Shown here: in pieces, positions 1 to 64,000 of the stretch
Layout of the letters: the number at the start of each line of letters is the position of its first letter
How positions within the stretch are numbered: the first letter of the stretch is position 1
NCBI GenBank assembly: GCA_022925895.1
Contig: JAKSYS010000079.1
Location: forward strand, 1-64,000
DNA from: Fragilaria crotonensis
Lineage: Eukaryota > Bacillariophyta > Fragilariophyceae > Fragilariales > Fragilariaceae
Reading direction: 5' to 3'
DNA length: 64,000 nucleotides
Notes under the pieces: model-generated
Told to the model about the DNA's origin: nothing
The model's database searches: none
Seen by the model: only the letters and a program-made list of their open reading frames with translations
Made by a program: the position numbers and the translations under genes

Positions 1-180
1 GAACCTCACGGATCGCACTGAATGTGCCAACAGTACCTTTGGGGCAGTCTTGTGTATGCCTCTGCATGACGGATTTAACGTCAGAGCACTGGTTCCAACA
101 AAATTTCGATTAGATCGCATTGCCGTTGGGTCAATTTTTGCGATACAGACGACCAAAATGTGAAACAAGACTTGTCCTCC

Positions 181-3100
181 ATGACACTCCACAATCGCGT
201 CAGCATTATATCAGATGAATCGATGACAATGGACGATCTTGAGGAGCCGCAGGAGATGGAGGAGGACGATCCAAATTATGTTGGAGGTATTGATGATATT
301 GATAACAAGATGATGGAGTCCCTGTTTGATTTGAGCGCGTATGCAAGCAACGATGACGGCGGAAATGATGATGAAAGTGATAGTAGCAGTGCTGGCCAAT
401 CATCATCAAGTCAGGGCTGGACTTATCTTGTTGGGAACAAAGCGCCTGCTGTTTCCATTTCCATTGATGGTGTTGACCTTCGGTTGCTGGAAAAGGCTCG
501 TGATGAAGTCCCGACGGTGCTTGATAACATAAAACGGAAAGTCTTTGGCAGTAAGCGATATCGTGATATGAGTAAGGTTTCCCCTGGCGACTTTTTGAAG
601 GCGTTCATGGATCCCCAACTCTTGGGGTATCTCAAGACCTTTATTAACGCTAACATGACAAGCGATCCAGTTTCCAGTTCGGACATAATTGCTTTCATTC
701 GTGTTGAATTGATGTTGTCATTCTACAAGGTAGGAACAAAGTGAAAGCCGCTGTCGCAGCTGTTTGCCATACAGTCAGCATTCATTGAACTCATCATCCT
801 TCTTTTTCTTGCATTGATCCAGGTGTCACCTTTAATGTACTTTAATCCAGCCAACGTTGCGAACTTTCCTTCTTCAACATGTGGTATGAGCCATGCGAGA
901 TACAGATGTATTCTACAAGCACTCAATTCGAAGGAACACACACGGCACAACTTCCACATCTAGTGTGTGGCACCACTTCACGACGCCACATTCCTTCAGC
1001 AACCTCTACTGGAATCTGAAGCCCCCATGTCCCACAATCGGGAATTAGCAACTGCTATGGCCCTCGTACGACAATTTGTGCCGAAGTTGCCTTCATACCA
1101 GGCACAACTGATATCGGACTGGATGATGACTTACTTCGTCTCCGTTCTAGGAGAGTTGTCCTTGAAGGGTATTCTCACACTAACAATCCAAACAAGGGGT
1201 TGGGGGTCGTACACCATGGAGCTGTGTCGAACTGCACTTCGCTGTACTGTGGTGGACACGTTGCATCTCGCAATGAGTCCACGCTTGACTGCGTGAAAAT
1301 CCTACTTCTCTCCTTGTCAGGGGCATCAATCGAATCACAGATTCGTCTCAATCGGACAAACTTCTTCTGGGATCGAGGTTATGGGGGTATTGAAGGTGAT
1401 GTCAACTCGTTTGCAATGGCAAAGGGAGCTGTTCTGTGGGAACATCTCGGAGAATGAAGTCGTTTCCTTTTACGTTTGATCAGCGCCCTGGTACTTCGCG
1501 TCGCCTTATCCAAAAGAAAGGTACTACGGCAGCATACTGGGCTGTCAAAGGAACAGGACGTCAAACCCAGTATGCCTTGGCACACAGGAGTGGGATGGGG
1601 CGTGTCGTGTTGATGCACACAACCGATGAAGCCTTAGGGCCTGGGCGATACACTCTCATTACACGTGATGGAAAAAATGCAACGATTAAGTACGCACGAG
1701 ATGACGATGTTGTGATCCCATACCTGCTGCAGTCATCTTCACCACCAGGCGTCATTATGTTGACGGAAAGCCAACGCACTCCGGAATGGTTCTTACTGCG
1801 AAAGTTCCGGATAACGGGAACAGGTGCATATGGTATTTGGAAATTTATTAGTAGTACTATGAATGATGATCTTCTTGATGAGAATATGAACGCAGTGATA
1901 CAAATCCTCAGCATGCAAAGTAATGACAACGACTTGGTCGAGCCGCCAGAAGAAGACAACCAAACTTACGAACGTGAAGCTTTGAATACATTGCTGTTGC
2001 CGGATCTTCGGAGGATCTGCCGAAACAAGAAGCTACCAGTCTCGGGGTCAAAAGGGATACTCATCGATAGAATCTTATCATGGACGTCACAGCAGGAGCC
2101 TTCAAGAAGACCGGCAGCACAGAACAGCATTTTGTCGATACTAATGAAATCATGGTTCATGGCTCCATTCAAGTCTAGGGCTTGTCGCGAAGGAACTCTG
2201 AATGAGCCATTCATCTTTGCTAACTTTCCTCGGTTTGTTTCTCAGAAAAGTGCAAAGGAGGGTCCTGATGGGCAGCGGAGGACAGTAATTGAGAGTATTC
2301 ACGAATTTGGACTGATGTGTAACGCGGACAACGAGCAGCCTTCTCACCTGATGCCATAGCAGGAATTGCGGATGTTTTGCCTGATGGTACTTCAACTTCT
2401 GTTGTTGCGCTGGTGGAAATGAAGTCGAAATGCTCACAGGCGACACTGTCAGCGGAGATGGAGTTGATAACTTTGTACGGAGAGTATCAGGAAATCAATG
2501 CGGAGGAGGATCCAATAAGTTTCAAATCATCAATCCCAGATACGTCTTACCGATGCCAATTGCTTCACGGAATGGCATCAGGTAATCTTGATAATGCCTT
2601 TTTTGTTGTGGCTTCACTGAGAAAAATTATTCGTGTTGTTCGTGTTCGAATCAGCAGTCAGATACGAGGACAGTACATGTCGGCAATTGCTCATTTGGGT
2701 CGGCAGCATCTGCGGTGGATTGTCGATGGAGGAGTTGTCCCGGAGATGGAGTTTGAGACAGGGTCACATGCTGTCGATCAGCATAGTGTGCAGACAACGT
2801 TTGACCTGTGGCAAGCTATGTGCAACCTCATAATTGATGAGCGAGGGCGCCCTCTTCCAGCAGGGAAGCATCTTCTACCAGAGGTGGTTGCAACATGGAA
2901 CAGGGGCAAGGGACCGATTGATGTGTACAGTCGCTTTCAAAAAAACATCAAGTCGGTGCATTCACGTCTCGGCCCAGTTGCTGCAATTTGGATGCGTTTG
3001 GTAATGACAACTGTGTACAATGCATATCATTCCTTCAATCTAAGCCGTGCAGCCGCATTCCTTGCCAGCGATGAATGTAAATCATTCAAGGACTTCCAGA

Positions 3101-3831
3101 GAATTCGGGCTCGTCAATGCTCATTTCGTCAGTTTTGTCAACTTCTTGCTAACGATCTAACAGTTGAAGTTGCTTCAGAATTGAATTACACGGCCAGCAG
3201 CAGCGAGGACGAAGAGGCGATGCCAAACGATGAAGCAAGTGTACAGGAAGTGATTCTCTACAATAAACGGGAGGCTTTCTTCTCCAGGCCAAAGCTTATT
3301 TCAAAAAGACGAAGTCGAAGACTTGCACATGTTCCGTGTTCTGCTGGAAAGCAATCCAGTTGTGTCTGGTGTTGTCGTCTGGACCATTCACCAGGTTTTC
3401 AAAAGCATAGCCGACATGGCAGGAAAACAACCTGGTTATGCTCTACCTGCGATGTCCCTCTATGCAAAGTGAAAAGGTACAGCGAACGGAGCTGCTTTGA
3501 TCTATTCCACGAAGCTGATTCATTGTTTGACCCCTGTTGTGCCGCTGCTCAAGAGGCAGTGCATGTCCGCGCACACACCAACCGAACACTCCCGCCATCT
3601 CGCCGTCGTGTCGCCACTGCAAGTTCCGGCCTTGGTGATATCTCTGAAGGAACAAGTTCTGATGAAGATGCGGCATCATGTGACTCAGAAGAGGAGAAGA
3701 AGTCAATTCCAGGAAATTCAAGTAGCGACGACGCTGACAAAAGTGCGATGCGTCCTGCCATTCGACGCCGGACTGCAACAAAGGCTATTGCAATATCCAG
3801 AAGGAGAACAAGACAGAGTTATTTGATATGA
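181..3831 (+). pseudogene. PiggyBac-type transposase with inserted SAP and YqaJ nuclease domains, broken
   Basis: Reading pieces in successive frames give one long transposase. An acidic N-terminus starts near the ATG at 181. A 93-bp GT-AG intron (730-822, phase 0) leads into a PiggyBac-like segment that hits an in-frame TAG at 961. Reading shifts frame for a DDDLLRLRSR segment (about 1121), then WDRGYGG (about 1368). It shifts again near 1436 and by one base near 2340. The C-terminal part has a GKGPIDV-type motif (about 2908-2925) followed by NAYHSF, then a Cys/His-rich tail (about 3340-3545), both typical of PiggyBac. Between the second and third acidic motifs lie YqaJ motifs: RTPEW..R..ITGT (about 1768-1830), EGTLNE (about 2190), SPDAIAG (2344-2364) and VALVEMKSK (about 2405-2430). 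A SAP helix pair (about 1985-2075) sits inside them. Family facts: PiggyBac is a cut-and-paste DDD transposase and YqaJ is a lambda-exonuclease-like fold. Inference: the element is dead here. No terminal repeats or TTAA duplication were identified. Confidence 0.75.
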
Positions 3832-5195
3832 TCAAAAATGGTGTTGTCGGTTAATTCCGAGTTAGCAGCCATGATCATGGTGATGATCAAGTTTAACAAG
3901 TGCATTTAGTACGTGAAATCTTTGAATATTAAATTTGCGGGGCAATTTCGATGAATTTTGTCCTTCCACTGGTTTTTCCTCTAGGACAAACAACAAAATG
4001 AGCGTGAAAAAATCACCTATCTTTGTGGCATTGTATCTCCACCAAAACAAGACCGTATTTCAAAAGTAGGACAGATTTAGAAAGGTAATGTACTCAGGAG
4101 CAATTTGTACGCCTCAGTTTGTCCTAGTCTAAGAAATTGGAGGTTAGCGGTGATAGCCAAAATTTGTCCTCTTTTTTTGTCCTAAAAAAATTACCGTCGG
4201 GGGTTAACGGCGTGTCCATTCGGGTTTTTTTCACATCCAAGTTTCCAAGTTTCCAAGTGATCGAACTAGTCGAATTTTGGGTTCGATTTATGCTTGGTCG
4301 ATGTAGTGTCCATTCGGACAAAAGGAGAATCGAAGTTCCGAACTCCCAAGTTTTACTTCCTCCGAGTAGAGTTGAATGCTTGGGGAGTAGAGTCATTTCA
4401 AAATTTTCTGGCATTGCGAACATGAGTGTCGTATCCACTGGATTAGCTGGTACAGACAACAGGTTATGAAACTTGGATTTCTGAACTTGGCTAAAAAAAT
4501 CTCGTTAACTTGGATGTCCAAGTTAACGAAAGACGAGTCCCACGAAACACAAAATCCAAGTTGAATCACGAGTCGACTAGTTCGATCACTTGGAAACTTG
4601 AAACTTGGATGTGAAAAAAACCCGAATGGACACGCCAAACCATAAATCGAAGTTGAATCACGAGTCGATTAGTTCGATCACTTGGAAACTTGGAAACTTG
4701 GATCCAATTTTTTTTGTTGTATGGAGTATGGACACCATCAACATTCTCCTGTTTCCCGGACGCTTGTCCGTTTGGGCTACGTGAGAATCCGGCACTTGTA
4801 GTAATTCCGGTGAAACAAACTTGATGACCGACGAATATGTGTACCTGGTACTGCATACAGAGGAGTACGAGGACACTACCGTAGTACTACTACAGTAGGA
4901 GATAGTTACATGTCATCTGAACGAGCGAATAAAGGTAAACTGGAGACTGGAGTACATCCATCACATCTATTACCCCTGTGCTCCACTTGTATTCGAAAGG
5001 CAAGGGTCCGAGACACCATGAGGTCGTGGCGAGGAATCAAACGAAAACTTCAAGTCAACCGTCACAATGAGGGTCGTCTGCTAAAGTCGATATCAACACC
5101 CGAGACGCATCTTCAAGATGCCATGGCTTCATTGTCCCTCGACTATTGGACAGCACCAAAAGAATCGCTATGTGCGTTCCATATCCCAAGCCTAA
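3832..5195. other. Non-coding interval with foldback repeat
   Basis: AT-rich sequence between the PiggyBac relic and the macro-SIR2 gene. Apart from the inverted-repeat element at 4209-4703 it holds poly-T tracts and short TACTAC/GTAGTACTAC palindromes (about 4860-4900). An open frame at 4910-5350 has no recognisable domain; it could carry an upstream exon of the next gene, but no splice junction with matching phase was found. Confidence 0.4.
4209..4703. repeat. Foldback inverted repeat with partial direct duplication
   Basis: The stretch 4209-4273 is repeated in inverted orientation at 4573-4636 with about one indel, leaving a spacer of about 300 bp. The right arm's outer part is repeated directly at about 4653-4703. 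Inside the spacer is a perfect 12-bp palindrome with a 2-nt loop: CGTTAACTTGGA at 4503-4514 and its complement at 4517-4528. Short CCAAGTTT units recur through the arms. No coding capacity is visible. This looks like a MITE or foldback element, but no target-site duplication could be assigned. Confidence 0.6.
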
Positions 5196-7166
5196 GTGTC
5201 AACTTTCTTTGCATGGACCAAGTTGCAGACGAGAAAGAGAGAAAAAGGCGGAAGAACATCAATCAAGCGTGCCGCTCGTTTCCAGGAAATCTTTGTGGAT
5301 CTCACGGGATGGCACGCGTCGCGTTGCTCCTCTTCCAGGTTTTTACTTGACGACCGTTTCCACTCAAATCTTGACGATGACGACAGGAGGTTGAAAGGGA
5401 GAATCCTTTCCTTACTCGAAGCACCCTCACGAGTAAGCCCAGCGTACAATGCCCTTGTAAGTCGACTACAAGAAGATTTCGGATTAGGGAATCTGGATCA
5501 TGCGCTGCAGAGGAGAGGAGAAAGAAGCTTTGCTGCCAGAAACACGAGGTCGATGCCATCAATGCCGTTCGTCTCCCAAAAGATGAAATGGGCTCCTAGC
5601 ACTCGTGCAACTGAAATTCTGCAGAAAATCGTTTACCGTATAGAGAATAACGCAGATATCAAACGAGCTGCCGCCATGACAGACATCTCAGAGGATTGGA
5701 AGAGGCTCAAGGATTTCCTTCATCGTCATAATGTCCTTGATCCCTTGCGCGCAGAATATGGAGACCTTCAAATGGAGATTGTTTTGGAGGAGGCACACGG
5801 AGATGTCCGAGCAGCGTTGTGGCGACTATTTGAGATCCCAAGCCACGTTTTTGTCTGCAACTCATCCGTGTGTGAACTTGCCTGCGATGCATTTCTTTGT
5901 CCCGTGGCAGCAATCACGGCTGGCGTGGAGTTGAACGGTAGGATTTGGGACCAGTGGAAAGACCAAACAAAACGAACAAATATGGACTTATGGCATGCAC
6001 TGACAGGAGGGCCCACATGTGATCACGTTGAGTTCCTTAAAGATAAACATGTCGCTGTGCCCACAAGGTGGCCGCAAAATCGCTCTCAACCACTCATACT
6101 TCCCACCGAAGTCGTCTTTGGGCGTGATGCAGGGTTACAGATTAAGGGACTCATGCAATCAGCACGCGATTTCTTACGCGTGGCGTATGATGAAGTGAAA
6201 GACACAGCGCCTCAGAATGGCCGTGAGCGTCATCTTCTAGCTCTCCCAGTCATTGGGACTGGTGGTGGCGGAGCTAGAGATATGACTGGGGAGATTATTA
6301 AGAACCTGTTTCATGTCCTTGACGAGTTTGTTTCCAGACACAAGGTGGATTGCGTCATTGTTGCTGCCGACGAAGCAACGTACGCTCATGCACAGGCCGT
6401 GCGAAAGGAACCTTCATCGATTCTCCATCCAGACAAGCTCAAGGCAGCTGAGGATCTGGCACAGCTTGCTGCATCAGGGCATTTATCGCTTTTTATTGGC
6501 GCTGGAACATCGATACCTTCTGGGTTACCTTCCTGGAAAGGACTCCTGAACGCGATAGAAGATCAACTCACGTCCTCCGGGGTGACCGGAGTATATACAA
6601 TTGAAGAAGAGTGTAATGGAGATCTCCTTCGGGTGGCTGACAAACTTGAGGAACTTGCGAGTTCACATGCAAACGGCAAATGCCTCAAGACGCGAGTTGC
6701 CAAACTTATTGAGGAGCAGAAATGTCACCCTTCGCTCGTTCTAGCTCTGCTTCTCTCGCTTCCTTCCAAGTCGATTGTGACTACGAACTATGACAAATTA
6801 ATCGAGACTGCCTTTCGAAACCAGAATCTTGCATCCTTGGATCGTTTTGCCCATCAGCCCAGACATGGACGTCAGACGTACCGTGTGAACATGAAATCAT
6901 CTGATCTTTCTATTTTGCCTCATGAACCTAAACCCGGAGCAAAGAAATGGCTATTAAAAATGCATGGATGTGTCTCACACCCCAAAAAGATGGTATTGAG
7001 CGGCAAGGACTACGTGGAAAGTAAGGTGTTGACTGGCATTGTTCAGGCCAACTTGTTGACTACTCATTTATTGTTCTGTGGCTTTTCCCTCACGGACCCC
7101 AACTACCAGAAGGTGGTGAAGGAAGTTCGAGATGCTATGCACGGCGATACAGTGGGAGGGCCTTGA
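5196..7166 (+). CDS. Macro-like plus SIR2-family protein (putative NAD-consuming effector)
   Basis: Uninterrupted frame of 656 codons that begins directly after a stop with GTG; the first ATG in frame is only at 5550, so the true start or a first exon is unresolved. Residues about 217-395 look macro-like: CNSS and DAFLCPVAA, then ALPVIGTGGGGARD (about 348-361), a glycine loop of the type that binds ADP-ribose, then a VDCVIVAAD strand. Residues about 430-650 are a SIR2_2-type domain: FIGAGTSIPSGLPSW (Rossmann NAD loop), VTTNYDKLIE (catalytic Asn about 531), LKMHG (catalytic His about 589) and LLFCGFSLTDPNYQ. Family knowledge: this SIR2 class resembles NAD-cleaving bacterial defence effectors more than histone deacetylase sirtuins, and it has no zinc-binding Cys quartet. 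Inference: it hydrolyses NAD or handles ADP-ribose as a stress or immune effector. The protein stops soon after the SIR2 core, so the C-terminus may be truncated. Confidence 0.7.
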   Translation: MSTFFAWTKLQTRKREKGGRTSIKRAARFQEIFVDLTGWHASRCSSSRFLLDDRFHSNLDDDDRRLKGRILSLLEAPSRVSPAYNALVSRLQEDFGLGNLDHALQRRGERSFAARNTRSMPSMPFVSQKMKWAPSTRATEILQKIVYRIENNADIKRAAAMTDISEDWKRLKDFLHRHNVLDPLRAEYGDLQMEIVLEEAHGDVRAALWRLFEIPSHVFVCNSSVCELACDAFLCPVAAITAGVELNGRIWDQWKDQTKRTNMDLWHALTGGPTCDHVEFLKDKHVAVPTRWPQNRSQPLILPTEVVFGRDAGLQIKGLMQSARDFLRVAYDEVKDTAPQNGRERHLLALPVIGTGGGGARDMTGEIIKNLFHVLDEFVSRHKVDCVIVAADEATYAHAQAVRKEPSSILHPDKLKAAEDLAQLAASGHLSLFIGAGTSIPSGLPSWKGLLNAIEDQLTSSGVTGVYTIEEECNGDLLRVADKLEELASSHANGKCLKTRVAKLIEEQKCHPSLVLALLLSLPSKSIVTTNYDKLIETAFRNQNLASLDRFAHQPRHGRQTYRVNMKSSDLSILPHEPKPGAKKWLLKMHGCVSHPKKMVLSGKDYVESKVLTGIVQANLLTTHLLFCGFSLTDPNYQKVVKEVRDAMHGDTVGGP

Positions 7167-7547
7167 ACGACCTCATGAATTGTTGGGCGACAGTAGTCAT
7201 ATCGCATTCCGATTTTTGGTTGTGCAACCTTGCACTGATGGCTTAAGACCCAATCGCACTTGATTCCCAATCAAGTTTGTAGCAACAACGGATGAAATGT
7301 GCATCTCAATTGTACCAGCGCCTCCGAGCTCCCTGAGCTGTAGCCACAATGCAGCCATGAATATAGTGCACGCCGGCGAATGCTTAACTGTGCCCTTTAC
7401 CTCTATCAAAGTTGAAGCCAATGAGAGAGATGGATCGAATAGTGTTGTGCACAAAACGGTATACGGAACAAGCACCACGACGATTTGGTACTCCGAGTAT
7501 ACTTGCGTCTACTCTACGATAGCAACTAGAAGAATTTAGAACCAAAA
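7167..7547. other. Non-coding interval
   Basis: No supported gene. It holds one copy of the recurring 11-mer palindrome TACTCCGAGTA (7489-7499). It separates two genes that converge on it (macro-SIR2 on plus, GGSTLE copy on minus). Confidence 0.4.
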
Positions 7548-8538
7548 TCATAAAATAAGCTCACGCACAACCGAGTCAGCTACAAAGATACCTTCAGCCG
7601 CCCCTGGTTCCAGCGTGATATCTGTACCATCGAAACGGATGGAAAACACTCGCTTGCCGTCCTCAAACGTGCCAGCATCACGCTCCTCTAAAAGACGAGT
7701 CATGGCATCTTGGATGTTGCACTCATGTTGCATGAGCTTAACGGCATCAAGACCATTGTCGACCACCGTAGGTAAATGTTGCTCCTCGACTTGGTGTAAC
7801 AAGTCTCCGTCTTTGAACCCCACACAAAGCGTGAAGACTGCCACTGCTGATCATTTGATAAACTTTTCGGGTCGCCCAGAACCGCCGTTTGCCTGCTGTT
7901 ACTTCTACCGGGTCGTCGTTGTTGTCCATAGCGTCAACTTCAGCCTCGAATAATACAACATGTCCACCAACATCCATAAGGTGCATGTGAGCTACGTCGG
8001 CAGATGTGTGCTCGTCGCGGAAACTCTTGCCCGTCGTGAATCGTTCAAATTGGAAACCAGGTGCCGACTTATTGGAAATGTAGTCCTTGTGTGAGGCAAT
8101 CATGATGGTATTCGTTCCGGGCAAGACGGTGACGAGATATTCTTTGCCGTTCTTTATCTTTCGAGTTGCGAGTATTTCCAATGTCGAACCACCAAAGAAA
8201 AAGTCCACCTTGTTCATGTCGACACCACGATGACGCACGGCAACATGAATGGGAATAACGTGTGGTGGCTTGTGAGGATACTTGTTGGTGGTCTCGCGAG
8301 ACGGAAGTGACTCAAAAGGCAGTGGTAACTTCGACATGAGTTGCTCGATGGGCACAATCCGTGATGGTTTACAATCCACATGAAGATTGGGTGTGATATC
8401 AGCTACCGTCACCTTGTCCACGGTTTTGCTCGCACCATTGGGTGTCCAGCCGAAGTATCCCAGATCTGCAATTGGCGTAAAGATACTTAGCTTAGTTGCT
8501 TTGAGTGCCTGGACGAGACCTTTGCTTGGACGAAACAT
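7548..8538 (-). pseudogene. Truncated, frame-broken copy of the GGSTLE-motif protein
   Basis: Close paralogue of the gene at 10430-11509, on the same strand. It reads from FRPSKGLVQAL through DFFFGGSTLE and FQFERFTTGK to a one-base shift at the AA of 7834-7835. It then continues in another frame (FTLCVGFKDGD... LMQHECNIQDAM) to the matching C-terminus VVRELIL. Removing one base restores SLTLC in line with SLTLW of the paralogue. It lacks about 26 N-terminal residues present in the intact copy and starts at an ATG directly before FRPSKG. The family is not recognised. The shift could be an assembly indel, but the missing N-terminus argues for a decaying duplicate. Confidence 0.6.
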
Positions 8539-9473
8539 CGTCCCATCGTATCTGCCTCTGTTGTGGATTTTTCTTTTGTTGTGTGATGAATGTTGTGTGG
8601 TTTATGTCGTGTTTTGAGTTTTGAATTTTCAAACGTTATACTGGAGTACTGGACGCCGATCGCGACAGTAATGCGAAACGCGGGATGCGGTGATGCGGTT
8701 GATCGCTGCGCCGTGCTGGCATGATGTATGCATATGTGTAAATGACACGGGCACGAATCATGAATAGTCCTATAAACATGTGTATTATATACACAGTATT
8801 CTTATGTTACACTGTATATGTATTGTGACATACGAAGCACATGACACATGACATAGAAAGATTCTGGGAATTTATGTGTATATGCATACTGCGTATATTT
8901 ATTCAAAACAGTCGATATGAAGTCTATATTCAATATACTGTATATGCATAGTCACTCGAGCATTTCGACAACTGCCCTTGCAATTTGTTTTCACAAAATA
9001 GGATGCCAAGCTAACCTGAGCGTAGTATCGTGGTAGCAACTTGACGGAGCTCATTTGAATATAGGCATCTTATAATCCTTCCATTCGTTTGGATTGGGCC
9101 TAAGCGCCTAAGCCCACACGAGTTGAACCCCTTAGCGCGAGGAAGGGGTAAAACGTCGCATCGTGTCGCGCGGGGTTTTGTCGAGGCGGGCTGGGCGTGG
9201 GACTCGGAGTGTGGTCGGTCGTGCGGTGCGCGACACATGCGCAGGAGTTGGTGTGCATGATCCCGCAACAGACAACTCAAAGAGGCTTGCAAACAATGCC
9301 AAACACCAGCCACGCATGAGCAAGAGAACTAATCGATACAGGTTTGACAGCTGCCGCCGTGAAATTGCAATATTTGTTAGAACAGAACACGAGCGTACAC
9401 GATGATGCAGAACAAGAATAAAAGACGTGCTCGTGAACATGCATATTTTTGTCGATTTCTAGACGAAACTTAC
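8539..9473. other. Non-coding interval
   Basis: Strongly AT-rich from about 8720 to 9000 with many TATATGTGTAT-like dinucleotide tracts, then a GC-rich patch (about 9100-9260). Frames across the patch exist on both strands with no domain signature. No gene supported. Confidence 0.35.
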
Positions 9474-9670
9474 CAGCAAACAGTGTCATATTTGCACGTT
9501 GTCTTTGAGTCTACATAGCACGGTGAGTCTTGGGGTGGTGGGGTTTTGGATCCTTGGTTTGGGCATGAATCGACATGTAAATCACGTTCTAGCTTAGACG
9601 TTCCGCTCATCACAGGCGAGGCAACGACCATGCCAATAAGGAACAAAGCAGAGCGATAAAGGCGAAACAT
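9474..9670 (-). CDS. Possible first exon of a small secreted protein
   Basis: The minus strand from the ATG at 9670 encodes a classic short signal peptide (MFRLYRSALFLIGMVVAS) followed by a mature segment with four cysteines in DSCPN, SPCYV, TTCKY and TVCW. A consensus donor GTAAGT follows at 9473 in phase 2. The next exon could not be placed: acceptors downstream do not give a convincing continuation. No family is recognised. It could equally be a chance frame in intergenic DNA. Confidence 0.25.
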
Positions 9671-10429
9671 TTTGATATTGATGAGCTTGTCCATTCGAAG
9701 GCTTTCTCCAAATAATGGAGAAAGTTGTAACACCCTGGAGGAATGCAGAAGGGCATGCGAAATTCCTGTACGAACGTTCCGAACGTCGCTCGCAGCACTA
9801 TCGTATGCTCAGAATACTATTTCACGAATGGTAAAGTGGGGAAAAGCAAATCCCTTAAACGCTTCTCCCAAACATCACATTTACGCTATGACGAATCAGA
9901 CAATGTTGGTGAACGCATGGATACATTCATACTCACAGGATGGAAAAAGTTGTCACATGCTTAGGGGATGCAGATGAGCATGCCAAAGGCTGTAAGAAAC
10001 TCGCTCTTCGCAGTCTTGACTGTCGTATGTCATACACCTCGCACTTGTTGTACTCTACTCGGAGTACCGGTGAATTCACCAATGGAAAAGTGAAGAAAGC
10101 GAAGCCCTTACAAACTATGTAACTCACCAACGAGTGAACGCATACGAGAGAGGGAGATTTATCATCATACTCCGAGTATCTTTTGTTATTCTGCTCGATA
10201 GCTATGCATGTCATAACAACCATTCTATTACTGCATTACCGGTAATTCGAGGACAGGTCTGTTCTCGAGGATGTCTCGTCACTCTCTCTCGGCACACACT
10301 CGGCAAGTGCGATCCACTACGCCAAGCATGATGTGCAGTTGATGTATGCATAGAGTAATGGGCATGGTCCTTGGATGGTGAACTATTGGTAGGCATTGTC
10401 CCATTCCCTTGGAAATTTCGAAACCGAAA
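9671..10429. other. Non-coding interval with palindromes
   Basis: No supported gene. Two copies of the recurring palindrome lie at 10056-10066 (TACTCGGAGTA) and 10168-10178 (TACTCCGAGTA). A loosely duplicated phrase, TTCACGAATGGTAAAGTGG near 9823 and TTCACCAATGGAAAAGTGA near 10075, together with two AAAAGTTGTCACATGC-like phrases, suggests an old local duplication. Confidence 0.35.
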
Positions 10430-11509
10430 TCATTGTATGAGTTCACGAATGACAGCTCCAGGAACGAAGACATTTTCAGTCGACCATGGATCCAGCAAGA
10501 TATCCGTACCATCGAAAGTAATGGAAAACACTCGCTTGCCACCCTCAAACTTGCCACCCTCAAACTTGCCCGCCTCAAGCTCCTCTAGTAGACGAGCCAT
10601 GGCATCTTTAATGTTGCACTCATGTTGCACGATCTCAACGTCAACAAAACCCTTGGCGGCAAGGCTTTGTAGGCGATGCTCCGCGACTCGGGTCAACGAG
10701 CCTCTGTATTTGTTCCCTGCCCAAAGAGTGAGACTGCCACTGCTGATCATTTGATACACTTTGCTGGTACCCCAGTACCGGGGATTTCCTGTTGTAACTT
10801 CAACCGGGTCGTCGTTGTCGTCCATAGCGTCAACTTCAGCATTGAACAAGACTACGTGTCCACCAACATCCATGAGGTGCAGATGAACAAGTTCTTCGGA
10901 TCTGTGCTCGTCGCGAAAAGTCTTTCCCGTCGTGAATCTTTCAAATTGGAAACCAGGTGCCGCCTTATCGGAAGTGTAGTCCTTGTGTGTGGCAATCATG
11001 ATGGTATCGGTTCCAGGCAAAAGGGTGACGAGATATGCTTTGTCGTTGCTTATTGTCCTAGTCGCGAGGACTTCCAGTGTCGAACCACCAAAGAAAAAGT
11101 CCACCTTGTTCATGTCCACACCGCGATGACGCACGGCGACATGGATGGTGGTCACGTGTGGTGGCTTGTGGGGGTACTTGTTGGTGGTCTCGCGAGGAGA
11201 AAGCGACTCAAAGGGCAGAGGCAGTTTCGAATTGAGTCGCTCGATGGGCACAGTCAGCGATGGCTTCATATCAACATCGATACTGCCTTTGATATCAGCT
11301 ACCGTCACCTCATCCAGATCTTTGTACGCACCATTGGGTGTCCAGCCGAAGTATCCCAGATCAGCGATTGGAGTAAAGATGCTTAGCTCCGTTGCTTCAA
11401 GTGCCTGGACGAGTCCTTTGCTCGGACGAAACCCAGTAGTATCGTCGGACTTCGCTTTGGAGATCTCGAGCGCGAGGATCTCTTTAATGAGGTCATTGAT
11501 ATCCGTCAT
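10430..11509 (-). CDS. Unrecognised protein with DFFFGGSTLE motif
   Basis: Intact single-exon gene of 359 residues. The start is the ATG at 11509 (MTDINDLIKEI); the frame opens slightly further upstream at 11542 but that ATG has a less natural leader. Features: a short acidic and helical N-terminus; FTPIADLGYFGWTPNG (about residues 46-61); HKPPHVTTIHVAVRHRGVD before the most conserved block DFFFGGSTLEVLATR; FQFERFTTGK; a DVGGHVVLFNAEVDAMD strand; and a C-terminus containing a duplicated KFEGG unit from a 15-bp repeat (about 10545-10575). No signal peptide or membrane segment. The GGSTLE block recalls uncharacterised fungal and algal proteins, but function is unknown to me. A degraded tandem copy lies 1.9 kb downstream on the same strand, which marks a local duplication. 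Confidence 0.7.
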   Translation of the reverse strand: MTDINDLIKEILALEISKAKSDDTTGFRPSKGLVQALEATELSIFTPIADLGYFGWTPNGAYKDLDEVTVADIKGSIDVDMKPSLTVPIERLNSKLPLPFESLSPRETTNKYPHKPPHVTTIHVAVRHRGVDMNKVDFFFGGSTLEVLATRTISNDKAYLVTLLPGTDTIMIATHKDYTSDKAAPGFQFERFTTGKTFRDEHRSEELVHLHLMDVGGHVVLFNAEVDAMDDNDDPVEVTTGNPRYWGTSKVYQMISSGSLTLWAGNKYRGSLTRVAEHRLQSLAAKGFVDVEIVQHECNIKDAMARLLEELEAGKFEGGKFEGGKRVFSITFDGTDILLDPWSTENVFVPGAVIRELIQ

Positions 11510-11983
11510 GGTGAGGAACTCTGTTTTTGTGGAATAAATCAATCAATGGATAAAGATTCTTCTTCCCGTGCTGCACACTATATGCTTTCTACATCAGCGT
11601 TCTCGACCTTGATATGGTCTGGCTCGCGAAGCTGAATATTTCAAATTCATATGGGATTCATACCAGAGAGTGACTTCATGCCTTCATCTGCAAGTTGGGA
11701 GCGACAGATTAAATATTTCATTGTCACATAGTAGGATTCATACCAGAGTCCGAGCTGCGAGCTTTCCTATCGGCTATCCGAGTTTGAAGGCGTCCGCTAT
11801 GACATCGGACCTGCACCCCCTCCAGACTAATCCACCATGAACAAACACTACATCACTCACCGTAAAATACTGCCGAAATCGTAGTTTAATTATCGGAACA
11901 CGATTCTACCTTGTGATTGTATAAGCGACGCCGCTAAAGCTTTTCCTTGCAATAGATACCTAAGAGGATCATGTCGAATTCGT
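11510..11983. other. Intergenic, promoter side of the GGSTLE gene
   Basis: Contains the likely promoter of the minus-strand gene ending its start at 11509, and the 3' flank of the jacalin gene. A 15-bp direct repeat GGATTCATACCAGAG occurs at 11654-11668 and 11734-11748, 80 bp apart. Nothing else recognised. Confidence 0.4.
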
Positions 11984-13138
11984 TCAAATAGGTCCCCAAC
12001 GGAGTCCGATCGCGTCGAGGGACGCACCGGCACGGCCATTAATGCCGCACAGCTTCTTGCCATTAGGTGCCTGGAATTCCGTTTCCTCACCTTTCTTGTC
12101 GATAAGGGGTCGGCCCTTGCCTCCAGCCACCAATTTGTGGCCCTTGTTTGTGACAAACGTCAAACAGTGAACCAAGTTCGCGTGGCGGACAACAACCGAA
12201 GTGACATATTCGTCATCGTCCAACTCAATCGAGTGTTCCTTTCCAGCATCACCTCCATGTCTCTTGCCAGGGCCATTGTCGTAAGTAACCATAATGGCAT
12301 CGACAATCATGCCACTATAGACCGAAATCTTCTTAATGGCCTTGTGGTTAAGATCGTCAAAGGCAGCTCCACCTTCGCCACCAACTTGTCGGGAGCCTGC
12401 GAACGATGGTTTGGCAGCTTGCTTGGCAGGCGCAGAAGACGTCTTGACAGGCGCAGCAGTCTCGTCCTCCGTCTCCTCTTCCTTACTTGAGGGAGCAGCA
12501 GCGGGGGCCGCGGAAGTCTTGGTAGGCTTTGGTGGAAATCGTCAGTGTGAAAATTGTTGGTCCTCAAAATGATTCATGAACAACGGAGCTGATATCATGC
12601 AACACGTACCGCCTTGCCATCATCTTCAAAAAGAACTTCGCCAGTCTCGTCCCACGTAATGCGCGTGTATCCAAAGTGAGTGGCAGCAGTTCGTTCCGCA
12701 TCGGTCAATTCCTTCCAGTATTTGTGTTCAATAGGAAAGTCTCGAACGTGCCAGTCGTCATCCCAACTTTCCTTGGTCCAACCAATGACCAATGCAGCGG
12801 CCTGAGTTTCTGCACATTGACAAATGTTGGAATGATCGTTCATTGTAAGTCATGTGCAACGAGGGGGGACATGACGACGACGTACACCTGCATACATTTG
12901 ACATACCTTTATCAGTATCATCCCACCAAATATCAAGCTTCTCTCTGACAATATCCCATCCCAAAAACAGGGCGGCACGTTTTTCACTCAAGGTCAGGTC
13001 GACAAATTCCTTCGTATCGTAGGGGACTGGATGGTCGTCATCCCACGATTCCTGCGTGGTGTAGCCCATGGCGGCTGCTGCCTTTTTGCATTCGGCAGGG
13101 AGATCCTCGTACCACCAATCCTTGTACTTTTCTGGCAT
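11984..13138 (-). CDS. Jacalin-like lectin domain protein with two N-terminal WDDD repeats
   Basis: Three exons on the minus strand: 12907-13138, 12610-12809 and 11984-12526. The introns of 97 and 83 bp have GT-AG borders and matching phases (1 and 0), giving 324 residues. Residues about 15-140 hold two related units, each with an AAA.GYT or AA..GWT start, ESWDDD, and a K-[EY]-[FW] linker to an AA..[LF]G[WY] core. One sits largely in exon 1 and the other in exon 2, so the repeat was probably duplicated with its exon. A low-complexity Ala/Pro/Lys/Glu linker follows (about 145-190). The C-terminal about 130 residues form a jacalin fold: AFDDL, IKKISVYSGMIVDAIMVTYD, HGG, a TSVVVRHANLV strand and a GLRWGPI end. 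Jacalin domains bind mannose or galactose. There is no signal peptide, so a cytosolic or nuclear lectin is likely. The ligand is not predictable. Confidence 0.8.
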
Positions 13139-13851
13139 TGTTAGAGTATGTGTTTGGGGGGTTGATTTGTTGTTGTTGTTACGTTTGCAGCGAGCGAGAT
13201 TTTGTGTCTCTATACCCTCGAGTGGTTTGTTTTTGTGTGACAGAGAATCCCGGTTTCGAATGTATGGGAAAGAGTGTGCGTCTCATGTGCTCTCCCTGTA
13301 TGCTCTCCACTATGATTGGAAAGATCCGCTGATCCCCAAGTCGGAGACGGGCTGACACCACGAACCACTATGTGGCAAAGAGATTGGAGGGAAAATAGAT
13401 CCGTTCTCGCAACGGTCGGGTAGGAGACATCCGGGATCCCGTACTGCAACTCGTTTCGGCGAGATCCACATCGGTTTGGCTATACTCGGTGTATATGTGG
13501 TACACATGGTGTCCGAGGGGATGGCGGGCGTCTAAATTTATCGAGGTAGTCAAACGTCGTTATGAAAATGCCGATTAGAAAGAACCCGGGAAATTGAAAT
13601 GAATGCGAGTTTTAATATATGGAATAAAATATGGATCTAGCTCGATCTACACGTGGAGGTGTTTTGGCAAAGTAGGCCTTGTCATCGTTCTTCACGTTTT
13701 CAGGGTTGTGCCGAATCCACCGACGCCCAGCTCATCAGATACGAGTGACGCTGTGACGACTCATCGGAGTCATATCCATGACGCAGCCCACAATCCACAA
13801 TCCAACTCGACTTGAAGCGATGGCATATATCATACATCTTGGAAGAAGAAG
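13139..13851. other. Divergent intergenic region
   Basis: Lies between the starts of the jacalin gene (minus) and the DUF1350 gene (plus), so it should carry both promoters. A TGTGTTTGGGGGGTTG stretch sits just upstream of the jacalin ATG. No TATA box or other motif can be assigned with confidence and no gene is seen. Confidence 0.4.
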
Positions 13852-15272
13852 ATGATGTGTGCCTATGTACATGTACGCATTCCAACTGTGATTGTATCAA
13901 TATGGATTTTAGCATGTTTACCAACTCCAGTATCAGCATTTGCGGAGTGTCCCAATTTGAATTCAATGGGAAGGCCGTTGGCAGTGATCAATCGAGGGAC
14001 CAGACAAATGAACATTCATGCCCCAGCCGCGCACGCTACAACTGGTAGCAGTTCAAGATCAATACTTTCTCTTCGAATGGCTGATACTACCCGTACTGCG
14101 GGAAGTACCGTCTCTGACTCAAAAACGGCCGCTACTTCAACCAATTTTCTCATGGGCCGCTGGGAAGAACTTCACGATAACTATGTGTTGAGGCCAAATG
14201 TTGAAGACGACCCCCTCGGGCCCTACTACATTTTCTTGGCGGAGCCATTGTGGGCGCTGTCCCTCATGTTTCATATCGATACTTGCTGGAGCGGCTCGCT
14301 GACAAGGGGTATTTGGTCATTGCAACCCCATACAATCTATCGTTTGATCACCTAGATACGTGCGACGTTGTCATTCAACGATTCGAACGAATTGCTCCCA
14401 TGTTGGCACGAGAATACGGTGCGATACCCGTTATTGGCGTAGGGCATTCATGCGGAGCCCTCTTGCAGCTGCTTATCACCAGTCTCTTTCCAGACACACC
14501 CAGAGCCGCAAACGCGCTCATAAGTTTCAACAACAAGCCCATCAAGGTCGCCGTGCCGTTCTTTGATGAAGTATTTGCTCCATTCTTTACCTCGGTCGCT
14601 CTCAAGGATGGAGCTTCAGACTCCAGTGGATTAGACGTTATCAATGTTGCTCTCAAGTTGGCAAGAACCGCAAGCGAGGGTCAATTACCGTCGGATGAAT
14701 TGTTGGCCGAAGCGAACCGCGTCATGACTCCACAACTGCTGAAAGGCCTCCCTCCACTTGCAATTCCGGACGCCCTGCGCCAGGGCCTTCAGACCTTATT
14801 ATCTCCATCTTCCGCAGCTCTCACCTCCGCCGGCGTTCTGCCTCTCCTCCACCAACTGGTTGACACGTTGGATCAGATACCACTCTTGATCCAAGAAGTT
14901 GCTGACGGCGCCCGCGATTTCGTCCCCACCCCCGCCACGGTCCGAGCCGCCGCCCGACGCGCGTATCGCGCTCGTCGCACTCTCATTCTACAATACGATG
15001 AGGATTCGATTGACGAATCCGAAGAAATTGAAAACCTATTGAAGGAAGCCGAAAGTGTCACGCGCATGAAACGTCCCATGATTGAAATTGATGTGCAGCG
15101 GACAGTATTAACTGGCGGACATGTCACGCCGTGCCTCGGACCACCCCTGGATGTGGCGACGCGTGCCGAAGATTTGGTGGGGAAGGATACTGCCAAGGAC
15201 GCATTGTTGTACGCGCAAACTGACGCTACAGTTGAGGAACTGGTACGGTGGTTGGAGGAAGCGAATCTGTAG
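13852..15272 (+). CDS. DUF1350 family protein, plastid-targeted, with one-base frameshift
   Basis: N-terminal signal peptide (ILACLPTPVSAFAECP) with an SAFA-type cleavage site, as in diatom bipartite plastid targeting sequences. The domain then reads WEELHDNYVLRP, and after a one-base gap LHFLGGAIVGAVPHVSYRYLLERLADKGYLVIATPYNLSFDH, RFERI, and VIGVGHSCGALLQLL. Those are the DUF1350 landmarks, an alpha/beta-hydrolase-like fold with GHS at the nucleophile elbow. The shift falls at GGGCCC (14218-14223); one extra G restores GALLHFLGG. The C-terminal extension (about 150 residues) has helical Arg-rich segments and ends EEANL. DUF1350 is conserved in cyanobacteria and plastids without a settled function. 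The shift is probably an assembly indel because both flanks are conserved. Confidence 0.75.
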
Positions 15273-15476
15273 CAGTTGTTGGAGAGTGGAACATTTTGAT
15301 GATGGCAATGACGTTGGACGGTATGGGCATTAGGGTAGCTAGGGACGAAACATAACTTTGGATTATTGAAGTTAACAGTCTACGAGTTGCCTGCTTGTTT
15401 TCGTCGGTTTGGGAAATTCGCCGAACAAAGTTCGTGTATTCTAGAAGTTACTCATTAAATAGTAGTATTAGTATTG

Positions 15477-17850
15477 TTAAAGCATCCTTGGTGGAGGAGG
15501 GAGTCCAAAAAAATCTTGTGCCGTAGCGGCGGCAGCAGGCGAGGCCCTCGGTTTATCATGTAGTGGTGATGCTTCCGAGAGTGGAACATCTTGCATATCA
15601 GCAATGGAATCATCGTACACGCCTGGGGCCGCAGTCGATTCAAAGGGCGCTGACGAAGGTGGCTCCGCTTCTGGTTGCGATGGGACAGCAAAGACTTCCG
15701 CCTCAGCCGCCGTTTCGGGTGCATGATGTTCCTCTTGTTTCTCTTCTTCTTGGTTGACGATGGGAGAACTCTCATCAGCACTCTGTTCTGTCACTACCTC
15801 ATCACTTTTGCTGGGTTCCGAGGCGAACAAGTCTTGCGCACTTCGGATCGATTCGGTCGACGCACTATGCATAATTGGTTTTTGAGCAGGTATAACTGGA
15901 ACGTTGCCAGAAGGAGGTGCCGCAAACACTGCCGCAGGATCAGTCTTTAGAGGAGTTGTATAATCCGAAGAAATGGACTGCTCTGCCAACTGCTTTTGCA
16001 AAGCAGGAACGCCGTCCGAGGGTGGAGACGCGAAGAAAGATGCAGGATCACAGCTGCCGGGCGTCACAGCAGGGTGGCCAAGTGAGTTGTGTCGAGCGTG
16101 AGGAGTTGTCGGCGCATGCTCAACATGCCGAGCATTCCCGATCGGGTTTGGGTTCCTGCTTACGCTGGAGAGCGGGAGGCGGTGGAAGGAACAAAGACGC
16201 TGCAGAGGGTGACGGATGCTGATATGGCGAAGCTGCTGATTGTTGGTACCCTTGATCATATCCCTGCTGAGGAGGTTGTTGTTGATATCCTTGATCATAT
16301 CCGTGTTGGGCAGGTGGTTGTTGGTATCCTTGATCATATCCCTGCTGGGCAGTTGGTTGTTGATATCCTTGATCATATCCCTGCTGTGGAGGTGGTTGTT
16401 GGTATCCTAGATCATACCCCTGCTGGGCGGGTGGTTGTTGATATCCTTGATCGTATCCCTGCTGGGGAGGTGGTTGTTGATATCCTTGATCATATCCCTG
16501 TTGGGCAGGTGGTTGTTGATATCCTTGATCATATCCCTGCTGAGGAGGTGGTTCTTGATAACCTTGATCATATCCCTGCTGAGCTGGTGGCTGTTGATAA
16601 CCTTGATCATAGCCCTGCTGAGAAGGCGACTGCTGGTATCCTTGATGATATCCCTGCTGAACTGGAGTGGTTTGGGCTACCACGGATGGAGCACGACTGG
16701 CTGGATTGAACATGGTAAAGCCAGTAGATGCGGCAGTCGCTGCTACTCCTGCTGCCAGTGGAGGTACCCCATAAAAGTTGTTGATGGCTCCCGAAGTGGG
16801 AGGGGTCGGCAGGGCCTTGCCGTCGTAGGATAAATACCTGGATTTAGGGAGTCCACCCCTGGCGTAGGGATTGGGTGCAGAAGATGATGATGAGGCAGCA
16901 GTGTAGGGGTTGGAGCTTCCCACGGCGGGAGTACTTCCAGAGGAGGGAGGAGGTGGAATTGCAGGAGCACTGCCAGAATTGGCATTGCCGTACTTTTTAG
17001 CGAGATTGACATCGGAAGAGGATGAATGAAAGCCATCTGGACGATACCTTGATGCAGCTCCAATGGCAGCGGATGAATGACCAGTACGAGCATACCCATG
17101 ATTTCCAGATGGTGGTGCGGATGCATTGGTACTCGAACTGGTAGGGTAACTGCTTGCCGAGGGTGGCGCCGACATTGCTGTCGGCGGCATTCCAGGTGAT
17201 GGAGTTGCAAATTGACCCGGAGGTCCGATCGGTGGTGGTCCACCTGGAGGCGGGGTGGAGGGGACTCCATGATTTGGAATTCCACCCATGGGCGGAGGAG
17301 GCATGTTGGAATAATTAATTTGCAGTCCTCCCATATCAATGCCCGGAGGAAGACCAACACCACCATTATCCAAGGCATGCTGCGTCTCTTGCTGTAGCTG
17401 AAGCGGAAGCAGATATTGCCTGACACTATTTACTGTGGCTGTATCGTAGGGTGTTTGTCCCGTCCCGTTCTTGGCAACCACGGATGCACTGAATTCTGTG
17501 ACTAGCAGTTTAACAATGTGCAATGCCGTCTTGGAATTGGTATTGAGGCAGGCATAGTGTAAAGCAGTATTGCCCATGGCATCCAACTGTTCGGTCGTCG
17601 CTCCTGGAATCGCCAAGAGTTGTCTCATTAAGCGTTCCATACCATGCTGACAAGCCAAGTGAATGGGATACGTTCCCTTCGTGGGCTGAATGACCGTGTA
17701 GACTGGATCCATCATTTCAGTGAGACATCCTTGCGCCGTTGATTCGTCGTTCCTCTGAACCGAGTACAGGAACCGTCCGACGGCATCGGTCGGAGGCGGA
17801 GCCACTGTCTGCGCCAGTTGTTCCAGTCTTTCTGTGGCCCAGGAGAACAT
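15477..17850 (-). CDS. Ankyrin-repeat protein with Pro-rich linker and QQGYDQGYQQPP tandem repeats
   Basis: Starts at the ATG at 17850. Residues about 60-150 contain ankyrin-type units (TYPIHLACQHGMERLMRQLL, GNTALHYACLNTN, GQTPYDTA). A long Pro/Gly/Ser/Ala-rich linker follows, then about a dozen copies of a 13-residue unit of the form QQGYDQGYQQPPA (about 16240-16660), a Gln/Tyr prion-like tract. A probable 110-bp intron (16054-16163) has donor GTAAGC and acceptor CAG. Beyond it the frame continues as a region with four loosely repeated DPA-xFFA-x-PPS motifs, ending PPPPRML. Exon phases across this intron are off by one base, so the exact junction or one base of sequence is uncertain. No membrane segment. 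Inference: an adaptor that binds through ankyrin repeats and may self-associate or phase-separate through the QY tract. Confidence 0.7.
16240..16660. repeat. 39-bp coding minisatellite
   Basis: About eleven tandem copies of a unit of about 39 bp, recognisable on the plus strand by CCTTGATCATATCCCTGCTG and the spacer GGTGGTTGTTGATAT. On the minus strand each unit encodes one 13-residue QQGYDQGYQQPPx repeat of the ankyrin protein. Copies differ by point changes that mostly keep the residues (Ala/Pro swaps, one Leu for Gln, one His for Gln), so the array is translated and partly constrained. Copy number is expected to vary between alleles. Confidence 0.85.
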
Positions 17851-18820
17851 GTTAACGCGCTATGCTGTTCAGGTACTTTACTGAGAGGTGGTGATTGATG
17901 ATTGAGACAGAGGTATGAGTGCGTCGAGTAGAAAGCTCAGCGGCTCCAACAAGGACACTATGATCCGCACCAACTGGGATAAGAAATGCCATGCTTTGCA
18001 TTGCACAATACGAAGCAAGCCATGTCCTCTCTTGCCAGGCATTTCGTGTGGATGACACGCCGTCTGGAGGGTGTCCGTAAGTCCGTTCATGCTTGCTATA
18101 AATGCGAATTGTATGCTATTTTTATATCATTAATTTAACTCATGAATTGATAGTTGAATAAAACTTCCCTTCTGGGTTACTCAGTACTCCCGCCACTGTG
18201 TTCGTTGTACTTGAGGCTTGAGGCTATACTGCCCTCCCGCGCAATTCGCACATTCGATATGTACAAAAAATTTGCTCGCTGTCTGTGTATGACTACTAGC
18301 AGTAGCTACTGTAGTTCACAAAGTACTCGTACCGGTACTTGTGTAGGACTCCAGTACAGCAATATAGTGAACGATAACACGATGCAGGCACGGTTTGCGG
18401 GCTTCGTAGACGTTCACAGTTAAGTGCTACTCGGCGCATTTTTCTATTCAACGGCGCAGTGGGAGTAATTTGTCAATACTCACACAAATTTGTTCACCCT
18501 GATCGTTCCAAGAGACAACGCTGTCTTGAACTTGCACTCCAGCACTCGACCGGGAGTTCATACTTCAGCACTCGATCTCACAGATCCGCCGGTCACGTCT
18601 CACATCCTTCTCTGTTGCGGTATCAGTCATCACGATATCACTTTATTGAACGTTTCGTCCTTGTGGCAGGTTTTCTTCGTTCCATTACAATTCAAACTTG
18701 AACGGAAAACGCGACGCAAACCAAGACTTCTGGGATCAATTGTCATTATCATTTGTTCCAGCACCACTGTACTGTGATTAGTGATCATTGACCAGGGACT
18801 CTGCATTTCAACCTACTGCC
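17851..18820. other. Divergent intergenic region
   Basis: Lies between the ankyrin gene (minus) and the glycosyltransferase gene (plus) and presumably holds both promoters. Several open frames cross it without any recognisable domain. It contains GTACCGGTACTTGTGTAG-like short palindromes near 18330. No gene supported. Confidence 0.35.
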
Positions 18821-20994
18821 ATGCTTCCTCTGAATCAATCAACTCCCAATAGCAACTCGACTTTGAAACCATGGAAGTCGCAACCGGTCGTATTGCTCTC
18901 AAGTTCGGTTGCTTTTGTCTTGCTGTTCATACTTTCATCATTTTCATGGAATCAGGATTCAGGTGACTCGACGTCCAATGCTATTTCATCGCCGTTGCGC
19001 CGCATGACGGGAGATTTGCTTTCGCCCAACTTGGACGTGTTTATGGCATATTCAGACTCACCAGTGGCACGAAAGAAATTCAAGGATTTCGGTGCCAATG
19101 ACGGAATACGAATGGTCGTTTCAAATCCACAAGAACAAATGTCCTACTTTGAGCTCAATGAATGCGTCGATAAGGCTCTGGAGCGCTATCAAGCTTTTGT
19201 AAAGAAGGAACAACCTCATTTGGCTCAAGAATTGTGGAAGTTCTGCGTCCTGTCACACCACGGCGGCCTCTATGTCGATGCAGAAAGTCCTCTTCTCATA
19301 TCGGTGGACGAAATTAAAATCCTCAATCGAAACGTCGCGATCACCTCTGATTACTTTGACTCTACGATCCACGGTGCAATTCTTCTCCTCAAGGATGGCC
19401 GTATTGCAAAAGAAATGGCACAACTGTTAGTCGACACTCCAATTTCAACCCTCATCGCGTCGCCTCTCATTGTCGCTCAGACGCTGTACCAACTCATTCA
19501 CGACAAGAATTCATCGATGTCCCAGTGGCACTTGTATAAGCACTCTTGTGTCATGAACGCACTTTCAGGACGCAAGCTCGCATCGTACTCACCGACGAAT
19601 CGCCTCGCGCACTATTGCCCGCTCGATGCTGGATACTGTTGCCAAGTTTTGGATTCTCAGACTGTTGTCATGATGACCAAACATCCAATTCTGCCGAATC
19701 AAATTCTACCAGAGACTCTCCCGCTCACATATAATCCGTCGTCGAACGGTGACGAAATTGATGAGGACCTGCCATATATTGCCACAATTCAGGAGACAAC
19801 CTACACTCGCCCTGACGATGCCCCAAAGACTCCCAATTTCTTTGATACCTTGCTTCAAAACAATTGTTTGCCGTCTGACCTGCAATGCTCCATGTGTCTT
19901 CGCGATAAGAAGGGTGCGGATTGCAAGAGATGCAAGGACGTGTGTCCTTGCTATTGCAAGACTCTCTGCAAAGTTTCGGTGGATCAGAAGTTTGTCTCCA
20001 AGGAATTGGCCATCTCATCACCTCGCTTCGCCCGAGACCCTACACGTTTGGTGCCTCGCATCATCCATCAAACGTGGTTTGAAAGTGTCACCCCTGAGAA
20101 GTATCCAAATATGTCTAGATTGATTGAATCCTTCAAGCAATCAGGCTGGGAATATAAATTTTATGATGACGATTCATCTCGCAGGCTATTGAAGAAACAC
20201 TTCCCGCCGGAGGTTCTGCAGGCCTACGATGCCTTGAAGCCTGGCGCCTTCAAGGCAGATCTCTTTCGATACTGTGTCCTTTTGATTTATGGTGGCATTT
20301 ACGCCGACATGGATGTATTGCTGGAATCGAATCTCGACGCTGCCGTGGGACCTGATATTGGCTTTATGGTCCCTGTAGACGAACCTGGAACGGTACGTTA
20401 TTCCTTGTTGCTCACGATGGTTCAGATCATTCACAAGTCTCACACGATAGATCTTACAGCCTGTGGGGAAGCGAATGTGTCTGTGGAATGGTTTCATTGC
20501 CTCTGCACCTGCCCATCCTTTCTTGGCCAAGGCCATTGAGACCGTTGTCAACAATGTTCGCAATAGATTCACCTCTGTCGATGTTGATGCTACCTTTTTG
20601 TCCTGAGCCAGAGCTCTCAGTGCTGCACGCCTTTGATACTCTCTTTACGGCTGGTCCTTGCATTCTCGGATCTGTTGTGAATAAGGTGATGGGTCGTCAC
20701 GGTCAAACTCAATTCGAACCCGGTCAAATGGAGCCTGAGGATCCTGCTTCGATTCCCGGCCGTACCATTATCTTGAAGCAAAACAAGTGGGACATGGGGG
20801 CCCATCGCTTTACGTTGCTGGAAAAGAATCTCGTCGTGGCCGCGACCGACATGCCTGACTATGACGATCGCGATAAGTTGCAAGACAAGGAGCATTACTC
20901 CAAGACGCACGTCAAGACTGGAATTTACGGTTTGGAAAAGTTGTACACCGACAACAAGAAGGCCAACGAAGACATTAAACTGATTGTAGTGTGA
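18821..20994 (+). CDS. Type II membrane glycosyltransferase with two GT32-like domains
   Basis: Exons 18821-20392 and 20460-20994 with a 67-bp GT-AG intron in phase 0. A signal anchor (residues about 22-42) follows a short cytosolic tail, as in Golgi glycosyltransferases. The first GT32-like segment has ELWKFCVLSHHGGLYVDAE, with DAE (153-155) replacing a canonical DXD. A Cys-rich linker (CSMCLRDKKGADCKRCKDVC) separates it from the second segment: IIHQTWF, AFKADLFRYCVLLIYGGIYADMD with a full DXD (about 496-498), and in exon 2 NGFIASAPAHPFL and a C-terminal GAHRFTLLEKN. A one-base excess at the T-run 20595-20599 breaks exon 2; four T restore ATFCPEPELSVLHAFDTLF. Family knowledge: GT32 (OCH1/capsular sugar transferase type) uses nucleotide sugars with a DXD metal site. 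Inference: the C-terminal domain is catalytic and the first is degenerate. The shift is probably an assembly indel. Confidence 0.75.
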
Positions 20995-21666
20995 TTGTAA
21001 TTGGGAATGGGACTGGGACTGCTGTAGGTACTACCGTAGTTAGGGTACAATAGTACAAAGTACTAATAAAGTAGACGCCACCGAAAAGATATACGGTAAC
21101 AAAAAATCAGGGTATGTTCATTCGCAATACGCAAAAAGTACTGTACCAAATGCACTGTACATGTACTCATCAGAGAACAAATGGAAACGCGACCTTGAAT
21201 ATCGTGAAAGGCCGCCGGTGTGAAGGGGACACTGTTTTCACGTGTGAATAAGAAATGTTGTTCATTTCTTCCCCTGGGTTCCTGGTCCTTGTGTTACATC
21301 TTGCATTCTCATTGGAATGCCACACAGACAGCTCGAAGTCTACCTTCTATGCGACAGTAGGACCAAAGGAGTTCGCGATTGGATCAATGGCACGTTCAAC
21401 ACAGCTGCGGGGTGAACGCGCGACTGTGTTCTCGTTTTCGATTCAGTTGGTTCGCGTTTCAACGCAGTGTTCTCATTTTGTTCCAACAGGGAATATGTGT
21501 TCCGCGTTAGACTTGGTACTCCGAGTACTACTCTTTGTAGGCAGGAGAGCTCTACGATCACTATCATTGTTCATTCAATAGATCCTTTTTCCTTGATTTT
21601 ACTCATTTTTTTCAAAATCTTGAGTGATTCCACGATACAAATTCGCATACCATCATCATCTTCACC
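20995..21666. other. Intergenic region upstream of lipase gene A
   Basis: No supported gene. Contains short GTACTAC/TACAAAGTAC palindromes near 21030-21060 and one TACTCCGAGTA copy (21517-21527), 140 bp upstream of the lipase ATG. Confidence 0.35.
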
Positions 21667-23380
21667 ATGATTGTCTACGATTGGGATACTGCTCTTGCGT
21701 CCCCGCCATTGTCCAATGCCGCGGAAGGCCCTCAACACTGGTTAGTCAATTATTCCGTCTTGGAGACCATGAAAAGTACAAGAGATGATATGGCCTTTGT
21801 GAAAGAGACTGAGAGAAAAACTCTCGAACGTTTGAACACAACGAAGATTCTTGAGAGAGCGTTAGCGGGAGGTCTCACGTCCGCGGTGGAGATCCAAAAA
21901 GCTTTGGATGAAGGTTTGGAAAGCTTTCCAGACGAATACAGCCAGGAGGATCTCACGTCACTGCTTCTCGGTCTGATTGGGTTTATGCAAAACTCGCTCC
22001 TGGACATGATGATCGAGCCTGCTTCGAAGGCAAGTATCTTCCTTTGGTCTCTCCCAACGCTCTTTGTGTGGATGCTGAAAACCGGAATCGGCTTCAGACT
22101 TTATTATGCCTTATTCACCAGGTTTTTAATTATCAACGCACTCCTCACGGCGGTGATTCAGTCGTCGCTTCCACATCCGCCACACATGATGTCCCGTTCA
22201 CGGCCCTGCCGCTTGATTCGAAAGATACAACGCAGCTGCTCCATGAGGCGCAGCGCTATATGATGTTCTCCACTGCTGCATATGGGACCATGGAAATGGA
22301 CGCCGCCGATAAGCTCCTACCGCCAATGATGGCCGCGGGGCCTGTCCGAGGTATCATCGATGCGAAAACAAAGGAATTGAAAAGGCGCATTGCCGAGTAC
22401 CTAAACATTACGGAGGATCATATCCTTTATATTTCTTATCCAGGCGACAGCCGCGGAATAATCCCGCACTTTGTTGCAATCGATAACGCTACCGAGTCTT
22501 TGGTCTTGGCCATTCGAGGCACCAATTCATTAACTGGTTTGCATACGGATGTCAGGGCCCAAAACAGTAAGTGACATCATCGCACTCCAGTGTACAGCGC
22601 CATCGCACCCTGCACTCTTGTCTCACAATCATGTTCGTTCGTCGCTCAGTCGAATTCTGCGGCGGCGAGGCCCACAAAGGCATGGCTGACAGAGCTTGTA
22701 AGTTGTTCGAAAACAAGAAGACGATGGAGACGATAAACGCTTTTCTTGAGGAAAACCCCAAATTCCGATTGATCCTTACCGGTCACTCCCTTGGGGCTGG
22801 TGTGGCAGGGCTCCTCTCCATCAAGCTGCATCGTCAAACCGAAGAATATGTGCATGTGAAAAGAAAATCGATGCACTGTTTTGGCTTCGGCTGCCCACCC
22901 GTCTTCGCACCACCAGAAAACGATGCCAAAGTGGAGGGTGCCCTGTCCAGCTCAACCTGGCTTGTTAATCGTCGCGACGTCATTCCATTTATGTCGCTCG
23001 ATTCAATAAGTTTGTTAGCCAAAGTTCTTCACAAGGTGGATCTGTTTACGCGAAAGGTGATTGAGGCAGGGAACTCACCGCTTGATCTCGCAAAATGGAA
23101 CATTCCCGAAAGCCTTGTCAGAGAAGTTACAGATGGTTCGAATACGCTGGGCCCGCCGATAAACGGAAAACGTCTCCAGATTCCAGGAAAGCGTGTGTTA
23201 TGGATGAACGATGTCCAGGGTCAAGGGGACACGAGGGAATCAAACATCGTGTGTTGCGATCCGTCTGACCTTGCAAACCTTGCGATCAGGCTGTCCGACC
23301 AATTCATTTTTGATCATATGTCTCCACGGTATCAATTACGAATTGCAAACCTCCTGCCAAGTAAGGACGGGAAACGCTAG
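21667..23380 (+). CDS. Class 3 lipase (lipase A of a local family)
   Basis: Exons 21667-22566 and 22650-23380. The 83-bp intron has donor GTAAGT and acceptor CAG in phase 1, at exactly the same codon as the intron of lipase B. N-terminal about 160 residues are helical with a hydrophobic segment (FLWSLPTLFVWMLKTGIGF), which suggests membrane association. The lipase core carries AAYGTMEM, HFVAIDNATESLVLAIRGTNSLTG (oxyanion-side strand), CGGEAHKGMA, LILTGHSLGAGVAGLL (Ser nucleophile in GHSLG), CFGFGCPPV, NRRDVIPF (Asp) and FDHMSPRY (His candidate). These are landmarks of the Lipase_3/DAGL-like family, which hydrolyses acylglycerols. A one-base shift near 22165-22175 separates the two parts of exon 1; one added base also restores the intron phase. 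Lipase B at 30877 has about the same layout. Confidence 0.75.
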
Positions 23381-24546
23381 TGTTGCACATTTCGGTAGAT
23401 GTTGTTCTGTTCCGAAAGTGGTACGCGGTTGACAGGACAATTGCCAAATACTTCTTGTACTTGTTACCCGCTCATGTGCCATCCTTATGAAGCCAGATTT
23501 CGGAATGATCGGGCTGTGGAGCCTTTACATCGCACTGTAGCACTTTAACTTCACATAAATAACGTGCGTCGTCACCCACAATTCGCAGACAATCGTTTTT
23601 GGGAGCACATTCTTGTTGGCTCAACACGCCTTCATCGTTGCTCTTCTTTCGTTCCGACGAAGCCCACTGTCGCTGAACAACTCTCGTCCTTTCTTGATGG
23701 AGGTTAAATCGAATCAAGTCCCGCTTCCCTTCCTCCTGCACGGGCAGCAGCTACGGAACGCCTCACTGTAACTCGGACGTTTTGCATCCATGGTCTCTCA
23801 GGTGTAATGACCTTATTCTATAGAGGTTAGGGATTTGGCGTTCCAAGACGGTGATGACCTGGATGAGGATCGTACCCGTCCTTGGTTGATCCGATGATCC
23901 CAAGGCTCTGTCAGGAAGCCTGTCCTTTCTTGCCTAGTGTGCCAGACATTGCGTTCACTCACATGAACATAGCCTCCACATGCCGGTGTTGATGCGTGAT
24001 TATGATACTCGCTCAATGGACCATATGATAATGATGTTTCCATGTTCGTCGAAATCTCCCTGCAGCGATCCCCCACCGCTTGAGTTCTTTAACTTACATA
24101 AACAAGAAGTTCGCGTTTCGACCAAGTGTTTTAAACTCGTGTGTTGCAGCGCACAATCATGCACCTTGGATGTCTCTCAACGTGACAAGCAATCGCCCCA
24201 TCCGCTACTCTACCATCGAAAGTATGGTAAGATATTGACTGTTTGTGGCTTTCATGAAAGCAGGATGTAGTGATAGCCTTCGGAATCAAGAGCCTCCTGC
24301 ATTTCGTGCTATCACGTGGGTGTTCTGAATCTGGAAAGGGACTGCCCACCGTCCAGAACTTGATGTTGGGGTTGCCCCTTGCGGACTGCGAAGGAAGAAA
24401 GGTACACCCATCATAAAGCATTGAACCCATCAACATCGACGGTAGGATTCAAGATCTGATTTATAGGGAGGGGACAGTTTGCATCTAATTTAGCAATACT
24501 TAGGCATAACAGGTGCTCTCAACCCAAGCTAGCAGCTCGTCAATGC
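23381..24546. other. Non-coding interval
   Basis: Between lipase A and the FCP gene, whose 3' end faces this region. Open frames on both strands have no domain signature. Nothing recognised. Confidence 0.35.
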
Positions 24547-25179
24547 TTAGTGAAGGTGTCCAATGATTGGGAGGTCAGGGTCATATCCGAGAGGGATGAT
24601 GAGCTCATGCACCACAAGTCCGAGAATGCCGAACTGGGCAGCACGTCCATTGTTGAGCTCGATGGCACGCTTGGTGAGCTTCTCCTCCTCACTGAAAGTG
24701 TCCCATCCGAAGTCAATGTATCCGTTGCGGAAGTCACCAACGAACTCGTTTCCAGTTCCTGGGACATCCTTGAGGAATGCAACCTCAAGGACTCCGATGA
24801 AGGCAATGATCTGGACAAGTCCAGCAGTTGGGATGGCGTCAGGGCCGTAGAGGGCCGCGACACCGTTAGGGTAGGAGTCGAACGGGTGTCCGGCGTAGTC
24901 AATGTTTCCTGGAAGGTGGATTCCGGCACGGGTGACAATCTGGCCGAGGAATGCAAGCTGGGCGATACGGCCGTGCTTGATCTCGACGTAACGGAGGCGG
25001 TCGAAGCGCTCCTGGTCCTCACCGGAGAGCTGTCCGAAGGGATCGAAGAATCCAAGAGGAGGCTGGGCGCCGAGCTCGTCCTCGAAGGACATGCTGGTGG
25101 CGACGGAGGTCTTGGTCTGGGCAGCAGGCGCGAAGGCTGCAGCGGAGGCGAGGAGGGAGGCGAGGACAGCGAACTTCAT
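24547..25179 (-). CDS. Fucoxanthin-chlorophyll a/c binding protein (Lhcf-type)
   Basis: Single exon of 210 residues from the ATG at 25179. N-terminus MKFAVLASLLASAAAFAPAAQ is a signal peptide plus transit peptide with the AFAP cleavage motif needed for import into the four-membrane diatom plastid. The mature protein has the first LHC helix RLRYVEIKHGRIAQLAFLGQIVTRAG, with the Glu and His that ligate chlorophyll and pair with the third helix. It also has a GLVQIIAFIGVLEVAFL second helix and a third helix KRAIELNNGRAAQFGILGLVVHE with the ELNNGRAA signature. Length and the FDPFGQLSGEDQ loop are normal for light-harvesting Lhcf proteins. It acts in the thylakoid antenna, binding chlorophylls a and c and fucoxanthin. 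Codon use is strongly biased to C/G third positions, unlike neighbours, as expected for high expression. A long open frame on the opposite strand is a shadow of this bias. Confidence 0.97.
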   Translation of the reverse strand: MKFAVLASLLASAAAFAPAAQTKTSVATSMSFEDELGAQPPLGFFDPFGQLSGEDQERFDRLRYVEIKHGRIAQLAFLGQIVTRAGIHLPGNIDYAGHPFDSYPNGVAALYGPDAIPTAGLVQIIAFIGVLEVAFLKDVPGTGNEFVGDFRNGYIDFGWDTFSEEEKLTKRAIELNNGRAAQFGILGLVVHELIIPLGYDPDLPIIGHLH

Positions 25180-25949
25180 CTTGGCAATCTGATTATTGTA
25201 ATCGGAAATATTGTGTCCATTGTCAAGAGATCCTTGAGGCAAAGGCGAAAAATTGGATCTTTGAAGAGCAGTACCGGTTGACGTTTTACTATAGTGGATA
25301 GTGGAAATCAAACGTGCCATACACACACGCAAGCATTTCCACCATCAGCGAACCCGTTTGTTCGTTCATACGTGCCATGGTGTCCGTTTCAAGCAGACTC
25401 AAGAACAATTGATGCAATTTCTGGTTGAATAAGATCTTGTCAACGTCTTTCTCACATGAAGAGGAGCATCCCTTTTGATCTGTTTGTGGGTAAGGGATGG
25501 TACGACGTCATTGCCCGAGCTATTCAGTGAAAGCAAATCAAGATTCCGGTTGACTGAAGACGATTTTCAATATTGCCTCCAACCAATAAAATACATTCCG
25601 ATGACTAGCACACATATCCAAGCTCAATCGGGAAGTCGACGTCGTCTCATGAACAAGGAGGTAGAAAGGCTGTTTGCAGACAAGCTAACAATGCTTGCAA
25701 GCAACACAGACGGACGACTTTTTTTCACAGTGTAGTGAAGAAAATGTTCGGGTTCTTGATGCAGAACTGAATGTTTCATCGGTGGACGAGCCTGAACGAC
25801 GTGGTTCAAGCTACACAATCTTGGGCGGGGAAATCTACGCTTTTAGCTTCATGCATGCTAAGATTGGCTCGCGAAGGTGTTGATCCCAAAGCAAAAATAT
25901 CAAGAAGCAACAGAAAAATCATTCTCAAGATATGCGTATTAACATTGCC
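25180..25949. other. Promoter side of the FCP gene and flank
   Basis: The first about 200 bp upstream of the FCP ATG should contain its light-regulated promoter. A palindromic or consensus element cannot be assigned by eye. Open frames at about 25475-25880 lead toward the lipase relic; they may be decayed N-terminal lipase sequence but no motif supports that. Confidence 0.3.
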
Positions 25950-26430
25950 CTTGATGAAGGACCCAAGATTGCGAGGCACCAATTCATGAACACAATAATG
26001 AGGGATACCGAGGCCGCAACCAGTAAGTGATGACATGACATTCCCATGCAACCTGCCTTCTAACCCGTCTCCCATCGCACAATTAAGGATTTCCCATGCT
26101 CAGCCCAATTCTACGGCGGAGCAGTTCACGAAGACATGACCGACGAAGATAAACTGTTCCGCAACAAGGAAACCCTGACGTGCACCACAGAAGGACTCCG
26201 GCACTATCCACCCTGCCTTGATAATGACCTGCCAATAACTTGGAGCTGGTGTTGCGGGGCTCCTCTTGCTCATACAACACTTCGAAGAACGAGACAATTC
26301 AGATTGTTTATGAAACAGCGTGAGATCCAGTGCTTTGGCTTTCCTTTCCGCCAGCCTTGGCTCCATCACAGAACTGCCAACGTGCGAATATACAGTAGAT
26401 GTGATACTCGAAGCGCGTGATTGTAGAAGT
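25950..26430 (+). pseudogene. Class 3 lipase relic
   Basis: Decayed third member of the local lipase family. Fragments in order match lipases A and B: AGGCACCAATTCA (RGTNS, 25974-25986); a donor-like CCAGTAAGTGA (about 26018); an acceptor-like CTCAG, then CCCAATTCTACGGCGGAG corresponding to SVEFCGGEAH (about 26100-26120); KLFRNKET; LGAGVAGLL (about 26240-26266); and CFGFP (about 26328). The GHS part of the nucleophile elbow is lost, frames change between fragments and stops intervene. The intron position is retained, so it arose by DNA duplication, not retroposition. Confidence 0.65.
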
Positions 26431-29400
26431 GTCAGCAAACGGAAGAGTTGCCTTGCCATGCTTGCAATTGCTAGGCATGAATCTCCAGGCTGGGTGAATC
26501 ATGTTTCCCACTTTCGTGCAACAGGCCGTAGAGTTTTTGAGCATTCCGTACTGCGCGTTCCGCATAGTATCCCTCATACCCCATAACCCTTCACATCAAC
26601 CCTCTGGAACACCACTATCGTGTCCAGGAACGATTATCAATAACTCAACCTTGGCATGAGCGATACAGCAGTCAAGGCTGCACATTTCTCCAAAAACTTG
26701 TGTCGACGACTGTGGGATCAGCACGTTCATCCAATGCCGATGAAATGTTGTCGAAAACGACTCAACTATCCAAGGCATGAAATGCGTCACTTTTTTCAAT
26801 AGAATGTAGAAAAAATGTCGAACATTCTGCGTTATCTTCCCACGGATCACGTCTAGATCGCGGTATGCATCTCGATCGCATTCCAAGTGACTAATCAGGT
26901 TGCAGCCCTTTTAATGCTTTGCTGAAGACCAAGTCGAGCATTGCTCATGTGTCAACATATCATGGTATCGACAGTGGCGATGCGATTCAACTCATGATGA
27001 TGGTGACTGCAACCTTCGTCATTGGTCATTGCTTGTAAAATTGTTGGTACAGTATGAGGATGATTCTACACGAAGGCAAAAAGGACCGGTAGCAACCAAA
27101 GCCTCGACAAAAAGTATAAGAAAGTCTATACAATTTCGTCGTCTGTCCGGCATCCTTAGTTATCTTACCTGCGCGCACAAGCACACACCTGTCCAACTTT
27201 CCATACGCCGCCTCCTTGATGTTCCCGCCAGTACTGCAGTACCATGCGAGGTATCATACTAGTTCTCGAATGCACAGGCCTTGTACTGCAGCACAAGTAC
27301 CTTAGACTGTACCAGTGTAACAGTAACTCTACACAAGAAAACGAGTAGAATGTACTGAGACGCGGTTTCTAGTAGTGTTACTGTAGTTATACTATCCACT
27401 ATCCAGTCAGAACTCAACATGGGATAGCTGCAGTATTTGAACTAGTAGCAATTCTAAAGAATTGCAGGATTCCTATTCTATTGGTTGGACTTCCATTCCA
27501 ATTAAACTTAAAGGAATTGAACAATGGAGCCGCCAAGAACAGAAAAGAAGGTCAAGTTTTCTTTTATTGAACTAAACATTACAGAGGAATTGAACTGGCT
27601 GATGATTTTGCCAGTTGTTTTTGGAATACTGTATCTGTAATTCACTAGTATGTGCTGGTTGATGGGATTGATTCAGTATCATACTTACATACATTGTGTG
27701 GTTGAAGGTCTCAAATGAAAACTTCCAATTAAATGAATGTTGTGGTGAAGTGCACTCTACAAACTCTCCAATGCATTAGTAATGGGAATATCTATAATGA
27801 GCATGGCAAAATCATCATAAGAGAAACAAGCAAATCCCAGCATCTGCAGAAATTGATTGTTAAGTATGGGATTCAAGGGATTACGAGCAGTAGGTTGCAG
27901 CAGAAATTACATATTTGGTCATGATAGTAGTAGCAATGCATTACTGTATGAAATCATCTATGTACCCATGATCAGTGGCTGTATCAGGAATCAGGACGCA
28001 CCATCACATAGGTCTCACACTGTACCATTACTACTGAATGAAATTATCAATGTAAAATTCTTGGAAGAAATCCAAAAATCTGTGAATTAGCTATTTGGGT
28101 GTTATGGGGAGCTTCTTGCAATAACACAGCCTATTCCTGATTGTCACAGGTAGTTATTCAACAAATAGGCAGCCATGTCATGCAATGAGATGATGAACTC
28201 TTGTACATCATATTACCTATGCAAAAGCTTGTTCCTTTTACTGACTTTTCAGTCATGAGGAAGCTCCTATGTGATGTTTACAGTTTACCATGTTATCTGA
28301 CCAAATCAAGAACATGAAGTTCATGCAATATTTCGCTCACCACAGTGAAAGAGCTTGTCCTGATGACTAGCTAATGCTGGTCCCAAAATTCTGCTGGGGA
28401 CAGTGCTGGATGCAGGTGGTGAAGACATTTTCAATGTGATGTGTGTTTGCAGCAGTGAAGAATGGACTATTCACTGACATAAATTTGCTATTGCTGGTGA
28501 TCCAATTCAGTGTCAACTTGCCAGAGCACCATTCAAAAGCTCTCCCGTCCGTAATGAATCAAATTTAGCCATAAACAATGGAATCCTACTGATGGTACAA
28601 CTCTAACTGGAATCCTTTGTTCTAATAGTTACAGGAGCCCATCGTCAGGCTTGTATAGTGTATTTTATGCTTCACCATTTTTAGGATAAGTTCCATACTA
28701 CATCAGTCTCCAATACTATATGGTATATTTTGTATGGAGTACTCTACTACAGTAGGAAGTCGCTAGTGCAACTACTGTACTCAATGTAAAGTTGACTGTA
28801 CGGTAGAAACACTAACATTAGATACGATAGATGACCAAGTACCTGGTACTCCAGTACTGTGCAATAGTCTAAAGATTCAGTGTCGCGAGTCGCGAGTACT
28901 CGGTCGTACCTACTCCCTCAGGAAAAGTATAAGACAAAGAGCTCGAAGTCTTATACTTTTCCACGCGCATACCGCTCGTGATTGCTGTGACAGAGAAATT
29001 ACGTGCAGTACCACCGCGACAAGATTTGACGAGTACTTCCGGGAGTTCTGAAAAATATAAGGTTTTCTTATACAATTCGTCCTCCGCGCTCGTATAAGCC
29101 TAAGGCCCACCCTTACAGGGACAAAAATCAAAAATCAAAACTGAAATCTTCGTGATTTTTGTTGCATAAACCATATACCGGCCTTATATAGATCAAAAAT
29201 CAAAAATCAAAACCGCGGACAGTTTTACAAAAGCCCAAAATAATAACCTATTGAAATCAAAACTGATCCTCGGTTTTACTTTTTTGAGAAAAAAGTAAAA
29301 ATGTTGTCGTGAAGGAGAGATTCCGTTTTGACTACTTCGATCACTTGTGATTATTCGTGTTGGCGCCGTGCATGTGCTATGGACGCCTATAGATACAGGA

Positions 29401-29842
29401 TTGACCGTACGTCAAATCTTCGTAGCAGTGTAGTGGTACACTGTAAGTGGAAGGCGGAAGTGAAAAAAATTGACGATGGGGACGAAAGGCTATTGTACGA
29501 CAAATTGGCAGCGACCGTCGGCTGCGACGGGCGATGGTGGGAATACATGTATCGAGAGCGCATCAAGCAATGATGCAAAGGCGAGTGACGTACATGAGAT
29601 GCTTGGTTGAATACTCAGCCAGCTTTCACGAAGGCAGATTTTTCATCCGACGGCGACGACAAGTGCTGTGGTACAACAAAGAATTGCACTTCATCTGCCG
29701 TACATTTTGTAACAATTTGGACTAATCATTAAAAGCACTACATTCTATTGATAACGAAGTCTTCTTGATTCGAATGTTTCAAGCCGCTGCAGCAACAACA
29801 AAGCTGAATCTTCGTTTCAGTCAATTCTGACGCTTCGCTACC
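26431..29842. other. Long gene-poor, AT-rich interval
   Basis: No supported gene over 3.4 kb. The first half contains TACTGTAG-like simple palindromes (about 27230-27400). From about 27450 to 28850 base composition is more AT-rich with no long frame. At 28921-28962 is a perfect 15-bp hairpin. At about 29120-29230 the phrase AAAAATCAAAAATCAAAAC is repeated. An 81-codon frame at 29328-29573 has no recognisable domain. Confidence 0.35.
28921..28962. repeat. Perfect 15-bp inverted repeat (hairpin)
   Basis: GGAAAAGTATAAGAC at 28921-28935 pairs fully with its complement at 28948-28962 across a 12-nt loop. It lies in non-coding DNA near an AT-rich simple repeat. It could be a foldback remnant or a transcript terminator-like structure; nothing in the context decides. 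Confidence 0.6.
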
Positions 29843-30547
29843 ATGTCCTTGTCTCGGTTCTCGGCTTGTCCGCGGCGTGAACATCTCGACGGCGCGTTGA
29901 AAATCTTTGGTTACCTGAAGAAGCGTCCTAACCGCCGCATCTGCGTCGACTCCAGGGATCCGACCTTCATTAATTTTGAGGCAGAGTTCTCAAAAAATTA
30001 TGTCAACACTCTCCGCGATGACTATCCCGAGGCTTCAGAGGAGCTTGATGTGAACTTGCCTCGTGCTATGATTGATGAATTGACGGTGACCGCATTCGTT
30101 GATTCGGATCACGCGCATGACAAACTCACTCGCCGTTCGGTGACGGGGATGATCATCCTTGTTGGGAGAACGCCTATTTCCTTTTCAAGCAAGCGACAGG
30201 GGTCGATTGAAACTTCTACTTACGGCGCGGAATTTTGTGCCATGAAAACCGCTGTGGAAGAGCTTCTTTCTGTCCGCTACATGTTGCGTTGTTTGGGGGT
30301 TCGAGTCGAGCACGCCTCTTACCTGTTCGGGGATAACCTTGGTGTTGTCCAGAATGCTACGATGAAGGAAAGCTTGCTTAAGAAAAAGCATGTCGCTATC
30401 TCCTACCACAAAGTTCGCGAGGCGGCGGCTTGCGGCATCGTGCATCCGACAAAGATTGACGGCAAATACAACTTTGCTGACATCTGTACTAAAGCCCAGA
30501 CGAACGTGATTTTTCATTCGCTCGTTGGGGGTTTGCTGCATGGTTAG
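29843..30547 (+). mobile_element. Copia-type retrotransposon fragment, RNase H domain
   Basis: 234 codons encode the C-terminal end of a Ty1/Copia Pol polyprotein: ACPRREHLDGALKIFGYLKK, AFVDSDHAHDKLTRRSVTG (first RNase H Asp in VDSDHA), PISFSSKRQGSIETSTYGAEFCAM (catalytic Glu in AEF), VRYMLRCLGV and YLFGDNLGVV (third Asp). It ends with a C-terminus about as expected (VGGLLHG). Right after the stop is a purine-rich AAGGGGGGAGTGGAG tract (30549-30563), a likely polypurine tract that primes plus-strand synthesis. Integrase and most of reverse transcriptase are missing upstream, so the copy is 5'-truncated. Relatives with the DYPEASEE-like insert are typical of diatom Copia (CoDi) elements. Confidence 0.85.
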
Positions 30548-30876
30548 TAAGGGGGGAGTGGAGTCCACACCACACTACGAACCTATTTGGCCACCATCCC
30601 ATCCTCCGCTCAAGAGGAGTGATAAGTTCATGAATGGCAGTCCTATCGTACTGTCACCTGTCGACGTCGTGGATGTGCGTACGTAAGTGATTGGAGCATA
30701 CGTGGTGACCAGGTACCTGTAGTACGTGTTAACGTGTATGTGTAGGCTAAACTAAAAAGTACCGCGAAAGGGAGCCACAATTCTCGCGAGAGGTTGTTGG
30801 ATACTCTATCTAACCTTTCGTGGGGCACTCACAGGCCATTACATCTTTGTAGTGTTCCAGTGACTTTATCAAAAAC
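30548..30876. other. Polypurine tract and possible 3' LTR remnant; lipase B promoter
   Basis: Begins with the purine tract after the Copia RNase H stop. If a 3' LTR is present it should start within about 20 bp, but no second copy exists in the window to define it. The same stretch must include the promoter of lipase B at 30877. Confidence 0.35.
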
Positions 30877-32827
30877 ATGGGGTTCTCGAATGATGACGGC
30901 TGTGGCCACGATGCGGCAACACTGGCATCATCAGCAACAACAGCATCAGAGTCATCAATAACACCCATGAGTATTGTTGGAAAGATTCTTCAGGATGCCG
31001 AGCATGATCTGGATAACTCAGAGTGGCCTGGAATGATGGGGACGGTGTTGCATCCAGTTCGAGATACATTTTGGCTCCCTCCATTACGCTTCTTCAACCA
31101 ACACATTGCTCCGATAGCAACGTCGGCTCTTCCATCAACGATAGATCATGCCGTAGGTGCGGTTGTGGGGGTCACCAGTGGGGCTATCAGATTCACCTAC
31201 GGCATCCTCCCTCACATTCCAAGTTTGAGCGAATTCGCAGTACAGGAGATCGAGACGACATCGCTTCTAACATTTAATCGTCTGCCAAGTCGAGACAGTG
31301 TCAGCGATGCCATTTCACAGCTCTTCAGTTTATTTGGATTCGTACTTAATTCCATTTTGGATTTGCTGACCAATCCTGCTCAGAAGTATTCGGCATTTCT
31401 TAATACAATCAAGATGTTCGCTGCATTCTTGATGCGAACAGGAATCACAACTGAGCTCTCGAATGCCATTGCAACGCGAAATGCAGTCACAAACATGATG
31501 CTGGTAGCTAGGATTCAAGGATCCCTTGATGATTCTCGACGTGCCGATGTTGCGTTTCGCACTCCACCCTTCACTCCAAAGGAAGAGATGCACTTGTTGC
31601 AGGAATCCAAACGACATCTCCAATACGCGACTGCTGCCTATGGGACCTTTCAAATCTCAGCATCAGACTCGTTGCCTCAAGACCACCAGCAACAACAAAA
31701 AGGGCCGCTGATGGCGGCAGGAATTATAGATGATGCCATGGATCAGCTTCAAAAGAAATTCAGAAGGCGCATTGCCAAGTACCTTGGCCTTGCCGAGGAG
31801 GACATACTCTACATGACTTCGCCTGGTGAAGAACTTTCTGTTATTCCGCATTTTGTTGCAATCGAGAAAGCCACTAAATCACTAATCTTGGCCCTTCGAG
31901 GCACCAATTCATTGACTGGCGTGTTTACGGATATCGATGCTACCACCAGTATGTGATCAGTAATGGATTCAAAAATTGATACCCCACTTTCCAACCGATG
32001 TTTGCGTCTCACACAATCATTCCTTTCACCTCTTGCTATTTCTGTGTTATCTCTTCAGTCGAATTCTGTGGTGGAGTAGCACACAAGGGCATGGCTGACT
32101 TGGCAATCAATTTGCTTCAAAATCAGAAAACGATGCAAATCATCGACAATGCTCTCACGGACCATGATGATTTCCGTTTAATACTAATTGGTCATTCCCT
32201 CGGTGCTGGCGTTGCAAGTCTCGTTTGTATGAAAGTACATTACGATGGTCATGAATTTTACAATTCATGGGTCCGACACGATCGTGAGGTCCGTTGCATC
32301 GGCTTTGGGTGTCCCCCGTATTCGGAGCACCCGTGTGTTCGCCGTGCATGAAGGGAATGGTGGGATTCCAACGGATCAAGACTGCCCTCTCCAAAATTGT
32401 ATGTTTCATCAATCGTCATGATGTTGTTCCATTCCTGTCGGTCGATTCGATTCGTCGGTTGGTACACATGCTGGACCGAGTGGATGCATTGACGCAATCG
32501 ATGAATCCAATCGAGCTGGCGTTGATTGTGAGAGGGATGAAGGCGCCACCCCGGGAGATGGTCCAAATTGTCGAGGATGGTTCGAAGGCACTGCCACAGG
32601 TCGGTGGTGCGGAACGGCTGAAAATTCCAGGACTGTTCGTTCTGTGGATGGATGATGCCCCGAACGACGAGACGAGCAACGGCGCGGAATGGAACATGGG
32701 AAATTCAATCGTTGTGTGTTGCCGTCCATCGGACCTCTCCAACCTTGCTATCCGCTTTTCCGATCAGTTCATTGCCGATCATATGCCTCCAAGATACGAA
32801 GTACGAATTCAAGATATCTTATCATAA
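30877..32827 (+). CDS. Class 3 lipase (lipase B of a local family)
   Basis: Exons 30877-31948 and 32059-32827; intron of 110 bp, GT-AG, phase 1, at the same codon as in lipase A. The N-terminus is longer than in lipase A, with helical segments (FWLPPLRFFNQHIAP, ISQLFSLFGFVLNSILDLL) that could bind membranes. The core has YATAAYGTFQ, HFVAIEKATKSLILALRGTNSLTG, VEFCGGVAHKGMA, LIGHSLGAGVASL (Ser nucleophile), CIGFGCP, NRHDVVPFLSVD (Asp), and ADHMPPRYEV. A run of five C (32313-32317) is one base short: a sixth C restores CIGFGCPPVFGAPV. Lipase_3 enzymes hydrolyse acylglycerols; substrate not predictable. With lipase A and the relic it forms a dispersed tandem family over about 11 kb. The shift is probably an assembly indel. 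Confidence 0.78.
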
Positions 32828-33061
32828 CGATGTGCTATGTACTGCGGAGTAATATCAAGGTTTCCATGCCAGATAAAATTTTCGGGGTGGCTTCATCGTT
32901 GTATACATATTTTTGCGTGTATGTGTATGTCTGTACATTCACAGCGTAGCTGCTGTTGAGTGAAAAAATGGTAGCAGTAGATGTAGGGAAATAGCACGAA
33001 AATTGAACGACAACGTCGCCTAACTTTCCTCCCATGGCCAGGCATAGGGGGCACGCACGAC

Positions 33062-35095
33062 CTACTCAACCTTGATCTTCTTTGGTTCTGGTCCCTCGTC
33101 ATAGTTCGAATCCGAATCAGCATCGTTGGAACGCGTCTCGGAAGAATTATCCGATCCCGACACAACACCAATCGATTCGCCCATTACATTGAATGCTTCC
33201 CATTTGGTGGACAAATTGTCGCTGCCACTGATGAAGTTAGAATTGTCAGTCACCATGGAGTGCGCTCGGAGATTTTCCGCATTCACGACAGCAGGAGTCA
33301 GCGATGGCTCGTCGCATGGAAAGTTGACAGCGGATCTGCCATTTGCATCTCCAAAGTACGCCGAATGCTGACTGACGGCAAGTGCTGATTCCTGGGCGAA
33401 TACCGCGTACGAATCCGCAGTAACTGATCCCACGGGAACACTGCCGCCCAATAGTGATTGACTGGTTGTTGCAGCACTTTTCTGTCCAACAGCGGGAGCC
33501 GTGATTGCCGACGGAAGGGGAGGAAACTCAGGAAACGTCAAGCGCAATGGTCGAGGCGACAGTCCCTGCCCAGATGCTGATGAAGATCGTCGAACGATCT
33601 GCTTGTAAAAGGAGGAGAGTATTGCGACTGATCCACCGGTACTTTATTGAAAGAAAGCTTCGTAACATTCGTGGGGTGATCAGTATCCACAGCTTCAGCA
33701 TTCTGGGCAGTAACTTTCTCAAAACCAGACAAAAAATCTGGCAATTCAGTCGAGGAGGAAGCAACATCTGGATTAGGAGTTGCAGATCGAGTGACGAGTG
33801 GGAGGTCGTGCTGCAACGGTTTAGGCCAGGACTGTCGCTGGTCTGGTTGGGGCGTCTGTTGTCGAGGTGCAATGGGCAGTGCAACAAGTCCTTGCGTTGG
33901 CGCAGCAAGTTGTTCAGCGGTTGGGAGACCAGAAGGAATGCGTAGCGAAGAAGGAGGCGACACTACTGGTGGAGCGGGCAAAATAGGTGGGGGTGCCACA
34001 ACCGACACAGCCTTTTGTGAGTGAAGAGCGCTCATAAACGTTTGGTGTAGCTGATTCGTCTGTTGAACGCACGGCTGGGGGAAGGAAAGAAAGGACGCCG
34101 GAGCACAGTGTGCCATACTCTTGAGAAGCAAGGGTTTGTGAGCGAAAGCGTCATGTTGGAAAGGAGATTGTCACGACTTATCGTACCTGGCTTGGAACAG
34201 GTAGTAACATGCCTCCAGCTGAGAAGGGAGTGAGGTAAGGAACTGTTGCCTCTGATTCGCGTTGCAAGGACTTGTAAAAGTTGGTCTCCAACTCAAGAAG
34301 CCTTGCCTTGTTGCAGGTCTCACCGAGAGTGACAGTTGAGGATGGGGCACTTGCCCTGGACAAAAACACGTGTTTCCCAATGGATTTTCCTAACGTTCAT
34401 AAGTTGATGTTGGATTAGCACGAAGCATGAATTGGAACATCCAAGGAAAGATACGAGTCAAGTGGATGCCCGCAGAACGTACCTGCATACTTTTTGGATA
34501 TTCGCATGGGCGCACAGTGCAACTTCTTGCTAAGAAAAGATCGTAAGGTGCATCCGTTTTCACAGCCCTCCACCGTCCCCCGTTCGAATTCTTTGATCAG
34601 AAATTCAGCGTATGCTTCTTCATCCGCTGTCCACTTCCCCCTGCGTAGCTTAATCGTATCGACAAACCCTGCATTCGGTTGAAGAATAATGGGCACTAAC
34701 TGCGGTCCTGGTGGCTGCACCAGGAGCTGTTGAGGCTTTCCAGGATTGCTATAAGGGACGTAGTTGTGGGGATGAATGACTGGCGGTTGTGCCACTGGAA
34801 AAGGAACCATTACTGGCAAGGTTGCAGTGGATGTAGTCGTATTGGGTGAAAATATAGGAGCAGCGGAGGATCCTTCACAAGTTGTTGGCGCCGTTGGCAA
34901 TGATGGTACTGCTGCGCTTGGTGTAGGAGCTGGAATACTAACAACAGGAATTGACCCTGGAACGGCAGACTCAGTTGTTGTTTCTCGTGCTGCAATGTCT
35001 TCCATAGCCGCCGCTGCGAGCGCAGCGGCTGTGCTGAGTGCCTCCTGCAGTGTTCTATCGTCTCCATGATTCTCCTCTGGAGGGCGAAGATTCAT
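33062..35095 (-). CDS. SANT/Myb-like diatom regulator with RGKWT...RISKKYAG domain
   Basis: Four exons on the minus strand: 34483-35095, 34187-34389, 33643-34119 and 33062-33565. Introns of 93, 67 and 77 bp have GT-AG borders and matching phases (1, 0, 0), giving 598 residues. The third intron (33566-33642) is supported by frame only and could be a short indel instead. Residues about 150-215 form the conserved block KLRRGKWTADEEAYAEFLI, then CTLRSFLSKKLHC and PMRISKKYAG|KSIGKHVF, the last crossing exons 1 and 2. This resembles a Myb/SANT-like unit that is expanded in diatoms. Exon 2 carries a helical segment (ETCNKARLLELETNFYKSL). The rest is Pro/Ala/Ser-rich and the protein ends in a basic EPKKIKVE, a likely nuclear localisation signal. 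Inference: a nuclear DNA-binding or chromatin-associated regulator. The function of this family is not established as far as I know. Confidence 0.72.
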
Positions 35096-36352
35096 GGCAG
35101 TGACGACCTGCAGTCCTTGCCCTGTGTGTTTTGCGTGAGTGCAAGTATACCTAGGGCTACTTCGGTCGAATACAATTCAATAACGCTGTAAAGTGTCGAG
35201 TGTCAACTGTCCGCTGGAACTGGCATACGAACTTTTCGCCGTACAATCTCAAACGGATGTCTGTGTCTTCACTTGTATGACCACCTAACAATGCCCTTCG
35301 TTCAAGAGGAATATGACGAAGAACACAAGTTGCTTTCGCACAATGACAAGAGCAGGAAGAGCTTAATGCGATGCTTGTCAAAGTGTATAATCAGCCCTTC
35401 GTAGTAGCTGAGAGCTAAGAATGCGCTGACTTGAGCAAAGGAGACTTTCAGTGTCGTAATGGGAGGGGCTTGTGCTCCGCGAAACAAATTGCACAAGGGC
35501 TCTACTCCTATGTAAGTGGCTCGCGCTCGGCGATACATACCGCATTGTACCTGTGAAAACGTAACGGCGAATGGCGAAGATGAAAGCGGAAAAAGGGCAT
35601 CACGGGTTTGATGCGGTGCCAGCAATTGGTGCCACCTGCTCATTAGAACAGCTGCGGCATCTGTTCTTTCCTTTTTGAAATGATCCAATCGCGACACGAA
35701 ACGACATCGTGACATCACTATATGGTTCTTTTTACTTCATGTCACTCATAAATAAAATGAAACAGCTTGAATGTACGAAAATGTCAGCAGCTGTTTCTTA
35801 TGTCGGGGGTGGGTGCGGGTCTCCAATCCGCGCCAAATCGTTGTGTGTTCAAATATTTTGCGGATTCCGAATTCCATGTATCAGCAGAAGGGCAGGCGAC
35901 CATGGAAAGGGCGTACGGACGTGCCACCTGGAAGATCAGTCATTCATTTATGGATATGGACATGACGCTCCCGAGAACACGTCCAATCATGTGGGCAACC
36001 GTTGGGGTGGAAAAGTGAATATGTGGAACGTGGAACTACAGCAAGGATTGGAATTCAAGCGCCGTTGGACGAGAAAGGTAAGAACGTGGTCGATGTACAG
36101 ACATAGACGTAGCACACGCGTACTCGTACTTACTTTGTACCCGGCACAGGGTACTAGACACTGTCCCAAATCTAATGTAGCAGTTGCACCTTATGTACAC
36201 GATATACCGTGCTCAACTTCCTGCAGTGGGAATGGTGGCAGTTGGTTGTGTGTGTGGTTGTCTCTCGTGATTGCGACTGTGTGACACGGAATGGAGACCC
36301 TGCAAGGACGACAGATGGCTCGTCGCACAAATCAAATCCGTGGAATGCGAGG
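35096..36352. other. Intergenic region
   Basis: Between the start of the SANT-like gene (minus) and the transporter gene (plus), a bidirectional promoter region. Overlapping frames at 35709-36284 and 35767-36018 have no domain. Nothing else recognised. Confidence 0.35.
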
Positions 36353-37235
36353 ATGCGACTTCAACCCCTCGCTATTTCAAGCACAGCCATAGCCATCACC
36401 GCCACCTTCCTTAGCACCGGCTTCCGCCTATCTACTTGCCAGGCAACATTTGTTATTAATTCTGACGGAGGTCATCATAAAAAGCGCCGCAACTTTGCCA
36501 TGGCTTTCAAGACAAAAACTAATATTGATGATGCGGCAGTTCTAACAGAACTCAAGGACACAATTCGAAGGCAAGCCATTGAGATTGAAGAGCTCAAGAA
36601 AACTCAACTCTCTCCATCCACATCACTGGCGACGTCGTCGCATGGCGGTCACGGAGGTGCTCCTATCGAGGATGCCACGTCGTACATGTCCAAGTCCTTT
36701 ACAAATTGCACACCAACGAGCCGGATGGCTTAGTCTGTTTCTCGTTTCACTGAGTGTGACTGCTATCATCGTCAATGGATTCGAACACACTCTTAGTCGA
36801 CAAATTGAATTGGCGTTCTTTATGCCACTCCTTGCTGGACATGGCGGCAATACTGGAGGCCAAACAGTTGGAACCATTCTCTCGGGACTGTCGTCAAAAT
36901 CCATAACACTCCACGATGCGCCAAAGGTTATTCTGAAAGAAGCCTGTTCTGGTCTGACGGTTGGTTTCTTCTTGGGAATGGTCCTGGCACTGGTTTCCCA
37001 TTTCTTTATGGGAATTTCGATTCATGTGTCAACCTGTTTGTGTTGTACACTGCCATTGGTGTCGCTCATTGCCTCCACACTGGGAGCGACAATACCATTC
37101 CTATGTGTTATGCTCCACCTAGAACCATCGGTCATTGCAGCACCGGCCATGACAAGCTTTGTGGATGTTACCGGACTCTTATCTTATTTCTTGATTGCCA
37201 ACCAAGTCTTTCGATGCTTTGGTTTGGAATTATGA
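36353..37235 (+). CDS. MgtE/SLC41-type divalent cation transporter domain protein
   Basis: The N-terminal part starts at an ATG at 36353 with a hydrophobic leader (LAISSTAIAITATFLSTGF), then MAFKTKTN, a helix (ELKDTIRRQAIEIEELKK), and SYMSKSF. A one-base gap at the TTT of 36698-36700 follows; one added T gives SFLQIAHQRAGWLSLFLVSL and connects to the membrane domain. That domain has several transmembrane helices and the MgtE signatures ELAFFMPLLAGHGGNTGGQTVGT, VGFFLGMVLALVSHFF, LGATIPFLC and PSVIAAPAMTSFVDVTGLLSYFLIA. MgtE/SLC41 proteins carry Mg2+; the Asp in FVDVTG lines the pore in this family. There is one membrane repeat, as in bacterial MgtE, but no cytosolic CBS or N domain. The leader suggests an organelle membrane, perhaps plastid. 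The start codon is provisional. Confidence 0.7.
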
Positions 37236-37625
37236 GATTTCATACTATATTTGAATATAGAAATGAATGGAACTATGAACACATGCGTATAGAATATAGG
37301 TTTCTGATGGTCCAGCATGGTGAATCGATGCATTAGACATCATCTGATGCCACTGAAGTTTCAGTATATTCTCATGTTCTCGCCAGATGCCAAGCCAAAT
37401 TACGGTGGTACCAGTACTACTAACGGCAATACTGTAGTCGGGGTTGACAGTAGAGTTTGCACCATCGTGCAATCTTCATCACAGCATCACACTTCAGCAC
37501 ACCGATCCGCCTCTACACACATGCACCCACACTCTGACTTGACTACAAGACAGTGAGTCCGACACTTGGTTTCCATTCAACAATTTCGAATAAAAGCACG
37601 CTGTACCTGACACGATCGACTCATA
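37236..37625. other. Intergenic region upstream of the MYST gene
   Basis: 390 bp without a supported gene. It holds the 3' flank of the transporter and the promoter of the MYST acetyltransferase. Confidence 0.35.
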
Positions 37626-39647
37626 ATGGGTGCCAATAAGAAAGATGATGTCGGAGGTGGTGGAGGTGACAATGACGAGGGAACCGCAACAATCGCCGCC
37701 GCTGCTGCTGCTGCGGTTGTTAGTGATTCCGGAACGGACAAGAAGCTGACATCGCCATCCCCAGCTCCGAGTGGTAGTGGTATTGACTCTCATCCGTACG
37801 CTCGTGGGTCTGTCATTGAAGTGTTGCATGGTGTCAAGGAGGCCATTGCCAAGGAGACATTCTGGTGGTCAGACAGTGATGAGGAAAACGAGGACAACGA
37901 CGAAGGACAAGCAAGTGCAGAGATTACGGACGAGGAAGGAGTTTCCGTTCGTCTTTGTGATATCATTGATCGAGTTCCTGATGGTGAAGACAAGTGGCGT
38001 TATTATGTACACTACCGAGACTTTAATAGACGAATGGACGAATGGATCGGCATGGATAAGATTGTTTCACCTCCCAGTGTCGGGAATGCCAAGGCCAGAG
38101 CACTCAAGAAACAGGAAGAGAAACTCAAACGTAAATTGGCCAAATTGGAAGAAGAAAAATTGGCTGCAGCCGAAACCTTGCAACCACGTGGTCCTCGTGC
38201 TGCACGACGGACTAGTGATGTTACTTCTTCTTCTTCTGCCATTGCTGGAACTGCCGTGACAGCTGCGGCGGCGGCAGCGGCGATAGAAGACAACACACCC
38301 CGCATGACACGTCGACAACGCCGGAAAAGTGATATTATGGATGTGCCACAGACGAATGTAGATGGTAGTGCACCATCAGGAGGAGATGCCGATCCACTTT
38401 CTCCAGAAATTGATGCCGATAAGGAAGTTGTCACCATAACAACAACTGCCAAGGCCGAGACGAAACTAGTTGGCCAACATGTGATTGCAACAATTCCAGC
38501 CCAAGAACTGGATGAACATGAAGGTTTAGACGAGGCATCCCTGCGAGAACATGAAGAAGTTACCAAGGTAAAGAATGTGGCATTCTTGGAATTGGGTGAA
38601 TTTCGCATGGAAACTTGGTATTTCACTCCACTTCCAAAAGAGTTGTTGAGTGAGCGTGGTTTCGTCGAAGTGCTGTACGTATGCGAATTCAGTTTCAACA
38701 TGTTTGCTCGCAAATCAGAACTGTTGCGATATCAAGCTCGTGAATTGCCCAAAAATAGACGCCATCCTCCAGGAAATGAGATTTATCGTCACGGAAATTT
38801 GTCCAGTAAGTGAACGTGTTGGTTCTTCAAGCGTGTATTTTTTATTTTATATGCTTTGTCATCGTGCTGGTGTGCCTAACAATTCTGTGAATGACCATCT
38901 TCATTAGTGTTTGAAGTGGACGGATTCGAGGAACGAATCTATTGTCAGAATCTTTGTTATATTGCCAAACTGTTTTTGGACCACAAGACATTGTACTTTG
39001 ATGTTGATCCGTTCCTGTTCTATGTCTTGTGCGAAGTTGATGATCGAGGCTTTCATCCAGTGGGCTATTACAGCAAGGAAAAGTACTCTGACGTGGGCTA
39101 CAACCTTGCGTGTATCTTGACATTTCCATCCCACCAACGAAAGGGATATGGTCGTTTCATTATTGCATTCTCGTACGAGCTGTCGAAAAAGGAAGAAAAG
39201 GTGGGATCACCCGAAAAACCAATGAGTGATTTGGGCCAACAAGCGTACAAGCCGTATTGGATGTCCACAATTGTGGAATTCTTGCTCACCAGAACCGAGG
39301 GTCTCAGCAGCATAAGTATTATGGATATTGCCAAAATGACCAGTATCATGGCAGAAGATATTGTCTTTACATTGAATCAACTTGGGATACTGAAAATCAT
39401 CAATGGCGTTTACTTTATTGCCGCCGACGAATCACTTCTCAGAGAACTGGCAAAGAAACACCCCGTCAAGGAACCCCGTGTTCATCCATCGAAACTACAT
39501 TGGACTCCATTCTTGACAGATGTCAAACGGGACAAGTTTTCCATCCATTCCAAACGTCCCACGTTGGAAAAGACGGCCACGGCAATCCTTCAACCTGCAG
39601 AGGTACCCACCACCAGCAGCAGCGGCGGTGTAACGAAGCGAAGTTAG
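37626..39647 (+). CDS. MYST-family histone acetyltransferase (Tip60/Esa1-like)
   Basis: Exons 37626-38805 and 38908-39647; the 102-bp intron (GTAAGT...TAG) is phase 1 and splits the ATG of SMFEVDG. 639 residues. A Tudor-knot/chromo barrel lies at about 95-150 (WRYYVHYRDFNRRMDEWI). A charged, Ala-rich linker follows, then the MYST catalytic domain from about 320: VLYVCEFSF, HPPGNEIYRHGNLSMFEVDG, FLDHKTLYFDVDPFLFYVLCE, GYYSKEKYSDVGYNLACILTFPSHQRKGYGRF (acetyl-CoA loop Q/R-x-x-G-x-G, Cys about 462), and a Glu about 496 in SPEKPMSDLG. The C2HC zinc finger is degenerate: CEFS lacks the second Cys and RYQ and ELP replace the His and last Cys, as in yeast Esa1. Role: acetylates histone H4 and other chromatin proteins in a NuA4-like complex. 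Confidence 0.92.
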
Positions 39648-39726
39648 TATAGCAATATAGCTCGAATTTTATTTTATACTTGATCAAGAGAACGACCAGC
39701 CTGACTAGTATTAGCATATGTGAAAG

Positions 39727-41826
39727 TCAGAATGTGGTGTTTTGTATTGTTGTCCGCGGTAAGGAATGAAATGAGGGAGCATTTACTCCATGCCGTGCAA
39801 TCTGCGAGACGTCTGAAGCGACATTTGCAATATATCCCAGCGGTACAAAACAGCGACCCGATGGTTTTCGTGATTTTGATATTGGATCATCGAGATTTTG
39901 GGGAACAGGAGCAGGAGCAATTTCTAAATCATCGATTTGAACAACAGGAGCAATTTCTAAATCCTGTATAGCTGGAATCTCAACCTTGGGCTTGACGGCT
40001 TGAAGTTTTACCTTTTCCTTGTTGGGGACCAATGGCAATGTAATCTCCTTTTGGGGCTCAAAGAAAGTAGGAATATCCGACTGTGGGTTCTCTACTCTCT
40101 GACTGACCACGAGCGGCTGTGTTGCCGAGGGGTCGCTATCGGTAGTTGCTGCGCCATTGTCGCTGAAGATCAACTTGGCCGTGAGGACAAGGGCTACCGA
40201 CAATACGATACACACGACAAAGGCACGAATCAGGCTGTTTCGTTTCAATTTCCATGATCGCTTCTTGACGAGACCTGCGTCATGTTCTGGCATGAGTCCC
40301 ACTCCTAAAGATCTGCTGCCCGAGTTTCTAAAATCCTGAATTGGCGCATAATCTTCATCGTAAGGCTTGATGGGCGAGTATGTCTCCCATTCAACCTCGT
40401 GGGATGGACTTCTCCAGGCCATAAAGTTGTTTTTTCTGGGCGAAATAGCATCATGCTCATCCCAAACCTGTGCACTGGCCAGCGCTCGACTGTTGCTGTA
40501 GCTGCTTTTGTTATTGATTGTGGGCGAAGTGGTACTGGCATTAATCAGCTGCCTAGGACGAAGGGCAGGCGATGTGACATCGTCGTCGTCTTGCAGCGAT
40601 GACGATTGCGAGTGAATCAAGGTTTCTTCCAACGCCTTTGCCATTTGCATTGCCATGTCTTCGGCCTCCTCGACTGATTTTGCGCTTGCTTCCTCCATTG
40701 CCAAGGATGTAGTAGAATTGTTTCTCTCGGGAGAGCCAAACGCCGGATCTACACCATGCAAAGATCTCGTGGCAGACCGAGCTGATCCGGATCCTACCGA
40801 AGAATAATCGTCCGAGTCCAAAGTCTTGAGGAGTGCCACTGAGTTTGGCATGACAGGCGAATCCGGGGTCTTTGTGGTAGGGAATCGTTGCAGCGTTGCA
40901 ATGACTCGTTCCATGAGATCTTCCGTGTCTGGTGCCTTTGACTGTTGTGCCTTTGGACTTGGGGTGATGGCCTGAGTAGCAGCGGGAGTCCTCATGGTGG
41001 AGGGTGGTCGGGGTGGTCTGTTGAGTAACGAAGGAAGTTGCGTACCATTACGGACAGGGTCTGTTTCCATGGAATGAGCGACCGTGTCAACACTCATATC
41101 TCCCAGCCTGGCAACGCTCTCGGGATGGGTTAAAATCTTTTGAGCTCTTGCCAACAAGTGTGGCGTAGTCTCAGTGGCAATGGATTCATCATTCCGTTTT
41201 GCTCGTTTCAAAATTTCGTCAGATGCGCGAAGTAGCTCTGGTGTGTTGAGCTGTCCATTTGCAGCTGAGCGGATGGTCCGAGAAAGTAAATCGGCCTTTA
41301 GCAGCATCGTCTCGACATCTTCGTCGTCCTGTTCGTCCAAGGATACAGTCGCAACTATTGCCCGTGGGGTCGTGAAGTCATTGCAGTCACTAGAGTGATG
41401 CCATTGATCCACGTCGGTCGTATTAATGGTCAAGGAATTGGTGGAGGTTGTCTGCTCCGACCTGATTGGCCATATGGATTCCTTGGGTTTTCTCATTTGG
41501 GCCGCAAGCTTGCCTGCCTTTAGGAGCATCTCATCCACAGGATCATCCGCGCTTTCTTGAAGAGAATCGAATTGATCTTCGCTGTCTTTCTTTTCTTCCA
41601 AATGAACCACATCCCGTTTCATCAGGTGTGCATCATTGGCAGCCTTCGGAAGCACTGCGTCGCTTTGGCTGGTACTCTCATCCTCGTCGTGTACAAAAGA
41701 CTGTTGAATATCCTGACCACCACTTCTCATGAAGGATGCCAGTTCTTTGGCTTTCCTTAGCATTTCCTCGAGATCTGGACTGGACTCGTCGTTTGCGTCG
41801 TGTTCAAAATACTGAGGAGATTCCAT
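39727..41826 (-). CDS. Single-pass membrane protein with [DE]xML.KA..L repeats, unrecognised
   Basis: Single exon of 699 residues, tail to tail with the MYST gene (80 bp between stops). The N-terminal cytosolic half is acidic and Ser-rich and contains three copies of a 16-residue amphipathic helical motif: EEMLRKAKELASFMRS (about 20-35), DEMLLKAGKLAAQMRK (about 98-113) and ETMLLKADLLSRTIRS (about 160-175). A related LKRAKR segment follows. A transmembrane helix (about 530-550, AFVVCIVLSVALVLTAKLIF) follows a basic patch KRSWKLKRNSL, so the N-terminus should be cytosolic. The lumenal tail (about 150 residues) contains a duplicated DLEIAP phrase and ends near CFVPLGYIANVASDV. No enzyme domain is seen. 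Function unknown; the repeated helices suggest a protein-binding scaffold. Confidence 0.75.
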   Translation of the reverse strand: MESPQYFEHDANDESSPDLEEMLRKAKELASFMRSGGQDIQQSFVHDEDESTSQSDAVLPKAANDAHLMKRDVVHLEEKKDSEDQFDSLQESADDPVDEMLLKAGKLAAQMRKPKESIWPIRSEQTTSTNSLTINTTDVDQWHHSSDCNDFTTPRAIVATVSLDEQDDEDVETMLLKADLLSRTIRSAANGQLNTPELLRASDEILKRAKRNDESIATETTPHLLARAQKILTHPESVARLGDMSVDTVAHSMETDPVRNGTQLPSLLNRPPRPPSTMRTPAATQAITPSPKAQQSKAPDTEDLMERVIATLQRFPTTKTPDSPVMPNSVALLKTLDSDDYSSVGSGSARSATRSLHGVDPAFGSPERNNSTTSLAMEEASAKSVEEAEDMAMQMAKALEETLIHSQSSSLQDDDDVTSPALRPRQLINASTTSPTINNKSSYSNSRALASAQVWDEHDAISPRKNNFMAWRSPSHEVEWETYSPIKPYDEDYAPIQDFRNSGSRSLGVGLMPEHDAGLVKKRSWKLKRNSLIRAFVVCIVLSVALVLTAKLIFSDNGAATTDSDPSATQPLVVSQRVENPQSDIPTFFEPQKEITLPLVPNKEKVKLQAVKPKVEIPAIQDLEIAPVVQIDDLEIAPAPVPQNLDDPISKSRKPSGRCFVPLGYIANVASDVSQIARHGVNAPSFHSLPRTTIQNTTF

Positions 41827-43345
41827 ATCTTTATTCTACTGTAAAGACTCCTAATACGAAGGAGTAGTATCGAAAACTACAATACACAAAGGACAAACGC
41901 AGCAGCCGAAGGAGTAGAAGCAAAGAGAATGGATGGCCTGGTCCTGTCAGATATATTCCGCGTTACGAGTTGTACGGAGGGTGGAAGAGTCAGGTCACCA
42001 AGTTGCAACTTGCAAGATACAATTCTCTCACAAGCACGTCCAACAATTTTGAGATTGCCATGAGTTCTAATTGGAGTACACATCAAACATCAAGGATTGA
42101 TCATATGCACAGTGGATATCGCTTATGTATCTCCCTGGTATGATCGGTACACGTCCTTGTACGTGTCTTCCAGTATCGTGCAACGAACAACGTGCTACAA
42201 AATTTATTCTGCGTATTTTTACGCTCGGTAGTCTACTCCAATTCTCTATAGTGACGTAGTTCTTCCCCACTTCGACGAAGTTTAAAACGAGAAAACGTCG
42301 GCAAGGATGCAGGCGCACACTCTCACCTGGCACACGGACAAGTCGCAACCATAAACAAATCGGATTTCAATATATACCTACATGTATACGTATCTAATGA
42401 TTTCCCTCGCCCGTTTCAAAACTTGGTGTTCGGGGAAACCGTCACTTATCGCTTTGTTCATTATAATTCTATGTACATAGAGTACTCTTACTTCGTTACA
42501 ACGTTACAACTATGATGACTATAGAGGATATAGGCTGTAGGGTATCGAAACATGAAACTACTGTTTCAGTGAACCGACACTTCACGTCACGAGAACACAC
42601 ACAAGACGATGATATATCTACCGGCGGGTAGGCATCAGAGACAGGAATTTCAAACCCAGCCCACCCAAACCGGCTTGGGTTAAGGGTGCTCAGGCATGGG
42701 TCTGGGTGGGCCGGCAAATCATAGCAGACAGTAGATGTTTGCTACCGGTAGTAGTAGAACCATGCCAGGACTGGCTACTGAGGTTGGTCTTGGTAGATCG
42801 TATGGGTTCTGGGTGGGTTTGGGCTGGTACTTCCGTGAGCGTAGCTTTACGTGGGTACCCATGGGTTTGATGTTTTCAGAAATTCCCGTCTCTGGTAGGC
42901 ATGCGCAGGCAAGGTTGCTTGCAGCTTTGGTTTCAACAAGATACCCAAGCCACAAGCCAGTCCAAGGTCCCAGTGCATCAGGACAGGACTGCTTTCCAAC
43001 GTCCATCGTTGTACTCCGAGTACAAGTACTAGTATTCCATATGCCCTCTTTAGAATCTACAGTGCCAGGGACTAGAGTAGTAGGAGTAAAGTGCCGAGAC
43101 AACTCCACCGCTTCGTTGTAGAACCTCATACAGTAGTACTCGAAGTATGGAGTAGTACCTTTTCATTGTGAAATTGTTATTGCTCTTAGTGTAAACATGC
43201 AAGTTCAACATACACCATGACAATTCAATACTTATTTAGTTCGCGCAACTCGTAACAGGTACACAGTACTATCCACAATCAAATAAGAATTAGCCATGCG
43301 CCATATGCACAAGTAGAACAACAAAGGTCGCTCCTGCACGAGGCT
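41827..43345. other. Non-coding interval
   Basis: 1.5 kb without a supported gene. Contains one TACTCCGAGTA palindrome (43012-43022) next to GTACAAGTACTAGTA. Overlapping frames on both strands at about 42720-43130 have no domain and complement each other. It includes the upstream region of the minus-strand gene starting at 41826. Confidence 0.35.
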
Positions 43346-44734
43346 CTATGAAACGGTGCATTTTCCATTTCCGTAGGTGCGATGTAGTGCTCTGACGTTA
43401 ATCCAGGGCGCTTTTTTCTTCGCCAGTGGATCGAACTGTAGGTCTTCCATTACTAGCTTCTCTTGAACGTATTTCAGAAAATCCTTCCAGGCAATGGTTG
43501 GATCCGGAACGTTCTCGAAGCGAGTCCCGAACAAGACGCAGCAAAAGTCTCTCAGTTCGCCCTTTGTGAGCGGTCGTTCATCCAGATAGTCAAAGACACG
43601 ATTGTGATAGCCCAATTCCCGACACCGGTGCATGGGCAAGCAATAGTTGAGCCATTTGTTGTGGCGGCGAACCTCTTTGGCTTCTCCAAAAAAGTCATCC
43701 AAAACTTCGAGGCTGAGATCGAGCTTTTGGTCTAGTTCGTTGTAGAATTTAGTCACCTTGTCTTCGTCGGTGCACAATCGAATAACCAACCACACCGGAA
43801 GTCCCTCCAGAGCTTTGAGAGCGTCGAAGAACTCGGCATCCACATCGTCTCCAATGTATCCGTCGGAATCAGTAGGAAGTCCATCTGTTGCCAAGACAAC
43901 CACCACTCGCTTACGGTCTCGTCTCAATTGCGGAGCAATGTAATGAACATGCTTTTGAATGCCCCAAACGTGTGCCACAAGGGGAGTGGTTCCTATGGGC
44001 TTAACTCGTTGCATGAACGTTCTACCGTTGCGAATATCCGCGTCCGCATTTGATCCAGGACCGCCAACTCTAAAGTCTTGTTGTTGGAATCCAGGACCGG
44101 GATGATTGAGAAGTTTGAACCATGTTGGGGAATGCAATAAGGCTGCCATTTCAGCATGATATGCCACAGTATCTTGCAGCTCTTCCCAACGACTAACATC
44201 CTGAGCAACTGTTTTTCGATCGCTGGTGAGCACGATGCGATGGCCATCTCCAATTTCCATGGAACCACTATTGTCCACAATCCAAATGCGACTATGAAAC
44301 ATCATTGCATTGGTGTGGAGTGCAATTGCCAGGCCGGTGCTGAAGCCTTGTTCTCTCAGTAGCGCAATGGCACCCTCATCTGCTGCAGTAAAGGGTTTAC
44401 CATTCCCAAGTGCAACATCCTGCTGATCGACATGTCGATAAATGCGATCCAGAGTCGTCTTGTGAGAGACCCTGAAGGAGTCGCTAGTCTTGTGAGTGAA
44501 ATTGCCACTCCCTTTGTTGTTGCTCTCTCTCATGGCACTCATGTCAGGTAGAGAGATGGAAGAGGAATAATCGTGGCTCCCTCCTCCTCCCGGACGACGG
44601 GTTTTACGGAATACAAATCCGCGTTTTCGGGTTCGTTCCGCTGGCGCTGACGATGGTTCTGGGATTAGACCATTCACACCGTCTATTCCAACACGATCCA
44701 TGGGAACCTCGTTCATTATACCTCTATTACTCAA
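43346..44734 (-). CDS. VWA-domain protein with MIDAS motif
   Basis: Single exon of 462 residues. After a basic N-terminus (RKRGFVFRKTRR) the core is a von Willebrand factor A fold: RIWIVDNSGSM with the DxSxS metal-ion motif (154-158), a helix WEELQDTVAYHAEMAALLHSP, a Thr-containing loop GTTPLVAHVWGIQKHV, VVVVLATDGLPTDS (conserved Asp of the MIDAS), GLPVWLVIRLCTDEDKVTKFYNELD. The C-terminal third has HNKWLNYCLPMHRCRELGYHNRVFDYLDERPLTKGEL and ends RTYGNGKCTVS. VWA domains bind partners through a divalent cation. No signal peptide or membrane segment, so probably cytosolic. Many stramenopile genomes carry such single VWA proteins; their partners are unknown. The first of two nearby ATG codons (44734, 44716) is used here. 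Confidence 0.85.
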   Translation of the reverse strand: MSNRGIMNEVPMDRVGIDGVNGLIPEPSSAPAERTRKRGFVFRKTRRPGGGGSHDYSSSISLPDMSAMRESNNKGSGNFTHKTSDSFRVSHKTTLDRIYRHVDQQDVALGNGKPFTAADEGAIALLREQGFSTGLAIALHTNAMMFHSRIWIVDNSGSMEIGDGHRIVLTSDRKTVAQDVSRWEELQDTVAYHAEMAALLHSPTWFKLLNHPGPGFQQQDFRVGGPGSNADADIRNGRTFMQRVKPIGTTPLVAHVWGIQKHVHYIAPQLRRDRKRVVVVLATDGLPTDSDGYIGDDVDAEFFDALKALEGLPVWLVIRLCTDEDKVTKFYNELDQKLDLSLEVLDDFFGEAKEVRRHNKWLNYCLPMHRCRELGYHNRVFDYLDERPLTKGELRDFCCVLFGTRFENVPDPTIAWKDFLKYVQEKLVMEDLQFDPLAKKKAPWINVRALHRTYGNGKCTVS

Positions 44735-45513
44735 GTGTCAGTATCAGTACAGTTATCAGTATCGAGCAGAAGGATGTTGGATGCGAACAAAACAAAGGCA
44801 AGGCAATCACAACGTCATGCCATTGACAGAAAGGTGGTTGCCGGTGAAATGGAACGTTGAACGCACAAAGAAGCAATCGTACCTTTGGCCGCTTTGGCAA
44901 CCTCTGTGCGTTATACTCGGAGTACCAAGTACAGACTGCATACCTGGTTCATACACGGAAAAGAGGGTTGACTGTAGAGGTGTTCAAGTCTAAGTAGAAC
45001 CTACTTCGTCTTGACAGTATGACATTTGCGTTCCGAACACTTGTGATATGATTCGGCTCACAGCGTTTTCGGTCGCCTCTCGCGCTGTTGCATGGTGCAT
45101 GCTGGATTCCGAAATCCTCAACAACAATAACCAAAGGTGTATGCGTACTGTGTACGAAGGACCAATACAGGAACAGGTGGCGTACTGGAATACCATATAT
45201 GAAATATGAATGTAACTAACCGTACATACTCTGCGTCTTTGTTTTCGTACTGGGAGTATGACATCGTCAACTCCCAGTCTCACAGATCCTACTTGCATCA
45301 CAAAAAGCAGGTACATCTATTGTACGAATGCAAGTACTCCCAAGTACATTGTACTGTGCTGGTACCTGGTACCGGCCGAACGAGGCGCGTTCATTCAACT
45401 CGCATCCCCCTTCACAGTCTGCCACGCCCATCCATGTCTTCCATCTCTCATCATTAAGGAAGAGTCCGTGATGATGGTACCAGGGTAATCTCAAATGTGA
45501 TGATGGGATAGTA
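44735..45513. other. Divergent intergenic region
   Basis: Between starts of the VWA gene (minus) and the RWD gene (plus), so it should hold both promoters. One TACTCGGAGTA copy lies at 44914-44924, and GTACCTGGTACCGG at 45361-45374 is near-palindromic. No gene supported. Confidence 0.35.
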
Positions 45514-46455
45514 ATGAATGTTGATATGGAACAAATAGAGCGAGCCGTTCTAGAGATTGAGGCACTCCAAGCTATTTACGAGGACAAGTTTACAGTGTAT
45601 TCCAAAACAAAGCTCCATGATACACAGATCGCTCTCGCTCAATATCATGAAGACCCTCAGACTCAACAGCTCCATTGTGAAAGTCACTTTGCCATTCCTG
45701 AACTAGAGATTGGACTCGGTATAATTGATATGGACCACAGACACAGCAGCGACAACGACACGATGCTGCAGTTGCATTTTTGTCTCCCACCTGGCTATCC
45801 TGAATCAAGCCCGGCACGAGTTCGGCTTTCCCATTGTGTGAAATTCTCCAAAAAGGTGCAAGACGACCTTTGTGTCCAATTAAATGAGAAAGCGCACGAA
45901 TTGATTGGACATGAAGCAATCCTGCTGCTTGTCCAAGAGCTTCAGGAAGTTTTGGATCAGTTGTCGACACAGGACAACACGTCTCAACCTGACACGGAGT
46001 ACTTGTCCAGATCTGCTACTGCTACAGCAGGAACTACTGCTACTACAACTTCTGTATTGGAAGGACCAGCAACTCTCCACAAAGTAGATTTGGAACGGCG
46101 GTGGATATGGGCCCATCATATCCTTGATCCTGCTAGGCGCAAATCAATTGTGAAGGAGGCCTTGGATTTAGGGTTGGGTGGCTATCTCAAACCAGGATAT
46201 CCGGGAATTGTTGTGGTGGAAGGCGATGCGTCGGCATGTGAGGAGTTTGTCCATTGGATCAAAGGCAACAAGAGCCGTCCCGGTGGATTTGGCCGAAATT
46301 GGGGACATCATGTCAAGGGTGAACTGCGCATCATCGATCGAATCCTACTAACCCCATTTAGGGAATTGGATGAAGGCATGAAGGAGCTCGGCGCACTCTG
46401 CAAAGAGCATGGTCTCAACGACGAATTTTTGGAATACGTAATGCAGCAGAAATGA
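45514..46455 (+). CDS. RWD and DUF1115 domain protein (RWDD2-like)
   Basis: Single exon of 313 residues. The N-terminal RWD domain (about 8-150) starts with ALQAIYEDKF, contains the characteristic LPPGYPESSPARVRL strand-turn, and ends in a long helix LVQELQEVLDQL. A short Thr/Ala-rich linker follows. The C-terminal DUF1115 domain (about 190-310) has RRWIWAHHILDPARRKSIVKEALDLGLGGYLKPGYPGIVVVEG, EEFVHWIKG and RFRELDEGMK-type helices with GHHVKGELRIIDRI. This order matches eukaryotic RWDD2 proteins, whose biochemical role is not settled. RWD folds mediate protein contacts, often near ubiquitin or GCN2-type systems. The gene's stop lies about 90 bp from the SECIS of the next, convergent gene. Confidence 0.88.
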   Translation: MNVDMEQIERAVLEIEALQAIYEDKFTVYSKTKLHDTQIALAQYHEDPQTQQLHCESHFAIPELEIGLGIIDMDHRHSSDNDTMLQLHFCLPPGYPESSPARVRLSHCVKFSKKVQDDLCVQLNEKAHELIGHEAILLLVQELQEVLDQLSTQDNTSQPDTEYLSRSATATAGTTATTTSVLEGPATLHKVDLERRWIWAHHILDPARRKSIVKEALDLGLGGYLKPGYPGIVVVEGDASACEEFVHWIKGNKSRPGGFGRNWGHHVKGELRIIDRILLTPFRELDEGMKELGALCKEHGLNDEFLEYVMQQK

Positions 46456-46544
46456 TGTCCCATACTAACCTATCACACACAACATTCGAAGCCAGGAGCT
46501 TGTTTACAATTTTGTTTAATTCTATCAGAGCAGACTTGCTTGTA

Positions 46545-46607
46545 CACCTTGTTCGTGCTCAGGATCATGCCAGCATTTCATGAATCCGTCATTCCGAACA
46601 AAAGGTG
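46545..46607 (-). promoter_or_regulatory. SECIS-like element in the MsrA 3' UTR
   Basis: On the minus strand, 22 nt after the MsrA stop. The lower helix pairs CACC (46607-46604) and TTGTTCG with CGAACAA and GGTG, 11 base pairs with a 2-nt bulge. Then come the conserved ATGA (46592-46589) and, opposite it, GA (46560-46559), the sites of the non-Watson-Crick quartet. The upper helix pairs GGAT and CATG with CATG and ATCC (8 bp, one bulged T). The 9-nt apical loop starts with AAA (46578-46576). The spacing between ATGA and AAA is 10 nt, as expected. Eukaryotic SECIS elements direct selenocysteine insertion at UGA through SBP2. Confidence 0.85.
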
Positions 46608-46629
46608 GGCAAGCCAATCCAAACCGATT

Positions 46630-47325
46630 TTAAAAATATCCAGTTCCTCCGGTGTGCTTCCTTAAATAATCCTGATGATAGTCCTCGGCCTGGTAGAACG
46701 GCCCTGCATCCTCCACGTCTACGTACAGCTTACGAGGCTTGATGGTTGCAGTCGTTCTTGCTGTTGTTCCACCAAAGCCATGTTGCTGCATCGTCATGTG
46801 TTGAATTTGATCCATGGCACACGATCGTTCGAATTCATTCTTGACCCAAATGGCGGATCGGTATTGTTTGCTTTGTTTGTATTGAGGATTATGCAGTTCA
46901 GACCACTCCTTCAGAATGGTTTGATAGGAAATTACAGAAGGATCATATTCAATCAGAATTGCTTCCGTAGCATCCAAGATGCAATCGTACGTGGGATTCT
47001 TCTCCACCCCACCCGTATACCCCACAACCGTTCGAACAATACCCTGCATGGATTCAAAATGCAGTTGAGGGTGCCAAAATCATCCCAAGGCCAAAATGCA
47101 AGTGTCGTATTCTGGAGAGAGCAGAGGGGTGGTGGGAATCTCCGGACAGTCGTTGCTTGCAGCAGCTGCCGCTACTGCTGATGTTGTTCGTTTGGATGAC
47201 ACAGAGACGACACCTCTGCCCCTGTACCTCATACTAGCAGCAGCGAATGCTACTGTGTACTCGAAGAAGAACGCCAACAGCAAGACTACCGGTAGTAGCT
47301 TCAGCAGCGATCGGCGAAGCAACAT
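46630..47325 (-). CDS. msrA: Selenocysteine-containing peptide methionine sulfoxide reductase A
   Basis: One frame of 231 residues from the ATG at 47325, interrupted only by TGA at 47082-47080 (codon 82). The TGA occupies the catalytic position: LALG-[TGA]-FWHPQLHFE corresponds to the family motif GCFW. Downstream are VVGYTGGVEKNPTYDCILDATEAILIEYDP, SYQTILKEWSELHNPQ, SAIWV and AEDYHQDYLRKH, all MsrA signatures. Conservation on both sides of the TGA and a SECIS-like hairpin in the 3' UTR (46545-46607) show that TGA encodes selenocysteine. MsrA reduces methionine-S-sulfoxide in proteins with thioredoxin; Sec raises its rate. The N-terminus is a signal peptide (LLKLLPVVLLLAFFFEYTVAFAAAS) with an AFA site, so plastid or secretory targeting is likely. 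Selenoprotein MsrA is known from green algae such as Chlamydomonas. A standard gene caller would split this gene. Confidence 0.93.
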
Positions 47326-48773
47326 CAGAGTGAATGAGGAATGATATATAAGTACAACCACAGGTACACGTACTTGTACCTGGAAGGTCCGGCCCAAGCA
47401 CGCTCCAGCCGTTATTTGTGAAATCGATGAGCGCTGACGCCAGCCGTCCTCCGATTGGCGTGATGCGACAATTTTAGCGATCTTGTTGATCCAACCGAGC
47501 CGGCAAGGTCTTTCTTTGTCAGCAATTTTTTCAGTCTGTCAGCAAATTCTGTAACTAAATTCTTAGTGTCAGCAAATTTTGTCAGCAAATTTTTGCAGAT
47601 CAGGGTCGAAACCACCAGGATGACGAATTTTGACGTCAGCAAGATGTCACGGAATGTTTCATCAAGGGAATTTCGGTTATGAAACTGAAACATGGGCACA
47701 TGTATTCCTCTATTTATATAGCTTGAATATTGAAATGTCATACTAGGGATACACACGTTGTATGGAGTTCTACCTACTGTATTAGGTGCCGTTTGAATCT
47801 TTGTGTGAGCCATTGAGCCGCGCCCATATTCAAATTTGACAGCCACGAGAGTCCCTGTACAAGAATACTGATACGTACATTTCTACGGAACTGGATTCGG
47901 CACACAATTGGATTCACAATTCCAATAAAATGTAATTTGGGACAATGGACCCCAGCTGACAATCTGCTTGTAATATCTCTGTAGTTCACTTCTTTTTTTC
48001 TTTCCAATCTGTGCATTTACAGAACATGTAGTAATTGTAGTCATTATTTGTGGAAATGGGATTGAAGCTCTCTGCTTTTGATTGATAATCTTGTCATTTT
48101 TCTGAGGAGGATGACACCAACACCGGTGTACAAGCACCAGTATCGCATCAATTCCATATTGACAAATCTCACGACGGTAATGCCGGAGTACTGTACCAGG
48201 CAACCTGAGTACTCCAGTGTAGTAGTAGAAGTAGACCTGCGTAGTCTCCAGTAGAGTTAGTGGATGTACAGCAAATGTAGGCTTCGAAGTAAGACGTATA
48301 TTGAACTCGGGTATGTATCAGGTATTACCTATGATATGATACCATGGACCACTCGAAATATTTTGTACTGTAGTATACCCTGATGACAAGTTACGAACAT
48401 CATTCTCTCTTTGTGTACGACGTGTGCGTAGAGGTGAGTATGACATACTTGTATACCACTCGCAGGTATGCACACCAGGTAGGAACATATTCGAGTGCAT
48501 GTGCATGCCGTTAACGCCAACAGAACAATCGCAACAGGAATGTGATGCACACATAATGTAAGATTCCCATCGTCAATTAGCTACTACGCGTGGAATTAAT
48601 TTTCTACGCAATCTTTGTGTATGGACTCCACATGCTGACGTCAAAAATCGTCACTCTGGTGGTTTCGACTCGGATCTCAAATCAGATTGTCGTAAGCAAA
48701 TTGTGTCAGCAAATCAGCAAATTTGATTGTCGTAAGCAAATTGTATCAGCAATTCAGCAAAATGCTCCTTAAG

Positions 48774-48789
48774 GCCCTCCCTTATACGA
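48774..48789 (+). repeat. Harbinger left terminal inverted repeat
   Basis: GGCCCTCCCTTATACG, preceded by TAA at 48771-48773. Identical in inverted orientation to the right end. Confidence 0.9.
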
Positions 48790-49065
48790 GAATTCGACCA
48801 ACAAAAACAGTTCTAACACACAGAATTGTCGGTCACTTCTGTTGTCACCGTCCTTATAGTAAAACCCAACAATTCTCTTAATCGTGTTAGTCAAATGGGA
48901 AACGTGTGGTCCTCCAAGCATGGAATCTTCGCTTTCAACAAAAGTATATATCTTCCCCTTTTTCCTATCTTTTCGCGCCTGTTGTCACAATGATTGTTTC
49001 ACCTTCTATTGCAACTTCCTCCCTCACATTTTCCCTGCAGCAGATCTTCCAGTGCTTTCAGCATC

Positions 49066-50856
49066 ATGACAACAACAACTGCGGGTGCTGGTGTTGTCAG
49101 AGTTTCCAACAAGTTCCCTGGTGGAACCGTTCTGCAAAAAGAGCTGCAAGGTTTTGCTAGCTTCGTATCTTTCCAAAACGCATGTTTCCGTAATGGTACT
49201 GCTATGACGAAGATAACTCAAGAAAGAGTACTTGCAGAACAGTATTTTGGCAATCCTGATGATCCAGACTCAGTTGGCATTGTTCAGCAACTTGTGGACG
49301 GTACTGGTATATTTGAAAATTTGTTCGACACCGAGGAAATGATCCAGCAGACCAGCAGGAGTCAGCAGACTGGAAACAGTCGCAACAACGTGACACTGGC
49401 TCTAAAACCCTATCTTCATTGTCTTTCTGGCACGAGCGTTATTGTTGGGAATCAATCGAACCACATCAATTTGGCTCTTCTCATCTCCAGCGGGCTCTCG
49501 TCGCATAAAGCCTTGCCAATCAAGGCCAGATCTCTGCTCACTCGTGCCCAAGAGCACATTAAAAATGGGAAGAAAGCACTTGCAGTTGTTATGAACAAGA
49601 GGAGTCCATACAAATCCTATGCTTCTACGGGCAATTTACCATCGGGCATGAGTATGGACGATTATTATGTGTATGTCCGAAAACGAATGTATGCTTCTCT
49701 CGTCACTAACAATACTAAACCTCCTTTGGAAGGCGCTCTTTCATTGGCTTCTCTTCGAAATGACAGCATTTCTCCTGCTATTCCGGCAAGTGTACCTCGC
49801 TATGATGACGACGCAACTGATCGCGCGTTAGATGAGGATGCTAGTAGCTTTGTCAGCTGCAGTGCAAGTTTGGTGATGGACGAGGACACTTTTACTCCTG
49901 CTGACCAAAACGAGGAGGATGGTGACGTCAATCCCGTGGATATTGATGATGGTGGCGAACTCATGCCGGTCGACTGGTCTTTTCCAGGCTTCATAACATT
50001 TGCTTTGCTTGGGCCAATCGTCCCAAGTGGTATGGTACCGTACCGTTCTGAGCTATTGATGGCGTCACTTCCATCAGGAAATGATACTAGTAACGGACGA
50101 GCTACGCTACGAAAAAACGCAAGAAGCGCGAAACAAAAGCAGAACGACGAGACAACAACATCAACGCAAGGACGTGAATTGACGGTGGAGGAGGGTGTCC
50201 CTCGAAGTATTCTGGGACGGGCGGAGGACAACCAATCAACGCTCCCGGTTGTTCAAGAACCATCTCTCCAACAAAAAATCATGCTGGCAGGCATTGCGCA
50301 ATCAAAGATGTTGATAGAGCAGAGACACTCGTTCAAAATGAACGACAGAGTCATTTCGTTGCATCAAAAGAAAGTTTCAGCAAAGAAAATGCTGATTGAC
50401 GAAGTCAAATTCATGATTGCTAACACGCCAGCCAATGATCCTGAGCGTGTCGTACAAATGCATAATCTTAAGGAGCTGAACAAGGAATTGAACGATGCGG
50501 TCCAAAATTTGATCGCAGCTGAAGAGAAAATTGTCGAAGGTGACATGCTGATAGCACTTAAAACGAAAGCGGCCAATACCTTCATTGATCTTACAATCGA
50601 TAGGGTACTCGGTGTCGATACCGACAATAACAAGAGCGACGTTGCTAATGCAAACTATGACACGCCGCTTTCATCAAACAAAAGAAAAAGAACGGTTCAA
50701 GACGAGAGCAACCCATCATCAGCAACCTCGCGTACAACATCCTCGTCGCTTGCTGAGCAAAGCCTTGGAATTGGCCGTCCTATTTGGCCTAATACTGAGA
50801 ACATGTCCCCTGATTCTCCGCCCTTCTTTGGCACTGCTCATCACGAGGACGAATAG
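49066..50856 (+). CDS. Harbinger accessory protein, unrecognised fold
   Basis: Single exon of 596 residues from the ATG at 49066 (MTTTTAGAGVVRVSNK); the frame is open further upstream without ATG. N-terminal about 150 residues contain FASFVSFQNACFRNGTAMTKITQERVLAEQYFG and a helical KARSLLTRAQEHIKNGKKAL segment. The middle is acidic (DEDASSFVSC, NEEDGDVNPVDIDDGGE). The last 200 residues include a long Lys/Glu helix (about 400-500; HQKKVSAKKMLIDEVKFMI, LKELNKELNDAVQNLIAAEEKIVEG) that is a likely coiled coil, then a Ser/Thr-rich tail with KRKR. Inference: it fills the place of the Myb-like partner of Harbinger transposases that brings the enzyme to the nucleus or the DNA ends, but no Myb/SANT signature is visible. 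Gene order is tail to tail with the transposase, 76 bp apart. Confidence 0.7.
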   Translation: MTTTTAGAGVVRVSNKFPGGTVLQKELQGFASFVSFQNACFRNGTAMTKITQERVLAEQYFGNPDDPDSVGIVQQLVDGTGIFENLFDTEEMIQQTSRSQQTGNSRNNVTLALKPYLHCLSGTSVIVGNQSNHINLALLISSGLSSHKALPIKARSLLTRAQEHIKNGKKALAVVMNKRSPYKSYASTGNLPSGMSMDDYYVYVRKRMYASLVTNNTKPPLEGALSLASLRNDSISPAIPASVPRYDDDATDRALDEDASSFVSCSASLVMDEDTFTPADQNEEDGDVNPVDIDDGGELMPVDWSFPGFITFALLGPIVPSGMVPYRSELLMASLPSGNDTSNGRATLRKNARSAKQKQNDETTTSTQGRELTVEEGVPRSILGRAEDNQSTLPVVQEPSLQQKIMLAGIAQSKMLIEQRHSFKMNDRVISLHQKKVSAKKMLIDEVKFMIANTPANDPERVVQMHNLKELNKELNDAVQNLIAAEEKIVEGDMLIALKTKAANTFIDLTIDRVLGVDTDNNKSDVANANYDTPLSSNKRKRTVQDESNPSSATSRTTSSSLAEQSLGIGRPIWPNTENMSPDSPPFFGTAHHEDE

Positions 50857-50932
50857 TAACTAGTACTAGAAAGAAGATCTCGTGTTAAAAACAAATAATT
50901 CTTTACAAACAGCACTATTCTGCTGTTTGTTA

Positions 50933-52696
50933 CTAGTAAGAAGGTTCCGGCACACGTGTACTTCTGCTCCTTGGCCATTTTATTTGGCGTCGATGATACG
51001 CAATATCAAAATGAGTGATCAGGCGTTTGCGAAACTCGACCAGAGACAAGTTCCGAACTCCAACCGGAACATCTGCCTGCTCTGCGATTAGTACATCATC
51101 ATTGCTGTGTTCTTGATTGTCGCTGGTATTGTCGTCTAGTACTGCTGTACCGTCAGCACATGCAATCGTGTCAGGGAACGTGTCACTTCCAGGACCCATC
51201 CCCGACAAGTCGTACGTTCGCATTGCCACTGGATTGTGAAGGTTGCGAATGGCCTGCGGAATTACGCAGTCATCCTCAGGACTGTGTTCTCCAAGTGGTC
51301 CATCCCACTCGCTGTCCACAGTTGAAACGCCGTTATTCCAGGTAGTCGCAAACCCGTCTGTTTCTAACAGCCAATTGTGCAGTGCACAACAAGTAAGAAA
51401 GATCTTGTCGGCGCACTCAACTCCATTCAATCGGATGCCGGTCTTGAGTATCCGCCATCTTCCCTTTAGGATTCCGAACGTACATTCAACATCCTTTCTC
51501 ATCGATTCAAGCCACGAAGAAAATCGAATTTCAGTTCGACTACTTGTTGTTTTGATTGGTGGAACTGTTGTCGGCCAAGCTAAATATCCGTTGTCGACCA
51601 AAAGCCACGCACCCTGGTACCTTCGCGTTTTCACAATGTTAGGAATATTGCCCCCACTTTCATCGGCACCACCAGCAGCCGCCGTTGACTCGTACAAATC
51701 AAAATGCATGTCTTGCATAATGATTCCATCCTTCAAATCGGTCATGAAGTTATCGAACAAAGCCAACGTTTTGTCGTTCCAACGCGCAGGATGTCCTGAT
51801 GTTGTCGCAAGAATTTGGCGGCGATGATTAACTGTGATATTATACGTCCGTGCTGTGTGAGACATCTTAAAACCAATGTGTGTTTGTCGGAGGCGATATG
51901 AGACGCGTTCAAGCATGATGTGAGTTGCATCAGTACTCCCAATTGCTCCAGGAAAGCCTGCCATTTCGTACTCAGCAGTATGAGTGCGCGCCTCTTGGCA
52001 ATTTGTAGGCGAACGTACATACTGCCTGTACAAAATAGTACTTCCAAAATCGATGAAGGTGTGAAAAAAAACACGAATGGTCTCTTCACTGATGGACGTA
52101 TTCTCAGAAAGGTCATCAAACGTCCATCCTCGTCCCAGGTAGCGAAGCGAAGTCAACAAGAGAAGAGAAATGGGGGTAGATTGAACCCGTGACCATGGAT
52201 TGATTTTCCCATCATGCCAGCGCGAAAACGACGCTTCTGTTTCCAGGCGATCATTCAGTTCACGGAACTGTGCATATGGCAAACGAAACCGTAAACGAAA
52301 TAACGTATGAAATTGTGGATTCTCAAGATCCGGGGCAGCAACATACACACTGTACCAAAATGTCTGTCTTGGGAGAATGGGGCGTCGTCTGCCATCTTGA
52401 TCTGTCCACATTGCAGTCCTTTTTGAACGACGCTTCTTCCTTGTCGGCGCATCTGTATTATTCGAGGATTGCTCTTCCTCACCCCCGTCAACCACAGAGG
52501 AATTAACACCAAGAGAAGGCTCCTCCTCAACTTGCTGGAGGAGAATCATGCGGAGGGTGTTGTCAACAACCTGACAGTCAATATCACTGTCATCATCATC
52601 ACCCACTGGCACATCAGGGAATAAGCTGCGGATACTGCCTTCTTCTTGGTGCTGCTCATGGAAATCATCATGAGTTGCAGATGACATGATGGACAA
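50933..52696 (-). CDS. PIF/Harbinger DDE transposase
   Basis: Single exon of 587 residues. The acidic N-terminus is followed by a basic KKRRSKR signal, then a helix-turn-helix-like region (LRYLGRGWTFDDLSENTSISEETIRVFFHTF). The DDE_Tnp_4/plant transposon domain has the catalytic triad: Asp in GFPGAIGSTDATHIMLE, Asp in GAWLLVDNGYLAWPT, and Glu in SMRKDVECTFGILKGRWRIL. Then comes FLTCCALHNWLLE, the usual end of the fold, and a C-terminal tail ending RRQIKWPRSRSTRVPEPSY. All key residues are present and there is no stop or shift, so the enzyme looks competent. It cuts the ends at 48774 and 53051 and inserts at TWA. Closest general relatives are HARBI1-like and plant PIF transposases, but the protein is longer than HARBI1. 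Confidence 0.93.
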   Translation of the reverse strand: MSIMSSATHDDFHEQHQEEGSIRSLFPDVPVGDDDDSDIDCQVVDNTLRMILLQQVEEEPSLGVNSSVVDGGEEEQSSNNTDAPTRKKRRSKRTAMWTDQDGRRRPILPRQTFWYSVYVAAPDLENPQFHTLFRLRFRLPYAQFRELNDRLETEASFSRWHDGKINPWSRVQSTPISLLLLTSLRYLGRGWTFDDLSENTSISEETIRVFFHTFIDFGSTILYRQYVRSPTNCQEARTHTAEYEMAGFPGAIGSTDATHIMLERVSYRLRQTHIGFKMSHTARTYNITVNHRRQILATTSGHPARWNDKTLALFDNFMTDLKDGIIMQDMHFDLYESTAAAGGADESGGNIPNIVKTRRYQGAWLLVDNGYLAWPTTVPPIKTTSSRTEIRFSSWLESMRKDVECTFGILKGRWRILKTGIRLNGVECADKIFLTCCALHNWLLETDGFATTWNNGVSTVDSEWDGPLGEHSPEDDCVIPQAIRNLHNPVAMRTYDLSGMGPGSDTFPDTIACADGTAVLDDNTSDNQEHSNDDVLIAEQADVPVGVRNLSLVEFRKRLITHFDIAYHRRQIKWPRSRSTRVPEPSY

Positions 52697-53035
52697 CTAT
52701 GAGGCAATTCCGTTGTTGGTTACCATATCTTGTTGTTGGTGGAATATCCTCCACGACCAGCGACAACCACACAAAAGGCTAGTTTTGGAATCCAACTTTT
52801 TCATTTCGAGCTGAATGGCCATTAAAAACAGGAATCTCACAGAATTGTTATTACTTCTGTTGGCCGTTCGGTCAGCAATTCTGTTCAACAGAATTGGCGG
52901 TGATAGGTTATCAGTCAGGTGCCGACAATTCTAAAATCAGAATTGTTATTGCTTTTGTTGTGTATAAGGACGGTGAAAGCGACAAAAAGGGGGAAAACGC
53001 GGAGTAATTATCAATTTTTGTTTTTGTTTTTGCCC

Positions 53036-53051
53036 CGTATAAGGGAGGGCC
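53036..53051 (-). repeat. Harbinger right terminal inverted repeat
   Basis: CGTATAAGGGAGGGCC, the exact complement of the left end, followed by TAA at 53052-53054. Confidence 0.9.
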
Positions 53052-53529
53052 TAAAAGAAAAACGTGAGTCTTGGATTCCCATGTCCACGGCGACATAAAC
53101 TAATGTTCTACTATGAAAGCCAATTCTGTAAACAATTATTTTTGCTGACGAAGCAAATTCGATTCACCCTAAGCAATTTTTTTGCTGAATCAGCAAATTC
53201 GATTCTCCGTAAGCAATGTTTTTGCTGATTCAGAAAATTTGCTTTTCAGTAAGCAAATTTGCTTTTCGTAAGCAAATTGTTTAAGCAATTTTATTCTGTC
53301 AGCAAATTTGTCTTCCTGTAAGCAAATTTTTTTGCAGACGCCAGCTGCACTATAATCACGCCGGCATATCCAGTTTTACACCAGCCAGACATTGAACGGA
53401 ACCGATTTCTCCTCCGGCCGGCGCGTTTCTTCTTTATTCACGATTCAGTACCTATGTGCCGGACCTTCCTGTCTCCCCGCACCCCACACACACGTCCACT
53501 GCACTGCATGCTGCATAGACTCCAGACTG

Positions 53530-54050
53530 CAGGAAGGTCCGGCAATACACGCTTAGTCGTGAATCAAGGTCGAATTCACGCTGGCCGGAGGCGAAAATCA
53601 TTTCCGTTCTGTGTCTGGCTGGTGCTAAACTGGTTATGCCAGCGTCATCGTCGTTTTGCTGACACTTGCTGACGAAAAGACAGATCTGCTGACATCCGCT
53701 GACAAAAAACGAATTTGCTGACGTCTGCTGACGAAATTCGAATCTGCTGACATTTTCTGACATATGATGACGAAAACGAGTTTTTTCCAGTACAAAAGCT
53801 ACGGTGATGCTGACATCTTCTGACGTTTGCTGACGAGAATCAAGTTTGCTGACATTTGCTGACGAAAAGCAAATCTGCTGACATTTGCTGACGAAAAAGA
53901 AATCCGCTGACATTTGCTGAACCTTGCCAGCTCGAATGATACGACAAAGATCCTAACAAGCTCTCATCACGCCGGCCGGTCATTGGCTGGCGCGCACATC
54001 CTTAAGGTACATCTGTTAATCGCGAAACGTGCTTGGGCCGGACCTTCCAG
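53530..54050. mobile_element. Short non-autonomous copy of the GTCAGCAAAT-repeat element, inverted
   Basis: 521 bp starting CAGGAAGGTCCGGCA (53530-53544), which is the exact complement of 53457-53471 of the neighbour element, and ending GCTTGGGCCGGACCTTCCAG (to 54050), the complement of the neighbour's left end. The interior is almost filled with TTTGCTGACGAAA-like units (about 53655-53920, roughly fifteen GCTGAC cores). Only 58 bp of other DNA separate it from the larger copy. It has no coding capacity. A MITE-like derivative of the same family. Confidence 0.6.
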
Positions 54051-55254
54051 ACTCTAATACCGGTCGTAGACCACCATGCCCAACGTTGCACCGTAGTACC
54101 AGGTACTAGTACAAGTGCCTTGTACTGAAGTACACAGAGAAATCATCCTACCATCCTACCATCCTACCACGAACTAGCAGAGTTAAGAACGCCCCAAACA
54201 AAGATGCTATCCTACACACTACACAGGTTGATGCAAAGTGTGAAAGTTCTGGTCTTCTTGATATTGTGTGGTATCACATGTCGTAAACATAAAACAGTAC
54301 CATTATATATGGCAGTTATGTATGAATACCGAAACGACAGCGATGGTGCCAAATAAGCCCGTCGGCTGTTGGAAGGTGGCAGTTGCACTTTGCACCATAT
54401 GTAGGGTCTGATAAACTTCTACCGGTAATTCTGATCCGCACAATCGAAGTTAGGACCACTGGAGCCCTTCGCAAGGCGATCATCCCCCGAAGGATTAATG
54501 GTGATCGGTGATGGTCTTCGAATTAAGGAAATACTACAGATTACAGTACTCCGAGTAATGCAGCACTCGTAGTACTCCTAATCGGAGTATGCTCTACGAC
54601 AGTATGCTGCTCGCCAACTACGGCCCCAGGTTCGAGTGCTCTGTACTCTAGTGTCTACCGGTAGATGCGAGCAGCATCACACCTGTTGCTTTCTAATCTG
54701 AATCTCGGTAGACCGTCGTACCGTCAGACGACAGTGCCAGGGTGGGCTAGTGTTCGACTGGGTATATGACATACCGTATACGCGTATACGGTATACCCAA
54801 ATACTGAAACACCCCAGCTAGATTTTTAGGCGACAGAATTCTCGGCGAATCCCAAGGAATCTGTCAGTTTGTCAAGTGGCGTAAGAACAAAGTGGGGGGT
54901 GTCGTCGTATCTACTGTGTACCAGTACTGTTGGGTTCGTTTTTACACCAGAAGTCATGGATTTTGTGGATCGATTTGGAATGCAGCAGCAGGAAAACATC
55001 ACATGGCTTTCATCGTACTGCCGCTCCCTTCTCCCTGCTCTACCATAGCAACAGACAAGGTCAGATAAAAAGGGTGTGCCAAGTCGTCTCGCAATCAATA
55101 CTACCTGGCAATACATTGATACTCTGATACTCTGATTCGCTGATTCGCTATTGAACACTCCAATTTCTGCTAGCAAAGCACTACCAGGTACCAGGTAACT
55201 GCTACACACCAGTATCCAACTCTGTCAATATATCAATACCAACATTTTCGGATC
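54051..55254. other. Non-coding interval
   Basis: 1.2 kb without a supported gene. It contains a triple CATCCTAC repeat (about 54148-54170), one TACTCCGAGTA copy (54547-54557), a CATACCGTATACGCGTATACGGTATACCC palindromic stretch (about 54770-54796, described here by its core CGTATACGCGTATACG), and the inhibitor-2 promoter at the end. Confidence 0.4.
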
Positions 55255-56082
55255 ATGGAAGACGATCATGCAATTGACGACGCTGCTCGAAAGATTGCTG
55301 CCAAACCAGCTCTGAAGAAACACCACTTGCACAATTATACCGGTCCTTCCGACGGGATTGATACTCCGACAGATTCTGTTGGCGAGGATTCAAGGAAGAA
55401 GAAGGGCCATCTCAAGTGGGACGAGGAGGTGATTGCCGAGCATGATCAACTTCGTGGTACTCGCATGAAGGTACGTGACAAGTTACAGTGACGTTGATTT
55501 TGTTGTTAGTGTTCATTCGTAACATCAGGTGCAGGACCCTTGTTATCAGACCAATTGTGTACTTCACTATCGAACCGAGTCAGCATTCAGTGCACTCACT
55601 TGATACGGATGAATGTCATACCAGATCATAAGTGCGCACCACAATCATCCTGACAACTACTCACTATTTAACCAACTCAAACGACACCCACGCCCACGCT
55701 CTGCACCTGTCTCATCTGCATTTTTCTTTTCAAGATTGACGAACCCAACACTCCGTTTTACTACGACTCGGGTGCCGAATCGGATGGTAGTCACCAAAAA
55801 TCACCATCGCGGAAGCGTCCCACCATTGATTTCGATTTGTTGCAAGATAAGTTGACCGATGTGGTTGCGACATGCCCCTCCTCACCATCGTCGCACGGTG
55901 ATTCCAGTGTCGATGATGAAAAGAAGCGACAGTTCAGGGAACATCGCAAGAAGCATTACAATGAAATTGATAAAGTACGCCAATTTCGAAGTTCACATCC
56001 GGATTCGTTTGATGATTCCATGGATGGTGATAATGATGATGCGGGTGATGATGCGGGTGATGAGGCCGATGAAGAGGTGTAG
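55255..56082 (+). CDS. Protein phosphatase 1 inhibitor-2 (IPP-2) homologue
   Basis: Exons 55255-55470 and 55735-56082; intron of 264 bp (GTACGT...CAAG), phase 0, the longest intron in the window. 187 residues. The family motifs are in order: KKGHLKWDEEVIAEHD (the KGILKW PP1-docking motif with His for Ile), RGTRMKIDEPNTPFYYDSG across the splice site (the inhibitory Thr-Pro site region reads EPNTPF), and FREHRKKHYNEIDKVRQFR (the HYNE motif that sits on the PP1 active site). The C-terminus is acidic (DDAGDDAGDEADEEV). IPP-2 binds and regulates the catalytic subunit of PP1 in cytosol and nucleus, in mitosis and chromosome segregation. The length is close to that of animal and fungal members. Confidence 0.92.
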
Positions 56083-56596
56083 TGGTACGGCTAAATACCG
56101 AGCCATGTTGACTCCAGTAGAACTTGCCTCACCTGCCACAAATGCCAGTCATACCTTAACCAACTAAATCTTGTTTTGTGGTCTTTTTGATGTTGGAACA
56201 ATTTATCATCCTTACTCTCATTCTGCGCCAGTAGATAATTTTCATAATTCCAGAATGACATGAAACCATCCCAACGAGCGAAATCTAAATCAAGAATGCG
56301 CACACGTCGTGACGACGATTAGAATATCAGCCGTGTCTGTCGTACGTGGCCATGATTTGAAAGTGTATGATGGAATTGTGAGTTTACGAAACTATGGTTC
56401 GCAGAACGAACCCTACCCTGCCGGGAGGGAAAAAAGAAATAATCCCCAAAACCTTTCTTAACAACAACAAGTACGTTCCCCCCACAAAATGTGACTCTAC
56501 TAGAGTGTGTGTGTACCAATGTGTTCCACGTTCCTCTAGAGCACCCATGTCACAATGCATAATTACGATTTTTTTACAACCACCAATCGTAGTGGG
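56083..56596. other. Non-coding interval between convergent genes
   Basis: 513 bp holding the 3' ends of the inhibitor-2 (plus) and HSF (minus) genes. No further gene seen. Confidence 0.4.
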
Positions 56597-57917
56597 TTAC
56601 GAATCCTCATCACTATCGTCGTGAGTCGCACTCACATCCGAATCCTCGGCGTCTTCAATTCGGTTCGGCGATTTTAGTTTCTGAGACTTTGCGGCGGATG
56701 CGGATACTTTCCTACTATCACGTGCTGCTGCTGCTGCTGCTGATTTGGCGGGAGGGCTCGAGTCGTCCTGATCAGTCTTTCGATTGGCCTCACGGTCGGA
56801 TGTTGATCGGAATTTGTGAGGCGGCCGACGCATCTTGGCACACAGTTGTGGAAATCCCCGTCGGAACATTTCATGATGGTAGGCATTCTGATCAGGTCCG
56901 GTCGGTGTTCGTAGGAATCCCCATCCATTCACTTGTCTCATGAAGGATGACAACTTGGCATGTCGGAAAAAGAGCGGAATCACCTTTTCTTCAAATTCGT
57001 GTTGGTTGTGAATCTTCCACGATCTGCCGTGCGGTTGCCACGAGATGTATTCCTGACAATCTGGATCTTCCAACATTCGGAATAATTTGGCCGGGAAGGA
57101 GCGCGTTTTCGCTAAATCTGCCAAATCAAGATCGGGTCCTTGAGGCTCTGATTCCTGGATTGTGAGGGGAAAAAAATTACGTGAGTTTCATATTGAATAG
57201 GCATTGTAACATGAAAAACTGATCTTGTGTCATTGTTACCTGCGCGAGCCCTTGAAATGTGCCAGGGAGTGTTGCGGATGAAGGTGTCGAGAGCGCATCT
57301 GCTTGTAGCTGTACATGGCTTGGAACGAGCGCTCTGTGAAGAGCCATATTCTCAGCACCGTGGCCCATAAGTCCGAGGGAAGGGTTCATTTGCCCTTGTA
57401 GTGTCATTCCACCTGATCCAGCCAGGTTCTGCAGAAGGGCCGGGTATCGATTCCGCAGCATTTGTTGCTGTACAATTTGTTGCATGAAGCGTTGCTCCGC
57501 CAGTTGTCGTTGAAGAACATGCACGTCCACCAATGCGTTGTTATTACCAGGAAAAAGTGGGATGGAGCTGGACTGTGACGTCCCTTGCATCTGCATTGGC
57601 ATTTGAATTGGCATCTGCATTGGCATTTGAATTGGCATCTGCATTGGCATTTGCATTGACATCGTTGACAAGGGGTGCGATATTTGCCCTCCGAGCGTGA
57701 GGTCTCGCTGCATTGGCATGCCACGCTGCGGGAAGACTCCTCCTCTGTTGACGAACGATTGTGATTGCTGTGGCACCGCTGCGGGGTTGAACCCTGAAAT
57801 GAGATTTTGTGAGTTCATGTTTAAGTTCATGTTCGCCGCGAGGTTCATGCTGTTCATCATGTGGACCCGATCCCTGTCGTCTTGTTTATTTCGTTGATCA
57901 TCGTCACTATCGTTCAT
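56597..57917 (-). CDS. HSF-type transcription factor with C-terminal DNA-binding domain
   Basis: Exons 57240-57917 and 56597-57154 on the minus strand; an 85-bp GT-AG intron in phase 0. 411 residues. The first 225 residues are Asn/Gln/Met-rich with a tandem MQMPIQMPMQM tract (from a short repeat at about 57590-57660) and a helix LVDVHVLQRQLAEQRFMQQIVQQQML. The HSF domain spans about 240-335: SFPAKLFRMLEDPDCQEYISWQPHGRSWKIH, FEEKVIPLFFRHAKLSSFMRQVNGWGFLR (recognition helix), YHHEMFRRGFPQLCAKM. A short basic then acidic tail follows. Family: heat-shock-factor-like proteins, greatly expanded in diatoms. Placing the DNA-binding domain at the C-terminus, with no HR-A/B coiled coil after it, differs from classic HSF. 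Targets are unknown. Confidence 0.92.
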
Positions 57918-60900
57918 CGGAGAGGAACCGTTGAGAGTTCAGCGACAACGTTGTTCAACTCGACGTAGGTTAAGGACTTGACGTACGAAAGACAGCAGGC
58001 AAATGCCCTATGCGAGCATTCAGGAAAGCAGGAGTTGTCTGTCTCCCCCTCCACTGGAATGCGAAAGGTGTCTCGTAGTACTCTATGTACCTTGCTGTTG
58101 ACGCCCATATGTTATACAATGATAACTCTAAATTGAGAGACCACCCGATCACAGTTGTGAAAAACAAGAAATACATATGACATATGCATACACACAATTA
58201 GCCCTCGAGGAGCAGTAGAATACTTGCTATCGGTCGTGTACTCGTACTGTATCCGAAGTCGCAGCAGTGCTGGGGACATTCGGAAACGAACCACTGCCGT
58301 TTAATGACTTCGACGTTGATACTACATTGAACACACATGCTTTTCCTGACATTCTTTGTATTGACGTCAGCTCGGTTCTTTTTTCCTCGCGCGTTTCTGT
58401 TCGAAACATGATATTGCTCGACTCAATTATATTGGATACTTTGGTTCTACGTTCTATGATACGCACCTCTACGAACTGCCTCGTCCGTGGACACAGAATA
58501 CTGACCATGCATGATGTCGAGTCCCGAGGCGGAGCAATTCGGGAAGTGCGTAGCCCGGTTTGCAATTACATGGATGAGAATGATGACGTCAAGGTTCAAG
58601 GGATTGTACGACGTGTTTCAGTTTTAAATATATCATTTTCCGTTGACCACGAACGTTCGCCAGGTCAGAAAACGAATCCAACGGATTCGAGGAAAATGGT
58701 TTTATGTTTCTAAAATGCCGGAAGTTTGTCAAGTGCGTTTCGTGTCGCTGAACGTAACAATGGAGAGGTTGGAGCAATCAACGCACCAACATCATGACGC
58801 TCGCCATTGCGAACATGCATTGTATCGGTGTACGAGTATCCCAGAAAACAAAGACCAGAAACGGCTAACACAATCGCCCGTCCGCCTGTCAAGGGTATCG
58901 TTGTGTTTAAAACAAATTCAGATTTTGAATTTGTTTTAAACAGTTTAAAACAGCAACAGTTCACAGTAGTAAGTACTACAGTACTCCAAGTAGTCAAGTA
59001 CTCGGAGTAGACCACTAATCAATACGGTTCAAAACCTTGAGAACAAGACAACAAGGATAACCAAGATAGAAAGGAGTCCTAAGGACTAATCAGCATGAAC
59101 TTATAATTGCACTTATGCCTGACAATACTCTGCCTTTTTGCATGCAGGTTTCCCACCAACTGAATGGTATGGATCCCCTAAGTGTCCACTGATAACATCC
59201 TAAAGTTGCACCATTCTTGAATCAAAATGTAATGAATTGTCTCACATGCATCACTTAACTGATGTTATGCATTTTGATGCTTTTTCAACCTACAAACAGT
59301 ATAGTTATGTGATGAGCAATGAGACTTGTCGATGAAAAAACCGCATCATAACCGTAAAACCTTAACCCTAACCTCGATTTCAATGAAACAAATTGCTTTT
59401 TTGAAGAAAAAAGTTGTTAACAGGGTGTTTTAAACAGCAATTAAACAAACACAACGATAGTCAAGGGGGATCTACTGTTTGGACAAGAAGTGCCAGAAAA
59501 ATACAGTAGGACCACGTAAACAATGGTAGATGGTAGATGGTACTTGTAATACTACCGGTAGTCGTATGGTGCTTGTACCGGATCACTTCTACAATAGTAA
59601 ACTCAAGCACAGGAGCATCGTCAAGCAGGTGTTTTTCGATGAGTGTTTCTTTGTTGTTACTCCAAAACGCAGAAGCACCTCACTTTGGCGCCTTTGGTTT
59701 TTGTAGTTCGACAAGAAGAGGTGTTTTTCAAGACATTCGCATATCAATACTACCGGTAATACGCCAGTACTACTACAAAGCAGGACCATCACTCCAACAA
59801 GCTGAGATGCACGGGTAGTGAAGCACTTTGCTTTCTGTGCATCCTGTTATGATGATATCATGAAGCAAATACCATAAGTCAATTGTGCCTGTAATATTGT
59901 CCTTGTGCCCATCAAGCAGCATGTATTTAATGACCCTCTCTCACAAGAAACTGTGTGACAACAAGAGTACAGGAGGAGCAATGGTGGCTAGAGAGGAATG
60001 CATGGTGTTGAATTCGGTGCCTTGAAAGCAAGGTACAGTAAATCTACCAGAAAGAGATGCAAATGCAGCTGACGTTCTCAGGCTTGGTGCTGCTGATAGA
60101 CTTACACTGGTTTGTGGAATGTTGAGGATGAGAAGGAAAAATGGCGCCTCTGTAGGAAGTATTGTGGGCAGAGCAGCTGTGATGGAACTGCATGGTTCAA
60201 ACAATTTGGTTGCCAATCTTAAGGTACTACCTCCACAGAGGACTGCAAGGTTCTCAACAGTGACCTGATGCTCGTAGAGTGTAGTAACAGGAGGTGATAA
60301 CTCTAGTTCTCTGGGTACTAAACGGTGATCAGCTGGTGGACAAAAATTCAGAATGGAAGGGCAAAAAGCAAAATGATGCAAGCGCTGACAGACTTGTCGG
60401 TCTACTGTATTACCAGCAGGCATAAGTACAATGTGAGACTTGCGACTATCGCTAGACGTCTAGCGGCATCGAAGGCATCACCTTGGCTGCACAGAAATTT
60501 AGCGTTAGGAACTTTGGGTACTGCTACACGACGTTCTAGTAACAATACTATCCATACACACTGCATGCGACAGTACCGGTACGACTTAAATGCTGCTTGA
60601 CGCTGGATCGGTGTTAGAAGCAGGGCTGGCATTGCTTGGTTTTTCTAATAAAGGTTTTTGTAGCTTTTATTCAAATGTGACCCCTCGTTTCCCGCACCAT
60701 CATTGCATTCGTTGGTTCTTTCAGCACTGCTGCTACTACAGTGTCAACAACTACAACATTTTGAGCAACACAATTCAATGATGGAAGTGAATGAGGATGA
60801 TGTTATTGTCAACATTGACAATAACAATCCTGCAGATATAGCAGATAGTACTCCAGAGAGCCAGAGCATTAGGAGGATGCAGTGCCTCACTTCTGGCATC

Positions 60901-61198
60901 AATTTGCCAATGATCCTTGCCAACGAAATTGAATGGTGCTGTTTGCTGGTATTGTCATATCTGATATCATCACCACAAGAATGGAATCGGCAATGGTGCA
61001 TCCGGTAGTTCATGTCGTGGAGTTTGCTTTTCAGCAATATACTTTATTGAAGATTGAGATTGATGATCACCCCACTTGGCCACGTAGGACGTGGTACGTA
61101 ATAGGTTAACTTAGGTTTTTGTAAGTTTTTTAAAAAAAACCTAAAAATTAGGATTTTGCCGGGCCTGGGGTGAGAAGGTGAGAAGTAAAGTGCAACGA
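57918..61198. other. Long interval without a supported gene
   Basis: 3.3 kb. The frames at 58267-58713 and 59941-60423 lack recognisable domains. A perfect 16-bp hairpin lies at 58905-58941. One TACTCGGAGTA copy is at 58999-59009. A GTTTTAAAC phrase recurs near 58930 and 59430. CCTTAACCCTAACC occurs once near 59360 but is not repeated. Confidence 0.35.
58905..58941. repeat. Perfect 16-bp hairpin
   Basis: GTTTAAAACAAATTCA (58905-58920) pairs with its complement at 58926-58941 across a 5-nt loop. It lies in non-coding DNA. A second GTTTAAAAC copy follows directly. Confidence 0.6.
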
Positions 61199-62350
61199 AT
61201 GAGTGACCCAGAGAATGAATGGGCTTTTTGCACTCGAGGCATTTCTCAATACTGTACATGGAACAGCACCTTGAAAAGTTTGTTCATTGTCGGCGGGCCC
61301 GTGACATGTGTCTCCTTCCTATCCGACGACAGACTATTGATTGGCAAGGGCCCATACCTTGAGGTTGTTCCGTCGCAGGTCAACGCCGTCGTTGTTGCAC
61401 CAGCGCGAACGTTTGGCGTTGGGACAGAGATTTTGTGTATTAATACTAGCAATAGTGCTGAACCAGCCTCCGCTCCATTCGTACTTGCTTCTACCGAAGC
61501 ACAAACAGCAACTGCGACATGTTCAAAAGCACGCCTTATATTTTCCAAAGGTGGCACGATACACGGGGCACGACAAACAAGTGCAGGTTTTCTCATTGTT
61601 TTTGGCGGTCGTCAATTGGCCTTTCTTCATAACGAGACCTTCCAACCATTGGAAATTAATCAAAAGGATGCGCTACATGTCTCGGACTGGATTTGGGATG
61701 CACGATTACATCAAAAGAGCTTTCAAAATGGAAATGGAGACGGGTTGTTAGCGCTCGGACTTGGCAACAATACCGGTGAACTATGGAAAGTCCGGACAGA
61801 AACGTCCACGTCGTTCTCTGTCGTCAGACAGCACTGCTGTGGCAACCAAATTCGATGCATCACGTACTGCATGGTCTTGAATGGATGGAATGAATCAATG
61901 GACTCTCTTATCATCGCTTCTGGTACTGTCTGGAACGAGATTCTACTTTGGAACGTGGAGGAGAATGAAAGTGACACGACCGATAGACCTGTGACATCGA
62001 CACTAAAAGGACACGAGGGACTCATTTTGTCGCTCAAATTCAACAGGGATGGAGACTTGCTGGCTTCAACCTCGGACGATCGATCGGTACGTTTATGGAG
62101 CATCCTCCATGGCTCGGAAGGAGCCTTACTTTGGGTCGCTTGGGGTGACACTGCTCGAGTATGGGATGTTGCATTCTCGGCGTCGCATGGCATTGTGAGT
62201 TCAGGAGAGGATGGTACAGCTCGACTCTGGGACATACACGATGGATATGAGCGTGCCATCTTCCGAAATTACGTCTCGCACTCTCTGTGGCGCGTCGACG
62301 TGTGTGATGAACTCCGTCATGTATGCTTTCAGTGGCTATGTCTGCTCTGA
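61199..62350 (+). CDS. WDR6/Trm734-like WD40 protein, shortened
   Basis: Start at the ATG at 61199 (MSDPENEW). 383 residues with WDR6-type blades: GGPVTCVSFLSDDRLLIGKGPYLEVV, GGTIHGARQTSAGFLIVFGGRQLAFL (the IHG block typical of WDR6), WIWDARL, GNNTGELWKVR, ASGTVWNEILLWNVE, GHEGLILSLKFNRDGDLLASTSDDRSVRLWSI and ARVWDVAFSASHGIVSSGEDGTARLWDI. Family: WDR6/Rtt10 is the partner of the FTSJ1/Trm7 methyltransferase that modifies wobble base 34 of tRNAs and usually has about 1000 residues with two or more propellers. Here the frame ends at 62350 after one propeller (SLWRVDVCDEL..., then a stop). Sequence beyond shows open pieces (62211-62429, 62624-62959, about 63030-63207) but none with WD motifs. 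Either the C-terminal part is lost or it continues by undetected splicing. Confidence 0.7.
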   Translation: MSDPENEWAFCTRGISQYCTWNSTLKSLFIVGGPVTCVSFLSDDRLLIGKGPYLEVVPSQVNAVVVAPARTFGVGTEILCINTSNSAEPASAPFVLASTEAQTATATCSKARLIFSKGGTIHGARQTSAGFLIVFGGRQLAFLHNETFQPLEINQKDALHVSDWIWDARLHQKSFQNGNGDGLLALGLGNNTGELWKVRTETSTSFSVVRQHCCGNQIRCITYCMVLNGWNESMDSLIIASGTVWNEILLWNVEENESDTTDRPVTSTLKGHEGLILSLKFNRDGDLLASTSDDRSVRLWSILHGSEGALLWVAWGDTARVWDVAFSASHGIVSSGEDGTARLWDIHDGYERAIFRNYVSHSLWRVDVCDELRHVCFQWLCLL

Positions 62351-63685
62351 TATTGGGACTTCTCACGAGAGCCACGACCATGGAACCACGTATGCTGGGA
62401 ATGATTTCCCGGTCAGCAAAGTCCTCTGACGAACGAACCATGGCCATGTATTTGTTGTCCGTTCTTATCGTGAACTGTGCTGCCACCGAGACCATCCGAG
62501 GGTCGTCGAGGTTCTGATGGACTCCCCGTGGCTTTCCATCCTTTGCGCCAAAACAGTGATTCTGTGTGTTGGCCTTCAGCGTACTTCGCCGGCTCGGATT
62601 CAGGATTGCTCTTTAGCTGATACTTGTCCTTTCTTTGTGATCAATCTTACTTCACCAATTCATATCCTTTGAGTAAACTGATGGATATGTGTTTTCATGA
62701 AAGCGATGACGGTTCCGCGTTCAAGCTCGGCGAACTCAAGGCCCTTGTTCGTATTACTTTCGAACACCGCTTGATGTCACGTCGTAGAGAAGCCGAAATT
62801 GAGGGGGTTATTCAACAGTCTAAGAGTGCTGATACTTTGGGGCCTTATGGGCCGTACCGCATATTGGGACCTATGCGATGCGTCATACAAGATGATGAGC
62901 GTCCTGCGTGTCGAGAAATGGAGACTTTTTTGATAATAATGCAGATGACGATGACATAGCGAACATGCACAATCACTCTAAAAAAGACGACATGTTGCCA
63001 GCCATTTACTCCATTACGACAAGTTGTTGCTGTCACTTTAGACTCTGTTTTGGACGGAGCTAAAATCATTGACGTCTACCGCAAGGAATATAGTCGTTCC
63101 CACGTACTTCAAGAATTTCACGATGGTAGCCGAATCAGTGGTTTCTGCGGAATTCTACTAACGAAGCAGCATATTGTGGTACGAAAGGAAGACATCACCT
63201 CAGTATAGGCAGCCATGTGTCTCGCCGGACGCAACCATTAGTGTTGCCTGCAACATCATCCAATCACGGAATTCGCAGAAGTCGAGTAGAATTGCGTTAC
63301 TTTGCTAAGACCCAGATCTGGCGATATGAGCTTTATATGAAGGCAAAACCGTCCCCCTCGTGGCTAGGGTTTTAGGAAACATCACATGGAAGAATACATT
63401 GGAACAAAGACTGATATTTCAAACCTCCCATGGAACTATTACAGTGGGCAGTGGCAAAGTGGAAAGTATTTACTCTGATGCAGCGCCAGGAGCTACAACA
63501 GCATGCACATTATGGAGTTGACAACCCTTTTGACTTCGTTAAGTTCCAAGATGTTTGTTGAGTACAGTAAACAAATTCGATGTAACGCAATTTGGCTATT
63601 GAATTGGAGCATCTCACGATACCAATCTGGAATATGCATAGGGGCAACACACAAGGATGTAGCAACTGGTGAAGAGGTGCCACCA
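62351..63685. other. Interval with unassigned open pieces
   Basis: Downstream of the WDR6-like frame. A 111-codon frame (62624-62959, with FKLGELKALVRITFEHRL) and an open stretch to a stop at about 63207 (KIIDVYRKEYSRSHVLQEF) look coding in character but match no family I recognise. They may be exons of one gene or decayed sequence. Confidence 0.3.
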
Positions 63686-64000
63686 CTAACCGGGTGGAGA
63701 GACGCCAGTGGTTGGTGCAGCGACGGGAGGAGAGCTGCCGCCACCAGTTCCCGGTGGAAGAGTCCCATCAACACAAAGGCAGACACCAATCAAATTTGGA
63801 AGGACCGGACAGTTTTCTAATGCAACTCGGCCTTCTAGGCCAGCCTGTTGCAAATCTCCACAAGGGACGGGGTCAAAACCTGGAAATGCAAAGATGGCAT
63901 CAGGTGCTGAAACGACCTTGCCATCTCCGCAAACTGAACACCCTTGGGCATTGGAAGCGCCACCAGTGGTTGGAGCAGCGACTGGTGGAGAGGTGCCAGT
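63686..64000 (-). CDS. Secreted Cys-rich VCGDGK-domain protein, partial
   Basis: Open from the right edge and continuing beyond it. The minus strand reads a TGTSPPVAAPTTGG linker, then the domain CSVCGDGKVVSAPDAIFAFPG, VPCGDLQQAGLEGRVALENC, LIGVCLC, then another Pro/Thr/Gly linker. Six cysteines are spaced as in a domain I know from extracellular diatom proteins (C-x-V-C-GDG, PDAIF.FPG, CG.L..AG..G.I). Function is unknown; many members look cell-wall or frustule-associated. The frame stops at TAG (63686-63688) inside a linker; changing the GGG at 63692-63694 by one base would continue it as VSGGTSSPVATSLCVAP, so the true C-terminus may lie further left, to about 63500. The start and signal peptide are outside the window. 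Confidence 0.7.
   Translation of the reverse strand, partial: TGTSPPVAAPTTGGASNAQGCSVCGDGKVVSAPDAIFAFPGFDPVPCGDLQQAGLEGRVALENCPVLPNLIGVCLCVDGTLPPGTGGGSSPPVAAPTTGVSPPG

Follow-up and report, generated by a model that had tools for sequence, protein, structure and literature searches.

Selenocysteine (Sec)-containing forms of methionine-S-sulfoxide reductase A (MsrA) are in print for the algae Thalassiosira pseudonana and Ostreococcus and, as cited in the same paper, for Chlamydomonas; in its accessible text, one MsrA is listed among the 16 selenoprotein genes of T. pseudonana (PMC2375036). In the consulted parts of two papers on algal selenoproteomes, MSRA is counted among the algal selenoprotein families and diatoms are credited with 20-44 selenoprotein genes (PMC7539508), and both MsrA and a bacterium-like form, MsrA_b, are reported in green algae (PMC6627142). 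The bacterial MsrA of Clostridium oremlandii is a natural selenoprotein with ∼20 times the activity of its Cys version and is recycled by glutaredoxin, according to the available portions of its descriptions (PMC4333827, PMC4479559). An algal Sec-MsrA as such is not new.

The gene described here lies in the window (the whole stretch of DNA that was analysed, 64,000 nucleotides) and belongs to the same MSRA family as that in the algal selenoproteomes, as far as the excerpts of those papers describe it (PMC7539508, PMC6627142). We put the probability at about 95% that it is a nuclear gene of a diatom or near ochrophyte relative, that it is intact, and that it specifies a selenoprotein MsrA, the UGA at codon 82 being read as Sec; it almost certainly encodes a Sec-bearing enzyme that would repair oxidised methionine. 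Compared by description with the systems of T. pseudonana and Ostreococcus, as given in the accessible text, an algal Sec-MsrA is common to both, with the difference that at least three such genes appear to be present in this genome. A search of titles and the opening lines of abstracts returned no publication that reports more than one Sec-MsrA paralogue from a diatom. Like C. oremlandii MsrA (PDB 4LWJ, 4LWL, 4U66), the window protein would carry Sec at the same site, and both have a shorter stretch before QY(R/M)S than a typical Cys MsrA (HNPQY-KQS-KQYRS, HNPVYETTNRQYMS). The bacterial protein is devoid of Cys and carries an additional helical domain at its C-terminus. Several Cys are present in the algal protein; set against the 1-Cys type of Sec-MsrA that C. 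oremlandii represents, it contains Cys60, Cys76, and others, ends after the catalytic domain, and has no C-terminal helical domain.

An MsrA reading frame with a single internal TGA

The following features were read on the minus strand of the window:

46630..47325, minus strand: MsrA reading frame of 231 residues if TGA is decoded as Sec, intron not required; PF01625 match at E 5.4e-32
47325-47323, minus strand: start ATG of MsrA, read from the sequence
46632-46630, minus strand: stop TAA of MsrA, read from the sequence
47080..47082, minus strand: in-frame TGA (putative Sec82) where the GCFW motif has its catalytic Cys; shared at this codon by the paralogues on contigs C871 and C164

Within the frame 47325-46630, the single internal stop is the TGA at 47082-47080, flanked by GGA and TTT-TGG, and the catalytic G-C-F-W motif is present as GUFWHPQ, with TGA replacing the Cys codon. 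The first-pass annotation had named this codon as the sole break in the frame and had placed it at the catalytic Cys, with coordinates that proved exact. PF01625 matched the read-through frame over residues 76-226 (E 5.4e-32; 111.6 bits against a cut-off of 23.7), and the TGA, at residue 82, therefore falls inside the domain; the NCBIfam msrA model reached 95.0 bits (E 5.6e-27), below its cut-off of 108.1. Removal of the TGA codon by splicing would disrupt the conserved G-x-FWxPQ stretch.

Other genes of the window specify a chlorophyll a/b-type light-harvesting protein and a factor of the HSF type, which fits a diatom or another ochrophyte. Degenerate runs of a TTTGCTGACA-like repeat occupy positions 47510-47600, upstream of MsrA, and the repeat perhaps occurs again at 53452-53952 on the minus strand (∼53.5-53.9 kb).

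Two paralogues share the TGA codon

The genome assembly that holds the window comprises 62 Mb in 881 contigs, and an MsrA search of it gave 14 matches, several being exons of one gene. Cys-type MsrA genes were among them (e.g., on C621, C545, and C427), as were two further genes whose catalytic codon is TGA:

C871:42566-43053 (L010): Sec-type MsrA paralogue, GUFWGPQLYF, TGA at the catalytic codon; one 77-base intron elsewhere in the gene
C164:92312-92686 (L006, L009): Sec-type MsrA paralogue, GUFWGPQPEF, TGA at the catalytic codon; no intron

These are diverged from the window MsrA, at 43.8% (C871) and 38.9% (C164) identity. Downstream of the TGA, the three paralogue pairs (131, 119, and 116 codons compared) showed 56/46/89, 53/37/78, and 50/43/83 differences at codon positions 1/2/3, and the third-position excess in all three is as expected under protein-level selection past the TGA. 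Upstream, the comparison extended up to 30 codons and drew on less sequence (27, 26, and 26 codons), so that the evidence there is thinner; the counts were 13/9/20, 10/11/20, and 17/17/17, the last, from the C871/C164 pair in 26 codons, having no third-position excess. The in-frame TGA stands at a redox position, and the coding sequence to either side of it is conserved, more thinly documented on the upstream side.

These comparisons bear on the proposal that the window copy alone suffered pseudogene decay or a sequencing error, a Cys codon (TGC or TGT) having become TGA, with the hairpin behind the gene due to chance. The change would take one base; however, TGA occupies the same codon in both diverged paralogues, the frame is otherwise intact with a third-position excess downstream of the TGA in 3/3 pairs, and the same break recurs in database relatives. 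Decay or error is very improbable and, judged from the paralogues, nearly refuted. Less expected is that a single algal genome apparently contains at least three genes for Sec-MsrA.

Database relatives and exchange between Sec and Cys

A search of 5.8 billion proteins returned 567 matches at E ≤ 1e-10, of which the best 120 were listed, and a second, profile search returned 1122 at E ≤ 1e-25, again with the best 120 listed. Twenty relatives were examined from the first (P0001-P0019 and P0047) and 20 further ones from the second (P0122-P0139 in list order, P0143, and P0186). In viral contigs, queried with the single MsrA protein, no relative was found. Every one of the 16 relatives with the best E-values among the 567 bore the mark of a TGA, 12 by starting downstream of it and four by having Trp at the site within a shared, conserved G-W-F-W-x-PQ. 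Across all 40 examined, 27 begin downstream of the site (not an unbiased rate, because P0143 and P0186 were chosen for shortness), seven have Trp (P0002, P0007, P0008, P0010, P0135, P0137, and P0139), and six have Cys. Transcript names of the MMETSP are attached to P0005, P0006, P0122, and P0127. The Trp entries probably reflect gene calling under code 4, in which TGA would be translated as Trp.

Truncation of such a gene by ordinary gene finders had been anticipated in the first-pass annotation, and this is borne out by P0001, 96% identical to the window protein, which begins with MQGIVRTV at a Met 11 codons past the TGA. P0123, the 125-residue CTEN210_09495 of the diatom Chaetoceros tenuissimus, likewise starts just past the expected Sec codon and is probably a mis-annotated selenoprotein MsrA. 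Public gene models, the C. tenuissimus record included, are written as if the TGA were a true stop, the functional product being either the 139 residues from the downstream Met (MQGIVRTV...) or an 81-residue N-terminal piece. Yet the downstream product would have no catalytic residue, FW motif, or leader, and those relatives whose sequences reach that far conserve both the FWxPQ flank and the segment between CPEIP and the TGA, so that a true stop at this codon is highly unlikely.

A phylogeny was built from 43 rows, 40 of them from the database, with P0128, P0131, P0137, P0139, and most Cys homologues left out. The C164 protein paired with the Trp form P0135 (support 100/97), apparently as part of a separate lineage common to the two, whereas the position of C871 is unsure because of its long branch. 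The Cys forms P0018, P0124, and P0126 fell among rows bearing the TGA mark, at deeper nodes that are not strongly supported (85/82, 85/79). Alternation of Sec and Cys at this codon had been proposed as a check on the selenoprotein reading, and the placement of the three Cys forms fits a Sec-to-Cys exchange.

A SECIS-like hairpin behind the gene

46545..46607, minus strand: SECIS-like hairpin in the 3′ UTR, with an 11-bp lower helix, an ATGA/TGA core, and an 8-bp upper helix

The lower helix begins 22 nt past the TAA and is formed by CACCTT(TT)GTTCG and CGAAC-AAGGTG (6+5 = 11 bp; 46607-46595 paired with 46555-46545), followed by ATGA (46592-46589), an apical loop that opens with AAA (46578-46576), and GA (46560-46559). 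All of these elements, the spacing included, had been listed in the first reading of the DNA and were exact on rechecking. A 91-nt stretch including the hairpin folded at -32.8 kcal/mol (z -3.0), with 0/200 shuffles equally stable, and the 65-nt core gave z -2.87, with 1/200 equally stable.

A custom scan for the classical SECIS core (RTGA, helix, AA in the apical loop, GA, and lower helix), its rule drawn up with the target hairpin already known, found 10 matches on both strands of the window, among which the MsrA hairpin ranked first at -22.6. Among 5000 shuffles of the 300-nt 3′ flank of MsrA, 129 gave any match and eight an equally good one; in five shuffled windows, the best scores ran from -19.8 to -22.5. 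The score is therefore no proof by itself, and it is the position right behind MsrA that counts; that it lies within range of the best chance match in a shuffled window counts in favour of a chance hairpin behind a decayed gene. Support from the custom scan is moderate. Rfam SECIS_1 gave no match in the window or at the MsrA locus, and none over the genome at E ≤ 10 among the 133 of 1211 candidates scored.

The SECIS elements of the two paralogues are uncertain, as the 3′ flank of C164 is without a SECIS fold (158/200 shuffles fold equally well) and the C871 candidate requires a CC apical loop (8/200 shuffles equally stable). A lenient version of the custom scan was neither sensitive nor specific, in that it did not separate Sec from non-Sec flanks: a Sec-type SelT flank scored -12.2 versus -12.5 for its non-Sec paralogue, and two Cys-MsrA flanks scored -13.6 and -9.3. 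For the glutathione peroxidase gene described below, its best matches begin inside the coding region and are given no weight. An RWD-domain gene (45475-46455, plus strand) is convergent with MsrA, its TGA stop ∼90 bases from the hairpin on the opposite strand, which leaves little space for 3′ UTRs.

Other selenoprotein genes and the Sec machinery

Two other genes in the genome have TGA at a redox position:

C173:54882-55295 (L022): Sec-type SelT, CVGU, TGA at the redox position
C76:97959-98174 (L026): Sec-type glutathione peroxidase, NVASQU, TGA at the redox position

A SelT paralogue near the first (L023) has EECG at the site, with TGA absent. Part of the machinery for Sec was also recovered, namely an eEFSec frame of 781 residues with PF00009, PF21208, and PF21131, a PSTK-like protein (TIGR03575, E 2.5e-24, below cut-off), and a SelD-type domain fused behind a pyridine nucleotide oxidoreductase (L041, C753:64624-65583). 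The SelD-type protein scored 262 bits with TIGR00476 (selD), above the cut-off of 125, and 367 bits with the NCBIfam ‘fusion_not_SelD’ model, below the cut-off of 700; it has Cys (GGCGAK) rather than Sec.

The genome profile searches treated each exon separately after a permissive initial screen, on an assembly that may be incomplete, and for these reasons the missing tRNA-Sec and SepSecS are no refutation. For SepSecS, PF05889 gave no candidate in the genome. For tRNA-Sec, Rfam gave five matches in the genome, all below cut-off, with 53 of 5073 candidates scored. Four of these are on C881, where the three loci run in ARAGORN were tRNA-Leu, tRNA-Ser, and tRNA-Gly, and the fifth, on C327, is a tRNA-Ser. 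Two anticodon/T-loop patterns for tRNA-Sec had 30 and 17 genome matches; the one inspected among the 30 (L039) was not tRNA-like, and none of the 17 loci had an Rfam match at gathering level.

The seven database entries with Trp at the site also raise the prospect of an altered nuclear code in which TGA means Trp, and some TGAs in the genome are untidy: a glutathione peroxidase match (L029, C282:57705-57920) has two off the redox site, near the frame end, and a KTI12 match (L047, C172:66128-66739) has one stop of each kind. Both look like frame ends, frameshifts, or decayed copies. Against such a code, the eEFSec (781 codons) and SelD-type (855 codons) genes are open under the standard code, TGA is found at the redox position in three MsrA genes, one glutathione peroxidase, and one SelT, and Trp is incapable of the catalysis. 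We regard a change of code as extremely improbable, and UGA-directed Sec as the preferred reading.

Predicted structure, targeting, and proposed mechanism

An AlphaFold2 model, built with Cys at residue 82, had a mean pLDDT of 81.9, with ten-residue blocks over 61-180 at 92-98, and the MsrA fold of the window protein was recovered in this model and by Foldseek. Of the 44 best Foldseek matches, 43 are MsrA structures by title, and the exception, at rank 4, takes its title from a glutaredoxin partner; the top three in the PDB all come from C. oremlandii MsrA, as variants U16C/E55A, U16C, and U16C/E55D. C. oremlandii MsrA entries also ranked first in a sequence search of the PDB. Two further features of the protein bear on its targeting and chemistry:

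47230..47325, minus strand: hydrophobic N-terminal leader ending VAFAAAS-M, a predicted signal peptide and possible plastid transit peptide
47146..47148, minus strand: Cys60, within CPEIP and 22 residues N-terminal to Sec82; a candidate for the resolving residue

The model places a helix at residues 8-31, in the leader, with low to middling confidence, and a targeting leader on this MsrA is likely; its removal would leave a protein of roughly 22-23 kDa, as estimated from the number of residues. As judged by eye, the window protein, C871, C164, P0002, P0137, and P0139 each have a hydrophobic leader with an (A/S)-F motif behind it. An (A/S)-F after a hydrophobic stretch is what we take to be the diatom plastid motif, and it suggests plastid use of the window MsrA; the leader-bearing MsrAs would enter the secretory route and perhaps the plastid.

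In the mechanism that we propose, the ribosome would decode the UGA at codon 82 as Sec through the putative 3′-UTR SECIS element and eEFSec. The Sec82 selenolate would attack Met-S-sulfoxide, methionine would depart, and a selenenic acid would remain on the enzyme. Either a neighbouring Cys (Cys60 or Cys76) or an external thiol, e.g., glutaredoxin, may then resolve this acid. Because the best PDB sequence and fold matches are to the natural selenoprotein of C. oremlandii, the window MsrA most likely works like that enzyme. The Cys of the CP-x-I motif is kept in the window MsrA, C871, C164, P0002, P0007, P0008, and P0010, and Cys60 of CPEIP is the proposed resolving residue.

Implications

The first-pass annotation had called the locus a eukaryotic selenoprotein gene, a view strengthened by the TGA codons of C871 and C164, the TGA mark in database relatives, the Cys forms, the glutathione peroxidase and SelT genes, and eEFSec. 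The gene is a clear example of a catalytic UGA at which gene predictors truncate or misread a protein, with the same damage in the public records of its relatives. A tentative and rather unlikely extension is that diatom-like algae hold an expanded set of secretory, probably plastid, Sec-MsrAs in which the conserved upstream CPEIP Cys resolves the selenenic acid. If true, this recycling route through CPEIP would differ from that of common MsrA, in which a C-terminal Cys resolves, as well as from that of the Cys-free Sec-MsrA of bacteria.
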